Virus record (IMG/VR): IMGVR_UViG_3300028779_000026
Span: 1-27,753 of that record
From: a virus
DNA length: 27,753 nucleotides
Reading direction: 5' to 3' (one strand)
In this document: positions 1-27,753 of the stretch, in pieces
Numbering within the stretch: position 1 is the stretch's first letter
Layout: every line of letters begins with the position of its first letter
Notes under the pieces: model-generated
Database searches by the model: none
What the model was told of the DNA's origin: nothing
What the model saw: the letters and a program-made list of their open reading frames with translations, nothing else
Translations under genes and position numbers: made by a program

Positions 1-17
1 GCATGTGTGGTCGTCAT
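1..17 (-). CDS. Start of a gene cut by the window edge
   Basis: An ATG on the minus strand overlaps the TGA of the next gene upstream (ATGA overlap), the coupling used by almost every gene pair in this block. Only five codons (Met-Thr-Thr-Thr-His) lie in the window, so nothing can be said about function. Confidence 0.35.
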
Positions 18-376
18 GCCGCCGTCCCCTCGTTACGTGTGCCGCACTCCGGGCAGTGATCTAATCGTCTGATCTCCGAATGGGTATAGTGCTCGGCCTC
101 ATCAGCGCGTAGGAATGTGACAGTAGCATCGTAATCAGCGATCGCGCCGATGTAACACTCTTTGCAGCGTCCGGTGTCGACATTGTGTTCCACATATGCG
201 GCAATATGTGATTTCACATTGTCTAGTAAAGTACTTACGTTCGCTTCTGAAAAAACTTCACGAGTGGCCTTATTCAGCCATATCTCAGCGTAGTATAGAC
301 CATCGTCTCGCATAGTATGAATCTGCAGTTTGATATCCACATACGCGCCACCTACAGTCAGCGATCTTTTACTCAT
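14..376 (-). CDS. Hypothetical protein with paired CxxC (zinc-ribbon-like)
   Basis: 120 aa from an ATG (MSKRSLTVGG) preceded by GGAG at a good distance; a GTG nine bases further upstream is the alternative. The C-terminal half has C-K-E-C and, about 40 residues later, C-P-E-C-G, which together could bind one zinc ion. The N-terminal half is predicted beta-rich with no family I recognise. It sits at the downstream end of the leftward block, after the polymerase and a DUF551-like gene. Function unknown. Confidence 0.75.
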   Translation of the reverse strand: MSKRSLTVGGAYVDIKLQIHTMRDDGLYYAEIWLNKATREVFSEANVSTLLDNVKSHIAAYVEHNVDTGRCKECYIGAIADYDATVTFLRADEAEHYTHSEIRRLDHCPECGTRNEGTAA

Positions 377-413
377 TGTGCGCACTCCGCGTTTATTAAT
401 CGTATTTGTTTAT

Positions 414-755
414 TTACCATGGATAGTTCCTCTCTGCTTCACACTCTGCGCGAATCTCGTTTAATATCTCTTTGCGTTCTTCGGCGGTTAATTTATCCAT
501 TACCATTTCGACAAGCTCGTCCAACCCAAAACATTCGAGATATTCTTTAATACATGCGTTTTGTATGGATACTCTCGCCTCGTCGTATTTCCAATGCGTC
601 ACACCCATGATACATCCGTCTTCGTTCATGAATGTATCGGTACCCCCATGATAGAAACATAACGCTTCTTTTTCTGGATGCGTGCCACGAACAACAATTA
701 AATCGCAAGATGCGGGTTTTTCAATATTACAGTCGATCCATTTATCACTTTGCAT
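414..755 (-). CDS. DUF551-like small phage protein
   Basis: 113 aa starting MQSDKWIDCN, eleven bases inside the end of the DNA polymerase gene; a GGAG lies about 11 bases before the ATG. The opening W-I-D-C-N and the later G-V-T-H-W are the sequence signature of the DUF551 family, common in phages and of unknown function. The C-terminal ~45 residues (LDELVEMVMDKLTAEERKEILNE region) are charged and helical, extending beyond the usual short DUF551 unit. A second DUF551 protein lies at 3396-3593. A GTG at 779 would add eight residues but is less likely. Confidence 0.75.
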   Translation of the reverse strand: MQSDKWIDCNIEKPASCDLIVVRGTHPEKEALCFYHGGTDTFMNEDGCIMGVTHWKYDEARVSIQNACIKEYLECFGLDELVEMVMDKLTAEERKEILNEIRAECEAERNYPW

Positions 756-3018
756 AACGTTTAGCTCTCCATCCGCCACGCGCTTTGATCGTCCAATCCG
801 ACGCCCACGCTGGCATTGTTGACATTATCCGCTCGACTTCCTCGACGCTCCCGAAGCACTCCGGAACCTCTACAACGATTTCATCATGTACGTGCATCAC
901 AACCGGATAGCCAGCAGCTTCGAGCGCGACTATAGCGTACGCAAGAATGTCGCGTGCGACTGCTTGCACGACGTTCTCCGTAAGTTTTCCGCCATACGTT
1001 GACATACGTATCCAGCCGACTTTTCCTTGCTTCGGGTTAGAATTCCATCCTTCGAAAGTTATCTCTAGTGTGTTCTCTCGATATGCGCGAGTGCTCGGCG
1101 CAAGTCGTGGGCGGTGGTATGTAATCTTACGGCCAGATGGCAACGTGCAATACATCACGTCGTTAATCACAACGTAACTGATCGAACGGTAAGTGAACGG
1201 TTCACCCGGTTTCATGATCGCCTGAATACCCGCACCTTCGAGTCCGTAATATTGTTTCATGTGGCCGTAGCGTCCGCGCGTTTGACCTCCCCAGAACTCA
1301 ACGATTGCTGGCGATGCGGTACGCCACGCAAGAATGGCCGCTTTGATTTGTTCTTCTGTGAGAAACTCATTAGCTTTAAAATTAATCCATGCGCCTATCC
1401 AACCGCCGTATCCCGAGCTAAGAACTGCAGTCTTACCAAGCTTTCGATCTTCGTGATGTTTACCAGTTTCTTTTTTGTGTCTGATGAATTCTTCGAACGG
1501 CACCCCTGTTATGCGTGAAGCAGTCATTTCGTAAATCATTCCGTGCGAATTGAAAACATCTATTTGCCATTGCTCGCCCGCTAGTATCGCAAGTACGATC
1601 GGTTCGATCGATGCGTAGTCGGAGCATATGAAGTCGCAACCATCCGCCGGGATAAACATTCCGCGCAAACAGCTTGAAACCGTCTTGATTGGATTTGAAA
1701 AAAACATTTCGACGAGATCAGCAGATCGTGTGCGTATGCATTCTACCGCATCCTCTGTCGCTTTCGGATTCCATTCATGTGTAGTGTGTGCCCGATTACT
1801 TCCACACCATGCGCACCCCACACGATTAACAAAATAGCGTTTGCAACTTAAGCACTCTAAAACATCAAGGCCACTATTCGGCAAGTTTTGTGGTTGTACA
1901 CCTTGGCCTGCAGCACGACCGGTACGTGCGGAATGATACGCGAACAGATCATGCACGCGGTCGTTCCAATCCATTGTGTTTAACATTGCATAGATTTTTT
2001 TAACGGCGGCCGATCCAAGCAATTGCCTGATCTCTAGTACGCGTTTAATTTTAGGCAATAGCGGTTGTTTTAGTATCTCTTCGATATCTTCCATGTCGAG
2101 CGTTTCAGTATGCACTCCCATCGATAACAACCATTTCCTGATCGCTTGTACTTCCGTTGCGAACCCTACATGCCCGCGCGTTAATAGACGCAACTCTGCG
2201 TTATATTTCAGCGCCGTTTGCTCGATCACATCGCGCGCCGCCTCGATCGTTTGTCGATCCAATCGAACACCACGGCGATTGATAGCTTGATCACATAACC
2301 AGAACTCTAATTCAAACGGTGAGAGATCGGGACACAAGCGCGATATCTCCGCCTCTGCGCGTATATCCTGAATGTTGTACGCAATGAATTTGCCGCCGTC
2401 TTCGGGTTCGTCAGCCATCAATACGCGCGTTCGCGCGTTATGCTTCGTTGGATTGTGCGGTACGCTAAATTTCATTATGAGGCGCCGACCATCAGCATGT
2501 TTTTTGTGACTAATATCAAGCACAGTGCCAGCACCGTCTAAACTGGCCGGCAGTGCATGCGCTCGGGATTTAGCTTGCGCGCATCGTAATTGTCGCACAG
2601 GCAGTTGTGGCCAACCATAGCGGCGTGTGCAAACGTACGTCCAAATCCAGTATTCAAACTGCATGTTCCACGCCTGCAGTAGTCGACCGCGTTGCAAATG
2701 TTCGAACAGATCGAGTGGGGGTGGTTGACCCGGCAACCACAAATGCTCTCCGGTACCATCTTTGAGATCGTATGCAGCAGATAACACTTCAGTACTCGGA
2801 TGCATCGCGTACACTGCAGCACCGATTGTCGGTAGTCCCTTATCTTTAGCGCCCGGTGGAGGATCAAATTTACTTGTTATCGGATTCCATATAAACCCTG
2901 CCTCCGAAAATGTTTCGAAATCTAATCCAGCAATGATCGTCGATGCGCAAGTACCCGTTTGTAATATAGTGCCATAGGGTAACGTTTCAAACGATGGGGG
3001 CGGTGGTGGCAGTGTCAT
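745..3018 (-). CDS. Family A DNA polymerase with 3'-5' exonuclease domain
   Basis: 757 aa, likely the replicative polymerase of the phage. The N-terminal domain has DnaQ-type exonuclease signatures: D-F-E at 33-35, N-M-Q-F-E-Y near 118-123 and Y-N-I-Q-D near 214-218. The C-terminal half carries the Pol I motifs: T-G-R...Q-P-Q-N-L-P near 366-380, motif A S-D-Y-A-S-I-E near 466-472, motif B R-K-L-G-K...Y-G near 525-538 and motif C H-D-E at 711-713. Four cysteines (389, 392, 402, 405) form a CxxC...CxxC insertion just before the palm, unusual for bacterial Pol I. The ATG has GGAGAAG eight bases upstream and overlaps the end of the XRE gene by 32 bp. The starting MTLPPPPPS segment is proline-rich. 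Function is confident by motif; the role of the zinc insertion is unknown. Confidence 0.96.
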   Translation of the reverse strand: MTLPPPPPSFETLPYGTILQTGTCASTIIAGLDFETFSEAGFIWNPITSKFDPPPGAKDKGLPTIGAAVYAMHPSTEVLSAAYDLKDGTGEHLWLPGQPPPLDLFEHLQRGRLLQAWNMQFEYWIWTYVCTRRYGWPQLPVRQLRCAQAKSRAHALPASLDGAGTVLDISHKKHADGRRLIMKFSVPHNPTKHNARTRVLMADEPEDGGKFIAYNIQDIRAEAEISRLCPDLSPFELEFWLCDQAINRRGVRLDRQTIEAARDVIEQTALKYNAELRLLTRGHVGFATEVQAIRKWLLSMGVHTETLDMEDIEEILKQPLLPKIKRVLEIRQLLGSAAVKKIYAMLNTMDWNDRVHDLFAYHSARTGRAAGQGVQPQNLPNSGLDVLECLSCKRYFVNRVGCAWCGSNRAHTTHEWNPKATEDAVECIRTRSADLVEMFFSNPIKTVSSCLRGMFIPADGCDFICSDYASIEPIVLAILAGEQWQIDVFNSHGMIYEMTASRITGVPFEEFIRHKKETGKHHEDRKLGKTAVLSSGYGGWIGAWINFKANEFLTEEQIKAAILAWRTASPAIVEFWGGQTRGRYGHMKQYYGLEGAGIQAIMKPGEPFTYRSISYVVINDVMYCTLPSGRKITYHRPRLAPSTRAYRENTLEITFEGWNSNPKQGKVGWIRMSTYGGKLTENVVQAVARDILAYAIVALEAAGYPVVMHVHDEIVVEVPECFGSVEEVERIMSTMPAWASDWTIKARGGWRAKRYAK

Positions 3019-3214
3019 TAATGATCTTCTCCATCAGTTTCGGTTCTTTCATCAAACATCGTAGAAATGTTTGAACAGTGCCACTCGGAGGTTTTTTCCC
3101 GGACTCCCAGCTAACCCATGACGTTCGACAAATCTTATATTTTTCGCAAAACGCTTTTGTCGACATACCATGTCTTTGTCTAAATAATTTCAGTTCATCG
3201 CTAGCTATTATCAT
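2987..3214 (-). CDS. XRE-family helix-turn-helix regulator
   Basis: 75 aa. Residues about 5-55 fit a lambda-repressor-like HTH: L-K-L-F-R-Q-R-H-G-M-S-T-K-A-F-C-E-K-Y as helices 1-2, then a recognition helix around C-R-T-S-W-V-S-W-E-S-G, with the typical W-E-x-G ending and a following K-K-P-P. It begins with an ATGA overlap on the gene before it and overlaps the polymerase start by 32 bp, so it is made with the polymerase. It is a candidate binder of the palindromic TGACG-N4-CGTCA sites of this genome, but that pairing is inference; a TetR-like protein at 12113-12421 is the other candidate. Confidence 0.85.
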   Translation of the reverse strand: MIIASDELKLFRQRHGMSTKAFCEKYKICRTSWVSWESGKKPPSGTVQTFLRCLMKEPKLMEKIINDTATTAPIV

Positions 3215-3399
3215 GCAATGCGTCCGTATTTCGTTATGTATAATTTATTTTTATATTCGTACGCTATTATTTCATACGGGAAAGATACTTGATAGTGACG
3301 TTTCCCAACTAGACATAAGTATAATTTTTTGTGCCACGAGTAAACCATCTCATAATTTGATTTAGCTAAAAACTCAAAACGTTCATGTTCATTTATCAT
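3211..3399 (-). CDS. Hypothetical small protein
   Basis: 62 aa from an ATG (MINEHERFEF) overlapping the TGA of the DUF551 gene before it. Aromatic- and basic-rich (YSWHKKLYLCLVGKRHYQ, YEYKNKLYITKYG), predicted mostly beta strand, no membrane segment or cysteine motif. The reading frame extends further upstream through an Arg-rich stretch that lies over the neighbouring gene and is unlikely to be coding. No family recognised; it is translationally coupled on both sides. Confidence 0.6.
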   Translation of the reverse strand: MINEHERFEFLAKSNYEMVYSWHKKLYLCLVGKRHYQVSFPYEIIAYEYKNKLYITKYGRIA

Positions 3400-3593
3400 G
3401 CGGGTAGCTCCGGTAATGGCTGCCAATGCGTAATTCCGCTCACGTCGTAATAATCGACGTCGCTCCACACATACCCGTCGGTCACTCTGGCGATAATGTA
3501 ACAATCAAGTATGTGGCCGCCATCCGCATTACATGCTAAAACGAACTCTCCGGGCTCGGGTAATCGTTCGTTGCAATCGATCCAGTTGTTCAT
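3396..3593 (-). CDS. DUF551 family protein
   Basis: 65 aa, MNNWIDCNERLPEPG at the start and G-I-T-H-W-Q-P-L-P-E-L-P at the end. This is the complete DUF551 pattern (tryptophan, L-P-x-x-G, then T-H-W-x-P-L-P), a small fold widespread in phages and prophages with unknown function. The ATG overlaps the TGA of the preceding gene; an in-frame ATG further upstream would add eight residues but lies in that gene. The protein at 414-755 shares the opening WIDCN and T-H-W motif, so two paralogues occur in this block. Confidence 0.85.
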   Translation of the reverse strand: MNNWIDCNERLPEPGEFVLACNADGGHILDCYIIARVTDGYVWSDVDYYDVSGITHWQPLPELPA

Positions 3594-3820
3594 GTCAAAG
3601 CCTCGCATTTTCTGCAAATCGTACCATCCGTTGTGAGGGATGTTTCGGCATTGTCGAGTACCTCCGTTATGTGGACAACATTCTCATGATGTGTTCTCTT
3701 ATTCCATGGGTTTATTGTGAAATAATCAGAGATAACACGTTTTAGTTTTTTATTACAGACACGGCAAAACGTCTTAACCGATCGTGTAAATGTTGTTTTC
3801 GGGTAATGAACGGTTTTCAT
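3590..3820 (-). CDS. Small protein with two CxxC pairs (zinc-ribbon-like)
   Basis: 76 aa. C-R-V-C-N-K-K at about 19-25 and C-R-K-C-E near the C-terminus form a probable zinc-binding pair, with a charged linker between them. The first residues are basic. It overlaps both neighbours by ATGA and therefore belongs to the same transcript. The arrangement suggests a nucleic-acid or protein-binding ribbon; no specific family recognised. Confidence 0.7.
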   Translation of the reverse strand: MKTVHYPKTTFTRSVKTFCRVCNKKLKRVISDYFTINPWNKRTHHENVVHITEVLDNAETSLTTDGTICRKCEALT

Positions 3821-4023
3821 CTAATCGTTTCCATAAATGTTTCGAGGATATGACGCGGTACGCATAGCGATCGTGTTTCCGCAACGGTGCCCGAATCCTT
3901 TTCCGATAACTCCGTAGCGAGAATGATAATGTTTTCGTTTCCGTAATATTTTAACTCGATTGAGGTTTCGATAGCCTCACTGTCCACGGTAATAATTGAT
4001 AAAGCATACTTAACGATTTTCAT
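3817..4023 (-). CDS. Hypothetical small protein
   Basis: 68 aa, MKIVKYALSI start, no cysteine pair or membrane segment. Alternating hydrophobic residues (SIELKYYGNENIIILATEL) suggest a small beta fold followed by a C-terminal helix. Overlaps both neighbours (ATGA at each end), including the phosphatase-like gene before it. No recognised family. Confidence 0.65.
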   Translation of the reverse strand: MKIVKYALSIITVDSEAIETSIELKYYGNENIIILATELSEKDSGTVAETRSLCVPRHILETFMETIR

Positions 4024-4451
4024 TTCGTTTCACTCCTTGGCATAGCTAGGCACAGCACACCGTTGCTATTAAACATTTCGATAACGGCCGGTGAATCGTC
4101 GATAGCGAAATCAACCGGATAATGTCGTTTTATCGCGTCTAGCATTTCTTTTTTAACCACGTAATCCGGCCTGAAGTCACCCACACGGCGCATGTACAGG
4201 TCGTGGCAGGGAATGTTATTCGCCTCTAGCCACGCGAGCGTCATGTCACGATGTGATTCAGGTCGGCCGGTTGCCATGATAATTCGCGTTGAACGGGACA
4301 AATCCATCGCTAGGGACGCGATCGGTTTAATCCGCATGTCCTTATCCATCGCGTTGTAGAATGTGTTGTAACGCTTCTGTTCGCCTTGAATGTAATGCAA
4401 GCGATGTGTGCAATCTGCTAGTGTTCCGTCAATGTCGAATATCACTGCCAT
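4020..4451 (-). CDS. HAD-superfamily polynucleotide 3'-phosphatase-like protein
   Basis: 143 aa. HAD motif I is F-D-I-D-G-T-L-A-D at residues 5-13, motif II is M-A-T-G-R-P-E near 59-65, K at the V-V-K-K-E-M-L segment is the motif III lysine, and motif IV is I-D-D-S-P near 117-121. The R-x-x-T-x-x-W-L spacing after motif II and the L-Y-M-R-R-x-x-D-x-R-x-D-x-x-x-K signature are typical of the phosphatase half of T4 polynucleotide kinase and its stand-alone phage relatives, which remove 3' phosphates from nucleic acid. No kinase half is present. AGGAAG lies nine bases before the ATG. Substrate (DNA nick, RNA or nucleotide) cannot be told. Confidence 0.88.
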   Translation of the reverse strand: MAVIFDIDGTLADCTHRLHYIQGEQKRYNTFYNAMDKDMRIKPIASLAMDLSRSTRIIMATGRPESHRDMTLAWLEANNIPCHDLYMRRVGDFRPDYVVKKEMLDAIKRHYPVDFAIDDSPAVIEMFNSNGVLCLAMPRSETK

Positions 4452-4470
4452 GTGTGTTGCTTCCTGTGTT

Positions 4471-4488
4471 ACGCCCCTTGCGGGGCGT
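4471..4488 (-). terminator. GNRA-capped hairpin between two leftward genes
   Basis: A perfect 7-bp GC-rich stem (ACGCCCC with GGGGCGT) closes a four-base loop, which on the minus strand reads GCAA, a GNRA tetraloop. It begins six bases after the stop of the ssDNA-binding-like gene and lies upstream of the phosphatase-like gene's ribosome site. No U-run follows, so it may be an attenuator or mRNA-stabilising structure rather than a full terminator. Confidence 0.55.
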
Positions 4489-4493
4489 CGTTA

Positions 4494-5396
4494 TTAATTA
4501 ACCATGTAACCCATGCGAATGAGATCATCATCCGACCAACCCATCCCCTTATACGCTTCGTACGAATGCCCCTGCGCAGCGGGCGTCATCATGCGCAACG
4601 GTGATACGGGCACGGGTGGTGCAATAGGAGCCGGTGGTGGTGCGATTGGTGCAGGCGCGGGTGTCATAATGCCGGGATATGGAGGGGGTTGCGTTGCGGC
4701 CGGCGCCGGTATGCCTTGCACTACGGGGGGTGTTACGCTCGGTGCTGGTGTGGCAGACATACCCGATGGGGGTGTTGGCATACATCCAGCCGGTAATGCC
4801 TCCTGCCCGAACCCGACGCTTTTAGCATCGATCCCGAGGATGATTCTTTCGCCGTAACCTTGAAACGCTACGATCATACCGTTCAAATAAACGCCCGGCT
4901 GCTGTGTCGAATCGTTACCGTCTACCGTTGCAGCGACTTGTACGAAATCGCCAAGGTTAACGAAATCCTCTTGCGCGATGTATTCCTCACCGCGTGCTGT
5001 ACAAACTTTCGGTGCCATGGACGAACTGAAACGCAGCACCCAGCATCCCGCGAAGCCTTGGCAGTCACACGGGCGAGTACCTTCGGAATTCGGTTCGGTC
5101 GAATCGCCGTCGGCTATTTTCCACGCGAATTTAGTCGAGGTGGGTGTCGCGATATTCGGGAAAGCACTGTGACCAACATTGTATATCACACTGCCCCACT
5201 CTGTTTGCGACCAGTGCAGACCATGCTGTTTCGGGATAGCGACGGCGAAATAAAACTGCATGCGTGGTTGTCCGGCCATCTTTCCGGTTTTGTAGACCAG
5301 CACGTTACCTTCGCGATCTTTCGTATTACCGCGATATAACGAACCCTGAACTAAACGGCCAACGGGCGTACGTATTTGTGTAATCTTGTTTGACAT
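4494..5396 (-). CDS. Probable phage ssDNA-binding protein with Pro-rich tail
   Basis: 300 aa. The first ~190 residues look like a phage OB-fold ssDNA-binding protein of the DUF2815/Enc34 type: an early T-P-V-G-R-L-V-Q-G strand, a Q-P-R-M-Q-F-Y-F-A-V-A strand, and the late G-D-F-V-Q-V-A-A-T-V-D-G...G-V-Y-L-N-G-M-I-V-A-F-Q-G-Y-G-E run. A ~90-residue Pro/Ala-rich linker with A-P-I-A-P-P repeats follows, then a conserved-looking tail G-M-G-W-S-D-D-D-L-I-R-M-G-Y. The short acidic end on a flexible linker is how SSBs contact replication partners. It has its own promoter at 5424-5452 and a GGAG Shine-Dalgarno. The family call is from sequence pattern only. Confidence 0.75.
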   Translation of the reverse strand: MSNKITQIRTPVGRLVQGSLYRGNTKDREGNVLVYKTGKMAGQPRMQFYFAVAIPKQHGLHWSQTEWGSVIYNVGHSAFPNIATPTSTKFAWKIADGDSTEPNSEGTRPCDCQGFAGCWVLRFSSSMAPKVCTARGEEYIAQEDFVNLGDFVQVAATVDGNDSTQQPGVYLNGMIVAFQGYGERIILGIDAKSVGFGQEALPAGCMPTPPSGMSATPAPSVTPPVVQGIPAPAATQPPPYPGIMTPAPAPIAPPPAPIAPPVPVSPLRMMTPAAQGHSYEAYKGMGWSDDDLIRMGYMVN

Positions 5397-5423
5397 GTTT
5401 GTATCTCCATTGTTAGGTAACGT

Positions 5424-5452
5424 ATGTTACGTGCTATTGACGGGGGCGTCAA
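5424..5452 (-). promoter_or_regulatory. Leftward promoter with palindromic operator
   Basis: On the minus strand TTGACG (5452-5447), 17-bp spacer, TAACAT (5429-5424), reading into the ssDNA-binding-like gene. The -35 box is one half of a perfect 16-bp palindrome TTGACG-GGGG-CGTCAA at 5437-5452, so a dimeric protein bound there would block RNA polymerase. The same half-sites recur at the other promoters of this window. Confidence 0.75.
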
Positions 5453-5622
5453 TTGGATTCAGTTTCGTAGGTAACCATCGCTTGTCCATACCAGCCCGGC
5501 GATGACACGAAGGGCGCGCCTAACGGCTGGCAACCATACTGATCGATCGCTTCTTGAACCGCTCGGCACAATTCAGGTAATCCATGTTGAAGCATAATGT
5601 CATACCGTATGATCCGCATCAT
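5449..5622 (-). CDS. Small DUF1737-like protein (second copy)
   Basis: 57 aa, MMRIIRYDIMLQHGLPEL start, and a C-terminal half ending G-W-Y-G-Q-A-M-V-T-Y-E. The pattern (N-terminal strand, helix with L-x-x-x-V-x-x-A-I, a G-x-Q-P-L-G turn, then W/Y...QAMV strand) is that of DUF1737-type small proteins. It overlaps the previous gene by ATGA and is clearly paralogous to it (shared Q-A-M-V-x-Y-E). Its stop codon lies inside the promoter palindrome of the next gene. Function unknown. Confidence 0.75.
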   Translation of the reverse strand: MMRIIRYDIMLQHGLPELCRAVQEAIDQYGCQPLGAPFVSSPGWYGQAMVTYETESN

Positions 5623-5786
5623 GTCGTCACCCGCTCGTATTTAACCATCGCCTGAAATAGGAATTTCTCATGTGCGAATAGGTTTCCCCATAGCTCCCAA
5701 CCTTGTGCTAACAGTCGATTAATTTCATGATCGAAATCTTGTATGTATGCGCAGCATACCGTCGTATGTGCTAATACGCGCCTCAT
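5619..5786 (-). CDS. Small DUF1737-like protein (first copy)
   Basis: 55 aa with an excellent GGAGGTGA ribosome site. The core reads F-D-H-E-I-N-R-L-L-A-Q-G-W-E-L-W-G-N, then F-L-F-Q-A-M-V-K-Y-E: the helix plus G-W-E-x-x-G turn and closing strand of DUF1737 proteins, tiny phage and bacterial proteins of unknown role. It overlaps both neighbours by ATGA. Tandem duplication with the next gene is visible at the protein level. Confidence 0.8.
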   Translation of the reverse strand: MRRVLAHTTVCCAYIQDFDHEINRLLAQGWELWGNLFAHEKFLFQAMVKYERVTT

Positions 5787-6001
5787 GTCGTCACCTCCTC
5801 ATACGATGATTCGAATACGGCACGCTTCCCCACGGCGGTGTAGGTCACGCCTAGATGTGTATCTTGTACGATGTAGTCGCCCGGTCGTATGGGTGTGCGG
5901 CCAGTTACCGTTATCACGGTGCAATCGATAACAAGCGGGTGTGGCTCACCATCCCATTGTTCCGCTTCTAGCGGTTTCTTGCGATTGTAATATCGTTTCA
6001 T
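5783..6001 (-). CDS. Conserved phage protein with PGDYIV motif
   Basis: 72 aa starting MKRYYNRKKPLEAEQWDG. The order A-x-Q-W-D-G, then R-P-G-D-Y-I-V, a G-V-T-Y turn and a final F-E-S-S-Y-E-E is a pattern I associate with small phage proteins of unknown function (G-D-W/Y-I ... F ... Y-E). The start ATG shares one base with the TGA of the preceding gene; upstream in-frame codons belong to that gene's shadow. Confidence 0.75.
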   Translation of the reverse strand: MKRYYNRKKPLEAEQWDGEPHPLVIDCTVITVTGRTPIRPGDYIVQDTHLGVTYTAVGKRAVFESSYEEVTT

Positions 6002-6441
6002 CAGAAATCCCCGTTGTCGTTTCGGTATTCTCTGAATTTTTCTTGCGTGCTTTCCAATCGGCACGTTAAGTGCTGTATAGTTTTAGCTTGTTCCGCGAGT
6101 GCCGATTCGAGTATGTCGTCCTTCGCCGCATCGTATATCGCTTTTCGAATCATTTGCAGTTTATCAAACGAGTAATCCGATACAATGGCAGAGTACTTGA
6201 GATACGCCATGTTGCCGGAGAGTAAACCATGCATGAGTTTATCCACTTCGCGCCGAATCCATCTCGTGAAATTATAGTTAAGGTCACATTCGACGGTATT
6301 CGAAAAATTTACCATCGTTTCGTTTATGAATTCATCAAGCACTGAGCGCAATTTCTTTTCGATCGTGTCGCGAGCCGAAACGAGCGACTCCTGTATGTGT
6401 TTAACTTCACGTGTCGTTTCTTCTGATAGCTCAATAGCCAT
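6001..6441 (-). CDS. Hypothetical helical protein
   Basis: 146 aa, almost entirely predicted alpha helix. Residues ~1-45 (ELSEETTREVKHIQESLVSA and onward) and ~105-140 (EQAKTIQHLTCRLESTQEKF) look like coiled coils, with a middle W-I-R-R-E-V-D-K-L segment. No transmembrane segment and no catalytic motif. The first eleven bases overlap the end of a small membrane-protein gene. Function unknown. Confidence 0.7.
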   Translation of the reverse strand: MAIELSEETTREVKHIQESLVSARDTIEKKLRSVLDEFINETMVNFSNTVECDLNYNFTRWIRREVDKLMHGLLSGNMAYLKYSAIVSDYSFDKLQMIRKAIYDAAKDDILESALAEQAKTIQHLTCRLESTQEKFREYRNDNGDF

Positions 6442-6568
6442 GGAATATCCCTCTCAGGTAAGCACGCATAATAAAAAGCAAGAACACTATTACGCTTACA
6501 GTGCAGGTGACAATCAGGGTGGCACCGCACCATCCGATGATTGATACAAACAAATCCATCGTCATCAT
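6431..6568 (-). CDS. Small single-span membrane protein
   Basis: About 45 aa (MMTMDLFVSIIGWCG...), with a hydrophobic stretch of roughly 25 residues (SIIGWCGATLIVTCTVSVIV and onward) followed by R-A-Y-L-R-G, consistent with N-out/C-in insertion by the positive-inside rule. It starts with an ATGA overlap on the gene before and overlaps the next start by 11 bp, so it fills what would otherwise be an odd gap. Any of three closely spaced in-frame ATGs could be used. It could be a holin-like or inhibitor peptide, but nothing more specific can be supported. Confidence 0.65.
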   Translation of the reverse strand: MMTMDLFVSIIGWCGATLIVTCTVSVIVFLLFIMRAYLRGIFHGY

Positions 6569-6780
6569 ATGCATGCCGCCGTAAAAATATAATGCTCGTG
6601 ATCAACAAGCGCACTGTATAAAACCGGCGCGCACGCCGGATCGGCATCGATTACCCAGTTGCCGGACGTATCGGATGGATGATTCGCACGCACCCATTCT
6701 TTCGCTTCCTCGATGGTTCCGACGGAGCACACTATGCACCGAGATTTTGATTGTTTTATCACTGTATGTCGATTACCCAT
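6565..6780 (-). CDS. Hypothetical small protein
   Basis: 71 aa from MGNRHTVIKQ; an AGAGG lies upstream of this ATG. C-I-V-C near residue 14-17 is the only cysteine pair. The segment G-T-I-E-E-A-K-E-W-V-R-A-N-H-P is a helix of the kind seen in many small phage proteins with an 'EEA..W....' core, followed by a hydrophobic C-terminal strand. Upstream in-frame codons overlap the preceding 28-codon gene. Function unknown. Confidence 0.65.
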   Translation of the reverse strand: MGNRHTVIKQSKSRCIVCSVGTIEEAKEWVRANHPSDTSGNWVIDADPACAPVLYSALVDHEHYIFTAACI

Positions 6781-6859
6781 AGACGACCTCTTTAAGTGAA
6801 ACATATAAACCGTAATAGGTGAGCAATAGTGTGATGACTAATATTGTTTTAACTAACAT
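6773..6859 (-). CDS. 28-residue membrane peptide
   Basis: MLVKTILVITLLLTYYGLYV then a short charged end. One hydrophobic helix of ~18 residues. It has one of the best ribosome sites in the window (GTGGAGG, six bases before the ATG) and its end overlaps the next start by eight bases, so it is probably real despite its size. The strong ribosome site may also serve coupled translation of the next gene. Confidence 0.6.
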   Translation of the reverse strand: MLVKTILVITLLLTYYGLYVSLKEVVYG

Positions 6860-6870
6860 GCGTACCTCCA

Positions 6871-7074
6871 CTAATGGGTTCTCTCGACAATATAGTTTTC
6901 GTATGTCGGCCGATAGATGTCATTTACTTCATCGAACAAAGAATGACAGATGTAAGTTTCTTTTTCTTTGAAATGACCATACGCAAATGCTTCACGTTTC
7001 GTTGCAAATTTACGGGTTGATTCTATATGCCAGCCACGTTTCACTATCACAGCGTATTGTTTATTTTGCGCCAT
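6871..7074 (-). CDS. Hypothetical small protein
   Basis: 67 aa from MAQNKQYAVIVKRG, with GAGGAAA eight bases before the ATG. N-terminal strand, then a basic R-K-F-A-T-K-R-E-A-F-A-Y-G-H-F segment typical of small beta-alpha phage proteins, ending acidic and aromatic. No cysteine motif. A start eight codons earlier is possible but lacks a ribosome site. Unknown function. Confidence 0.65.
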   Translation of the reverse strand: MAQNKQYAVIVKRGWHIESTRKFATKREAFAYGHFKEKETYICHSLFDEVNDIYRPTYENYIVERTH

Positions 7075-7088
7075 TTTGATTTCCTCTT

Positions 7089-7286
7089 TTATTCGCAAAG
7101 CGATTTAAAAAACACCGGCTTTGTTCTTTTTTCAAATTTCACGGTATTATATTTTATGTAATCTTCTAGATTTATAAACTCATAACCAGAATCGGCGTAA
7201 CCTTCACATTGCACAAAGTCATGTTGCAGTTGTTTTAACTTCTCTACGGTGATGTTGTACTTTTTTGCTAATTCGCTGTAAGTCAT
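7089..7286 (-). CDS. Small protein with possible HTH
   Basis: 65 aa. The first ~25 residues, M-T-Y-S-E-L-A-K-K-Y-N-I-T-V-E-K-L-K-Q-L, match the opening of a helix-turn-helix (L-A-K-K-Y-x-I-x-x-x-x-L), but the rest is short and acidic/aromatic. A GGGGGA ribosome site precedes the ATG. It is the first gene after the duplicated 59-bp promoter element, so it should be among the earliest transcribed. Confidence 0.65.
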   Translation of the reverse strand: MTYSELAKKYNITVEKLKQLQHDFVQCEGYADSGYEFINLEDYIKYNTVKFEKRTKPVFFKSLCE

Positions 7287-7306
7287 GTTTTATCCCCCAT
7301 TGCGGG

Positions 7307-7365
7307 CAGCACATTGCCGACCTGATAGAGCGATCTTACTCCTTAGTGACGGGTACGTCAATAGC
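7307..7365. repeat. 59-bp promoter repeat, copy 1
   Basis: Identical base for base to 16696-16754. It contains a complete leftward promoter, the palindromic operator and about 26 bases of the transcribed leader. Similarity between the copies continues more weakly through the ribosome site (GGGGGATAAAAC versus GGGAGATAGAACG) to the start codon. Confidence 0.95.
7333..7361 (-). promoter_or_regulatory. Leftward promoter, copy 1
   Basis: TTGACG (7361-7356), 17-bp spacer, TAAGAT (7338-7333) on the minus strand. A TGACG-GGTA-CGTCA palindrome at 7347-7360 overlaps the -35 box. It reads into the genes from 7286 leftward. Confidence 0.8.
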
Positions 7366-7374
7366 TATTTGTGT

Positions 7375-7575
7375 TTATGAAAGACGGTCGAGGGTTGTGG
7401 ATAATCCGGCCGACCTACCCAGTTCCTCAACACGGCGAATAACTGACTCTAGCACCACGAGTGATATTGTTTTAGTAGAGTCATCGGGAATACGCTCATC
7501 CGCGAGTATTTCGTGACATGCGCGTTTTAGATCGTCGATCACATCAGTTAGTGCTTGGTAGTAGTCGGGACTCAT
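7375..7575 (-). CDS. Hypothetical helical protein
   Basis: 66 aa, three predicted helices (Y-Q-A-L-T-D-V-I-D-D-L-K-R-A, S-L-V-V-L-E-S-V-I-R-R-V-E-E-L). Overlaps the nuclease gene before it by ATGA. It is the last gene before the 7307-7365 promoter element. No family recognised. Confidence 0.65.
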   Translation of the reverse strand: MSPDYYQALTDVIDDLKRACHEILADERIPDDSTKTISLVVLESVIRRVEELGRSAGLSTTLDRLS

Positions 7576-8693
7576 GAAACACCTCCAAATATTTTACGTG
7601 CTTTCGATCCATTATCTGCTACGAGCTTCAATGCGCCGTGCTGTGTTTCGCTTAGCGATTCAACGAGCATTTTGTTCATACCGGCCGAGATCGCTTGCTT
7701 CGGTGTAATTGGTTTCGCTGGCTGACTCAGATCGAACCCCATCAATACACCCATGGCGACCACCTCACCGTCTGGTTTAATCCAACGTTGACGCCCTGTG
7801 GTGGGCTCAGCCGTATACCACGAAACAACCTCACCCCGTGCGATCATCGCAAGTGCTTGTTCGCGTAGTCCGGTGATCCGTGCATCAAGGAGCATAGCCG
7901 CATGTTCGAGCACACGGAGCTCTGACCCTGTGGCTAACGCATTGAGATCGTGAACGATAGCGCACTGACTCAGATCGACTGCCGATAATGCCGATCGTTG
8001 TAATGCTTCGCACGCATGGCGGGCGGTGCAATACGTACACTCAGGACTCGGACGACAGATTGGCGCAGCATCGAACGTTCGAGCTTCCGCAACATGCAAG
8101 ATATTAAAAAACGGCCGAAGATCACTCGCGCGCACTGACCAGCGGCGAACAGCGCCATCGCGATGGTAAGAACGGGGCTGTACGATGTAAAAATTGACTG
8201 TAGTTCTCTGATCATAAAGTCCATCTATCCCCAGCTGATCAAGTATCCCGCTCGCGTACTCGATTAACTGCCAATTCTCGAATACTTCAACGAACCCGTG
8301 TCCAAACTTGTAGTCCCAAATGTGTAGCGTACTGCTTGACATGTCGAACCACCATGCATCGGGTGTCCCCCAACAGTCGCGATGGATTGAAGCGATCGTA
8401 ACCCGTTCTTCAATGTGCAGTGCGAGGAGCTCCGACCCCATTACCTCGTGAATCGCTTGCACATACATCTCTCCGCCCTGCAGCATTTCCGTGGTGATTT
8501 GCTCACCGTTAGGCGCGATCGGCGGTATGTTGATTCGCGTACGTAACAGTTCCGACGCGACCCAGTGCGCCGCCTCACCCTCCCGAGCATGCGGCGAACC
8601 CTGATCCGGATACATCGATTCTAATTTACGCGACCCCGGACACGCTACGCGACGCGCGGCGCTTGACGGGGGAAGTATGGAATGTTCACTCAT
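7572..8693 (-). CDS. DUF2800-type PD-(D/E)XK nuclease
   Basis: 373 aa from MSEHSILPPSSAARRVACPG. The opening (S-S-A-x-R-x-x-x-C-P-G-S) and E-G-E-A-A-H-W-V-A at about 38-46 are the signature of the DUF2800 branch of Cas4/RecB-like nucleases. The catalytic core follows: E-E-R-V near 92, G-T-P-D-A-W-W (aspartate) near 107-113, and I-W-D-Y-K-F-G (D-x-K) near 124-130. A later C-T-Y-C...C group could bind metal or a Fe-S cluster. In phages these occur beside helicase and polymerase genes and are taken to process DNA ends in recombination-replication. The ATG overlaps the previous gene by eight bases. Confidence 0.88.
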   Translation of the reverse strand: MSEHSILPPSSAARRVACPGSRKLESMYPDQGSPHAREGEAAHWVASELLRTRINIPPIAPNGEQITTEMLQGGEMYVQAIHEVMGSELLALHIEERVTIASIHRDCWGTPDAWWFDMSSSTLHIWDYKFGHGFVEVFENWQLIEYASGILDQLGIDGLYDQRTTVNFYIVQPRSYHRDGAVRRWSVRASDLRPFFNILHVAEARTFDAAPICRPSPECTYCTARHACEALQRSALSAVDLSQCAIVHDLNALATGSELRVLEHAAMLLDARITGLREQALAMIARGEVVSWYTAEPTTGRQRWIKPDGEVVAMGVLMGFDLSQPAKPITPKQAISAGMNKMLVESLSETQHGALKLVADNGSKARKIFGGVS

Positions 8694-8955
8694 ACACGAC
8701 CCCCGCACAATTCATGCAATGTTTTAGGCCATACACAGTCATAAACGTTACGTCACCCCCGCAACGGCATACATACAGCACATTGCTTCCGCTGGGTTCA
8801 GGCACGAAACACATGGTAACAACGGGGAAAAGACCATCCCTATTCGCTATTACCGTCGTGTCTCTATACAACCAGCCGCCCGGAACTTTAAGCCGAACTA
8901 GAGCGCCATCACCACTGCCACCGGTTGCTATTTGCTCCCATATTGTTTCGCTCAT
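8686..8955 (-). CDS. Small phage protein with zinc-ribbon end
   Basis: 89 aa. The central V-P-G-G-W-L-Y-R-D followed by a strand ending C-F-V-P-E-P is a common arrangement in small phage proteins of unknown function. The C-terminus has C-R-C-G-G and C-M-N-C, likely one zinc site. Overlaps both neighbours; translationally coupled to the nuclease gene. Confidence 0.7.
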   Translation of the reverse strand: MSETIWEQIATGGSGDGALVRLKVPGGWLYRDTTVIANRDGLFPVVTMCFVPEPSGSNVLYVCRCGGDVTFMTVYGLKHCMNCAGVVYE

Positions 8956-9713
8956 GCCGCAACCGCCTTGTTTAACAGAGCCATGAACCGTGAATGGAAA
9001 TGGGGCAAGAGGTCGGGGCGAGTTTGTAGCATAGGCAGCGTGGGTAATCCTAGCTCCGTAACGATCGAAAGTACGTCGGCTTGCGTAACGCGATGCTTGT
9101 TAAAAGCCTCAGACACAAGCGTAATCATAGCGGGGAAATCAAGCGGAACTCCGGTAGCGGGTACAGCAGGCGGAGGAGGTGGAACGTTGGTTACGGGAGC
9201 GGCCGGTGTCATCGACACGGCTGCCGGAACAGGTGCCAGTTGTGCAGCCATATACTCGTTACGGATTCGAATCACTTCTTCCATCTCAACGCCGCGTTTG
9301 AGTTTCCACGTGCCGTCCTTAACGCGTGTCGCCTCGCGTGAATGGATGCGACCGTCGTAGGGGTAACCCTTCGCGTCGAGCACGAGCTCGACAGGTGTGG
9401 CAATCATGCCGCTAGGTAACGACGGGTTGGCCGCACCGGTATTCGCTAGGTACTCGGGGACGGGCGGTGCGCTCGGTGTGTCCACCATATCCATAAATAC
9501 ATCTTTGCTAAGTCCTTGTTCGTCGCGTTTAGCAGCTATCAGTCGCTGACCGTCGATCAGATCACCAGCGGTAAGGTCACCGGCTCTACCACGTTGAGGT
9601 GCGTCTGGTGCTTTCGCTACGACTTGGCCGACACATGCGTACAGATACGTGCACATGTTGTGTATCTCGCGCTCGGTCATTTCGTGGGGGTTCGTTATCT
9701 CGATCTTGATCAT
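8952..9713 (-). CDS. Conserved phage protein, Pro-rich C-terminal region
   Basis: 253 aa from MIKIEITNPHEM, the first gene of the leftward early transcript; GGAG lies nine bases before this ATG. Residues ~108-150 contain Y-D-G-R-I-H-S followed by D-G-T-W-K-L-K-R-G-V, a motif (W/Y-D-x-R-I-H-x...G-x-W-x-x-K-R-G) frequent in uncharacterised phage proteins near SSB/recombination genes. A Pro/Ala-rich linker (~160-195) leads to a C-terminal helical segment. It may act with the nuclease and SSB, but I cannot name its function. In-frame codons upstream of 9713 run into the promoter and are rejected. Confidence 0.75.
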   Translation of the reverse strand: MIKIEITNPHEMTEREIHNMCTYLYACVGQVVAKAPDAPQRGRAGDLTAGDLIDGQRLIAAKRDEQGLSKDVFMDMVDTPSAPPVPEYLANTGAANPSLPSGMIATPVELVLDAKGYPYDGRIHSREATRVKDGTWKLKRGVEMEEVIRIRNEYMAAQLAPVPAAVSMTPAAPVTNVPPPPPAVPATGVPLDFPAMITLVSEAFNKHRVTQADVLSIVTELGLPTLPMLQTRPDLLPHFHSRFMALLNKAVAA

Positions 9714-9730
9714 GCTCGGTGCTCCGTTAG

Positions 9731-9759
9731 TTGACAGGTCGCTACGATACAATGATAAT
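9731..9759 (+). promoter_or_regulatory. Rightward promoter of the helicase block
   Basis: TTGACA (9731-9736), 17-bp spacer, GATAAT (9754-9759): the best -35 match in the window. The 12-mer TGACGGCCTCGT starts at the last base of the -10 box, and the TGACG-GCCT-CGTCA palindrome (9759-9772) covers the start of the transcript. Confidence 0.8.
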
Positions 9760-9773
9760 GACGGCCTCGTCAA
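9744..9773 (-). promoter_or_regulatory. Overlapping leftward promoter
   Basis: On the minus strand TTGACG (9773-9768), 18-bp spacer, TATCGT (9749-9744), reading into the gene starting at 9713. It shares the same 43 bp as the rightward promoter, so RNA polymerase can probably occupy only one at a time. The -10 match is moderate. Confidence 0.6.
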
Positions 9774-9784
9774 TAGGGGATCGC

Positions 9785-11419
9785 ATGCAGCTTAGACCGT
9801 ATCAGATAGCCGTTGTGCATGACATACGCGCAGCGTGGGCAACAGGCGCCCGAAACGTACTCGTCCAGCTTGCGACGGGCGGCGGTAAAACGGCAATCTT
9901 TGCATACCTCATGTCACAATCGGTCGATCCTTGTATCGCGATCGCGCATCGCGTCGAACTCGTTAGCCAGATATCAATCACGCTAGGCCGCTATGGCATA
10001 CAGCATAACTTGATCGCACAGAGACAGGCGATCCGTGATGTGATCGCGATCCACATGGCAGAATTCGGTCGATCGTTCTATGACCCGCATAGCCGGGTTG
10101 TGGTGGCAGGAGTAGATACCCTCATACGCATGGCACCTGATACAGCATGGTTCAAACGAATCAAACTAGTCGTGCAAGACGAAGGGCATCACCCCTTACT
10201 CGATAATAAGTGGGGACGAGCGGCCGCTTTGTTTCCTAATGCAAACGGACTGTATCCCACAGCAACCCCCATTCGCGCGGACGGTCGAGGGCTCGGTCGA
10301 CATGCGGATGGGATCATGGATGCGATGGTGATAGGAGTAGGGATGCGGGAGCTTATCCGGATGGGTTATCTTACCGACTACCGAATATTCGCCCCTTCCT
10401 CCGATCTCGACTTATCCGCGGTAACCACGGCGCCGGGGGGTGATTTCAGCCCTAAACCACTACGCGCGGCGATCCACAAGTCTCACATTACGGGTGATGT
10501 GGTAGCGCATTATCAACGGATTGCACCCGGTCAACCGGGTGTTACCTTTGCGGTTGACATTGAGGCCGCGACCGACATAGCTGCAGCGTTCCGCGCCGCA
10601 GGCGTACCGGCAGAGGTAATCAGCAGTAAAACCCCCGATCTCTTGCGCTCAGCAATTATGCGCCGGTTCCGCAACGGCGAATTGCTGCAGCTTGTAAACG
10701 TGGATTTACTCGGCGAAGGCGTGGACGTTCCGGCGATTAGCGTAGTGTCGATGGCGCGGCCGACCGCATCATACGGGTTATACTCACAGCAATTCGGGCG
10801 ATCCCTCCGTCCCATGCCGGGCAAAACACATGCTAAAATTATCGATCATGTGGGTAACGTCATTCGCCATGGCCTCCCAGACGCCCCGCGGGCATGGTCG
10901 CTTGATCGTCGAGATCGGCGCGCTAAACCCGCGGACGACGTTATCCCGCTGCGTGTGTGTCTTAATCCGGCCTGCATGGGGGTTTACCCTCGCACGATCA
11001 GGGTTTGCCCTAACTGCGGGTTTTACACACCCCCACAACAGAGATCGACTCCCGCACAAGTTGACGGGGATTTAACCGAGCTCGACCCATCCGTGCTCGC
11101 CGCCTTACGCGGTGAGATCGACCGGATCGATGGCGGCGTCCGTATACCACAAGGGCTTGACGCAATAGCCCAGCGAGCGGTCGCACTACGACATACCGCG
11201 CGCCAACAGTCGCAACACGACCTACGCATGGCGATCGCGCAATGGGCGGGCTGGCCGCGGGCTCTTGGTGTGGATGACTCCGGCATATACAGGCAATTTT
11301 ATCACGCGTTCGGCATAGATATCGGCACCGCCCAGACTCTAGGCGCCAACGCCGCAAACGACCTATGCGACCGCGTGAAGCGCGCTATTGACGCCAAGGT
11401 CAATACTACGGTAGCATGA
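9785..11419 (+). CDS. SF2 DEAD/DEAH-type helicase
   Basis: 544 aa from an ATG preceded by AGGGGA. Motifs: L-R-P-Y-Q (Q-motif region) at 3-7, Walker A A-T-G-G-G-K-T at 30-36, Walker B D-E-G-H at 132-135, T-A-T-P motif III at 159-162, then the second RecA lobe with N-V-D-L-L-G-E-G-V-D-V-P (306-316) and motif VI Q-Q-F-G-R-S-L-R (335-342). A zinc ribbon follows (C392, C397, C408, C411) and a helical C-terminal region. This layout matches phage DNA helicases related to RecG/UvsW-type remodelers. It is the first gene of the rightward replication block. A TTG at 9731 in the same frame is the -35 box, not a start. Confidence 0.93.
   Translation: MQLRPYQIAVVHDIRAAWATGARNVLVQLATGGGKTAIFAYLMSQSVDPCIAIAHRVELVSQISITLGRYGIQHNLIAQRQAIRDVIAIHMAEFGRSFYDPHSRVVVAGVDTLIRMAPDTAWFKRIKLVVQDEGHHPLLDNKWGRAAALFPNANGLYPTATPIRADGRGLGRHADGIMDAMVIGVGMRELIRMGYLTDYRIFAPSSDLDLSAVTTAPGGDFSPKPLRAAIHKSHITGDVVAHYQRIAPGQPGVTFAVDIEAATDIAAAFRAAGVPAEVISSKTPDLLRSAIMRRFRNGELLQLVNVDLLGEGVDVPAISVVSMARPTASYGLYSQQFGRSLRPMPGKTHAKIIDHVGNVIRHGLPDAPRAWSLDRRDRRAKPADDVIPLRVCLNPACMGVYPRTIRVCPNCGFYTPPQQRSTPAQVDGDLTELDPSVLAALRGEIDRIDGGVRIPQGLDAIAQRAVALRHTARQQSQHDLRMAIAQWAGWPRALGVDDSGIYRQFYHAFGIDIGTAQTLGANAANDLCDRVKRAIDAKVNTTVA
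11388..11417 (+). promoter_or_regulatory. Possible internal rightward promoter
   Basis: TTGACG (11388-11393), 18-bp spacer, TAGCAT (11412-11417), inside the last codons of the helicase gene and ahead of the nuclease gene. It coincides with TTGAC-N6-GTCAA (11388-11403), a variant of the operator palindrome. Confidence 0.5.
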
Positions 11420-11439
11420 TGGATTAGGGGAGTATCGCC

Positions 11440-11916
11440 ATGCTACTAACGGAATGGGTTAAAAAGTGGAACATATCAGACGACGCAATCGCCGACTTGC
11501 GCATACAGTTTGGGGTTGATCGTGATCATCCCGCACCGCACTGGGCGGACAATAAATCAGAGGCCGCGATCATGAACATCATTAAGCTAGAAGCAACGAA
11601 CAAAGGTTGCAGATTGTGGCGTAACAACGTCGGAGCGTTCGCAACCGATACAGGGTTCGTACGCTACGGATTAGCGAACGAGAGCACCGCGGTTAACCGT
11701 GTGGTCAAGTCCGCCGACCTGATCGGTATACGCCCTGTGATTATCACGACTGCGCATATCGGCCACACCATAGGGCAGTTTCTATCACGCGAAGTGAAAC
11801 GGAATACATGGGCGTTCCACGATTCGCCTGAAGAACGAGCGCAATTAAAATGGATCGAGTTAGTTGTGAGCATGGGCGGTGATGCGGCGTTTGCGACCGG
11901 TGAGGGTACGCTATGA
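11440..11916 (+). CDS. VRR-NUC-like nuclease
   Basis: 158 aa; TTAGGGGAG precedes the ATG. From residue ~45: N-K-G-C-R-L-W-R-N-N-V-G-A, then G-F-V-R-Y-G-L, K-S-A-D-L-I-G-I (catalytic D), T-I-G-Q-F-L-S-R-E-V-K (E-x-K), and a final Q-L-K-W...G-G-D-A-A-F-A. This is the order of the phage VRR-NUC PD-(D/E)XK nucleases, which are often neighbours of SF2 helicases and probably cleave branched DNA. The first 45 residues (M-L-L-T-E-W-V-K-K-W...) look like a small added helical domain. Confidence 0.88.
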   Translation: MLLTEWVKKWNISDDAIADLRIQFGVDRDHPAPHWADNKSEAAIMNIIKLEATNKGCRLWRNNVGAFATDTGFVRYGLANESTAVNRVVKSADLIGIRPVIITTAHIGHTIGQFLSREVKRNTWAFHDSPEERAQLKWIELVVSMGGDAAFATGEGTL

Positions 11917-12113
11917 CAGCACACATTAAACAGGATACAGATACAACGTGGTGCGGTGCGTCCCTCGACCCGGGGTTCCACTTCGCGAATGTTGAAGCCG
12001 CTGTGTATAACGGAGCACACGATAAAAATCCTAGAGCATGCGCGTTATGCACGCGTGAGCTAATCACACACTTGATTAACGGGCGCGAACTCGCCCCGGA
12101 GCACATAGAATAA
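11913..12113 (+). CDS. Small protein with W-C-G and CxxC motif
   Basis: 66 aa, starting with an ATGA overlap on the nuclease gene. T-W-C-G near residue 12-15 and C-A-L-C-T-R-E-L at ~43-50 could form a small zinc site. Similar 'W-C-G...C-x-x-C' proteins are found in phage early regions without known function. Confidence 0.65.
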   Translation: MTAHIKQDTDTTWCGASLDPGFHFANVEAAVYNGAHDKNPRACALCTRELITHLINGRELAPEHIE

Positions 12114-12421
12114 TGAAAGAAAGAGAGCGTAAAGACCCGCAAGAACGAAAAGAACAAATACTACAAGCGGGTATTAAACTGGCGATCCGACACGGGTATC
12201 ACGCAGTCACACGCGAAGACGTTGCACGCGAGGTGTCGGTGTCCGTCGGACTTGTATCAAAGTATTTTTTTACCATGGCGCAGTTTAAGCGCGTCATTCT
12301 AAGTGCGGCAATCGACAGAGGTATTGTAGAAATCATTGCACAAGGTATTAGCTTGCACGACCCATTAACCAGTAAACTAACGCCTGCACTTCGTAACAAA
12401 ATAAAAGCGCTTTTCGACTAG
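12113..12421 (+). CDS. TetR-type HTH protein
   Basis: 102 aa. Residues ~12-60 match the TetR N-terminal DNA-binding domain: I-L-Q-A-G-I-K-L-A-I-R-H-G-Y-H-A-V-T-R-E-D-V-A and V-S-V-G-L-V-S-K-Y-F (recognition helix ending in the usual K-Y-F). The ligand-binding domain of full TetR proteins (~200 aa) is absent; short phage TetR-like proteins of this kind exist. Its start shares a base with the previous stop. It could be the regulator of the palindromic operators, as TetR proteins bind inverted repeats with short spacers, but that is inference. Confidence 0.82.
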   Translation: MKERERKDPQERKEQILQAGIKLAIRHGYHAVTREDVAREVSVSVGLVSKYFFTMAQFKRVILSAAIDRGIVEIIAQGISLHDPLTSKLTPALRNKIKALFD

Positions 12422-12451
12422 CACGTAAGTATATTCATCAAGGGATAACAA

Positions 12452-14776
12452 ATGGAATTCATGCCGGCGGCCTTTCACGCTTTAAATTTGTATAAACAGT
12501 TTGTCGTATACCACATCAGACCTAGCACATCGCGACCCGGTAAGTCTGATAAAATCCCAGTAAACCTCAATACAGGGCTACCAGCCAACGCACACGACCC
12601 CGCCATATGGTTAAGCGGCGACGAGGCAATGGCCGCAGCCAACCGCATGGGTGCGCGTCATGGTGTAGGGTTCGTTTTTACAGATAACGATCCGTTTTGG
12701 TTTCTTGATATCGATTCTTGTGTGGTTAACGGCAAGTGGTCACCGCTAGCAGTCGAACTCCTGACGCGCTTAGTGGGGTGCGCAGTCGAGGTTTCGCAAT
12801 CGGGACAAGGATTACATATTATCGGATCGGGGATATTACCTGAGCATTGTTGCAAGCCTGCCGAGTTAAATATAGAACTCTATAACTCTGGTCGTTTCGT
12901 AGCTTTAACCGGCAACAATGCTGTGGGTAACGCGGCGTTTACGTCTGATGCGATCTGGGAGATAGCAAACCAATATTTTCCGCCCCGTTCGAATAGTAAC
13001 GGCAATGGCGATATATTACAACGTTTCGCAACACTTGTTACGCGTGGCGTCGATTCACGATGGGTTGGCTCTGTGGATGACTCGGATCTGATCCGTCGTG
13101 CTTGTTTGCCACATCGTAATACATTTAGTAGCAAAGCGACGTTTCGTGATTTATGGCAGCGTAACGTGCACATACTAGCCGGAGCTTACCCGGCACCGGA
13201 TAAACTGGACGGATACGATGACTCGAAAGCTGATGCGGCGCTTGCCCAGCATCTAGCGTTTTGGACGGGATGTGATGCGGAGCGCATGCGTACGCTCATG
13301 CTCGCATCAGGGCTCTATCGTGACAAATACGATCGTGGCGATTATCTGCCGCGAACGATTGTTAACGCGATAGAGATCAACACGACCGTCTGTATTGATC
13401 CCCCGCCAGTTGCGCCCGTCATGGTCGCGAGCATTGACACATCGTCTGCATTTCTCAACGCAGAGCAACAAGCCGCATATTTCGCCGGTTGTGTGTATGT
13501 GATCGAGCAAGATAAAATGCTTGTGCCGCGCGGACGATTGCTAAAACCAACAGTTTTTAAATCGGCGTATGGCGGTAAAATATTTACGATTGATGCTGCA
13601 AACTCACGTACAACTAAAAACGCGTTCGATGCTTTTATCGATTCTCAACTTGTGGTACATCCGCAAGTCGACGACACCTGTTTTCGTCCTGATTTACCGA
13701 CAGGTGCGATTATTAATCAGAACGGGTTTACTTACGTAAATACGTACTGGCCGATGGAAATACCCTGTGTTGAGGGTGACGTAACACTTTTTCTGGAACA
13801 CCTCATTAAGCTGTGTCCAGTGAAACGAGACGCAGATATCTTGCTGTCCTACATGGCAGCCGTCGTACAATACCAAGGCGTGAAATTCCAGTGGTGTCCA
13901 TTTATTCAAGGCGTTGAGGGAAACGGTAAAACACTATTAACGAAGTGCGTGCAATACGCTGTCGGATCAGCCTACACACATTTTCCCAAAGCTGCAGAAC
14001 TTGCCAGCCGGTTTAACGATTTTATGTACGAGCGCGTTTTTATTGCAGTAGAAGATATTTACGTAGCCGATGGGCTAAACGAAATATACGAAGCATTGAA
14101 GCCGATGATTACCGGAGAATGGCAAGAGATCGAACCAAAAGGCGGTAAAAAAGTTACACGGCAAGTATGTGCGAATTTCATCATTAATAGTAATCACAAA
14201 GACGGCCTTCGTAAGACGAGAAATAACCGAACCTTCGCACCTTTTTACACTGCACAGCAATCACTTGAAGACCTCAAGCGCGATGGGATGTCAGGTGGCT
14301 ATTTCGAACGATTGTATGGGTGGTTGAATGATGGTGGATTCGCTAACGTTAATCATTTTCTCCGGAACTATCACATACTCGATGAATATAACCCGGCTGG
14401 CTCTTGCAGACGAGTACCAACAACTTCGTGTACTGAGAGCGCAATCACTCAATCCGCAGGTCGTATCGAACAAGAAGTCATCGAGGCAATTGCATCTGGT
14501 CGTCCGGGATTCCGCAACGGCTGGGTGTCCACCACAGCATTAAATAATTTACTTGACGAGATACGCGCAACCGCTCGGATTGCACGCAACAAACGTGGTG
14601 AGCTACTTCGCAGTTTAGGGTACGAACTCCACAGAGGATTGCTTGAAGGCCGTACGACGTCTAACGTCATACCCGACGGTAATCGCCCGTGCCTGTACGT
14701 GCGATCAGATCATCTTACTCTACTATGGGATGATGGGCAGAGGATAACGAAGCAGTACGAGAAGGATCAAGTGTGA
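12452..14776 (+). CDS. Primase-polymerase / SF3 helicase fusion
   Basis: 774 aa; AAGGGA precedes the ATG. N-terminal prim-pol fold: G-V-G-F-V-F (71-76), F-L-D-I-D (84-88, metal-binding aspartates), S-G-Q-G-L-H-I (117-123, catalytic His) and R-F-V-A-L-T-G (148-154). A helical bundle follows around 255-310 (D-A-A-L-A-Q-H-L-A-F-W-T-G and Y-R-D-K-Y-D-R-G), as in NrS-1-type primase-polymerases. The C-terminal SF3 helicase has Walker A G-V-E-G-N-G-K-T (487-494), Walker B V-F-I-A-V-E-D (529-535), sensor N-F-I-I-N-S-N (575-581) and basic R-K-T-R-N-N-R. It would prime and unwind DNA for the family A polymerase. The gene stops in the first unit of a tandem repeat. Confidence 0.93.
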   Translation: MEFMPAAFHALNLYKQFVVYHIRPSTSRPGKSDKIPVNLNTGLPANAHDPAIWLSGDEAMAAANRMGARHGVGFVFTDNDPFWFLDIDSCVVNGKWSPLAVELLTRLVGCAVEVSQSGQGLHIIGSGILPEHCCKPAELNIELYNSGRFVALTGNNAVGNAAFTSDAIWEIANQYFPPRSNSNGNGDILQRFATLVTRGVDSRWVGSVDDSDLIRRACLPHRNTFSSKATFRDLWQRNVHILAGAYPAPDKLDGYDDSKADAALAQHLAFWTGCDAERMRTLMLASGLYRDKYDRGDYLPRTIVNAIEINTTVCIDPPPVAPVMVASIDTSSAFLNAEQQAAYFAGCVYVIEQDKMLVPRGRLLKPTVFKSAYGGKIFTIDAANSRTTKNAFDAFIDSQLVVHPQVDDTCFRPDLPTGAIINQNGFTYVNTYWPMEIPCVEGDVTLFLEHLIKLCPVKRDADILLSYMAAVVQYQGVKFQWCPFIQGVEGNGKTLLTKCVQYAVGSAYTHFPKAAELASRFNDFMYERVFIAVEDIYVADGLNEIYEALKPMITGEWQEIEPKGGKKVTRQVCANFIINSNHKDGLRKTRNNRTFAPFYTAQQSLEDLKRDGMSGGYFERLYGWLNDGGFANVNHFLRNYHILDEYNPAGSCRRVPTTSCTESAITQSAGRIEQEVIEAIASGRPGFRNGWVSTTALNNLLDEIRATARIARNKRGELLRSLGYELHRGLLEGRTTSNVIPDGNRPCLYVRSDHLTLLWDDGQRITKQYEKDQV

Positions 14777-14892
14777 CGGGGCTTACGGATAGTGTGACGG
14801 GGCTTACGGATAGTGTGACGGGGCTTACGGATAGTGTGACGGGGCTTACGGATAGTGTGACGGGGCTTACGGATAGTGTGACGGGGCTTACG
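14771..14892. repeat. 21-bp tandem repeat between convergent genes
   Basis: Five identical 21-bp units starting at 14771, 14792, 14813, 14834 and 14855, followed by a 17-bp partial copy at 14876 that runs into the terminator hairpin. The first unit contains the stop codon of the primase-helicase. Each copy carries ACGGGGC, so the single GCCCCGT at 14892 can pair with any of six partners. There are no spacers, so it is not a CRISPR array. Confidence 0.95.
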
Positions 14893-14903
14893 CCCCGTCT
14901 TTT
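14880..14903 (+). terminator. Terminator after the replication block
   Basis: An 8-bp perfect stem (GACGGGGC with GCCCCGTC) closes a TTAC loop and is followed by TTTT. It ends the rightward transcript. On the minus strand the same hairpin has a GTAA (GNRA) loop and contains the stop of the convergent gene at 14888, so it may act both ways, although no U-run follows on that strand. Confidence 0.8.
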
Positions 14904-15103
14904 ACTCGCATAGGTGGCTGAACGTTCCGCTTTACGATCGGAACCGCTTTCAATCCGTCCTCTAGCATATAAATGAAACCGCGCAATGCTAGCTGCGATT
15001 CAAAAACCATTGCTTCGCGGCGTAAGTTACGCGTCCTATAGCGTGGGTGCGCTTGATACTTGCGGATGATTGCCGCGTGTTGTTTGCTTATCTTGAGTGT
15101 CAT
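14888..15103 (-). CDS. Hypothetical basic protein
   Basis: 71 aa, rich in Lys/Arg (MTLKISKQHAAIIRKYQ, Y-R-T-R-N-L-R-R-E), predicted helical, with A-L-R-G-F-I-Y-M-L-E-D-G as the hydrophobic part. The charge suggests nucleic-acid binding. ATGA overlap with the gene before it; its stop lies within the terminator hairpin. No family recognised. Confidence 0.7.
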   Translation of the reverse strand: MTLKISKQHAAIIRKYQAHPRYRTRNLRREAMVFESQLALRGFIYMLEDGLKAVPIVKRNVQPPMRVKDGA

Positions 15104-15270
15104 ATGAATAACCTCTCCGTTGCGGCCGCGTGTTGTTCAAGTGTGCGGAGGTATGATTCTAATTGGCTCCATGTTGGAAACCGTTCAGCTTCTGCGTTGA
15201 GATCGCGATTTGCATACATGGGGTGTTTTTGTAACGTGTTGATCTTTTCTTGCAGTTCATCTCGATTCAT
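15100..15270 (-). CDS. Small helical protein
   Basis: 56 aa, MNRDELQEKINTLQKHPMYA start, likely a helical hairpin (L-Q-E-K-I-N-T-L-Q and L-E-S-Y-L-R-T-L-E-Q-H). It overlaps the genes on both sides by four bases, which together with uninterrupted coupling makes it credible although it is short. Confidence 0.65.
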   Translation of the reverse strand: MNRDELQEKINTLQKHPMYANRDLNAEAERFPTWSQLESYLRTLEQHAAATERLFI

Positions 15271-15440
15271 TCCCAGCACCCCCGCGTGAAGCGGACGCGT
15301 ATTGCTGCGTCGCTCTTTATTGCTGCCGCGAGTGCCCGGAGGGATTCGGCAATTTCGTCCGCCTTGTAGCGCGGAAGTGCGGCGGTTTCGTAGACGACAC
15401 CACGCTTGGGGGTGCGGATTTGTACGGTGTAATTATTCAT
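15267..15440 (-). CDS. Small hypothetical protein
   Basis: 57 aa, MNNYTVQIRTPKRGVVYETA start: an N-terminal beta hairpin, then a helix (A-D-E-I-A-E-S-L-R-A-L-A-A-A-I) and a last strand. AAGGAG ribosome site within the end of the preceding gene; ATGA overlaps at both ends. Unknown function. Confidence 0.65.
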   Translation of the reverse strand: MNNYTVQIRTPKRGVVYETAALPRYKADEIAESLRALAAAIKSDAAIRVRFTRGCWE

Positions 15441-15718
15441 TTCAATAACTCCTTAAACATATTCATCAGGTCTTCGATAGACACATACGTGCGGTCGATC
15501 TGGTCGATGTTACCCACATGGATTGACTCAGTGCGGATTGCTTCGTATAACGCGCGCAGCCTGCGAGACTCGCCTGTGTAACGCTTCGCGGCCTTCGCGT
15601 CGCGTACGTGCTGCAGGATTCGCTCGTTTAGTTTAACGTCATCGATTTTGATCGATTCCGTGCGCATGCGACGGAACCAACTTTCAACAATCTTTAACTC
15701 GTCTTCCGTTAGCAACAT
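15437..15718 (-). CDS. Hypothetical helical protein
   Basis: 93 aa from MLLTEDELKIVESWF, with GGGAGGG upstream of the ATG and four bases after the preceding stop. Predicted helical; it contains two near-repeats, R-T-E-S-I-K-I-D-D and R-T-E-S-I-H-V-G-N, about 45 residues apart, suggesting an internal duplication. Unknown function. Confidence 0.7.
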   Translation of the reverse strand: MLLTEDELKIVESWFRRMRTESIKIDDVKLNERILQHVRDAKAAKRYTGESRRLRALYEAIRTESIHVGNIDQIDRTYVSIEDLMNMFKELLK

Positions 15719-15722
15719 GTGG

Positions 15723-16022
15723 CTAACCCTCCCTACGGTAGTAGCCATAGACACAACGCGTACCGGCACGGCTGCTATCGTGGGTGTCATGCAAGACGCC
15801 GTTGACCACAGCGCAAACATGTTTACTCACTTGGCATATAATTTCCCCAGCCGGTAGTTCGTCGGCGCACAAGTGTACTGTACAACCCGAACCAATGCGC
15901 ATGGTAGATACCCATTCCCAGCCTAGTGATCCCATGTACTCCCGGGTGTGTTGTTTCGCTATGCCTAGACGTGGAGAATGACCGGTCAGTACCCGTAACG
16001 CCTTATACGTTCGCTTGTATGA
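15723..16022 (-). CDS. Conserved phage hypothetical protein
   Basis: About 99 aa if it starts at GTG 16022 (…SYKRTYKALRVLTGHSPR). The segment G-S-G-C-T-V-H-L-C-A-D-E-L-P-A-G and the close H-D-T-H-D-S-S-R-A-G-T-R-C-V-Y-G-Y form a strongly patterned domain that I recognise from many uncharacterised phage proteins (V-H-L...D-E-L-P...H-D-T...R-x-V-Y-G-Y). Conserved Cys/His/Asp might be catalytic, but this is unproven. A TTG at 16067 would add 15 residues and overlap the previous gene by 26 bp; neither start has a strong ribosome site. Confidence 0.7.
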   Translation of the reverse strand, partial: SYKRTYKALRVLTGHSPRLGIAKQHTREYMGSLGWEWVSTMRIGSGCTVHLCADELPAGEIICQVSKHVCAVVNGVLHDTHDSSRAGTRCVYGYYRREG

Positions 16023-16041
16023 CACACCTGTTATAATCTCA

Positions 16042-16308
16042 TCAGCGGTGCCCGTTAACCCCCTCAAACTTCGCCATCACCATTTCCGGGGTTAAGAATC
16101 CGCTAGTCGTTATCCATCCTATGTAGGTAAAAGCAGCCCCAGATTGCATATCATGCGTATATGGATTTCGAAAAACATTATAAAAATTTGCGTCTACATG
16201 CCGGATACGATAAGTTACCGCTTCGAAAGCAGACCCTAGCGATGAATCCTCTTGTACGGTGAATGACATTTCATTAGCCGTTAGCCTTAAATTATTAATC
16301 ATGCTCAT
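16042..16308 (-). CDS. Hypothetical protein
   Basis: 88 aa from MSMINNLRLT, overlapping the preceding TGA by four bases. Predicted beta-rich with aromatic positions (F-Y-N-V-F-R-N-P-Y, F-T-Y-I-G-W-I). The end, L-T-P-E-M-V-M-A-K-F-E-G, may be a short helix. No family recognised. Confidence 0.65.
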   Translation of the reverse strand: MSMINNLRLTANEMSFTVQEDSSLGSAFEAVTYRIRHVDANFYNVFRNPYTHDMQSGAAFTYIGWITTSGFLTPEMVMAKFEGVNGHR

Positions 16309-16427
16309 AGCACTATCCCGTATTCTAGTTGACGTTCTATCTCGATACATTCTTCTAAGTGATCATAGGCTTGATCCCATGTTCCTGTATGCCCGCAGCA
16401 GTCGCATACTGTAATATCTGTGTCCAT
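16305..16427 (-). CDS. Tiny Cys-rich protein
   Basis: 40 aa. C-D-C-C-G-H near residues 8-13, a conserved-looking Y-D-H-L-E-E-C-I-E helix after it, giving a plausible C-x-C-C...H...C zinc site. ATGA-type overlaps with both neighbours. The compact cysteine pattern resembles a minimal zinc finger; role unknown. Confidence 0.6.
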   Translation of the reverse strand: MDTDITVCDCCGHTGTWDQAYDHLEECIEIERQLEYGIVL

Positions 16428-16555
16428 CACACACCCCGCCAGTATGCGAATAGCGACCACCCGAGGAACTCGCCTTTGACGTTATAGTGCAGATACGTAC
16501 CGTGTTCTTTGAAGCGCACTGTCATTATTAAGTTGTCCATAGCGTTTGTGTTCAT
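16427..16555 (-). CDS. Tiny hypothetical protein
   Basis: 42 aa, MNTNAMDNLIMTVRFKEHGT start and ending G-W-S-L-F-A-Y-W-R-G-V. A single beta sheet is likely. Start and stop overlap those of the neighbouring tiny genes (TGATG junctions). The ends G-V-stop of this gene and the one before are similar in DNA (GGGGTGTGTGATG), hinting at local duplication of the junction. Confidence 0.55.
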   Translation of the reverse strand: MNTNAMDNLIMTVRFKEHGTYLHYNVKGEFLGWSLFAYWRGV

Positions 16556-16674
16556 CACACACCCCACTCGTTATATTCGTTCGCTTCGTCTTCGTAGCGT
16601 TGGCAGATATCACAAACATATTCCTCTTTTACTTTCGTTTCACCGCACTGACACAATGTTTCATTCTCGTTCAT
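16555..16674 (-). CDS. Tiny zinc-ribbon protein, first after promoter copy 2
   Basis: 39 aa, MNENETLCQCGETKVKEEYV then C-D-I-C: C-x-C...C-x-x-C, a minimal zinc ribbon, followed by an acidic tail. GGGAGAT ribosome site. It is the first gene after the second 59-bp promoter element, so it should be strongly and early expressed. Confidence 0.65.
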   Translation of the reverse strand: MNENETLCQCGETKVKEEYVCDICQRYEDEANEYNEWGV

Positions 16675-16695
16675 CGTTCTATCTCCCGTTACGGT

Positions 16696-16754
16696 CAGCA
16701 CATTGCCGACCTGATAGAGCGATCTTACTCCTTAGTGACGGGTACGTCAATAGC
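16696..16754. repeat. 59-bp promoter repeat, copy 2
   Basis: Perfect duplicate of 7307-7365. It lies directly downstream of the terminator at 16761-16788, so it restarts transcription of the leftward genes after the previous transcript ends. Confidence 0.95.
16722..16750 (-). promoter_or_regulatory. Leftward promoter, copy 2
   Basis: TTGACG (16750-16745), 17-bp spacer, TAAGAT (16727-16722) on the minus strand, with the TGACG-GGTA-CGTCA palindrome at 16736-16749. It drives the tiny genes from 16674 leftward. Confidence 0.8.
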
Positions 16755-16760
16755 GAAACG

Positions 16761-16788
16761 AAAAAAACCCCCGGGATAAATCGGGGGT
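16761..16788 (-). terminator. Rho-independent terminator
   Basis: On the minus strand a 7-bp stem ACCCCCG/CGGGGGT with an 8-base loop is followed by a run of seven T. It ends the transcript carrying the gene at 16795-17016, seven bases after that gene's stop. Confidence 0.92.
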
Positions 16789-16794
16789 GCACGA

Positions 16795-17016
16795 TCACTC
16801 GGTTGCGGGTGGTGTGGCCGACTGGTCATTTTCAGACACGACCGCTGGCTCTACGACAGACTTCGCTGCATCGACTGCCGCGACTACATCTTGCACTATC
16901 GACACGAAGGGCGCGAACTGCGGCAACATAGCGAAGTCTGTTAATACTGATTTTAACTCATCTTCGGTCATACTTGCTAAATACTTAACGATGAACTCTT
17001 TAATTATTGCGAACAT
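16795..17016 (-). CDS. Small acidic helical protein
   Basis: 73 aa, MFAIIKEFIVKYLASMTEDE start; amphipathic helices then an Ala/Val-rich stretch and a disordered acidic end (E-N-D-Q-S-A-T-P-P-A-T-E). AAGGAG nine bases before the ATG. Followed at once by a strong terminator, so it is the last gene of its transcript. No family recognised. Confidence 0.75.
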   Translation of the reverse strand: MFAIIKEFIVKYLASMTEDELKSVLTDFAMLPQFAPFVSIVQDVVAAVDAAKSVVEPAVVSENDQSATPPATE

Positions 17017-17028
17017 AGTTGTGGCTCC

Positions 17029-17256
17029 TTATGATTCTAACTTATTTATTAAATGATTCAGATAAAATCGTGCTTTTCGTAAATCTTCCAGACCATTTTT
17101 ATGCGAATGCCGCCATAGGTATTTAATAATATTACCCTCTAAAAACGGAAGCGACCCGACGACATCAATACATTCTATCGGCGTGTTACACGAAACGCAT
17201 TTGGCGTCGCTGCTCGTATAGTGGGCGGGGTGATCGACTGCATCGTGCTTAACCAT
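17029..17256 (-). CDS. DUF3310 family protein
   Basis: 75 aa. V-D-H-P-A-H-Y-T at residues 7-14, I-E-C-I-D-V-V in the middle, F-L-E-G-N-I-I-K-Y-L-W-R-H and L-E-D-L-R-K-A-R-F-Y-L-N-H-L-I: the full DUF3310 pattern of small phage proteins, sometimes listed as nucleotide-kinase-like but without demonstrated activity. A C-V-S-C pair is inserted after the HY motif. TAAGGAG ribosome site immediately upstream; it is the first gene after the structured region at 17281-17738. Confidence 0.92.
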   Translation of the reverse strand: MVKHDAVDHPAHYTSSDAKCVSCNTPIECIDVVGSLPFLEGNIIKYLWRHSHKNGLEDLRKARFYLNHLINKLES

Positions 17257-17280
17257 TCATTGCTCCTTAATGCTTAACTG

Positions 17281-17738
17281 TCTCGGCTTCACGTCTCCCG
17301 GCCGAGGCGGGCTGTATCAGTTGACTAGCAAACTGCGACGTATTCGGCCGGGCATACGGTACCCGGCTTGCTGCTTTGGGCGGTCGTTAGCAACCACCCT
17401 TGCGCTCTTTACAGTAGGCACGAATTGAACGTGCTGTCCCCATCAACCGGGATCGAACCGGACACCCGGACATGACTATAGCTGGTCTGCATCGCATGAA
17501 CGTGGCCTTGTCCACATGCGGACTACTGCCCTGTATCACATTACTGTGATCGTAGTCAGGCCAGAGGGGGTGCTATAATCACTCGTGTCACCGTCCACGA
17601 CGCTACTGTGTATTATTCGTAGCGGGTGCTATCACACACCCGCCGTTTCATCAAGGAACTGGGCACAACTCGGCTTTACGCAAGGATACCCACGCGTCGG
17701 CGCCCCCGACAGGTTGCTGTGACCGTAGCGTCACTATA
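17281..17738 (-). ncRNA. Candidate large structured RNA, gene-free hairpin cluster
   Basis: About 460 bp with no credible gene in a genome that otherwise wastes no space. At least eleven short perfect inverted repeats lie side by side: 17282-17306, 17318-17335, 17347-17367, 17378-17399, 17418-17434, 17447-17461, 17493-17520, 17535-17550, 17583-17600, 17622-17643, 17696-17710 and 17719-17734. The minus strand is favoured because two stems (17378-17399 and 17411-17417 with 17523-17529) need G-U wobbles that become A-C mismatches on the plus strand, and because loop 17541-17544 is a GNRA (GTAA) only on the minus strand. Inside is a tRNA-like acceptor plus T-arm. No canonical tRNA, tmRNA or RNase P RNA was recognised. 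Long 5' leader of the DUF3310 gene is the main alternative. Confidence 0.6.
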
Positions 17739-18065
17739 TCAATTCGGCCAGTCCGGATCAACCATTTTACCGTCTCGCAAAGTATGCCGCAGCGCGATTA
17801 TCTTATTCGCATGCTCTGGGGGAATTAGCATCCTGAGGCGCCCGGTTTCCATACTATCCGGATTACCTGATCCCATCGTACGGGTAATCGGCGTATACCC
17901 ATTAGCAACGAGCCATAGGTTTGCCGCACGATCCAGAAGGGATATGTATTCATTCGCACGCGCCACGGGTATATACACGGTGGGCTGTCTACAAACCTTT
18001 TCAAGTTTTTTCTTGTGGTAATCACAATAAACGACCCTTCTGATTTCTGAGTAGCATCCACACAT
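17739..18065 (-). CDS. Hypothetical protein
   Basis: 108 aa, MCGCYSEIRRVVYCDYHKKK start: three N-terminal cysteines and a histidine could hold a zinc ion. The rest, V-Y-I-P-V-A-R-A-N-E-Y-I-S-L-L-D-R-A-A-N-L-W-L-V-A-N-G, is helical. The start shares one base with the preceding stop. It ends where the hairpin cluster begins, so the structured RNA may be its 3' region. No family recognised. Confidence 0.7.
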   Translation of the reverse strand: MCGCYSEIRRVVYCDYHKKKLEKVCRQPTVYIPVARANEYISLLDRAANLWLVANGYTPITRTMGSGNPDSMETGRLRMLIPPEHANKIIALRHTLRDGKMVDPDWPN

Positions 18066-18424
18066 TATCGCCTACTCCTGTTTCTTAGTGCCGCGCCGTC
18101 CCCATGGTGATAGCCGGGTGGTAGCCCCCTAGTGTGGGCTGGCTCCATCAGCATGCGTGCATCCTTCAGTGCCTCAACATGGGCGAGCAATCCGGGCTCG
18201 TCATCAGGATGAACCCACACATTGATTAAACGGTAGCCTCTCGTTTTATATATTCGCGACTGTGAAAACCCATTTCGGTAACTGCGGGCTGTACACCTAA
18301 TGCACTCCATACAGCTACCGTTGCGAACGTATCGCTCCGCTACGTGGCCGTTTTTGCACGCTCGACCAGTAAAATATGTGTTCCGACCATCCTCGAAGGC
18401 CTCGGAACGCGTCGTAATCCTCAT
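18065..18424 (-). CDS. Zinc-binding phage protein (endonuclease VII-like motif)
   Basis: 119 aa from MRITTRSEAFEDG, with GAGGAC five bases before the ATG. The sequence Y-F-T-G-R-A-C-K-N-G-H followed by R-N-G-S-C-M-E-C is the G-x-x-C-x-x-G-H...C-x-x-C treble-clef pattern found at the front of many phage endonuclease VII/HNH-like and other zinc proteins. No clear catalytic H-N-H follows, so nuclease activity is doubtful. An ATG at 18505 would extend the gene, but it has no ribosome site and lies in a repeated TCCGTCAT element. This is the first gene of the leftward transcript. Confidence 0.75.
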   Translation of the reverse strand: MRITTRSEAFEDGRNTYFTGRACKNGHVAERYVRNGSCMECIRCTARSYRNGFSQSRIYKTRGYRLINVWVHPDDEPGLLAHVEALKDARMLMEPAHTRGLPPGYHHGDGAALRNRSRR

Positions 18425-18494
18425 TTTTGTGTCCTCGTAAGTAAAAAAGCAGTTTATCACGGGGGTGTGAACAGTGCCATTGATATTTCGTAAA

Positions 18495-18760
18495 AGTTCC
18501 GTCATGGGTAAAATTTGTTTTTTATCATTAAGTTAGACCTATTTCTGCCGGATGACGGATGAAAACCCTTACCCACACCGATTTAGCAGGATTGTAGTAT
18601 AGGGCATGGATATAACATACCATATTATCATCCTACAGTTTCGCTGGAGATTGTTATAGTTCCGTCATTCCGTCATAAATAGTAATAATAGTAATAAAAA
18701 CAATAGTTTACCCAATGACGGAACTCTATGACGGAACTATGACCGAGTATTCATCCGTCA
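18495..18760. repeat. Array of TCCGTCAT / ATGACGGA sites (origin- or operator-like)
   Basis: The 423 bases between genes (18425-18847) hold at least six copies of an 8-11-mer: AGTTCCGTCAT at 18495; ATGACGGA at 18552; two head-to-tail TCCGTCAT at 18661 and 18669; ATGACGGAACT at 18715 and 18728, with a decayed ATGACCGAGT at 18739 and TCATCCGTCA at 18751. The pairs at 18661-18676 and 18715-18738 face each other across a 38-bp A+T-rich stretch (AATAGTAATAATAGTAATAA). Inverted iterons around an AT-rich core are typical of replication origins; repressor clusters look similar. Confidence 0.7.
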
Positions 18761-18811
18761 CCGACCCCATACCACTGTGCACTACCCCCACGAGTGTAAT
18801 ATCTGTACAGT

Positions 18812-18839
18812 TTGATTTCGAAGCAATCGGGCGCATAAT
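18812..18839 (+). promoter_or_regulatory. Candidate late rightward promoter
   Basis: TTGATT (18812-18817), 16-bp spacer, CATAAT (18834-18839), just before the small terminase gene. A start about seven bases after the -10 box would leave little room for a start at 18848, which supports 18875 as the first codon. Confidence 0.55.
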
Positions 18840-18874
18840 GGGCACTTGTGATCAACAGAAGTGAGAAACACCGC

Positions 18875-19309
18875 GTGAGTGGAAAACCAATACCAACGCC
18901 CCGTAAAACGGGCGGCACTGAGAACATGTGGATAGCAACCCAAGATATGCTATTTCAGATCGCTGAATTCGCAGGGCTCGGACTATCGCAAGAACAAATC
19001 CATAATTACTATGGGATATCATCTTCCACATGGTTCGCTGCGCTTATGCGCCAGCCCGAGCTCGTGGTTGCCGTTTGTACGGGTAAATCTAGCGCGATCG
19101 CAAAGGTCTCTGGTAAGCTATGGAAATTGATCGAAGAAGGCGACCGGAAGGCGATCTGCTTTTATCTAGACAGGCAAGCGGGATGGCTGAAAACCAGCAA
19201 TGTTGTGGAAAACAAACCCACCTCGGCGCCGATCCCGTTTATTGCAGAATCGACTAACGACCCAATCGAAGCGGCGAAAATGTATCAGAAAATCATGACA
19301 GGGAAATAA
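18875..19309 (+). CDS. terS: Terminase small subunit-like protein
   Basis: About 144 aa from GTG 18875 (VSGKPIPTPRKTGG; a GTG at 18848 would add nine residues). Residues ~30-60, L-F-Q-I-A-E-F-A-G-L-G-L-S-Q-E-Q-I-H-N-Y-Y-G-I-S, form a DNA-binding HTH, and K-S-S-A-I-A-K-V-S-G-K-L-W-K-L-I-E-E-G-D-R-K-A-I-C-F-Y-L-D-R-Q-A-G-W is the G-D-x-x-A-x-x-F-Y-L-x-x-x-A-G-W signature of many phage small terminases, which bind the packaging site and recruit TerL. It opens the late block, though the large subunit lies 4.5 kb away behind the fibre gene. Confidence 0.8.
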   Translation: MSGKPIPTPRKTGGTENMWIATQDMLFQIAEFAGLGLSQEQIHNYYGISSSTWFAALMRQPELVVAVCTGKSSAIAKVSGKLWKLIEEGDRKAICFYLDRQAGWLKTSNVVENKPTSAPIPFIAESTNDPIEAAKMYQKIMTGK

Positions 19310-19315
19310 GCGCGC

Positions 19316-19501
19316 ATGAGTACAGTAGTCACAGCGGACAACGGCCAGCAGTTAGACCTCGACAACCTTCCACTGACGATCACGTGGGCGGGCGGTTTCG
19401 TGGCTACGATCTTCACGGTGTTGAACGGCGTCACGTACACCCAGACGTTTACAAACAACGGTACGAACATAACGAACATTAGCGGATGGATCGCATCATG
19501 A
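19316..19501 (+). CDS. Small beta-rich protein before the fibre gene
   Basis: 61 aa, MSTVVTADNGQQLDLDNLPL start; alternating Thr/Val/Ile (I-F-T-V-L-N-G-V-T-Y-T-Q-T-F-T-N-N-G) suggests an all-beta structural part, consistent with a virion or fibre accessory protein. Its stop overlaps the fibre start (ATGA), implying coupled synthesis. No family I can name. Confidence 0.65.
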   Translation: MSTVVTADNGQQLDLDNLPLTITWAGGFVATIFTVLNGVTYTQTFTNNGTNITNISGWIAS

Positions 19502-22500
19502 CCCCAGCACAATTTCTAGAATACTGCGCCATATTCGGTGTCACAACAGGTGGCGGGGGTGGTTCGGGCTATCTGCCTCTCACAGGCGGTACGTTGACGG
19601 GTACCCTTACGCTCGCATCGGGCGCTAATCTTGATGTGTCGGACATAACGCGCATTCCACAAGCATGGTATTATGACCTTGTAAACGTTAGTTTCGGCAT
19701 TACGCATACTACTACAAACGCATTCTACGTGATGAACACTGCAGCTACGACTTGTAGCGATTCGCTCGGCGTAGCGACCTATAGCCCCGGCGTGGTGTTC
19801 GGTATAAATAACATATCTGCGGGTGATGTGACGTTTCTTCCTAATTCGCCCGATACGATCGACGGTAACGTTTCGCTAACGGTTCCCTCTCAAACCTCTG
19901 TTATCATCATGGCAGCCGCAACACAGTGGTCGACTATCGCGCAGGCGAATTTCGGAGGTGGTGGGGGCGGCGTAACATCGATACAGGTTCAGCAAGGCGC
20001 ATTTAATTTCGGCACTGATTCGGGTACTGGTTCGGCGTATGTTGTAGCATGCTCGCCAGCGATCACCGGTTCGTACGCCGACGCAATGATCGTCTCTTTC
20101 GTACCACTCAATAATAACGCCACGAATACCCCTACACTCAACGCAGGCGCCGGGGCACATACGATCACCTATAATGGCAATACGCTTGTCACGGGCGATA
20201 TTGGCGCCACGTACAGCGTTTCCTGCCAATGGTCGGCATCGCGTGGCACATGGCAGCTACTGAACCCCCGTAGCTCAATCATTCTTGCGTACGACATACA
20301 GCGTAACGTGTATACGTCTGGCACAGACACCGGCGCAGCGAATTCATATGACGTTAATCCGTCAAACGCCGTTGCGTTCTATACAGACAACATGGTGATC
20401 CAGTTTATCCCGGCACATAGCAATACCTCCGCCAGCACACTAAATATCTCAGGGGTAGCCGCTGCAGCGATCGTCAAGCAGGGACAGGCCGCGCTCGTCG
20501 CTGGCGATCTCGTCGCTGGTACGCCTGCCGTCGTGATTTACTCAACGGTAAACAGCAATTGGCTCCTACTTAACCCCCAGTCGGCCTCGTCCGCTAGCGC
20601 ATCGCAAGTACAGGCGAATGCATTTAACAATGGCGTTGACGCCGGGACTGCAAACACGTACTCGACCACATTATCCCCCGCCGTCGTTACGCTAACGAAC
20701 GGTTTACCTGTTTCATTGCTGGCGGTAGCAAACAGCAACACCGGCGCAAGTACGCTCGATGTGAATGGCACACCCGTTTCGATCCATAACCTGCAGGGTG
20801 CGGCGTTGTCCGGTGGCGAAATGCTCGCTGGTTACAATTACAACTTTGTGTATGACACCGCCAATTCGTGGTTCGTCCTGCAGAATTCGTCACTTGCCAG
20901 CGGTGGTGGTGGAGTAACCAGCGCGCAAGTCCAATCAAGTGCGTTTAATAGCGCGACAGACGCCGGCGTAACTGCGAATGCATATGTGGGTGTTTATTCC
21001 CCTGTGGTCGCAAGTCTCACAGGCGGGATATTCATTCTTAATAATATCGCTCATGCGAATACCGCCTCTAGTACGTTGGATGTCGGCACCGGTGCCATCG
21101 CCATCGTCAATAACATGCTTAGCCCGTTAGTGGGCGGTGAGCTCTTAGCGGGGGTGTCGTACGCATTCTTGTATGATCCTATCGCTACGGATTTTATCAT
21201 CCTGAATTCGTCGTTATTAGGGGCTGCAACATCTGGCCTACAAGTCCAACAATCTGCTTTTAATCTTGGATTAGATTCGGGTATCGCGGACGCGTACGTT
21301 GTAGATTTAACCCCCACGGTCACTAGTCTCACAAATGGGCTCCCCCTGCAGTTTACGCCCCTTAATACAAACGCGACCGCGAATCCCACGGTGCAAGTTA
21401 ACGCCGTTTCGCCAACCGCGATTCTTTTAGCCAACGGTCAACCCGTAGCACCCGGCGATCTCAACACAGCATCGCTCGCATCGATGGTATATGCGGCAGG
21501 GCTCGGCGGGTTCATATTGCTAAACCCGTACGTATCGTTTGTGTCTGGGTATGACGTACAGCAGCAGAAATTTACTTACGCGATCGACAGCAGCGGTTCA
21601 GCGAATGCGATCGTTTTAGCGTTAGCTCCCCCGATCGTATCCAATGGTGTGGTTAACGTTACATTCCAATGTGCGAATACTAATACCGGTGCAACCACGA
21701 TCGATGTAGGATTTGGCGCAATCCCACTTGTAACCAACACGGGTGCGCTTGTAGGTGGCGAATTACTGACAGGTGGTACTTACAGTGCTTGTTATAATGC
21801 TGCGGTTAATAGCTACGTATTGTTTAATTCGTCTTTAAGCGGTGGCGGGGGTGGTGTTACTGCCGCACAGATACAGGGTAATGCCTTTACGTCGGCGGTA
21901 GATACCGGCGTTACTAACGCGTATGTGGTTAGTCTTACCCCGCCGTTAGGTTCCTATAGTAATTTTGCATCATTCTGGTTCACCACGCCGAATACCAGTT
22001 CTGGAAATTGTACGATAAATGTTAATAGTCTCGGGGTAACCGACTTACTTGACACGTTAGGTCATCAATTACCACCCGGTGCTATCGTAGCGGGCGTTCC
22101 ATATCAGGTGATCGTCTACGCAGGCGTTTGTACGGTCGTTAACCCTTCCCCAGTTGCGATCGCCTTCGGCGCGTATAGCAATTCGACCACTACGCTGGCC
22201 GCTTCGAGTTTTACAAAAGTACAGTTTCAGATTAAAGAATTCGACATGGGGGATAACTACGACAACGTAACAAACTATCGTTTTGTCGCACCGCTCAATG
22301 GGATTTACCATTTCGATTCTTTGGTCACCGTGAATGACGCGAACGTTGTGACAACGTCGATGTATAATGTAAGCCTCTACATTAATGGCTCAGAGTATAA
22401 GCAAGGCAATCAAGGTACGATATATAATGGCGCATCTAGCACAAGTAACATATCGGTAGACGTCCAATTATCCGGTGGCGACTATGTGGAAATCTATTGT

Positions 22501-23466
22501 CAAAACAATAATTCTGTTACCACCGTTGGAACAGATGCTACCCAGATCACGACATGGTTTAGTGGCTACTATATCGGCAATGGTGGTTCGGTCGCGGGAG
22601 CAACGCCTCAGCAAGTGCAACAGCAGTCGTTTACCTCTACGCCCGATGTTGGTGTGGCCGACGCCTACGTTTTAGATTTTTCTCCGGCCGTTACAGCGTT
22701 TACTGACAATTTCCTGTTTATGTTTTCGCCGGCCAACAGCAATGCTACGACGACACCAACCGTAAAGTTTAATTCGTTATCGACCGTAACAATTGTTAAG
22801 GCAGGCGGCGCAGTTGCGGTGGGCGATATAGTCGCGGGTAAAAACGCCATATGCCTATACTCATTAGCTAACAACAATGTTGAGCTCATTAACCCGCAAG
22901 GCGTCGCGGGTGCACCCACGCCCGTGATTGATCCGAATTATTTAGCGACGTATTTCTATCCAGTCGCAACGCCAGCGATCAACGCATCGAATACGATAAC
23001 GAAGAATCACATATATTTTACGTACATCGGGTATGTGGCACAGAGTGTTACGATTAATTATGTAACGTTTAATTGTGCGTCCGGCGCATCGTGGTCGGGA
23101 GGAAGCATCGACGTGGGGTTATGCTCTTCCTCACAAGCGCCCAATAGCGCAGGAGGATCGCCAACGCTTACACTATTGGCAAGTGAGCGTATCTCATCGC
23201 TCGGGGGTGGTGTGAATCACAACAGTACTCCTTTAGGGTATACCGTTGCGGCGGGTACGTATTTATGGGCAGCTTGTAGCGGTTCCGCTGCAGTGACGGG
23301 GAATGCTTCAATGCAGCCCCTGACAATTGATCCGCAGTCCTTGAGCACCGCTCAATTTTCGGGAGATTTCTTATCGTCGGGTGCAACATCGTGGGCGACT
23401 TCCGTCATTTTCCCGATCACTAATTCCACGGCGGTTGCATGCCCCTACATGACCATTAACACTTAG
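19498..23466 (+). CDS. Giant tail-fibre/receptor protein with eight repeats and C1q-like domain
   Basis: 1322 aa from the ATG at 19498. After a short N-terminus and a Gly linker it has Y-L-P-L-T-G-G-T-L-T-G-T-L-T-L, the classic phage tail-fibre motif. Seven tandem repeats of ~105 aa follow (nucleotide starts near 19984, 20293, 20608, 20926, 21241, 21553, 21868), each beginning V-Q-x-x-A-F-N-x-G-x-D-x-G and ending G-E-L-L-A-G-x-x-Y-x-x-x-Y...L-L-N. A ~140-aa C1q/TNF-like jelly roll comes next (22160-22590; V-A-P-L-N-G-I-Y-H-F-D), then an eighth repeat (~22605) and a distinct C-terminal domain with scattered Cys. Gly-rich linkers separate some repeats. It presumably trimerises and binds a host surface molecule. 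Low charge and many Asn/Thr are typical. Confidence 0.85.
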   Translation: MTPAQFLEYCAIFGVTTGGGGGSGYLPLTGGTLTGTLTLASGANLDVSDITRIPQAWYYDLVNVSFGITHTTTNAFYVMNTAATTCSDSLGVATYSPGVVFGINNISAGDVTFLPNSPDTIDGNVSLTVPSQTSVIIMAAATQWSTIAQANFGGGGGGVTSIQVQQGAFNFGTDSGTGSAYVVACSPAITGSYADAMIVSFVPLNNNATNTPTLNAGAGAHTITYNGNTLVTGDIGATYSVSCQWSASRGTWQLLNPRSSIILAYDIQRNVYTSGTDTGAANSYDVNPSNAVAFYTDNMVIQFIPAHSNTSASTLNISGVAAAAIVKQGQAALVAGDLVAGTPAVVIYSTVNSNWLLLNPQSASSASASQVQANAFNNGVDAGTANTYSTTLSPAVVTLTNGLPVSLLAVANSNTGASTLDVNGTPVSIHNLQGAALSGGEMLAGYNYNFVYDTANSWFVLQNSSLASGGGGVTSAQVQSSAFNSATDAGVTANAYVGVYSPVVASLTGGIFILNNIAHANTASSTLDVGTGAIAIVNNMLSPLVGGELLAGVSYAFLYDPIATDFIILNSSLLGAATSGLQVQQSAFNLGLDSGIADAYVVDLTPTVTSLTNGLPLQFTPLNTNATANPTVQVNAVSPTAILLANGQPVAPGDLNTASLASMVYAAGLGGFILLNPYVSFVSGYDVQQQKFTYAIDSSGSANAIVLALAPPIVSNGVVNVTFQCANTNTGATTIDVGFGAIPLVTNTGALVGGELLTGGTYSACYNAAVNSYVLFNSSLSGGGGGVTAAQIQGNAFTSAVDTGVTNAYVVSLTPPLGSYSNFASFWFTTPNTSSGNCTINVNSLGVTDLLDTLGHQLPPGAIVAGVPYQVIVYAGVCTVVNPSPVAIAFGAYSNSTTTLAASSFTKVQFQIKEFDMGDNYDNVTNYRFVAPLNGIYHFDSLVTVNDANVVTTSMYNVSLYINGSEYKQGNQGTIYNGASSTSNISVDVQLSGGDYVEIYCQNNNSVTTVGTDATQITTWFSGYYIGNGGSVAGATPQQVQQQSFTSTPDVGVADAYVLDFSPAVTAFTDNFLFMFSPANSNATTTPTVKFNSLSTVTIVKAGGAVAVGDIVAGKNAICLYSLANNNVELINPQGVAGAPTPVIDPNYLATYFYPVATPAINASNTITKNHIYFTYIGYVAQSVTINYVTFNCASGASWSGGSIDVGLCSSSQAPNSAGGSPTLTLLASERISSLGGGVNHNSTPLGYTVAAGTYLWAACSGSAAVTGNASMQPLTIDPQSLSTAQFSGDFLSSGATSWATSVIFPITNSTAVACPYMTINT

Positions 23467-23470
23467 GGCA

Positions 23471-23500
23471 TTGAAAAACGCGGCCGCACTGTAGTATAGT
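23471..23500 (+). promoter_or_regulatory. Rightward promoter before the packaging genes
   Basis: TTGAAA (23471-23476), 18-bp spacer, TATAGT (23495-23500). The 12-mer TGACGGCCTCGT begins at the last base of the -10 box, exactly as at the helicase promoter (9759), which suggests one protein controls both. Confidence 0.75.
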
Positions 23501-23533
23501 GACGGCCTCGTAACCAACACAGGACGACATGTC

Positions 23534-23791
23534 ATGACCGCTCCAATCGATCCGAAAGATAGCCAGATACAACAGATGGGTGCCGCGTTAACTCAGCAAG
23601 GCGCACGTATTCAGGCGTACACACAGGCATTGCAAGAAGCGACCGCGAAAGCCGTCGAATTGCAATCGCAAATCAACATGGGCAATAACCAGTTGCAAGC
23701 GTTGAATGGTCGTTTAGCGCAGATGGAGAAACAGCTAACTGATGCAAATGCGAAGATCGCCGAGTTAACCCCACCACCCGCTAAGTCGTAA
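23534..23791 (+). CDS. Coiled-coil protein
   Basis: 85 aa, MTAPIDPKDSQIQQMGAALT start. From residue ~15 to ~78 an uninterrupted heptad-like helix rich in Gln/Ala/Leu (Q-A-L-Q-E-A-T-A-K-A-V-E-L-Q-S-Q-I, G-R-L-A-Q-M-E-K-Q-L), ending in P-P-P-A-K-S. AGGA lies ~10 bases before the ATG. Directly upstream of the large terminase and with its own promoter. Such short coiled coils occur in phages as spanin-, scaffold- or fibre-assembly helpers; none can be chosen here. Confidence 0.75.
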   Translation: MTAPIDPKDSQIQQMGAALTQQGARIQAYTQALQEATAKAVELQSQINMGNNQLQALNGRLAQMEKQLTDANAKIAELTPPPAKS

Positions 23792-23794
23792 TGC

Positions 23795-25417
23795 ATGCCG
23801 CTTCCATTTGCGTTTGATTGGAAGCATCCGGATTATGTCGCAGTATTTCACCACCGTGCGGAAACACTGCGACGGATTCGGGCAGATCCCGATTGTGTAC
23901 CACTCCTGCGCACCTACTATAAAACGCACATCGCTGATTTTATCGACGATTGGGGAACGACTTACGATCCCCGTAACGTTGCGCGCGGGCTCCCGTCGCT
24001 CATGCCGTTTATTTTGTTTCCTAAGCAGCGCGAATGGATCGAGTTTTTCCTGAAGTGCTGGCGCGAGAATCGTCCGGGCTTAACAGATAAATCACGCGAG
24101 ATGGGTATGTCGTGGCTAACAATGGCCGTCGCTTCGTCAATTTGTGCGCTATATGATGGCGTCGAGGTGGGCGTTGGTTCGCGCAAAGAGGAATACGTCG
24201 ATCACCGCGGCGACCCGAAATCGTTATTTTGGAAGGCGCGAAAATACGTCTCGAATCTCCCCGCAGAGTTTCGCGGAACATGGGACGAGCGTAAGCATTC
24301 TCCGTACATGCGTATCGAATTCCCAGACACTCAATCGATAATCACAGGGGAGGCGGGCGACAATATCGGCCGTGGTGCGCGTGCAGCTTTCTACTTCGTT
24401 GACGAAGCCGCTTGGCTACCACGTCCAGAACTCGTAGAGGCGTCGCTCGCCGAAACAACGAACTGCAGGCAGGACATAAGCACACCGCACGGCATGAACA
24501 ACCCTTTCGCGCGTAAGCGCCACGGCGGTCGTATCGATGTGTTCACATTTCACTGGCGGGACGATCCGCGCAAGGATCAAGCGTGGTACGAAAAGAAATG
24601 TTTCGACATTGACGACCCCGTTGTAATTGCTCAAGAAATAGACCTCGACTATAATGCATCACAGGAAGGCGTTTTAATCCCAGCGATGTGGATTCAGGCG
24701 GCCATCGATGCCCACGTAAAGCTAGGTATCACCCCCACCGGGGCGCGTAAGGCCGCGTATGATGTGGCAGACGAAGGCAAAGATAAAAACGCACTCGCAG
24801 GACGTCTGGGCGTTGTGGTGGAGTATTTAGAAGAATGGAGCGGCAAAGATGGTGATCTTCTCGAAAGTACGGAGCGTGTTTTTCGCATGTGCGATGTGCT
24901 GGGCTATCACGATGTGGATTATGACGCGGACGGATTGGGTGCCGGAGTCCGAGGCGATGCACGACACATAAACACTATACGGAAGGGACGGGGTGTCCAT
25001 ACGATCAAGTTTAACCCGTTTCATGGTTCAGGCAGTGTGACTAACCCCTTGCACAATCCGTTTCGGTTAGATGGTGAGTTTAAGGACGGGGAGAAAGGCC
25101 GCACGAACGAAGACTATTATGAAAATTACAACTCACAATCATGGTTCGCGCTACGTCGCCGCTTCATGTACACTTATCGTGCAGTCGTGAAGGGCATCGA
25201 CGTTCCGCCGCAAGAAATCATTTCGCTCCCCTCCACGCTAGACGGTTTAGGTAAATTAATCGCAGAGCTCGGACAACCTGTGATTATCGAAAACACTACA
25301 ACGGGTAAGATGTTAGTTGATAAAGCGCCCAACGGCGCGAAGTCGCCAAATAAGGCCGATGCGATTAAAATAGTATTCGCACCAATCAAACAGACAAGAG
25401 GGGCATGGTCAAAATGA
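23795..25417 (+). CDS. terL: Terminase large subunit
   Basis: 540 aa. ATPase half: Walker A-like S-R-E-M-G-M-S-W (100-107), Walker [10 protein letters not shown] (199-207) with the catalytic Glu. Nuclease half (RNase H fold): [10 protein letters not shown] (321-330), D-Y-D-A-D-G-L-G (376-382) and K-A-D-A-I (near 520-524) provide the metal-binding acids. This enzyme drives DNA into the procapsid and cuts it. The start ATG is four bases after the previous stop codon; the end overlaps the portal gene by 13 bp. Confidence 0.95.
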
Positions 25418-26910
25418 TCGAATGGATGAAGCGAATATTCAATAAACCAACAGCCGCACCCGTAGTAGCCACCCCTGTGGAACATTTACGCAGACGTTTC
25501 ACGACTGACGAAATAGATTTTAAAGGCCAACAGCATAAAGCCGACGAGCTCATGCAAGCGATGATTGATAGCGGCATGAAGCCCCTGAAAGCCGCTATCA
25601 GGCCGGGCATGGCGATGGACGGAGCGTTTAACCCGATTAAATCGGCGTTTTACCCGCAAAACGCTATCCCGCAAGCGCAAATGTTATGGTACGCCCAGCA
25701 AACGTTTATCGGATATCAGTTATGCGCGGTATTGTCACAACAGTGGTTAGTGTCAAAGTGTTGTCTAATGCCGGCACGCGATGCAGTTCGAAACGGCTAC
25801 GAAGTTACCGTTAACGACGGGAGCGACGTTAATCCCGATATGCTCGATGCGATTCGAAAGCTAGACGATGCGTATAAAATCAATCTTAACATGATCGAAT
25901 TCATCCACATGGGGCGCGTGTTCGGCATTCGCATCGCCATGTTCATGGTAAAAGTGGATAACCCGATCGACTACTACAAAAACCCGTTTAACCCAGACGG
26001 TATAACACCCGGTAGCTACGTAGGTATTTCACAGATCGACCCCTATTGGACCACCCCCGAGCTCGATAACGAAGCGGCCGGATCACCCGGTTCGATCGAT
26101 TTCTACGAGCCGACTTGGTGGCGTATCGGACAATATCGGGTACACCGTTCGCACCTCGTGATATTTCGTACCGAGGAAGTCCCTGATATTTTAAAACCGT
26201 CGTATATTTACGGTGGTATCCCGATCCCGCAGAAGATTTGCGAGCGCGTATTCGCGGCCGAGAAGATCGCGAACGAGGCGCCTATGTTGGCACTCACCAA
26301 GCGTACGGACGTGATCAGTACTGACCTCGCACAGGCCGTAGCTAGTCAAGAGGGATTTGACGAACGGGCGGCAGAATGGATATTCCGTCGTGACAATTAC
26401 GGAATTAAAATGATTGATAGCGAATCGGAAAAGATGGAACAGTTTGACACATCCCTAGCCGATCTTGACGAAGTGATCATGACGCAATATCAGCTTGTCG
26501 CAGCGGCCGCGAACGTACCAGCCGTTAAGTTATTGGGGACACAACCGAAGGGGTTCAACAGCACTGGCGAATATGAGGAAGCGAGTTACCACGAAGAACT
26601 GGAATCTATTCAGCGCCACGATTTAACGACGTTACTTAACCGCCATCACATGATGCTGATACGTAGTGAGATATCACCCGGTAACCCGTTCGAAGTGACG
26701 GTTTCGTGGAATTCACTTGACGCGATGACCGCAAAAGAATTAGCCGAATTAAACAAGATGAAGGCCGAAACAGATCAAGTACTATCGAACATTGGCGCAA
26801 TCGACGGACAGGACGCAAGGAACCGCGTGATCACTGATCCCGAATCCGGATATAGCGGGATCGAAGACGACGCACCAATACCGGAACAAAGCGAACAAGA
26901 GGGGGCATAA
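25405..26910 (+). CDS. Portal protein, DUF1073/Phage_portal_3 type
   Basis: 501 aa. Characteristic elements: [17 protein letters not shown] near 81-97, F-I-G-Y-Q-L-C-A, a [15 protein letters not shown] segment, [10 protein letters not shown], and the late [24 protein letters not shown] wing typical of DUF1073 portals. Twelve copies would form the DNA channel and head-tail connector. The 13-bp overlap with terL means coupled translation, the usual terminase-portal arrangement. Confidence 0.93.
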
Positions 26911-26914
26911 GGTA

Positions 26915-27178
26915 ATGACAGATTTTAGCGTAGCGTTAGAAGGCATTAGAAAAGGCGGGAAGTACGCAAGATTAAGTAAACCAGACGAGGTAGTGTATCT
27001 CGTCATGGGCTCTAAATTCACCGTGAATCGTCCGCCGCTCAATGCGATGTACGCACAAGGCACCGTGATCAACTATAGGCCGCATATCGATATAAAACTG
27101 GTCGATGGGACATGTGGCGTATGGACTCCGAGTAACGAGGATATCCTAGCCGAGGATTGGATCGAGATAGTGTGGTAG
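26915..27178 (+). CDS. DUF2829 / Tad2-like protein (candidate anti-Thoeris)
   Basis: 87 aa. D-F-S-V-A-L-E-G-I-R-K-G-G-K-Y-A-R (3-19) and the ending D-G-T-C-G-V-W-T-P-S-N-E-D-I-L-A-E-D-W match the DUF2829 consensus (F-x-x-A-L-x-x-L-K-x-G-K-x-x-A-R ... W-x-P-S-x-x-D-x-L-A-x-D-W). Members of this family named Tad2 sequester the cyclic nucleotide signal of bacterial Thoeris defence. Whether this one does is inference. It sits in the late block right after the portal. AAGGTA precedes its ATG. Confidence 0.85.
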   Translation: MTDFSVALEGIRKGGKYARLSKPDEVVYLVMGSKFTVNRPPLNAMYAQGTVINYRPHIDIKLVDGTCGVWTPSNEDILAEDWIEIVW

Positions 27179-27204
27179 GAAGTTATTAACGAAAGGACAC
27201 ATTA

Positions 27205-27426
27205 ATGCGTAAACGGCTTAAAAGTTGCCCGTTTTGTGGTAAACGAGCGGAACTGATCGAAGACATGGATCACCACGGCGAATGGTTTGATCTGGGTTGT
27301 TCCGACGAGGAGTGTATCGTAAAAAAAGTATTTTACCGTCAACCCGTCGACCATTTAGCAGCAGCAATAGAAGCATGGAACACAAGGCCGACCGATGCGA
27401 AAACGAATAAAACTAACGCCTCGTAA
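27205..27426 (+). CDS. Lar-like zinc-ribbon protein (restriction-alleviation family)
   Basis: 73 aa. L-K-S-C-P-F-C-G-K-R-A at 5-15, W-F-D-L-G-C-S-D-E-E-C (27-37) and A-I-E-A-W-N-T-R (54-61): the C-P-F-C-G...C-x-x-x-x-C...A-x-x-x-W-N-x-R layout of the Lar/restriction-alleviation family of phage and prophage proteins. Lar itself modulates type I restriction-modification; most relatives are untested. AAGGAC ribosome site. Its end overlaps the head-morphogenesis gene by 32 bp. Confidence 0.88.
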   Translation: MRKRLKSCPFCGKRAELIEDMDHHGEWFDLGCSDEECIVKKVFYRQPVDHLAAAIEAWNTRPTDAKTNKTNAS

Positions 27427-27753
27427 ACAAGAGTGGGCGGAAAAACGTAAAGTGACGCTTGTGGGAACACCACTTAATCACAACGCATCCGCGATGTTAC
27501 GGTATCAACGAGCATTGCTTGCACTCGTTCGAGAAATGAAACGCGCCACCACCCGTGAACTGGTACGCGTATTTGAATCTCGGACGGGCGAAGCATTTAT
27601 GACACAACAAGCGGAAGCCGAAGCCATGGACTTGATATCTATAGATACCAAGATGGACATGACGTCTATAGATATCAAGTCGGCCACTGACGCAGCACTG
27701 AACCTGACCCCGAAAGCGAAACAATCTATCGCTAAACTATACGACCGTTTTAC
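27395..27753 (+). CDS. Head-morphogenesis protein, 5' part (cut by window end)
   Basis: 119 codons are visible from MRKRIKLTPRKQEWAEKRKV and the frame is open to the window end. The segment L-R-Y-Q-R-A-L-L-A-L-V-R-E-M-K-R-A-T-T-R-E-L-V-R-V-F-E resembles the N-terminal helix of SPP1 gp7/Mu F-type minor head proteins, which follow the portal gene in many phages and end in a minor-head domain not yet reached here. Position after the portal supports this. A 17-bp inverted repeat lies inside the coding sequence. The ATG overlaps the Lar-like gene. Confidence 0.75.
   Translation, partial: MRKRIKLTPRKQEWAEKRKVTLVGTPLNHNASAMLRYQRALLALVREMKRATTRELVRVFESRTGEAFMTQQAEAEAMDLISIDTKMDMTSIDIKSATDAALNLTPKAKQSIAKLYDRF
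27629..27681. repeat. 17-bp perfect inverted repeat inside a gene
   Basis: Arms 27629-27645 and 27665-27681 are perfect reverse complements separated by 19 bp. The arms are A+T-rich and themselves contain GATATC and TCTATAGA palindromes. They encode the near-repeat S-I-D-T-K-M-D-M-T-S-I-D-I-K. Confidence 0.95.

Follow-up and report, generated by a model that had tools for sequence, protein, structure and literature searches.

What does a phage carry between two genes of an otherwise tightly packed gene series, where no protein appears to be encoded? The question is raised by a phage contig from IMG/VR, 27,753 bases long, which we analysed over its whole length (the window), and whose primase is 45-49% identical to those of Klebsiella phage JD001-like myophages, which are distant relatives, and whose portal protein is closest to those of Leptolyngbya phages (49%). 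Using an ORF list and codon scores we placed the stretch between two minus-strand genes, within a longer run of genes in that direction:

18065-18505, minus strand: gene matching PHROG families that include endonuclease VII
17739-18065, minus strand: upstream gene of 108 aa, same direction, with no PHROG match
17733-17761, minus strand: weak promoter-like site just upstream, TTGATC-17-TATAGT, its second hexamer preceded by TG; such sites are at chance level in the region
17257-17738, minus strand: gene-free stretch
17029-17256, minus strand: downstream gene of 75 aa, matching PHROG families named nucleotide kinase
16795-17016, minus strand: gene, part of the minus-strand run

The initial annotation had described a stretch without genes, and this holds, as the only ORFs inside it are of at most 52 aa together with one antisense ORF, all codon scores are negative (-0.05 to -0.11), and stops occur in all six frames, with no ORF of coding-like codon use. 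At 56%, the G+C content of the stretch exceeds that of the window (50%) and that of the next gene (41%). Scanning for promoters and terminators detected no terminator-like site in the region, and a blastn search of the region against phages detected no homologs (best E 0.5). The region is also absent from 80 relatives picked by primase alignment, and a single further copy was found, which is identical and has one mismatch in 6 kb of flanking sequence. Elsewhere in the window there is an 84-bp imperfect repeat of 93% identity at two distant places (7283-7365 and 16671-16754), and self-matches mark a short tandem repeat of ~21 bp where the primase gene ends (14770-14892).

Hairpins and strand preference

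A crowd of about a dozen hairpins had been taken as a possible sign of a large structured RNA on the minus strand. The hairpins are present but say little by themselves: over 458 nt the minus strand folds with a z-score of -2.17, with 2 of 100 shuffles equally good, and the plus strand with a z-score of -0.75, while in 200-nt sliding windows the best z here is -1.8 and the region is no outlier genome-wide. Because the fold z is moderate and the sliding windows are unremarkable, sequence as rich in G+C as this would carry nearly as many 5-7 bp stems by chance. The suggested preference for the minus strand is backed by the fold z-scores, by the direction of the genes and by two T-arms that both lie on that strand, and the GNRA loop reported there is found as a GUAA-capped hairpin at 17535-17550. 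A structured RNA of the minus strand is still the best reading, but not as an ornate RNA of a dozen hairpins, since the part that stands out is a tRNA-like cloverleaf of ~200 nt with two T-arms.

A predicted cloverleaf with two T-arms and no recognisable anticodon

The unconstrained minimum free energy (MFE) structure of 17406-17612 is a 199-nt cloverleaf, closed by a pair that the initial annotation had half seen and called acceptor-like, which proves to be a real, tRNA-like signal. Its parts, with the leader and an alternative acceptor strand, are as follows:

17725-17732, minus strand: leader GACGCUAC, which can pair with 17599-17606, capturing the acceptor 5' strand (full-length fold)
17603-17609, minus strand: acceptor stem 5' strand ACAGUAG, 7/7 Watson-Crick pairs with 17411-17417; in the MFE of 17406-17612, pair probability 0.90-1.0
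17583-17600, minus strand: D-arm-like hairpin UCGUG-GACGGUGA-CACGA with GG in the loop; from MFE and descriptor, pair probability 0.6-0.7
17572-17582, minus strand: 5' strand GUGAUUAUAGC of an 11-bp helix in the anticodon-arm position, pairing with 17472-17482; probability 0.7-1.0 in every folded context
17483-17571, minus strand: apical domain of 89 nt where the anticodon loop would be, holding the GUAA-capped hairpin (MFE)
17523-17529, minus strand: alternative acceptor 5' strand GCAGUAG of a 119-nt form, 7/7 pairs, one of them G-U
17472-17482, minus strand: 3' strand GCUAUAGUCAU of the 11-bp helix (MFE)
17446-17462, minus strand: T-arm 1, UCCGG-UUCGAUC-CCGGU, 4/5 pairs (consensus T-arm)
17435-17445, minus strand: linker UGAUGGGGACA of 11 nt with GG, between the T-arms (from the sequence)
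17418-17434, minus strand: T-arm 2, GCACG-UUCAAUU-CGUGC, 5/5 pairs (consensus T-arm)
17411-17417, minus strand: acceptor stem 3' strand CUACUGU, with discriminator A at 17410 and no encoded CCA

The D-arm-like hairpin, with 5/5 pairs, begins two nucleotides past the acceptor 5' strand, and the 11-bp helix follows directly. T-arm 1 costs 0.9 kcal/mol relative to the MFE and has an ensemble probability of only about 0.1, and the 17-mer of T-arm 2 is identical to the T-arm of ARAGORN tRNAs in three phage contigs (L014, L024 and L026). In the window RNA there is no recognisable 7-nt anticodon loop, its place being taken by the 11-bp helix with the apical domain, and for this reason the RNA probably does not decode. 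ARAGORN called no tRNA on it, and the canonical tRNA model (RF00005) did not match it at threshold; the best tRNA-type match was a sub-threshold tRNA-Sec of 15.1 bits, which belongs to the 119-nt alternative form, less stable by 12 kcal/mol than the one of 199 nt. When all 458 nt are folded, the leader breaks up the acceptor, and this bears out an earlier remark that some stems are mutually exclusive, with the 5' acceptor strand pairing with its 3' partner or being captured by the leader. Removal of the leader, as by RNase P, would therefore favour the cloverleaf.

The 207-nt piece alone has a fold z of just -1.3, and the improbability lies in the combination of elements. Consensus T-arms (GTTCRANYC plus at least 4 bp) occur only twice in the window on both strands, both times on the minus strand of the stretch and 28 nt apart. 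Such a pair was found in 0 of 20,000 region-like random sequences and at 0.0025 pairs per window-like random sequence, and among 1.42 Mb of relatives only in L028, which has real tRNAs. Likewise, a cloverleaf descriptor had one match in the window, none in 8000 region-like random sequences and 0.055 per window-like random sequence, odds that are somewhat optimistic as the descriptor was written after the fold had been seen. With T-arm 2 fixed and the upstream sequence shuffled 20,000 times, any such cloverleaf arose in 667 cases and one with a helix of at least 11 bp in 5. Given this joint improbability in random and shuffled sequence, the two T-arms and the cloverleaf are unlikely to be due to chance.

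Comparison with named RNA classes

The window RNA shares with canonical tRNAs, including those of phage arrays, a 7-bp acceptor, a D-arm with GG in the loop, a discriminator A and a consensus T-arm, which is joined directly to the acceptor, but it differs in lacking a 7-nt anticodon loop, in its second T-arm, in its length of 199 nt and in the absence of an ARAGORN or Rfam call. With tmRNA (RF00023, RF01849 and RF04321) it has in common a tRNA-like acceptor and T-arm and a long helix replacing the anticodon stem; however, the tmRNA covariance models do not match it, no tag frame or pseudoknots were recognised, A3:U70 stands in place of G3:U70, and there is an extra T-arm. GOLLD and ROOL are structured phage RNAs with no assigned function that often lie near tRNA islands (PMC12286853), and they are the nearest precedent for the setting, but the window RNA differs from them in size and fold and the Rfam models leave it unmatched, although the same search finds GOLLD in phage locus L315. 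The group I intron model (RF00028) is likewise unmatched by the window RNA, while the same search finds an intron in L342. The initial annotation had recognised none of GOLLD, ROOL, tmRNA, RNase P RNA or a group I intron, and it was right to do so, as there is no Rfam match at gathering and nothing relevant at E<=5.

Some other candidates were rejected. A group I intron assigned by eye, with GACUAC/GUAGUC as P7, has its elements in the wrong order and no Rfam match. A canonical tRNA nested in an outer tRNA would require a tRNA in the 89-nt insert, which contains none. Such nesting does occur in other phage loci, with tRNA-Ile(gat) in L146 near 5078 (plus strand), inside AACACGG...CCGTGTT, tRNA-Phe(gaa) in L186 near 5058 (plus strand), inside CGAGCAA...TTGCTCG, and a mini-tRNA in L208 (minus strand), inside GGGAGTG...CACTCTC, each within the anticodon loop of another tRNA. 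L011, with the same T-arm and a 7-bp acceptor, was considered as a second copy, but the T-arm there shares bases with the end of an apparent rz1 frame and the set had been preselected for T-arms, so we treated it as chance. L116 and L117 have a 16-mer in common with the 5' part of the window RNA and no further similarity, and were set aside.

Compact two-T-arm RNAs in other phages

We scanned IMG/VR for two T-arms separated by 12-42 nt, a spacing too short for tandem tRNAs, and obtained at least 120 stretches, a lower bound that a narrower scan reached as well; in 257 Gb of bacterial and archaeal genomes, 43 stretches came from a comparable scan. In the loci examined, 76 pairs have both stems with 4 or 5 of 5 pairs, of which about a tenth would be expected by chance (inferred from pairing odds, among the matches listed). 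The anticodon arms of tRNA-Leu(CAA) and tRNA-Ser(CGA) can mimic paired T-arms, and pairs overlapping ARAGORN calls were tallied separately. Among the matches listed, 145 pairs overlap no ARAGORN tRNA, and 38.6% of these have a perfect 7-bp acceptor directly after the second T-arm, compared with 2-6% in register-shifted controls.

The resulting elements, mostly 84-100 nt long, have a common order of acceptor, short D-arm with a UGG-type loop, hairpin, T-arm 1, linker, T-arm 2 and acceptor, in which the middle hairpin replaces the anticodon loop and often has GACG or a different small loop at its tip, and the linker is 7-12 nt long and contains GG in 30/30 members. Since MAFFT had misaligned the 5' acceptor of diverse members, a covariance model (R1) was seeded on five well-registered members. 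With a cut-off of 38 bits, R1 recovered at least about 40 distinct members; true tRNAs scored about 34 bits or less, and 1.44 Mb of phage DNA unselected for T-arms gave nothing above 23 bits. In 41 aligned members, 95.7% of pair cells hold standard pairs (shuffled 62.5%), both partners have changed in 293 cells (shuffled 72), and covariation is 0.78 (shuffled 0.18, slid at most 0.12); in these figures the search pattern had preset the T-loops and two G-C pairs per T-stem, a closed acceptor and two middle hairpins had been required of the seeds, and the sequences were aligned to fit the structure. Neither the register-shift control nor the linker GG depends on the choice of pattern, seeds or alignment. 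In the 16 loci scanned with Rfam no family covers the compact element at gathering, except in two loci, where it forms insert sequence within permuted tmRNA matches, and for one compact element alone the best match in Rfam 15 was tRNA, at 19.3 bits (threshold 29). Compact two-T-arm tRNA-like RNAs form a widespread, apparently unnamed phage family. We found no two-T-arm tRNA-like phage RNAs in the open literature, a search largely outside subscription journals and so no proof of novelty.

Loci with compact RNAs include L271:2272-2361 (plus), L187:2413-2501 (minus), L342:856-943 (plus) and L253:9836-9920 (minus). A same-strand tRNA lies within 300 nt of 19/31 compact RNAs, usually 2-12 nt away, and Synechococcus phages S-CREM1 and B23 have the element in an unannotated slot between tRNAs. 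At L329:1246-1331 (plus) and L343:4748-4831 (plus) a circularly permuted tmRNA gene carries it in its intervening sequence. Larger forms also exist, with one acceptor and three T-arms, at L126 6400-6545 (minus; 135 nt, fold z -3.8) and at L141 near 513-600 (plus; 119 nt); in both, GG-loop hairpins or linkers lie between the T-arms. Seven further loci (L130, L131, L135, L170, L174, L182 and L183) have a canonical phage tRNA followed by another T-arm within 13-34 nt, possibly a half-tRNA or an acceptor-T minihelix.

The window RNA has the plan of the compact RNAs (L271, L187, L342, S-CREM1 and B23), with a single 7-bp acceptor (7/7) enclosing a D-arm, an anticodon-less part, a T-arm, a GG linker that at 11 nt falls within the 7-12 nt of the family, and a second T-arm, but it has a large domain where they have a small middle hairpin. 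R1 gave the window region 14.4 bits in another register, and none of the 80 primase-aligned related phages has a compact member. As the plan is common to both but R1 does not match in register, we regard the window RNA as an enlarged look-alike of the compact family, not shown to be a member.

A putative decoy or scaffold

We consider it probable that the minus strand of 17410-17609 encodes a tRNA-like RNA of ~200 nt with two T-arms and no recognisable anticodon, which we prefer to read as a decoy or scaffold. What it works like and what it belongs to are two separate answers: it would work like a tRNA-shaped non-decoding RNA, and it appears to be a member of nothing named. RNase P removes the leader of pre-tRNAs, and the RNA, in which the 7-bp acceptor would close the D-arm, the 11-bp helix with its 89-nt domain and the two T-arms with their GG-containing linker, may be cut from the transcript in the same way as a pre-tRNA, at 17609/17610, with 3' processing at 17410 and subsequent CCA addition. 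The resulting elbow-and-acceptor module could then engage host tRNA-binding factors and, during infection, act as a putative stable decoy or scaffold for enzymes that handle or attack tRNAs. There is precedent in other phages for one acceptor with multiple T-arms, in the compact covarying family and in the larger three-T-arm forms of L126 and L141. The tRNAs that L028 has beside its terminase genes also speak for a tRNA-like RNA here.

The main rival is decay from a tRNA cluster, in which deletion and insertion removed the anticodon parts from one or two phage tRNA genes, and the conserved T-arms and acceptor are functionless leftovers. The presence of two T-arms fits such an origin, as do the two alternative acceptor 5' strands (ACAGTAG and GCAGTAG), each then followed by GTGGAC...CACG, as after a duplication, and L028, a relative by its portal protein, has true tRNAs in a similar position, beside its terminase genes. 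In a decaying cluster, however, long-range pairs should break first, yet the acceptor has kept 7/7 Watson-Crick pairs, T-arm 2 and the D-arm 5/5 each, and the 11-bp helix is intact; moreover, intact multi-T-arm RNAs with covarying stems exist in many phages. We regard decay as unlikely. We think it less likely still that the tRNA-like fold is a cis-acting element of the operon, serving as a processing site for RNase P or RNase III, or as a switch between leader and acceptor that controls the 75-aa gene, an explanation that is compatible with the preferred one in structure and differs in function. Its place in a series of genes in the same direction and the competition of 17725-17732 with the acceptor would suit this role, but the region lacks a terminator-like site and related phages with a homolog of the 75-aa gene lack the element. 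That the stretch is an ordinary untranslated spacer of the minus-strand operon, with chance hairpins and a coincidental resemblance to tRNA, agrees with the unremarkable local fold z-scores, the lack of homologs beyond the identical contig and the related phages without the region, but is improbable in view of the joint rarity of two T-arms and a cloverleaf, the raised G+C and the length of gene-free sequence in so tightly packed a gene series.

Returning to the decoy or scaffold reading, the window RNA may, as we tentatively propose and with rather less confidence, belong in enlarged form to a new class, found across phages, of tRNA-like RNAs that lack an anticodon, have at least two T-arms (two elbows) in one acceptor stem, are processed like tRNAs and play a non-decoding role. 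The tRNA arrays of phages are generally regarded as codon supplements. The covarying RNAs with a doubled T-arm and no anticodon, found among true tRNAs at distances of 2-12 nt, suggest that some array members are non-decoding, and the compact family would help to explain unannotated gaps in phage tRNA arrays.

Follow-up and report, generated by a model that had tools for sequence, protein, structure and literature searches.

The window analysed here is the whole 27,753-nt stretch of IMG/VR record IMGVR_UViG_3300028779_000026, an uncultured phage contig. Its terminase shares about 58% identity with that of Burkholderia phage Magia and 54-56% with those of Dyella and Rhodanobacter prophages. The phage also encodes a portal, a DNA polymerase A and an NrS-1-like primase-polymerase; directly 3' of the primase-polymerase gene, 21-nt head-to-tail repeats (AGTGTGACGGGGCTTACGGAT) occupy positions 14770-14892. 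The longest gene-free gap of the window, 482 nt, lies between a 108-aa gene and a DUF3310 gene, on the same (minus) strand as both; the apparently larger gaps at 11917-12451 and 23467-23794 contain small reading frames. Protein-coding content of the 482-nt gap was rejected, as its three minus-strand frames gave no Pfam or PHROG match. The folding energy of the gap lies below the shuffled mean (z -3.49) and ranks second among 113 windows. No terminator was found between 17738 and 17257, and the next one downstream is that at 16788-16767. A divergent gene-free region at 18506-18847, in which CCGTCAT/ATGACGG recurs and which also has a large inverted repeat (z -4.4 for the fold of 18641-18760), is a possible replication origin or control region.

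17733-17761 (-): promoter-like site TTGATC-17-TATAGT, its -10 box extended (TGATATAGT), which overlaps the 108-aa gene at its 3' end
17720-17733 (-): operator-like dyad TGACGCTACGGTCA, at the leader start, immediately after the promoter-like site
17257-17738 (-): gene-free region of 482 nt, between the 108-aa gene (stop 17739) and the DUF3310 gene (start 17256)
17649-17659 (-): anti-Shine-Dalgarno strand GTTCCTTGATG, pairing with 17272-17262
17262-17272 (-): Shine-Dalgarno region of the DUF3310 gene, CATTAAGGAGC, predicted to be sequestered by 17659-17649
17029-17256 (-): DUF3310 gene of 75 aa (PF11753, 1.6e-12), downstream of the leader; its matching PHROG families carry the annotation nucleotide kinase
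16767-16788 (-): intrinsic terminator ending the DUF3310/73-aa unit

A putative leader with a sequestered start signal

The gap has the appearance of a 5' leader to the DUF3310 gene. The promoter-like site at its upstream end has 9 of 12 matches plus the TG of the extended -10, which is weak evidence alone, since four sites of such quality were found in the scanned region and 4.0 are expected. An operator-like site is also present at the start. The dyad TGACGNNNNSGTCA occurs at six sites on the phage (5438, 7347, 9759, 11389, 16736 and 17720), with 10 matches at these sites compared to 0.09 expected, and the five sites other than 17720 overlap the -35 boxes of TTGACG-17 promoters. This distribution suggests that the phage probably has a repressor regulon. 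A promoter-plus-leader repeat of 79 nt (94% identical) is also found on the minus strand at 7287-7365 and 16676-16754, before two different small genes.

Folding predictions suggest that the start signal of the following gene is concealed by this untranslated leader. The anti-Shine-Dalgarno strand pairs with the Shine-Dalgarno (SD) region in 11 of 11 positions, two of them G-U, and the helix has a probability of 1.0 in every full-length context; a comparable partner arises in only 3 of 4000 shuffled leaders. The unpaired probability of the SD is 0.0 in the full leader, and mostly 0.8-0.99 per base once the anti-SD strand is taken away. Stable pairing of the SD with an upstream strand, which defines SD-sequestering leaders, is thus predicted here. 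The element resembles long-range leaders of this kind in that a ribosome-binding site is hidden in a long-range helix, and it differs from them in having a tRNA-like domain nested in the loop which that helix closes and in matching no known family.

A predicted tRNA-like fold between 17609 and 17411

An earlier note, made from the sequence alone, had described a tRNA-like acceptor and T-arm closing over 119 nt. Its pairings are present: the acceptor GCAGTAG (17529-17523) with CTACTGT (17417-17411) in seven of seven positions, one of them G-U, the T-arm GCACG-TTCAATT-CGTGC at 17434-17418 (5/5), a D-like stem CGCATG/CATGCG at 17520-17493 (6/6) and a second T-loop hairpin at 17461-17447. However, a better fold that pairs these segments elsewhere, the outcome the note had itself named as telling against its model, exists for the 119-nt closure: CTACTGT has a better 5' partner, ACAGTAG (17609-17603), 80 nt further upstream, which had been overlooked. 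The 119-nt closure reaches a probability (P) of 0.7-1.0 when excised or given short flanks, and this drops to at most 0.01 with 50 bases on each side or more upstream sequence.

The unconstrained minimum free energy (MFE) structure of 17609-17411 (199 nt, -71.4 kcal/mol) has tRNA geometry, with the following parts:

17603-17609 (-): 5' acceptor strand ACAGTAG, 7/7 Watson-Crick with 17417-17411
17583-17600 (-): D-arm TCGTG-GACGGTGA-CACGA, GG in the loop, P 0.43-0.66
17572-17582 (-): 5' strand of an 11-bp helix, GTGATTATAGC, in the anticodon-arm position, P 0.93-0.98
17483-17571 (-): 89 nt within the 11-bp helix, forming two hairpins and including GCAGTAG 17529-17523 and the stem 17520-17493
17472-17482 (-): 3' strand of the 11-bp helix, GCTATAGTCAT, in the MFE fold of 17609-17411
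17447-17461 (-): second T-loop hairpin CCGG-TTCGATC-CCGG, in the 37-nt variable region 17471-17435, a minor conformer
17418-17434 (-): T-arm GCACG-TTCAATT-CGTGC, flush with the acceptor, P 0.70-0.99
17411-17417 (-): 3' acceptor strand CTACTGT, followed by AAAG, no CCA

The spacer between acceptor and D-arm is 2 nt (CG), and position 8 is C, not U, which counts against the tRNA-like reading, as do the missing CCA and anticodon arm. In this fold the former D-like stem lies within the domain that the 11-bp helix closes, where it forms a hairpin, while the second T-loop hairpin, although its sequence and pairing are as described, is formed with a probability of only about 0.06. The broader proposal of a tRNA-like domain of a larger RNA survives in outline, as the T-arm/acceptor geometry is above chance and the better closure adds a canonical D-arm; its details do not. 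Unusual local folding stability was rejected, the z-scores of 120-nt windows being ordinary, like those of 17606-17411 (z -0.42) and of the 119 nt (z -0.85), and this too speaks against the tRNA-like reading.

The fold competes with other structures along the leader. For transcripts that run from the presumed start to a 3' end anywhere from 17411 to 17301, the probability of the tRNA-like acceptor is 0.5-0.84; it falls to about 0 in those ending from 17291 onward and in the complete leader, also after its 5' part is removed. The combination of tRNA-like fold and anti-SD helix is the MFE structure of the transcript ending at 17300, and in the full leader it lies 4.7 kcal/mol (2.6%) above the optimum. 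For an RNA of 470 nt a difference of this size does not exceed the error of the energy model; nevertheless, the predicted deficit is a real point against the tRNA-like fold. As the fold is favoured in partial transcripts and outcompeted in the full leader, the domain may act during transcription.

Specificity of the tRNA-like geometry

The main rival to a tRNA-like domain is coincidence inside a regulatory leader: the leader would be real, with its SD sequestered and under operator control, and the resemblance would come from chance T-loop-like hairpins that nothing reads as a tRNA. We regard this as possible, if rather unlikely. The loss of the acceptor from the full-leader ensemble speaks for it, and so do some of the chance estimates. 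For a 7-bp acceptor with a T-arm and no more than one G-U, shuffled windows give an expectation of 0.005 per window. When the 482-nt region alone is dinucleotide-shuffled, this pair arises in 4 of 20,000 with any number of G-U pairs and in 0 of 20,000 with at most one, and the two T-loop hairpins together likewise in 0 of 20,000. Looser rules that allow more G-U pairs, however, give 0.01-0.06 per window, and many windows have presumably been read, so that on the earlier description alone coincidence over many windows is possible. On 1.0 Mb of related phage loci the acceptor/T-arm descriptor returned four tRNA-type elements and one false match.

The corrected fold permits a stricter comparison. 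We used a canonical descriptor, written after the fold had been seen, that comprises a 7-bp acceptor, a short fixed spacer, a D-stem of 4-5 bp with a GG loop and a 5-bp T-arm with TTCRA, its length limit being set far above tRNA size. It yielded 12 matches of 70-83 nt in 1.2 Mb of other (control) loci, all of tRNA form; a further five, 70-95 nt long, came from 0.87 Mb of whole records. Thus, across some 2 Mb of other phage DNA every match is tRNA-sized and none is a false positive, which argues against coincidence, as does the joint chance of 0 in 1500 whole-window shuffles and 1 in 60,000 when the region is shuffled. If the T-arm is kept constant, the acceptor partner and D-arm arise in 1.2% of shuffles, a figure that favours coincidence. 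The specificity of the descriptor is good evidence for a tRNA-like domain, though short of conclusive; even with no tight length limit, a simple acceptor/D-arm/T-arm descriptor did separate the element from background. A tRNA-like sequence at L088:4510-4584, flanked by structural genes of a relative, has good acceptor, D- and T-arms and a poor anticodon arm, and ARAGORN is silent on it.

The only other copy, in IMGVR_UViG_3300028859_000066, is identical over the gap and belongs to the same single phage lineage, so that there is no covariation support for the acceptor, the T-arm or the anti-SD helix, which again favours coincidence. Searches via the flanking genes, the terminase, the primase, DUF3310 neighbours, exact patterns and a 119-nt covariance model returned no diverged homologue. 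In the viral contigs neither of the two flanking genes upstream has relatives, the 108-aa gene has none in the phage collection, and the terminase relatives are without the leader region. The best match of the 119-nt covariance model elsewhere (G023, 15 bits) was rejected because it lies in a coding frame and is no better than the polA background of the window, and matches to a double-T-loop pattern were mostly tRNAs plus one unrelated conserved RNA. Three other viral contigs carry an element of about 120 nt (L142:1700-1825, L147:2439-2575 and L148:580-697, minus strand) with two tRNA-type T-loop hairpins, the second of which shows a compensatory A-T/G-C change, and with the motif GCCTAAGACAGTGCTCCAGTGGGTGTGGAG; it has no Rfam match, and in L147 and L148 a tRNA gene lies shortly downstream. 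A stand-alone T-arm hairpin lies no more than about 25 nt downstream of tRNA genes in L141, L144 and L146.

Known RNA classes and the proposed working of the leader

The element is not a cloverleaf of the 70-100 nt that tRNA models recognise. The earlier note had proposed a search with tRNA finders; default ARAGORN finds nothing, the tmRNA calls of relaxed ARAGORN have other ends, and there is no Rfam tRNA signal even at E 10. The top half of a tRNA (7-bp acceptor, 2-nt spacer, GG D-arm, flush TTCRANN T-arm) is present in 17609-17411, while the anticodon arm (5 bp, 7-nt loop, U33) is replaced by the 11-bp helix enclosing 89 nt. The element thus shares with tRNAs, including class II and tRNA-Sec, the 7+5 bp acceptor/T stack, the 2-nt D-arm spacer and the T-loop consensus, and differs from them in its length of 199 (or 119) nt, its C8 and the lack of an anticodon arm and of CCA. 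Non-canonical tRNAs covered by a review (PMC7609411), such as tRNA-Sec, retain the anticodon arm, unlike this element. Bacterial Y RNA (YrlA) is likewise a noncoding RNA that mimics tRNA; this identity was rejected, since neither a match to RF02553 nor a TROVE/Ro protein partner was found in the phage records, which are fragments.

The closest topology is that of tmRNA (ssrA), a larger RNA whose ends form an acceptor, a GG-containing D region and a T-arm, and which has a long helix in place of the anticodon arm. An autonomous tmRNA-like noncoding RNA, processed at both ends and acting in trans, for instance with ribosomes or RNase P/EF-Tu as its target or by decoying host defences that cut tRNAs, would fit the topology of the 199-nt fold and the element's own promoter-like start and operator, and carriage of tmRNAs by phages has precedent (PMC9004378). 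We consider it improbable. Here the D-stem has 5 bp, neither ARAGORN nor Rfam finds a tmRNA with a tag peptide, no tag frame is recognised, CCA is lacking, and the 3-70 pair is A-U instead of the alanine identity pair G3-U70. In addition, the element sits in a leader that has no terminator of its own, and the SD-sequestering helix argues for cis action.

Decayed tRNA genes or fragments, whether from one captured tRNA that gained an insertion or from two fused tRNAs of which both T-arms remain, would account for the two tRNA-type T-loop hairpins, which lie 28 nt from each other; mobile elements often contain tRNA fragments (PMC9897764), and the relatives have ordinary tRNAs. This origin is also quite unlikely, as both arms are still perfectly paired, a canonical anticodon arm is missing and Rfam gives no tRNA signal. 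A tRNA interrupted by an insertion was rejected: the deletion scan with ARAGORN yields a tRNA-Ser(cga), but its 24 internal-deletion calls are matched in number by 34 of 100 controls with a shuffled middle.

Our best reading, which we hold tentatively, is a cis-regulatory DUF3310 leader that carries a tRNA-like domain. The computation supports the SD sequestration, the tRNA-like geometry and the operator-like site at the start. This reading draws on statistics and on the folding of one phage lineage, from which we infer the leader transcript, its recognition by a host enzyme and the relief of sequestration by cleavage. The structured leader would span about 17726 to 17257 on the minus strand, 5' of the DUF3310 gene. 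In the newly made leader the 11-bp GTTCCTTGATG/CATTAAGGAGC helix is predicted to keep the SD hidden, with the tRNA-like domain 17609-17411 nested within the loop closed by that helix. A host enzyme or factor might then read the tRNA top half. The simplest candidate would be RNase P, with a cut immediately 5' of 17609, given that its substrate range includes acceptor/T-stem models and phage C4 antisense RNA (PMC11143913). The C4 antisense RNA of P1/P7 and phage M3 RNA, compared by description only, resemble the element in that a phage RNA could offer RNase P an acceptor-like stem. Such a cut would free the anti-SD strand from the mRNA and open DUF3310 translation; the lack of CCA may weaken cleavage. 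To this specific riboregulator, in which RNase P cuts at the tRNA-like domain, removes the anti-SD strand and switches on downstream translation, we give little weight.

Should the domain prove real, a phage mRNA leader would contain a tRNA mimic whose topology lies between those of tRNA and tmRNA; host tRNA processing would be linked to phage translation control, and tRNA finders would be missing expanded tRNA-like RNAs in phages.

As a separate observation on the same phage, in another of its records (L167) a head-protein gene at 6103-8010 (+) seems, by eye, to be split by an intein-like segment. Inside this segment, on the opposite strand (7030-7896, minus), lies a 288-aa frame that by eye looks like a homing endonuclease.

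Follow-up and report, generated by a model that had tools for sequence, protein, structure and literature searches.

A mirrored array of short iterons around IHF-like cores as a probable replication origin in a phage lineage

Results

The array and its gene surroundings

The window analysed here is a stretch of 27,753 nucleotides of viral DNA, which by overlap with two near-identical contigs closes to a circular genome of 45,569 bp. To the right of a leftward phrog_1081 gene, and ahead of a small terminase-like gene (terS), lies a non-coding stretch of about 260 bases that carries an array of short repeats (Table 1). The octamer TCCGTCAT, with its reverse form ATGACGGA, occurs in six exact copies on both strands within 18498-18735, joined by two copies matching at 7/8 positions and one at 6/8, and outside the array it is found exactly just once in the 45.6-kb genome, at 23401 within a tail-fibre-like gene. 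This six-copy cluster had been pointed out in the initial annotation and is borne out, with an anatomy larger than the one described there: the segments 18495-18559 and 18661-18725, each of 65 bp, repeat one another in inverted orientation with 78% identity, which gives two modules in mirror layout. In each module a tandem pair of sites, 8 bp apart, faces one site across 38-39 bp with 77-82% A+T, the left tandem partner being degenerate in module A. The facing pairs across 38 bp that had been annotated are also there, with 18661/18669 set against 18715/18728 on either side of 18677-18714 (82% A+T). A near-identical strain shows a single difference in 601 bp, inside a core.

The array is the densest both-strand 8-mer cluster of the genome. 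None of 20 dinucleotide shuffles of the genome gave a cluster with at least two copies per strand within 260 bp, and the best-window score of the array was 6.5 against a shuffle maximum of 3.0. Rfam and ARAGORN gave no match. The longer start of the open reading frame at 18065-18505 is probably false, as the initial annotation had said, because the match to PHROG starts with the first residue encoded from 18424; the ATG of the longer form is supplied by the iteron at 18498-18505.

The replication genes lie to the left of the array and comprise a DEAD helicase, a VRR-type nuclease, a short TetR_N protein and an AEP-SF3 primase-helicase, the last of them 3.7 kb upstream of the array and not immediately next to it. 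Rightward, the terS-like gene is followed by a gene for a tail-fibre-like protein, by terL and by the gene for a Phage_portal_3 portal, in this order. The genome, which has its own portal, terminase and PolA, is self-sufficient and no satellite island. A host lookup found one relative among 84,980 genomes, a MAG contig, and this single match suggests a lytic life style.

Table 1. Features of the array and of the genes discussed, with positions in the window
Feature	Position	Strand	Remarks
AEP-SF3 primase-helicase gene	12452..14776	+	Proposed initiator; NrS-1 HBD, DUF5906, phrog_1829
C-terminal winged helix of primase-helicase	14522..14704	+	AF2 pLDDT mostly 85-95
Wing motif of primase-helicase	14648-14662		GRTTS
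phrog_1081 gene	18065..18424	-	Left neighbour of array; also adjoins the arrays of L138, L142, L151
Iteron, outer left site, module A	18498..18505	+	TCCGTCAT
Core A	18506..18544		77% A+T
IHF-like site (putative), core A	18523..18535	+	AATCATTAAGTTA; 1 mismatch to WATCAANNNNTTR
Degenerate iteron	18545..18552	-	6/8; tandem partner of the 18552 site
Iteron, inner left site, module A	18552..18559	-	Exact TCCGTCAT
Central spacer	18560..18660		101 bp between modules; homologous spacers in relatives 70-105 bp
Iteron, first of tandem pair, module B	18661..18668	+	Exact
Iteron, second of tandem pair, module B	18669..18676	+	Exact
Core B	18677..18714		38 bp, 82% A+T
IHF-like site (putative), core B	18698..18710	+	AAACAATAGTTTA; 1 mismatch; 4 nt from facing iteron, as in relatives
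Iteron facing the tandem pair across core B	18715..18722	-	Exact
Iteron, outer right	18728..18735	-	Exact
Iteron	18739..18746	-	7/8; TCGGTCAT
Iteron	18754..18761	+	7/8; TCCGTCAC
Small terminase-like gene (terS)	18848..19309	+	phrog_309; starts 87 bp downstream of last site

Conservation of the geometry in relatives

Scans with terL and primase alignments yielded about 150 distinct primase loci (L numbers). Plain 8-mer counting across them gave many GC-rich false top hits upstream, and a geometry detector was adopted. The layout that recurs 3' of the primase-helicase gene is a plus-strand site, a minus-strand pair about 46 bp on with 8-bp spacing, a centre, a plus-strand pair again 8 bp apart, and a minus-strand site about 46 bp further; pairs are spaced 7-9 bp, cores 43-48 bp start to start and centres 78-112 bp. 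Six loci showed at least five of the six elements and 15 scored at least 3.75; each of these arrays lies 3' of the primase. The 83 shuffled loci reached at most 3.5. About 32 of the roughly 150 primase loci gave a detectable array, and many of the others had no 3' sequence. The same layout recurs in some 20-30 related viruses whose sites differ in sequence.

In these relatives short sites in both orientations lie downstream of the primase, usually just before terS; the array follows the primase directly only in some (L016, L157, L165, L152). The iterons read ACGGGGTA in L166 and L171, ACGGGGAA in L174, AGGTGTAT in L157/L047, GTTGTAAA in L165, GTCGTCAT in L016, CTCGTCAT in L142, TCCGGTTA in L151 and L147, CCGTGCAT in L152, TAGTGGTA in L270, ATTAAAGGTA in L236 and, nearly as in the window, TCCGGTCAT in L246/L250. 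In GC-rich phages the cores are only moderately A+T-rich. The proposal that the architecture follows the primase C-terminus, based on L015 having no array, was withdrawn: the primase C-terminus of L015 is unrelated, yet a degenerate array of the same geometry is present (3.75 against a null of 3.1).

Among named phages, Klebsiella Jedunavirus JD001, Acinetobacter LAPP1 and Scuro and Pectobacterium PEAT2 share the gene order of the window (helicase, TetR-like gene and primase, then the leftward gene, array and terS). Their GGGGTA arrays have the tandem pair, core and facing sites as here, but differ in the iterons (CGGGGTAT) and in the wing of the primase-helicase (GRVNN). No origin is annotated in the fetched records of these four phages, and a search of the open-licence literature turned up no account of arrays of this kind for the group. 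In JD001 itself (L187), the product of 2121-4817 (H391_gp48) is annotated as terminase large subunit; it occupies the helicase position of the relatives and another terL follows terS, which indicates that H391_gp48 is probably mis-annotated.

IHF-like elements in the cores

Alignment of the cores revealed a second element that stays constant while the iterons change and that matches the IHF consensus WATCAANNNNTTR known from the literature. This consensus is exact in 14 of 46 cores, where 0.09 would be expected, and occurs with at most one mismatch in 24 of 46 (2.0 expected; maximum 6 in 200 shuffles). Exact matches come from 12 relatives, and the two sites of the window (18523, 18698) have one mismatch each. 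The element mostly lies 2-8 nt from the facing iteron. A core of about 38 bp would fit one IHF footprint. From these sequence matches, the A+T-rich cores are probably bent by host IHF.

Co-variation of the iterons with the primase-helicase wing

AF2 predicts a winged helix at the C-terminus of the primase-helicase and places a variable motif in its wing; a Foldseek search of this C-terminal domain gave no significant structural neighbour. In the first set of phages, GTA was part of the iteron in 14 of 17 with a G[RQ]xxN wing and in 0 of 9 with other wings (Fisher, 7e-5), a pattern noticed post hoc, with iteron consensus calls made by hand. Newly fetched loci gave 10/14 against 1/2, and all loci together, the post hoc set included, 24/31 against 1/11 (p=1.2e-4). 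L208, with a GRVHS wing and GTA, is an exception, and independent evidence for non-NN wings is thin. A near contrast is offered by L166/L171, with ACGGGGTA and GRVNN, and L174, with ACGGGGAA and GRTAG. On the primase tree the wing label changes 9 times, compared with 10.0 in shuffles; since the label is scattered like a shuffled one, shared descent alone does not produce the match.

Two further comparisons concern TerS as the possible reader. In L246/L250 TerS and TerL belong to other families, the wing reads GRVTR and the iteron is nearly that of the window, which favours the primase-helicase over TerS. Across 20 array-bearing phages the primase-helicase is homologous in 190 of 190 pairs, and TerS in 82 of 190. 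Judged by this post hoc sequence comparison, the iteron appears to track the wing of the initiator's C-terminal winged helix.

Discussion

We consider that the array at 18498-18761 is probably the replication origin of the phage, read by the AEP-SF3 primase-helicase and built on two IHF-architected cores. The positions and symmetry of the sites, their conserved geometry, the enrichment of the IHF consensus and the co-variation with the wing are observed; from them we infer binding by the protein and by IHF, melting and origin activity. In the proposed mechanism, the C-terminal winged helix would bind the 8-9 bp iterons, and each A+T-rich core would be bent, probably by host IHF, bringing the tandem pair and the facing site together. 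The origins of PICIs consist of two iteron sets around an A+T-rich region (PMC6092414), and SaPI Rep sits with its C-terminal domain on iterons downstream of its own gene, apparently as two hexamers (PMC7581432). By analogy with both, each half-array would load one SF3 hexamer, aided by the IHF-bent core. The mirrored modules may then load two helicase rings in opposite directions, so that forks leave both ways and replication starts bidirectionally with the phage primase and PolA. The initial annotation had named the region a candidate replication origin or master operator; the comparative anatomy, the wing co-variation and the IHF-like cores support the former and not the latter. The GC-skew profile that it had asked for, run on the assembled 45.6-kb genome, speaks neither for nor against an origin, because the skew is weak and goes with the direction of the genes; its detrended minimum falls at 21482, some 3 kb away from the array.

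The main rival is a packaging site, cosB- or pac-like, at which TerS would bind the repeats and TerL cut nearby, while IHF would bend the cores and thereby bring facing sites onto a TerS oligomer, as in lambda cosB (R3-I1-R2-R1). Indeed, the gene that follows the array is terS in the window and in most relatives, an IHF-like site lies between the sites as in lambda cosB, where the major grooves then face each other (PMC4856287), the sites of the phrog_309 TerS group (window, L142, L016, L015) all contain GTCA, and TerS could co-vary with the iterons too. We nevertheless regard this reading as unlikely, since the array does not travel with a homologous TerS: at least three TerS families have arrays, phrog_309 in the window, phrog_51 in L166 and others, and phrog_606 in L246/L250, where the same geometry and near-identical iterons accompany unrelated terminases (phrog_606/phrog_38). 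Downstream of the array L175 and L210 have a minor tail gene instead of terS, L138 has no phrog_51 or phrog_2 match, and among the TerL relatives, those in whose loci this primase is not seen (L017, L019-L021, L028, L032) have no such array. Moreover, the array is dyad-symmetric, unlike the one-sided TerS assemblage of lambda, and the iteron base seems to follow the primase wing rather than TerS. No independent contig ends at the array, and the contigs join into a circle. One array might also serve both purposes, as origin through the primase-helicase wing and as packaging site through TerS, the same IHF-architected nucleoprotein fold being used for both initiations. Such a dual role would account for an array that keeps its place beside terS while changing in sequence with the initiator; we consider it improbable.

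A comparably small chance is given to a regulatory role, in which the TetR_N-like (12113-12421) or XRE-like (2987-3214) regulator would bind the array as an operator or enhancer and switch the two divergent promoters, leftward and late rightward. The array does sit between divergent transcripts, a weak sigma-70 match is present at 18812-18839, and TGACG is common to the array and to promoter palindromes, for which the initial annotation had suggested that one protein might bind both. This suggestion is not sustained: a 16-bp palindrome (TTGAC-N6-GTCAA / TGACG-N4-CGTCA) recurs in L166, L171, L174 and L157, with 3-5 copies each where 0.02-0.05 are expected, and stays constant in these phages although their iterons (ACGGGGTA, ACGGGGAA, AGGTGTAT) differ. 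Palindromes and iterons diverge independently and are therefore probably read by different proteins, and the TGACG shared in the window phage looks coincidental. A TetR-type operator would be a palindrome over a promoter, conserved with the other operators, and the array is not of this kind; its asymmetric 8-mers, spaced at 8-9 bp and with IHF-like cores of 46 bp, do not resemble operators of the TetR or XRE type, and in L157, L165, L152 and L016 it follows a rightward primase gene rather than a divergent one. As for a chance or mutational repeat expansion with no function, parts of the array are simple A+T repeats (18678-18697), but the clustering, the geometry and the IHF-like element conserved across diverged phages leave this explanation hardly credible, and the cross-phage geometry refutes it in practice.

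Returning to the origin, its closest counterparts are the Pri-Rep origins of PICIs and SaPIs (SaPIbov1, SaPI5, EcCICFT073), in which iteron sets likewise flank an A+T-rich region downstream of the gene for a primase/SF3-type initiator, the C-terminal domain reads the iterons and the iterons differ between elements (PMC6092414, PMC7581432). Unlike them, our array occurs in lytic phages with their own PolA, has two mirrored cores rather than one, each with an IHF-like site, and often lies 1-7 kb from the initiator gene, next to terS. We file it as a variant of iteron origins for SF3 initiators rather than as a PICI origin, because in the window it is neither immediately 3' of a rep/pri-rep gene nor part of a satellite island dependent on a helper phage. 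At the protein level, the alpha protein of P4 (with ori and crr) also unites primase, SF3 helicase and a winged-helix iteron binder (PMC4234260); its primase is of the bacterial (Toprim) type and ours AEP-like, and the likeness is drawn for the protein. ORF904 of pRN1 and Bordetella phage BIP-1 have the AEP primase, SF3 helicase and C-terminal winged helix found here, and in pRN1 an element 3' of the gene is needed for replication (PMC4234260). This element is a 100-nt stem-loop, proposed for BIP-1 too, so that iterons would be an alternative for the protein class. Lambda cosB resembles the array in that it lies close to terS and has protein sites flanking an IHF bend (PMC4856287). Its sites are longer, however, and its assemblage is one-sided, whereas the iterons here are short, are arranged in dyad symmetry and co-vary with the primase-helicase.

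If the origin reading is right, a large lineage of lytic phages, the Klebsiella Jedunavirus group among them, gains an origin that can be searched for by one simple rule (a pair, an IHF core and a facing site, in mirrored form). The PICI/P4 style of origin would then extend to self-sufficient phages, with an architecture that shares its logic with lambda cosB. Iteron recognition by AEP-SF3 initiators, a protein class for which a stem-loop had been proposed earlier (PMC4234260), would then be directly testable, and natural variants such as L166/L171 and L174 point to the wing residues by which particular iteron bases may be set.

Other repeats and genes of the region

The palindromes of the window (TGAC-N6-GTCA, mostly TGACGN4CGTCA) are found at 5438, 7347, 9759, 16736 and 17720, several at leftward promoters, and overlap promoter-like hexamers. 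To judge from these motifs they are probably operators, a system separate from the iterons, perhaps of the TetR_N protein, and the 16-bp form may serve a conserved phage regulon as its operator. A promoter/operator segment of 84 bp is present twice, at 7283-7365 and 16671-16754, the copies being 93% identical and 9.4 kb apart.

Six perfect copies of a 21-bp unit, AGTGTGACGGGGCTTACGGAT, occupy 14770-14892, beginning at the primase stop codon. As a candidate origin this tandem array was rejected; its last unit forms a strong terminator hairpin (14880-14899). The copy number may be higher, because the near-identical contig G001 ends inside the array and G003 begins just beyond. Nor are tandem arrays a general feature 3' of the primase: they are present near it in 18 of 84 loci, compared with 23 of 84 elsewhere. 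Long tandem arrays 0.3-2 kb 3' of the primase were seen in L108, L111, L118, L119, L127, L129 and L153, with units that include 15 bp x 31, 24 bp x 12 and 18 bp x 33; some may be coding.

Loci in which neither this primase nor an array is seen share the TerL lineage of the window, a pattern that points to exchange between replication and packaging modules. Directly upstream of terS, a ParB-like/DNA methyltransferase gene is found in L016 (2301-3524), L142 (13936-14553) and L012 (1-1221), and wherever the array is visible it sits between the array and terS.
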